Part shown: positions 1 through 8,478 of the stretch, one piece after another
Position numbering within the stretch: position 1 is the stretch's first letter
Layout of the letters: each line of letters begins with the position of its first letter
Source: Limnoraphis robusta CS-951
GTDB lineage: Bacteria; Cyanobacteriota; Cyanobacteriia; Cyanobacteriales; Microcoleaceae
Direction: 5' to 3'
Assembly: GCF_000972705.2 (NCBI RefSeq)
Contig: NZ_LATL02000360.1
Location: 1-8,478 of the forward strand
DNA length: 8,478 nt
Position numbers and translations under genes: made by a program
The notes under the pieces: model-generated
What the model saw: only the letters and a program-made list of their open reading frames with translations
What the model was told of the DNA's origin: nothing
Database searches by the model: none

Positions 1-17
1 GTGACGTACTCAACACC

Positions 18-1298
18 CTAAGCTGACGCTATAGGGGTCGCTTCTCTTGAATTTCTTCTAGAGCGTTTTATAGTGAGTTTCACGCCCAGACCCACTTTTT
101 TAATTAAGATGGCACTGTTCAAATCTCTATCAAGTTCAGTTGAACAATGAGGGCAACTATGCCATCTTTCCGATAATTCTTTAGGTACAATATTGAGACA
201 ATTTGAACAGAATTGAGACGTATTTCTAGGATTAACTTTGACGACTTTCACTCCAGCGTTTTCGGCTTTGAATGATAGTATTTCGACAAATTGACCTAGA
301 CCTGCATCTGCCAAACTTTTATTTAACCCCGACTTAGCCGCTTGACCATTAGGTAAGTATTTTCCGGTTTCATCCTGTTTAGGCTTACATCGCTTTATCA
401 TATTGCGAATCTTTAAATCTTCGATAAAGATTACATCGGACTTAGCGATTAATTGATTAGCCTGCTCATAATGAAACTGCTTTCTCTGCCTTTGAATTCT
501 TTGGTGGATCTTGGCAACCTTTCCGTACAGGAGTTTTCTGGCTCTACTTCCCTTCTTTCTACTAGCCGCTTTTCGTTGTAGCTTTTCCAGCTTGTCTTCA
601 GCTTTACGGAAATATTTAGGAATGGGAATTGCTTCACCAGTCGATAAAGTTCCAAATTTCTCTAGCCCTAAATCAATCCCGATACTATTATTCTCTGTTG
701 GTTCAATATCATCAGGGTTGAAGTCAGGAACAGTGTTATCAACTAAGGAAAGTGTTACATAAAAACCATCAGCTTTTTTTGTGACCAGAGCCGTTTTTAT
801 TGTGACACCTTCTGGTATAGGTCTGTGATATATGAGCTTAATCTTGCCCAGTTTAGGAAGTTGAATGTACCCGTCTTGAATACAATCAACCTTGACTCTA
901 GAGTAAGAAAAAGTTCTATATCGACCTTTACTTTTAAAGCGAGGTTTACCACTTTTCTTCCCGTTACAATCGCCTTTTAAATACCTGTCAAAAGCTAGTT
1001 TGACTCGTTTCACCATATCCTGTAATACATCAGCATGAATGTCTTTGTATTCAGGAAAGAGTTGCTTAAGCCTAACTAAGTCTCGCTTTTGACCATAGTA
1101 TTCCGGCTGTTCTCTTAGTCCTGGTAAATGAGAAACCAGTATCGAACAAGAATTAATAGGGCATCTGTTGCGCTCCCACCAATCAAATCTATCCCCTAGA
1201 AGATAGTTGTAATGGCGGCGTAACAACTCAAGCCAGTGGTTGATTCTGGCTTTCTGCTCAGTCGTAAGTCTTAATCGATACTGATATGCTAATCTCAT
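18..1298 (-). CDS. tnpB: TnpB, RNA-guided nuclease of an IS200/IS605 element
   Basis: This 426-residue protein has the usual TnpB length and all expected active-site parts. An N-terminal helix-rich OrfB region (about 1-200) is followed by RuvC-I with GIDLG at 207-211 (Asp209), RuvC-II with FIEDL at 291-295 (Glu293), a zinc ribbon with Cys364, Cys367, Cys382 and Cys385, and RuvC-III with DRDLNSA at 390-396. Known TnpB proteins use an omega RNA from the 3' end of the gene and the element right end to cut DNA carrying the vacated insertion site, which favours element retention. Nothing suggests inactivation: no frameshift, and the C-terminus runs to a normal TAG. The ATG start faces the tnpA start. 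The omega-RNA guide would come from sequence beyond base 1, so its target cannot be read. Whether the nuclease is active is inferred from intact motifs only. Confidence 0.93.
   Translation of the reverse strand: MRLAYQYRLRLTTEQKARINHWLELLRRHYNYLLGDRFDWWERNRCPINSCSILVSHLPGLREQPEYYGQKRDLVRLKQLFPEYKDIHADVLQDMVKRVKLAFDRYLKGDCNGKKSGKPRFKSKGRYRTFSYSRVKVDCIQDGYIQLPKLGKIKLIYHRPIPEGVTIKTALVTKKADGFYVTLSLVDNTVPDFNPDDIEPTENNSIGIDLGLEKFGTLSTGEAIPIPKYFRKAEDKLEKLQRKAASRKKGSRARKLLYGKVAKIHQRIQRQRKQFHYEQANQLIAKSDVIFIEDLKIRNMIKRCKPKQDETGKYLPNGQAAKSGLNKSLADAGLGQFVEILSFKAENAGVKVVKVNPRNTSQFCSNCLNIVPKELSERWHSCPHCSTELDRDLNSAILIKKVGLGVKLTIKRSRRNSREATPIASA
20..43. repeat. Candidate right-end hairpin of the IS200/IS605 element
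   Basis: AAGC at 20-23 pairs with GCTT at 40-43 and GAC at 25-27 pairs with GTC at 37-39, leaving T24 bulged and a 9-nt loop. It overlaps the last tnpB codons, where this family often keeps its right-end hairpin and the omega-RNA scaffold. The stem is only 7 bp, so chance is possible. Confidence 0.35.
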
Positions 1299-1329
1299 GC
1301 TAGGATTGTAGCATATATCATTTAGTGTT

Positions 1330-1749
1330 GTGACTACAAAATCTTATAAGTCAACCGGACGTGCTGTTTCAAGCTTGCAAGCTCACTTGGTGCTTACAAC
1401 CAAATATAGAAGAAAGGTGTTAACTAGACCTATGCTTGAACGACTTAAAGACCATATACATAATCTCTGTTCAAAATGGAACGTCCTCGTTATTGAATTC
1501 GTTGGCGAGGACAACCACATCCACTTGCTTTTTTCTTACTACCCGCAGTTAGATTTGTGCAAGTTTATTAACAACTTAAAAACGGTTACGAGTCGATTAA
1601 TTCGTAAAGAGTTTGAACAAGAATTAAATCAGACTTACCGAGGAAAAGCAGTATTATGGAATGGATCTTACTTCATTGCTTCATGTGGTGGAGTTACTGT
1701 TGATGTGTTGAGAAAATACATCGAAGGACAGGAAGTTCCTGTGCATTGA
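1330..1749 (+). CDS. tnpA: TnpA, Y1 HUH transposase of an IS200/IS605 element
   Basis: This 139-residue protein matches the single-domain Y1 transposase that excises and inserts IS200/IS605 elements as single-stranded DNA. Visible marks are the N-terminal LTTKYRRKVL segment (22-31), the metal-binding HUH motif NHIHLLF with His63 and His65, the LWNGSYFIASCGG stretch (109-121), and the catalytic Tyr130 in LRKYIEGQ with Gln134 one helical turn further. The length is normal and the frame is intact. The start chosen is GTG at 1330, because it keeps the conserved N-terminus at the usual distance; no strong ribosome site precedes it. It diverges from tnpB across 31 bp, so the two genes probably share a short promoter region. 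It would act on the hairpins proposed at 1774-1802 and 20-43. Confidence 0.94.
   Translation: MTTKSYKSTGRAVSSLQAHLVLTTKYRRKVLTRPMLERLKDHIHNLCSKWNVLVIEFVGEDNHIHLLFSYYPQLDLCKFINNLKTVTSRLIRKEFEQELNQTYRGKAVLWNGSYFIASCGGVTVDVLRKYIEGQEVPVH
1728..1742. repeat. 15-bp perfect palindrome at the tnpA 3' end
   Basis: ACAGGAA and TTCCTGT form two 7-bp arms around a single central G, inside the last codons of tnpA. It could be part of the subterminal left-end structure or a weak transcription-stop hairpin, but it has no following T run. The arms are visible directly; a role is a guess. Confidence 0.4.
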
Positions 1750-1773
1750 TAGAGATCCTGTCTGCCATTCCTC

Positions 1774-1802
1774 GTCACGGCAAATTAGAAATTATGCCGG
1801 AC
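1774..1802. repeat. Candidate left-end TnpA-binding hairpin of the IS200/IS605 element
   Basis: GTC (1774-1776), CGGCA (1778-1782) and AATT (1783-1786) pair with AATT (1790-1793), TGCCG (1795-1799) and GAC (1800-1802), giving a 12-bp stem with a 3-nt loop and single bulged A residues at 1777 and 1794 (T on the opposite strand). Bulged subterminal hairpins are the recognition element of IS608-type TnpA. The foot lies about 18 nt from the point where vapC stops matching a PIN protein, a plausible spacing for a left end. Confidence 0.55.
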
Positions 1803-1928
1803 GGCTCCTGGCAGTTTAGCTGAAATCCCTATCCAATCAGCATTTTGTAAGAATTGGACGAGTTGAGTCGTTCCTTGCAGTAGCGCCACAATTGCATTCG
1901 TATCCAGCAAATAGCGATTACCACTCAT
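1785..1928 (-). pseudogene. vapC: VapC-type PIN-domain toxin, truncated by the IS element
   Basis: From ATG at 1928 this frame encodes 47 residues. The first ~36 are a typical VapC start: RYLLDTNAIVALL at 5-17 holds the first metal-binding acid of the PIN active site (Asp9), followed by the helix QLVQFLQNADWIGIS. Reading then passes into IS left-end sequence and stops at 1785. Full VapC toxins are about 125-145 residues and need three or four acidic residues, so this piece cannot be an active RNase. The start overlaps the end of the antitoxin gene by 11 bp, the coupling normal for vapBC operons. The rest of vapC is expected beyond the far end of the IS, outside the window. Confidence 0.8.
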
Positions 1929-2142
1929 CCCGCAGAGTCCTCTGCATTGCAACTGCATCTTCTGACCAGGCTAATTGTCCTGCCAAATCAGAAAAATCAT
2001 ACTTTAATTCTTGCTTATCAAGTGATGAAACTGGGTTTAAAACAAGGACAACATTTACCTCTACTGCCTTTAACTGAGTCAAAATATTAAGATTTAAGCA
2101 GCCAGATTCATCAGTCTTAGTCGTTAGTTGTAGAACTTCCAT
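1918..2142 (-). CDS. vapB: VapB-type antitoxin of a VapBC pair
   Basis: The chosen ATG at 2142 gives a 74-residue protein; the same frame extends upstream to a possible start at 2184, but the MEVLQLTTKTDESG start fits this small cyanobacterial antitoxin group better. It begins with a beta-hairpin-like region (2-37) and ends with YDFSDLAGQLAW and AMQRTLRDEW (48-74), an acidic and aromatic tail of the kind that wraps the PIN toxin groove. It overlaps the vapC start by 11 bp, which fixes the pair. The antitoxin is intact while its toxin is cut, so it may now serve only as a DNA-binding repressor or protect against related toxins. The pairing is seen in the sequence; family membership rests on context and recalled similarity. 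Confidence 0.72.
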   Translation of the reverse strand: MEVLQLTTKTDESGCLNLNILTQLKAVEVNVVLVLNPVSSLDKQELKYDFSDLAGQLAWSEDAVAMQRTLRDEW

Positions 2143-2227
2143 TACCAATAGAAGAGTAAACTTTATCTTGGCTGATTTTAGCACAATTTATCATCTGTTG
2201 GAATAGAGAGTAGATCCCTCGCTAATA

Positions 2228-2258
2228 ATGTTGGGTTTCCTACCTCAACCCAACCTAC
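2228..2258 (-). repeat. Solo GTAG-headed REP-like hairpin repeat
   Basis: Read on the minus strand it starts with GTAGGTTGGGTT and ends AACCCAACAT; GTTGGGTT and AACCCAAC form an 8-bp stem around a 9-nt loop. It is the same family as the arrays at 7387 and 8255. It lies between the vapB start and the broken yoeB end and differs from the copy at 2726 at one position. Confidence 0.85.
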
Positions 2259-2276
2259 TTTCTGACTGTTCATCGG

Positions 2277-2438
2277 TTAATAATGATATCTGCAAGCAAG
2301 AATTCTAATCTTATCATCTAACACTTGATAGACTAAGCGGTGTTCTTGGTCAATCCTTCTAGACCAACAACCCGATAGTTCATGCTTTAATTTTTCAGGT
2401 TTGCCAGTTCCTTGAAAGGGAGTCCGTCGGATCAAATT
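2277..2438 (-). pseudogene. yoeB: YoeB-type toxin (RelE superfamily), N-terminus missing
   Basis: This frame encodes the last ~50 residues of a YoeB ribosome-dependent mRNA interferase: [20 protein letters not shown], then [13 protein letters not shown], then a C-terminal CRYHY stop. These match residues 35-84 of E. coli YoeB, including the Arg of EHRLVY and the terminal His-Tyr pair used in catalysis. The first ~34 residues, which form the first strand and helices, are absent; there is an in-frame stop at 2448 and no ATG. The remnant begins exactly at the end of the upstream antitoxin frame, so a deletion of about 100 bp seems to have joined antitoxin end to toxin middle. A TTG at 2435 could start a short peptide, but it would lack the fold. 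Confidence 0.85.
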
Positions 2439-2641
2439 CCCAGCTTTTCACAGGCTTCCTCTAATCCCATTCCACCTTGACGATTTTTTGCTTCTAAAAG
2501 ACGGCGTTTCATCGTTTCACTTTTTAACAAATAAGCAGTTTCCCTTTCCGATTCAATATCGCGCCATAAATCAATCGGAACAATGACAGCAACGGTTTCT
2601 CCCCGTTCATTGAATACATACTGAATATCTGTTTGGCTCAT
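2432..2641 (-). CDS. YefM/Phd-like antitoxin paired with the broken YoeB
   Basis: ATG at 2641 gives a 69-residue protein; a TTG start at 2674 would add 11 residues but is less likely because [15 protein letters not shown] matches the usual start of this cyanobacterial antitoxin group. Residues 1-30 ([19 protein letters not shown]) resemble the beta-alpha DNA-binding half of Phd/YefM proteins. The rest is helical ([20 protein letters not shown], 36-55) and ends EEACEKLGI, the tail that would wrap the toxin. It is complete, sits directly upstream of the YoeB remnant, and is preceded by a good TATAAT box with an adjacent palindrome, suggesting normal autoregulation. With the toxin dead it is an orphan antitoxin. 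Confidence 0.8.
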
Positions 2642-2687
2642 CTTTTTATTCGTACCTTGATTGAGTTTTAGCAACGATTATGAGACT

Positions 2688-2693
2688 ATTATA
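2688..2693 (-). promoter_or_regulatory. Candidate -10 box for the YefM-like antitoxin gene
   Basis: A perfect TATAAT on the minus strand lies about 47 bp before the chosen ATG at 2641. A weak CTGACC at 19 bp spacing could be the -35 element. Overall a plausible sigma-70-type promoter. Confidence 0.45.
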
Positions 2694-2695
2694 GC

Positions 2696-2706
2696 GCGAT
2701 TATCGC
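2696..2706. promoter_or_regulatory. Candidate operator palindrome before the YefM-like antitoxin
   Basis: GCGAT and ATCGC form an 11-bp palindrome with one central base, immediately upstream of the TATAAT box. Phd/YefM antitoxins repress their own promoters by binding such palindromes, so this is a reasonable operator candidate; short GC-AT palindromes are also common by chance in HIP1-rich genomes. Confidence 0.3.
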
Positions 2707-2725
2707 TCTTACGGTCAGCCAGCAA

Positions 2726-2756
2726 ATGTTGGGTTTCGTACCTCAACCCAACCTAC
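2726..2756 (-). repeat. Solo GTAG-headed REP-like hairpin overlapping a gene end
   Basis: Same 31-bp hairpin as at 2228, same orientation, one base different. Its GTAG (minus strand 2756-2753) contains the TAG stop codon of the coiled-coil gene at 2753-3403. With the copy at 2228 it brackets the yefM-yoeB remnant. Confidence 0.87.
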
Positions 2757-3403
2757 TCACTTGGAATTTTTTGAGGGTCTGAATCAGTTTCCAGTTCGGT
2801 TTGTACGGCTTTTAATTGCTCTGCCAGTTGATTGATTTCCCGCTCCAAATCTTTCCAATTTGCCGCACCCTGAAAGGAATGTTGTAAAGATTGAAGCTGA
2901 TTTTCTAACGTCAGCAACTCTTTTAAGATTTCCAACTTCTGAGTATTGCTGTGGGAACTGTTGAGAACGGTATTTTGCAGTTCTTTTAATTCCAGATCGA
3001 GATGTAACCGCTTTTCTTTTACCCGCGCTTCCTGTTCTGAAACTTCAATTTTATGCAGGACGCTAACAAAATTTTCCCGCCATTTCCCAACGGATGAAAT
3101 TAAATCTTGAACGGTTTTTGCAGGCCGATCTCCGCCTTGAGAAACTTCGATAATTCGGCTCAATTGTTCTTGAACTTTCTCTAAAGTTTCAGTTTGACTG
3201 ACGGCTTTGGCTCTGGGTTCTAACTGTTGTTGAATTTCGGCCCGAAAGCGATCGCAATCTTTCCCAATTTCTGTAATGACCCTGGCAATTGATAAAATTG
3301 ACTCAACCGTTTCTTGGGACAAACGACTACCACCCAGTTCGATTAATTCCTCGGTTCGCTTGTAGATGGCGTGAAAATGCTGCGATTTGTCAATCGGATT
3401 CAT
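2753..3403 (-). CDS. Coiled-coil protein of unknown function
   Basis: I do not recognise this 216-residue protein. It has no signal peptide or membrane segment and is rich in Glu, Gln, Lys and Leu. Predicted helices cover most of it, with heptad-like coiled-coil stretches near 40-85, 118-148, 155-178 and 183-206; residues 86-117 (QGGDRPAKTVQDLISSVGKW) may be a break. ATG at 3403 is preceded by a G run (TGGGGG) that could serve as ribosome site. Its coding frame carries one HIP1 octamer (3248), suggesting long residence in the host. It diverges from the baseplate operon over 112 bp, so a shared control region is possible, but a link to the injection machine is speculation. The TAG stop lies inside a REP-like repeat, so the C-terminal end may have been altered by repeat insertion. 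Confidence 0.75.
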   Translation of the reverse strand: MNPIDKSQHFHAIYKRTEELIELGGSRLSQETVESILSIARVITEIGKDCDRFRAEIQQQLEPRAKAVSQTETLEKVQEQLSRIIEVSQGGDRPAKTVQDLISSVGKWRENFVSVLHKIEVSEQEARVKEKRLHLDLELKELQNTVLNSSHSNTQKLEILKELLTLENQLQSLQHSFQGAANWKDLEREINQLAEQLKAVQTELETDSDPQKIPSE

Positions 3404-3471
3404 AGCAGCCCCCAGAAACTTAAGGTTAAATTAACACAAAAATACGTTCGCTTATCGTAACTCTAGCTTAA

Positions 3472-3477
3472 TATAAT
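3472..3477 (+). promoter_or_regulatory. Candidate -10 box of the baseplate operon
   Basis: A perfect TATAAT lies 38 bp before the gp25-like start in an AT-rich 112-bp intergenic region. No good -35 hexamer is seen at 16-18 bp, so the promoter may be weak or activator-dependent. Confidence 0.45.
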
Positions 3478-3515
3478 CAGCATCGGCAGGTACTTCAAGC
3501 CTATCAAAAACCCAA

Positions 3516-3932
3516 ATGCCACTTGCAGACAACAATCAACCCCCAGATTATATCGGATCGGGGATCGCATTTCCCGGTCAAACGAACGTCACCGGAGGGG
3601 TGCTGCTGAGTTCATCAACTCGTAACATCGAGGAGTCAATTTGGATTATCCTGAGTACCGACCTCGGAGAACGGGTCTATCGGCCCGATTTTGGCTCCCG
3701 TTTGTCGGAGTTGGTGTTTGCGCCCCTCAACCGCGAAACGCTTTTACTGCTGCGTCTCTACGTCGAAGAAGCGCTGAAAATGTGGGAACCCCGGATTATT
3801 TTGCGAGAAGTGCGAACCAACCCAGACCCAATTAGAGGTATGGTAGAACTGGATATTATCTATCAACCCAAAAATAGTTTTGAAACTCGCAGTTTGGTCT
3901 ATCCATTTTACCTCGAACCAACTGTTCAATAA
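3516..3932 (+). CDS. gp25/gpW-like baseplate wedge protein of a contractile injection system
   Basis: This 138-residue protein fits the GPW_gp25 family, whose T4 gp25, TssE and Afp9 members form the baseplate wedge and start sheath assembly. Key marks are IEESIWIILSTDLGERVYRP (38-57) followed by DFGSRL, the hydrophobic helix LLLLRLYVEEAL (76-87), and the conserved EPRI motif at 91-94 in MWEPRI, the EPR signature of gp25/TssE. The N-terminal 35 residues (with GIAFPGQTNVTGG) are a short leader typical of injection-system versions. ATG at 3516 has no clear Shine-Dalgarno, common in cyanobacteria. It is first in a three-gene operon, 33 bp before the J-like gene, and follows a TATAAT box. Length and motifs are normal, so it should be functional. 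Confidence 0.9.
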   Translation: MPLADNNQPPDYIGSGIAFPGQTNVTGGVLLSSSTRNIEESIWIILSTDLGERVYRPDFGSRLSELVFAPLNRETLLLLRLYVEEALKMWEPRIILREVRTNPDPIRGMVELDIIYQPKNSFETRSLVYPFYLEPTVQ

Positions 3933-3965
3933 TAGCGATCCGTATTAACTTTTAAAATTAGCAGC

Positions 3966-6305
3966 ATGGTGAATTTTGATTTTCTGCCGAATTTACCCAA
4001 ACCGAATCTAGACGATCGCAAATTTGAAGATTTAGTGCAGGAATGTTTGCTTCGGATTCCCCGCTATTGTCCCGAATGGACGAACCACAATCCGAGCGAT
4101 CCGGGAATTACGATGATTGAACTGTTTTCCTGGCTAACCGATCAGATGTTGTATCGGTTCAATCAAGTTCCGATCCGCAATTATATTGTATTTTTGGAGA
4201 TGTTGGGGATTCGTCTAAAGCCACCTGCTGCGGCGCGAACATTGATCACCTTTGAACTGACAAAAGAGCAAAATATACCCTTTCCAATTCCGGCGGGAAC
4301 GGAGGTGGCAACCGAACGCACGGAAACCGAAGAAGCGATTATTTTCAGCACGGATAGAAAGTTCTTAATCGGAATTCCTCGGATACAATGTTTTTTGAAA
4401 GCCACAGAATATGATTATAATGAAAATCTGAGCAATGAGAGTTTGGAGGCTATTTTTCCGCGATCGCGATCGTTTTGGAGTCGCCAAGAAAACGGAGAAT
4501 GGCTGACAACCATTCGCACTCCTATTTTTGAACAATCACCCCAACGGGGAAATTGTTTTTATCTGGTGATTGAACCCAAAGCAACGGGCGAAGAAAATAG
4601 CATTGAAGGTAATATTCTCGCCATCACGTTTAAAGGACAAGCCGCCACCGCAACGGGAATTGATCCGAAAAATCCGCCCCGAGAGTGGGAAGCCTGGAAT
4701 GGTCGAGAATGGGTTTCGATTTTGCGACAGGAAAACGACGATCGCACCGATGGATTTAGTTTTGCAGAAATTACCCAACAAGGCCCGAATCCCGAACAGG
4801 GAGCGGATGTGATTTTGCACCTCCCAAATCGTTGGCCGGAGGATGATTTGGGAACTCAATATCGGGGTCATTGGATTCGTTGTATTTATCGATATTTGCG
4901 AGATAATGATGAGCAAGAATACGGTTACAGCAGTTCTCCGTTGATTTTTGGTTTGTCGGTGCGTGCCATTGGCGGAACCGTTGAGGCGACGCAATGCGTT
5001 TGGGTGCGCGATGAATTGTTGGGGGTGAGTAACGGTAAAGCGGGTCAGGTGTTTGAATTGCAGGGAAAACCCGTTCTCCAACGACAGAGCAACGAATATG
5101 TTGAAATTCAGCCCCCTGGCGATCGCAAACCCCGCGAACGATGGCTGGAAGTCCCGGATTTTGCCGATTCTAGAGCGAACGATCCCCATTATTTAATTGA
5201 CTCCCAAACGGGTGTGGTTCAGTTTGGCCCGCTAATTCGAGAACCAAGTCAATTGAGGTTACAAACCCAGGCGCGAACCCGTTTTCAAACTCAAGACAGT
5301 CTGCAAACCCAGTTTACCGGAACAGAAGCCTCTGCGGATGCGCTTTCTCCGGCTAACGTTGAGACGGAAGGAAAGGCCCAAGAGCGTCAGTATGGTCGGG
5401 TGCCGCCACCGGGATCGGAAATTTATATGAAGGCTTACCGCACGGGGGGAGGGATGAGGGGAAATGTTGAGGCGGAAACGTTAACGGTATTGCGAACGGC
5501 GATCCCCTACGTCAAGCGGGTGATTAACTACGAAGCGGCGACGGGAGGAACGGAACCGGAGTCTTTGGAAAAGGCGGTTTTGCGGGTACCGGGACTGTTG
5601 CGATCAAGTCAACGGGCGATTATTCGGGATGATTTTGAATACCATGCGATGCGAGTTCCGGGTGCGGATGTGGCTCGCGCCCATTGTTTGGATGCGAACA
5701 TGGAAATGGGTAGACGTTGGATCGAACCGGATGCTATTAAGCCGGGTCAGGTGTGTATTTTAACGATACCAAAGGCGGAGATTCAAGATTTGAGCCGGGG
5801 TTTATCTCCTGAAGAATTAAGGCTCGATGATGAACTGACTAAAAAGATTAAAGATTATTTGGACGATCGCAAACCGTTGGGGGTGCAAATTTTGCTGCGA
5901 GAACCTAAATATATTGGGGTGAAAGTTGAGGCTGTTGTTTTGGTTGGGCGGGATGGCGATCGCGAATATATTCGTTCTCAATTTCTGCAACTTTTGTATC
6001 GGTTTCTCAATCCCATTACGGGCGGAACAAACGGTCTGGGCTGGCCGTTAGGACATCCGGTTTATCCATCGGATGTGGTCGCCTATTGTCAGAAATTTTA
6101 TCAGCAAATTCCTCACGTTCGTTATTTAAAAGCGTTAGAACTGAGGGGAATTCGTCCACAAGATCGCCCGAATTGGATTGTTGCGCCCATACCCGAACCT
6201 GTTATTTATCCGGGGGAATTTGGGGTTGTTTGTTCTTGGGATAATGGAGAGGAGAACGAAGAACGAAAAACCGCTCACGAGATTAAGTTTATACTGGATA
6301 ATTAA
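3966..6305 (+). CDS. Baseplate J-like assembly protein (TIGR02243 type; Afp11-like)
   Basis: This 779-residue protein resembles the large J/gp6-like baseplate proteins of phage-tail-like injection systems, which form the wedge ring that holds the spike and triggers sheath contraction. Residues 34-69 (YCPEWTNHNPSDPGITMIEL, then the LFSWLTDQMLYRFNQVP helix) are the family N-terminal signature. A beta-rich middle (about 90-430) includes GHWIRCIYRY (301-310). The C-terminal J core includes YRTGGGMRGNV (491-501), AVLRVPGLLRSSQRAIIRDD (537-556), and TGGTNGLGWPLGHPVYPSDV (685-704). Residues 430-480 form a polar, repeat-like stretch with several QTQ units, probably a surface loop. Three HIP1 octamers lie in the gene. 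It starts 33 bp after the gp25-like gene and ends 20 bp before the next, so the three are almost certainly co-transcribed. The product is cytoplasmic until assembled. Confidence 0.9.
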   Translation: MVNFDFLPNLPKPNLDDRKFEDLVQECLLRIPRYCPEWTNHNPSDPGITMIELFSWLTDQMLYRFNQVPIRNYIVFLEMLGIRLKPPAAARTLITFELTKEQNIPFPIPAGTEVATERTETEEAIIFSTDRKFLIGIPRIQCFLKATEYDYNENLSNESLEAIFPRSRSFWSRQENGEWLTTIRTPIFEQSPQRGNCFYLVIEPKATGEENSIEGNILAITFKGQAATATGIDPKNPPREWEAWNGREWVSILRQENDDRTDGFSFAEITQQGPNPEQGADVILHLPNRWPEDDLGTQYRGHWIRCIYRYLRDNDEQEYGYSSSPLIFGLSVRAIGGTVEATQCVWVRDELLGVSNGKAGQVFELQGKPVLQRQSNEYVEIQPPGDRKPRERWLEVPDFADSRANDPHYLIDSQTGVVQFGPLIREPSQLRLQTQARTRFQTQDSLQTQFTGTEASADALSPANVETEGKAQERQYGRVPPPGSEIYMKAYRTGGGMRGNVEAETLTVLRTAIPYVKRVINYEAATGGTEPESLEKAVLRVPGLLRSSQRAIIRDDFEYHAMRVPGADVARAHCLDANMEMGRRWIEPDAIKPGQVCILTIPKAEIQDLSRGLSPEELRLDDELTKKIKDYLDDRKPLGVQILLREPKYIGVKVEAVVLVGRDGDREYIRSQFLQLLYRFLNPITGGTNGLGWPLGHPVYPSDVVAYCQKFYQQIPHVRYLKALELRGIRPQDRPNWIVAPIPEPVIYPGEFGVVCSWDNGEENEERKTAHEIKFILDN

Positions 6306-6325
6306 GACTAAAATTCTCAAATTGG

Positions 6326-7390
6326 ATGACTCAAACTAACTCTCGTCCAACCCTTTATCTTCGACTTACCGCCATGCAGCTTCCCGATGGTGGGAGTTTA
6401 GAAAAGTTGGCGTTATCTCCTCGTCAAACCGAAGATACAAGAAAAACAACCTTAAGGGTTTATCCGGGAGAACCGAGTGAAATTATCCTGAAATTAGAGA
6501 ATCAGTCAGAAGAATCTCTCACACTAAACTTACAGCTAGAAATTGAACCCAAAATTAATCCAAATTGGTGTCAATGGTATCAGCAAAGCGTTAATAATGG
6601 TGTTACTCAACCCCAAGACGTTCGAGGGTTCAGCTATCAACTAACAATTGCGCCTCAACAACAGCAAGAAATCGAAATTGAGTTTGAATTTCCGCAAAGT
6701 TTTTTTGAAGAACAAACCGCGTTAACTTCGGAACAGAGTAAACTAGAAATTAATTATTTTGCCCAACTTTTTGTTTATAGCAATCATTTCAATAATAGGT
6801 TAATTGGTTATCAAGTTTTTGACTTAAAAATTGCTCCTAGAATAGAATATCTGGACTTTTTACCTGTTATTTACAGTGAAACAGATTTTCTCAGTCGTTT
6901 CTTGAAAATACTTGAAGAAACCTATGACCCAGCCATTCAAACCACCGATAATTTATGGGCCTATCTTGACCCGCTAACGGCACCAAAAGCGCTTCTTCCT
7001 TTTTTAGCCCAGTGGGTAGGTTGGAAAATGGATTCTCGCTGGCCTCTTGATATTCAACGCCGCCTCATTCGCAATGCAATTGTTCTTTATCGTTGGCATG
7101 GAACTCGTAAAGGTTTGCGGTTTTATCTGCATCTTTTTACGGGTTTACCCCTCGATGAAGACTTACCAGAAGCCGAGAAACATATTAATATTTGGGAAGA
7201 TTTTAATCGGGGGTTTGTTCTCGGAGCAACTCATATTAATCAAGATTCGATGTTGGGAGGCGGACGCGCTTATCACTTTATTGTTCGCTTGCGAGTTGAC
7301 TTTCCAAATCAGATTGATGAACCGTTAGTGCGAGAAATTATTGAACAATATAAACCCGCTTTTTGCACCTACGAACTTAACATCATGTAG
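6326..7390 (+). CDS. Tail protein I-like baseplate protein (TIGR02242 type; Afp12-like) with beta-rich N-terminal extension
   Basis: The C-terminal half (about 172-354) fits phage tail protein I-like wedge proteins of injection systems: YLDFLPVIYSETDFLSRFLK (175-194), the LDPLTAPKALLPFLAQWVGW segment (214-233), then RRLIRNAIVLYRWHGTRKGL (245-264) and HLFTGLPL (269-276). This protein links the J-like wedge to fibres or the baseplate rim. The first ~170 residues are extra: alternating hydrophobic strands such as TTLRVYPGEPSEIILKLENQ (41-60) and QLTIAPQQQQEIEIEFEF (105-122) look like one immunoglobulin-like beta sandwich. It starts 20 bp after the J-like gene. Its TAG stop (7388-7390) is part of the first REP-like repeat, so the last residues (LNIM) may reflect repeat insertion. 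The C-terminal assignment is firm, the Ig-like call is inference. Confidence 0.87.
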   Translation: MTQTNSRPTLYLRLTAMQLPDGGSLEKLALSPRQTEDTRKTTLRVYPGEPSEIILKLENQSEESLTLNLQLEIEPKINPNWCQWYQQSVNNGVTQPQDVRGFSYQLTIAPQQQQEIEIEFEFPQSFFEEQTALTSEQSKLEINYFAQLFVYSNHFNNRLIGYQVFDLKIAPRIEYLDFLPVIYSETDFLSRFLKILEETYDPAIQTTDNLWAYLDPLTAPKALLPFLAQWVGWKMDSRWPLDIQRRLIRNAIVLYRWHGTRKGLRFYLHLFTGLPLDEDLPEAEKHINIWEDFNRGFVLGATHINQDSMLGGGRAYHFIVRLRVDFPNQIDEPLVREIIEQYKPAFCTYELNIM

Positions 7391-7686
7391 GTTGGGTTGA
7401 CAAAGGAAACCCAACATCAAAGTAGGTTGGGTTGACAAAGGAAACCCAACATCATGTAGGTTGAGTAGTAGGTTGGGTTGACGAAGGAAACCCAAAATCA
7501 AAGTAGGTTGAGTAGTAGGTTGGGTTGACGAAGGAAACCCAAAATCAAAGTAGGTTGGGTTGACAAAGGAAACCCAACATCAAAGTAGGTTGAGTTGACA
7601 AAGGAAACCCAACATCAAAGTAGGTTGGGTTGACAAAGGAAACCCAACATCAAAGTAGGTTGGGTTGACAAAGGAAACCCAAAACT
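7387..7686 (+). repeat. Tandem array of REP-like hairpins, 35-bp period
   Basis: This gene-free stretch holds eight near-complete units starting at 7387, 7422, 7468, 7515, 7550, 7585, 7620 and 7655. Each starts GTAGGTTGGGTTGA (one has GTAGGTTGAGTTGA) and ends AAACCCAAC or AAACCCAAAA, with a short ATCAAA or ATCAT joint. GTTGGGTT and AACCCAAC form the stem. Two 12-bp partial units (GTAGGTTGAGTA at 7456 and 7503) precede full units, making an exact 47-bp duplication (7456-7502 and 7503-7549). The array starts in the stop codon of the baseplate operon and ends 10 bp before the RAYT stop. Possible effects are transcript termination or 3'-end stabilisation for the operon. Confidence 0.95.
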
Positions 7687-7696
7687 TAATATAATT

Positions 7697-8239
7697 CTAT
7701 TCAAACCCAATCCCTTCTATAAAGTAAATTTCTTCATTTTCACCCCAATTCAATGTTAGCAAACCATTTTTTACAAACCGATGAAAGCTAGAATATTGCC
7801 AGTCTTTAGGAGACTTAACCAAGCCATGTTTAACCGGATTATAATGAATATAATCGACGTGTTGAATCAAGTCTTTATCATCTCGAATACAATGTTCCCA
7901 AAATCGCCTTTGCCAAATTGCTTGTTCATTTTTTCGTTGTCGGGATAAGGAATATTTTTGTTTATATTTGGAGTCACATCGACGGCTAAATTCACTTTTA
8001 ATCAGTCGCCAACGGGTTGAAAAGTCGCAATCATTTTCAGGTAATGTCCAGATACAATGCAAATGATCGGGGAGAATTACTATAGCATCAATTGTAAAGG
8101 GATGATTTCCCATAACATAGCGAAAAGCTTCCCGCAGAAGTGCTATATTATCAGGTTCGCAAAGGATTTTACGCCGTTGATAGGTGACAACAGTAAAAAA
8201 GTAAGTTCCCCCGTTAATTTTTGCACGACGGTATCGCAT
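7697..8239 (-). CDS. REP-associated tyrosine transposase (RAYT, Y1 HUH family)
   Basis: This 180-residue protein has the features of RAYT proteins, single-copy relatives of IS200 TnpA that bind and cut REP hairpins. It starts MRYRRAKINGGTYFFTVVTY, has the HUH metal motif LPDHLHCIWTLP with His59 and His61, the RAYT-typical IWQRRFWEHCIRD (108-120), and the catalytic Tyr130 in HVDYIHYNPVKHGLV (127-141). All key residues are intact. It is only distantly similar to the TnpA at 1330, so it is not part of that IS. The ATG at 8239 has only a weak GAGTG before it. A REP hairpin begins 16 bp upstream of the start and a REP array ends 10 bp from the stop, so the gene is packed between likely substrates. 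Related RAYTs recognise hairpins preceded by GTAG, which these repeats have. Confidence 0.93.
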   Translation of the reverse strand: MRYRRAKINGGTYFFTVVTYQRRKILCEPDNIALLREAFRYVMGNHPFTIDAIVILPDHLHCIWTLPENDCDFSTRWRLIKSEFSRRCDSKYKQKYSLSRQRKNEQAIWQRRFWEHCIRDDKDLIQHVDYIHYNPVKHGLVKSPKDWQYSSFHRFVKNGLLTLNWGENEEIYFIEGIGFE

Positions 8240-8254
8240 ATTTCACTCAAAAAA

Positions 8255-8478
8255 GTAGGTTGGGTAGAACGAAAGTGAAACCCAACATTAAAGTTAACAC
8301 AACGACCGCAAAAGTAGCAAAAGTAGGTTGGGTAGAACGACAGTGAAACCCAACATTAAAGTTAACACAACGACCGCAAAAGTAGGTTGGGTTGACAAAG
8401 GAAACCCAACATTAAAGTTAACACAACGAGCGCAAAAGTAGGTTGGGTTAACAAAGGAAACCCAACATTAAAGTTAAC
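8255..8478 (+). repeat. Second tandem array of REP-like hairpins, 56-68-bp period, running off the window
   Basis: Four units start at 8255, 8323, 8382 and 8438, the last cut by the window end. Each is a GTAG-headed hairpin followed by a spacer of about 25-27 bp containing ATTAAAGTTAACACAACG. The first two hairpins have the variant loop after GTTGGGTAGAACGA; the third is the same type as in the first array, and the fourth differs in having GGGTTAAC. Unit one carries an extra 9 bp (GTAGCAAAA), which again contains GTAG. The array is in the same direction as the first one and lies upstream of the RAYT gene. No gene is seen here. Confidence 0.93.

Follow-up and report, generated by a model that had tools for sequence, protein, structure and literature searches.

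The window (the whole stretch of DNA that was analysed, 8,478 nucleotides) contains a gene that, by sequence comparison, encodes a group-2-type REP-associated tyrosine transposase (RAYT, TnpAREP) and that lies between GTAG-headed hairpins, whose 7-bp lower stem (GTTGGGT/ACCCAAC) also flanks and accompanies the close relatives of this RAYT. We consider it very probable that enzyme and hairpin form a pair and that together they represent a REP-RAYT unit (REPtron) from a filamentous cyanobacterium close to Limnoraphis, Lyngbya, or Capilliphycus; that the RAYT mobilizes the REPs is less sure than the pairing itself. The pairing would link a short repeat that is abundant in cyanobacteria with one particular clade of enzymes. 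The association of REPs with RAYTs in cyanobacteria is already published in passages of PMC3733652, PMC6006769, and PMC3116915. A literature search with the exact string GTAGGTTGGGTT returned nothing related, and searches on cyanobacteria together with RAYT or REP, on TTGGGTT, and on RAYTs yielded no study of this pair in the literature covered, most subscription journals lying outside the search.

RAYT Gene and Hairpin Arrays in the Window

The following features were annotated in the window:

2230..2258, minus strand: dispersed single REP copy (pattern match; among the copies folded)
2728..2756, minus strand: dispersed single REP copy (pattern match; among the copies folded)
6326..7390, plus strand: tail/baseplate gene, its end altered at the array (comparison of protein ends)
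7387..7682, plus strand: left head-to-tail REP array of eight full GTAG hairpin units
7456..7467, plus strand: shortened REP head of 12 nt without a hairpin (pattern match)
7503..7514, plus strand: shortened REP head of 12 nt without a hairpin (pattern match)
7697..8239, minus strand: RAYT (TnpAREP) gene, 180 aa (NF047646 match, PDB 4er8 match, catalytic and GTAG-contact columns)
8255..8466, plus strand: right REP array of four GTAG hairpins (8255-8286, 8323-8354, 8382-8410, 8438-8466)

The reading frame of the RAYT gene is open from end to end, and its protein matched the NCBIfam model for REP-associated tyrosine transposases (NF047646) with 220.7 bits, above the cut-off of 80. By sequence, the E. 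coli TnpAREP (PDB 4er8, E-value: 4e-44) was the sole solved relative at an E-value of 1e-3 or below, and the RAYT shares 97% identity with a Capilliphycus salinus protein. The catalytic residues named in the original prediction, i.e., the HUH motif (His59, His61) and the single catalytic Tyr130, were read both in the sequence and in the alignment, where H59 and H61 are each conserved in 140/140 and Y130 in 139/139 of the filled RAYT rows. Residues W109, Q110, E115, H116, and R119 occupy the positions of the E. coli GTAG contacts W94, Q95, E100, H101, and R104, a comparison that covers E. coli positions 94, 95, 100, 101, and 104, the C-terminal contacts G160 and E161 lying outside the alignable part. 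The intact Y1 transposase that had been predicted to lie between GTAG hairpins on both sides was thus recovered as an open 180-aa RAYT, flanked by eight hairpins in the left array and four in the right.

The units of the left array start at positions 7387, 7422, 7468, 7515, 7550, 7585, 7620, and 7655; successive starts are 35 bp apart in five cases and 46-47 bp apart in the other two. Their stems are perfect and at least 7 bp long in seven of the eight units, and the unit at 7585 has one stem mismatch. In the right array, inside which the window ends, the start-to-start spacing is 68, 59, and 56 bp. All twelve hairpins at the two sides of the RAYT gene share one orientation. Two minus-strand copies (2230-2258 and 2728-2756) agree with the earlier statement that the repeat is also dispersed elsewhere in the window, which holds 14 REP hairpins in total, with loop lengths of 9 and 14. 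Six of these 14 were folded as single-stranded DNA and gave -6.1 to -7.1 kcal/mol with the GTAG unpaired at the base of a short hairpin, as in a REP. When up to two mismatches were allowed, GTAGGTTGGGTT had 16 matches in the window vs. a shuffle mean of 0.59, and 16 was reached in 0 of 200 shuffles.

The left array borders the tail/baseplate gene, the product of which ends in ELNI-M-stop in the window, with bases 2-4 of the first GTAG providing the TAG stop, a detail that, like the uniform orientation of the twelve hairpins, is absent from the original prediction. Four relatives of this protein (75-97% identity) end in ELNI(I/V)(R/Q)E(F/Y/L), with an additional S in one case; the identity to the Limnoraphis robusta Tam1 protein is 97%. 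This places the array within the final codons of the gene. An empty site for the insertion was sought in 291 genomes of one order, 10 genomes of one family, and viral contigs, where no relative of the tail gene was close enough (best 56%), and for this reason only protein ends were compared at the border. The region 3516-7390 carries genes for baseplate gp25, baseplate J, and the tail protein, as found in contractile injection systems or phage-like tails. No RAYT was found in the viral contigs.

Hairpin Abundance and Proximity to RAYT Genes

For the survey 388 genomes were drawn evenly from the cyanobacterial class of Calothrix elsteri and searched with the pattern GTAGGTTGGGTN7-15ACCCAAC, which was present in 161 of them; the reversed control pattern gave one match, in genome G312. 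The RAYT protein was matched at an E-value of 1e-3 or below in 175 of the 388 genomes. Genome classes were split by the best E-value at 1e-69 and 1e-20, cut-offs that were chosen after the list was seen, and seven genomes that hold a close RAYT in fragments only were separated by hand. The GTAGGTTGGGT hairpin was present in 33/34 genomes with a close full RAYT (median 38.5 copies), in 7/7 with a close-RAYT fragment only (median 57), in 52/67 with another RAYT (median 5), in 42/67 with a weak RAYT match (median 1), and in 27/213 without a match (median 0), counts and statistics that ignore kinship among the genomes. Hairpin abundance is thus unequal between genomes with a close RAYT and those without a match, so that the original prediction passed its own refuting condition of equal abundance where the RAYT is lacking, and this result was unchanged when the analysis was limited to genomes of at least 3.5 Mb. 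Genome G201 was counted in the class of other RAYTs, although it is placed with the close group on the later tree; it has no copy of the hairpin.

The proximity of hairpins to RAYT genes was analyzed for 30 close loci (L044-L073), and at 29 of these the gene has a matching hairpin no more than 300 bp away, at 23 on both sides. Within this distance 76 hairpins were observed vs. 0.19 expected from genome density, the local count admitting loops of 3-20 and the genome pattern loops of 7-15. The head was not preset in a further count, in which every maximal hairpin within 300 bp of 140 distinct RAYT loci was taken: GTAG precedes a hairpin at 113 of these loci, and the next commonest head at 15. 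In flanks 1.2-1.5 kb away at 30 loci, GTAG stood before 1 of 44 hairpins. When species genomes were scanned, 43 related loci were obtained, and 37 of them, spread over several phyla, have one or more GTAG hairpins within 700 bp. The sister RAYTs L052 (G121) and L165 (G201), which belong to the close clade on the tree, have no GTAG hairpin nearby and no hairpin of the GTTGGGT type genome-wide, and were counted against the pairing. A search for a fixed CT or CA cleavage site beside the hairpins gave no strong candidate; CT, the E. coli site, reached at most 16%, five bases before GTAG.

Stem Types and RAYT Phylogeny

On a tree of 140 RAYTs, of which 116 were labeled with 19 kinds of stem, stem type changes 23 times vs. 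at least 65 times in 200 shuffles. Two neighboring tree groups, the joining of which is weakly supported, hold the window RAYT and its close relatives in 44 rows, with the stem GTTGGGT in 38 rows, GTCGGGT (found behind GTAG in two close relatives of the window RAYT) in two, CGTGGGT in one, and none in three. In other RAYT clades the stems behind GTAG are GGTGCGT, GATGCGT, GGTGCAT, GATGGGC, and GGTGGGC.

A second pattern, GTAGGGTGCGTN7-15ACGCACC, was present in 108 of the 388 genomes. Among genomes of at least 3.5 Mb this second hairpin was found in 23/28 with the second RAYT type only (mean 6.7 copies) vs. 18/35 with the first only (mean 1.4; p = 3e-4), whereas copies of the first hairpin averaged 10.2 with the second RAYT only vs. 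39.5 with the first only (p = 3e-6); here the second type was called by its tree place among the fetched loci and may be missed in some genomes, and G189 and G368 count as first type, having been classed under other RAYTs in the abundance analysis. Each hairpin is also slightly commoner in genomes with the opposite RAYT type than in those that lack both types (p = 0.04 and 0.02). At least ten copies of the second hairpin occur in five genomes without a called second-type RAYT, one of which (G403) has 125. As far as computation reaches, abundance, gene proximity, and a second clade with a second hairpin support the original prediction that the hairpin repeat is the REP substrate of this RAYT. 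The survey provides RAYT-hairpin pairs that differ in their stems and in part coexist in one genome, so that the choice of repeat by RAYTs could be tested by exchange.

Four RAYTs of Methylococcales (L007-L010) are 53-61% identical to the window RAYT and have GTCGGGT or GTTGGGT stems, with 7-29 GTTGGGT hairpins in each of their genomes; they may reflect transfer between phyla.

Putative Residue-to-Base Code

We tentatively propose, as a possibility that we rate as doubtful, that RAYTs read the lower stem of their REPs by a simple residue-to-base code, in which stem base 7 would be determined by residue 78, base 6 by residue 100, and base 2 by residue 107. After two rows with odd labels had been dropped, stem base 7 was T in 95, C in 16, and another base in 3 of the 114 labeled rows. 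Residue 78 is Arg or Lys in 88/95 RAYTs with T7 and in 0/16 with C7, residue 100 is Arg, Lys, or His in 99/101 with G6 and in 1/12 with A6, and residue 107 is Ala in 42/48 with T2 and in 0/66 others; L164 and L166 are exceptions to the rule. This covariation is strong by count but not significant by independent pairs, of which one or two lie on supported branches, and shared ancestry could be the source of the same counts. Since the independent changes are too few for significance, the code serves as a lead only. If true, a single cyanobacterium could harbor several RAYTs, each forming an orthogonal pair with repeats of its own.

Residue 78 lies near the helix that holds K82 in E. coli, and residue 100 in a stretch that is absent from the E. 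coli protein in the alignment. Base T11 of the E. coli-type REP presumably corresponds to stem base 7. Passages of PMC8266576 report that the E. coli group-2 TnpAREP binds the folded single-stranded REP, that no change in the GTAG is tolerated, and that the enzyme contacts T11 and G32 of the lower stem, mutation of either harming binding and cleavage. For subclass 2.2 a short insertion between alphaC and beta4, near the REP-binding region, is described in a passage of PMC6006769.

Repeats in Genomes Without a RAYT and Growth of Arrays

At least ten hairpins were found in 20 of the 280 genomes without a RAYT match at an E-value of 1e-20 or below (weak match or none), and the enzyme is therefore not needed to keep the repeats. 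The conservation of the GTAG head had a median of 0.91 in 17 of these 20 genomes vs. 0.90 in 27 genomes with a RAYT or fragment that were chosen by copy number (p = 0.61). The extreme case is G362 (L124-L153), a single 3.8-Mb contig with 785 GTAGGTTGGGT hairpins and no RAYT match; its sole Y1 match (139 aa, 127.7 bits) has the length and score of IS200-type proteins in the same search. The family of this genome was represented by nine genomes, and in the remaining eight the sole RAYT genome has 71 copies and the seven without a RAYT have 0-2. Among 100 of the 785 places listed for G362, many hairpins stand in head-to-tail arrays with loops identical within an array, similar to the window. From these arrays and the kept GTAG heads in RAYT-less genomes it follows that hairpins can persist, and arrays can form, without the enzyme; perhaps the repeats multiply locally without a RAYT. 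In such a genome the maintenance and local expansion of REPs are uncoupled from the enzyme that presumably spreads them. Because arrays of this kind also occur in a RAYT-less genome, we infer that the same-orientation arrays of the window grew by local tandem duplication and not by repeated RAYT insertion.

Other Y1 proteins were considered as hidden partners in the RAYT-less genomes and rejected: 19 of the 20 genomes have Y1 proteins (129 matches), but only 3 of the 50 loci inspected (L074-L123) have a GTTGGGT hairpin. These three loci (L088, L111, and L114) lie in two genomes of more than 100 copies each and carry a single hairpin, which at L114 is about 65 bp from the Y1 match; they were taken as chance.

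At 64 of the 140 loci a hairpin lies within 300 bp on each side of the gene, and the nearest pair at these 64 was inverted with GTAG outward at 36, both minus at 15, both plus at 8, and reverse-inverted at 5. The window locus is of the both-minus kind, unlike the commonest, inverted arrangement, which was counted against the reading as a REP-RAYT unit.

Mobility of the Repeats and Alternative Explanations

By analogy with the E. coli enzyme, the RAYT would bind the folded single strand via the unpaired GTAG and the lower stem, would nick beside the hairpin with Tyr130, and might so assist in the copying or movement of REPs, in many cases of inverted pairs. An alternative, which we regard as unlikely, shares the pairing of enzyme and hairpin and differs on mobility: the RAYT would read the hairpins, but its role would be limited to that of a domesticated single-strand nuclease, or the hairpins would serve just as regulatory sites around its own gene, and the dispersed copies would be relics, with nothing moving now. 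Judging from dN/dS ratios, which were below 1 (0.06-0.58) in 25/25 comparisons of RAYT pairs with at least 75% nucleotide identity that are not mutually independent, the RAYT genes are under purifying selection, which was counted for the pairing as well; together with the persistence of intact-headed copies in RAYT-less genomes it would also suit this alternative. Dispersed copies are, however, numerous in most close-RAYT genomes (at least ten in 27/34) and, among the places listed, often form inverted pairs with short spacing, which speaks against this alternative.

That the RAYT merely landed among pre-existing REPs, which insertion sequences sometimes target, and that the hairpins are not its substrate, seems very improbable. 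Genomes with many hairpins and no RAYT could be accounted for in this way, but stem types are clade-specific even where two or three RAYTs with differing stems coexist, as in at least five genomes (G341, G236, G391, G231, and G305), and the 6.7-Mb genome G264 holds just two such hairpins, both of which flank its RAYT, at 65 and 79 bp. It is barely tenable that arrays and RAYT constitute an autonomous IS200/IS605-type element, mobile as a whole, since, despite the Y1 transposase family and the hairpins at both sides, the IS200 transposase model (NF033573) gave 24.6 bits for the RAYT protein, below the cut-off of 55, and the flanking hairpins differ from locus to locus in distance and orientation, which does not fit fixed element ends.

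Comparison with Known REP-RAYT Systems

With its DHLH, W-Q-x4-E-H-x2-R, and YIHYNP motifs and the GTAG head of its hairpins, the window RAYT resembles TnpAREP/RAYT group 2 (subclass 2.2), although its host is a cyanobacterium and subclass 2.2 is predominantly proteobacterial according to a passage of PMC6006769. The hairpins are similar to E. coli-type REPs in two respects: an A comes after the 7-bp lower stem (in 90% of 83 distinct flanks), and the upper part is larger. An A also follows the three hairpins beside the Kluyvera RAYT L034. They differ from the E. coli-type system in the GTTGGGT stem and in their one-way order, and the RAYT has Ser where E. coli has K82, a bulge contact.

The cyanobacterial GTAG-15 repeats share, as described in passages of PMC3733652, the GTAG tag, loops of 9-15 nt (9 and 14 in the window), cyanobacterial hosts, and the occurrence of several REP families per genome, a likeness by description and not by consensus sequence; unlike the present survey, the passages concerned do not follow RAYT clades in cyanobacteria. 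REPs in a RAYT-bearing cyanobacterium are also reported for Nostoc punctiforme in a passage of PMC3116915, there as doublets (REPINs), whereas the window has head-to-tail arrays and single copies without an inverted doublet. RAYTs flanked by inverted REPs, the coevolution of RAYTs and REPs, and a link of copy number to the RAYT were described in 2010 in passages of PMC2817692, in which RAYT-REP systems are held to have arisen within the gammaproteobacteria.

Additional Observations

A CGATCGC motif, which we take to be HIP1-like, occurs no more than 20 bases ahead of the GTAG in a hairpin that flanks the RAYT at loci L001, L002, L003, L054, L056, L057, L061, and L063. On contig 22 of G092 (76497-77561), about 8 kb from a RAYT, eleven hairpins with the same loop follow each other with an exact period of 104 bp. 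The window further contains adjacent and divergent genes for a TnpB (RNA-guided endonuclease family; 18-1298, minus strand) and an IS200-type TnpA (1330-1749, plus strand), both of which are open. Between the two dispersed REP copies lies a Phd/YefM-like antitoxin gene (2432-2674, minus strand), which scored 25.3 bits and so stayed under the Pfam threshold (29.8); the sequence at about 2281-2420 resembles, by eye, the remains of a YoeB-type partner.
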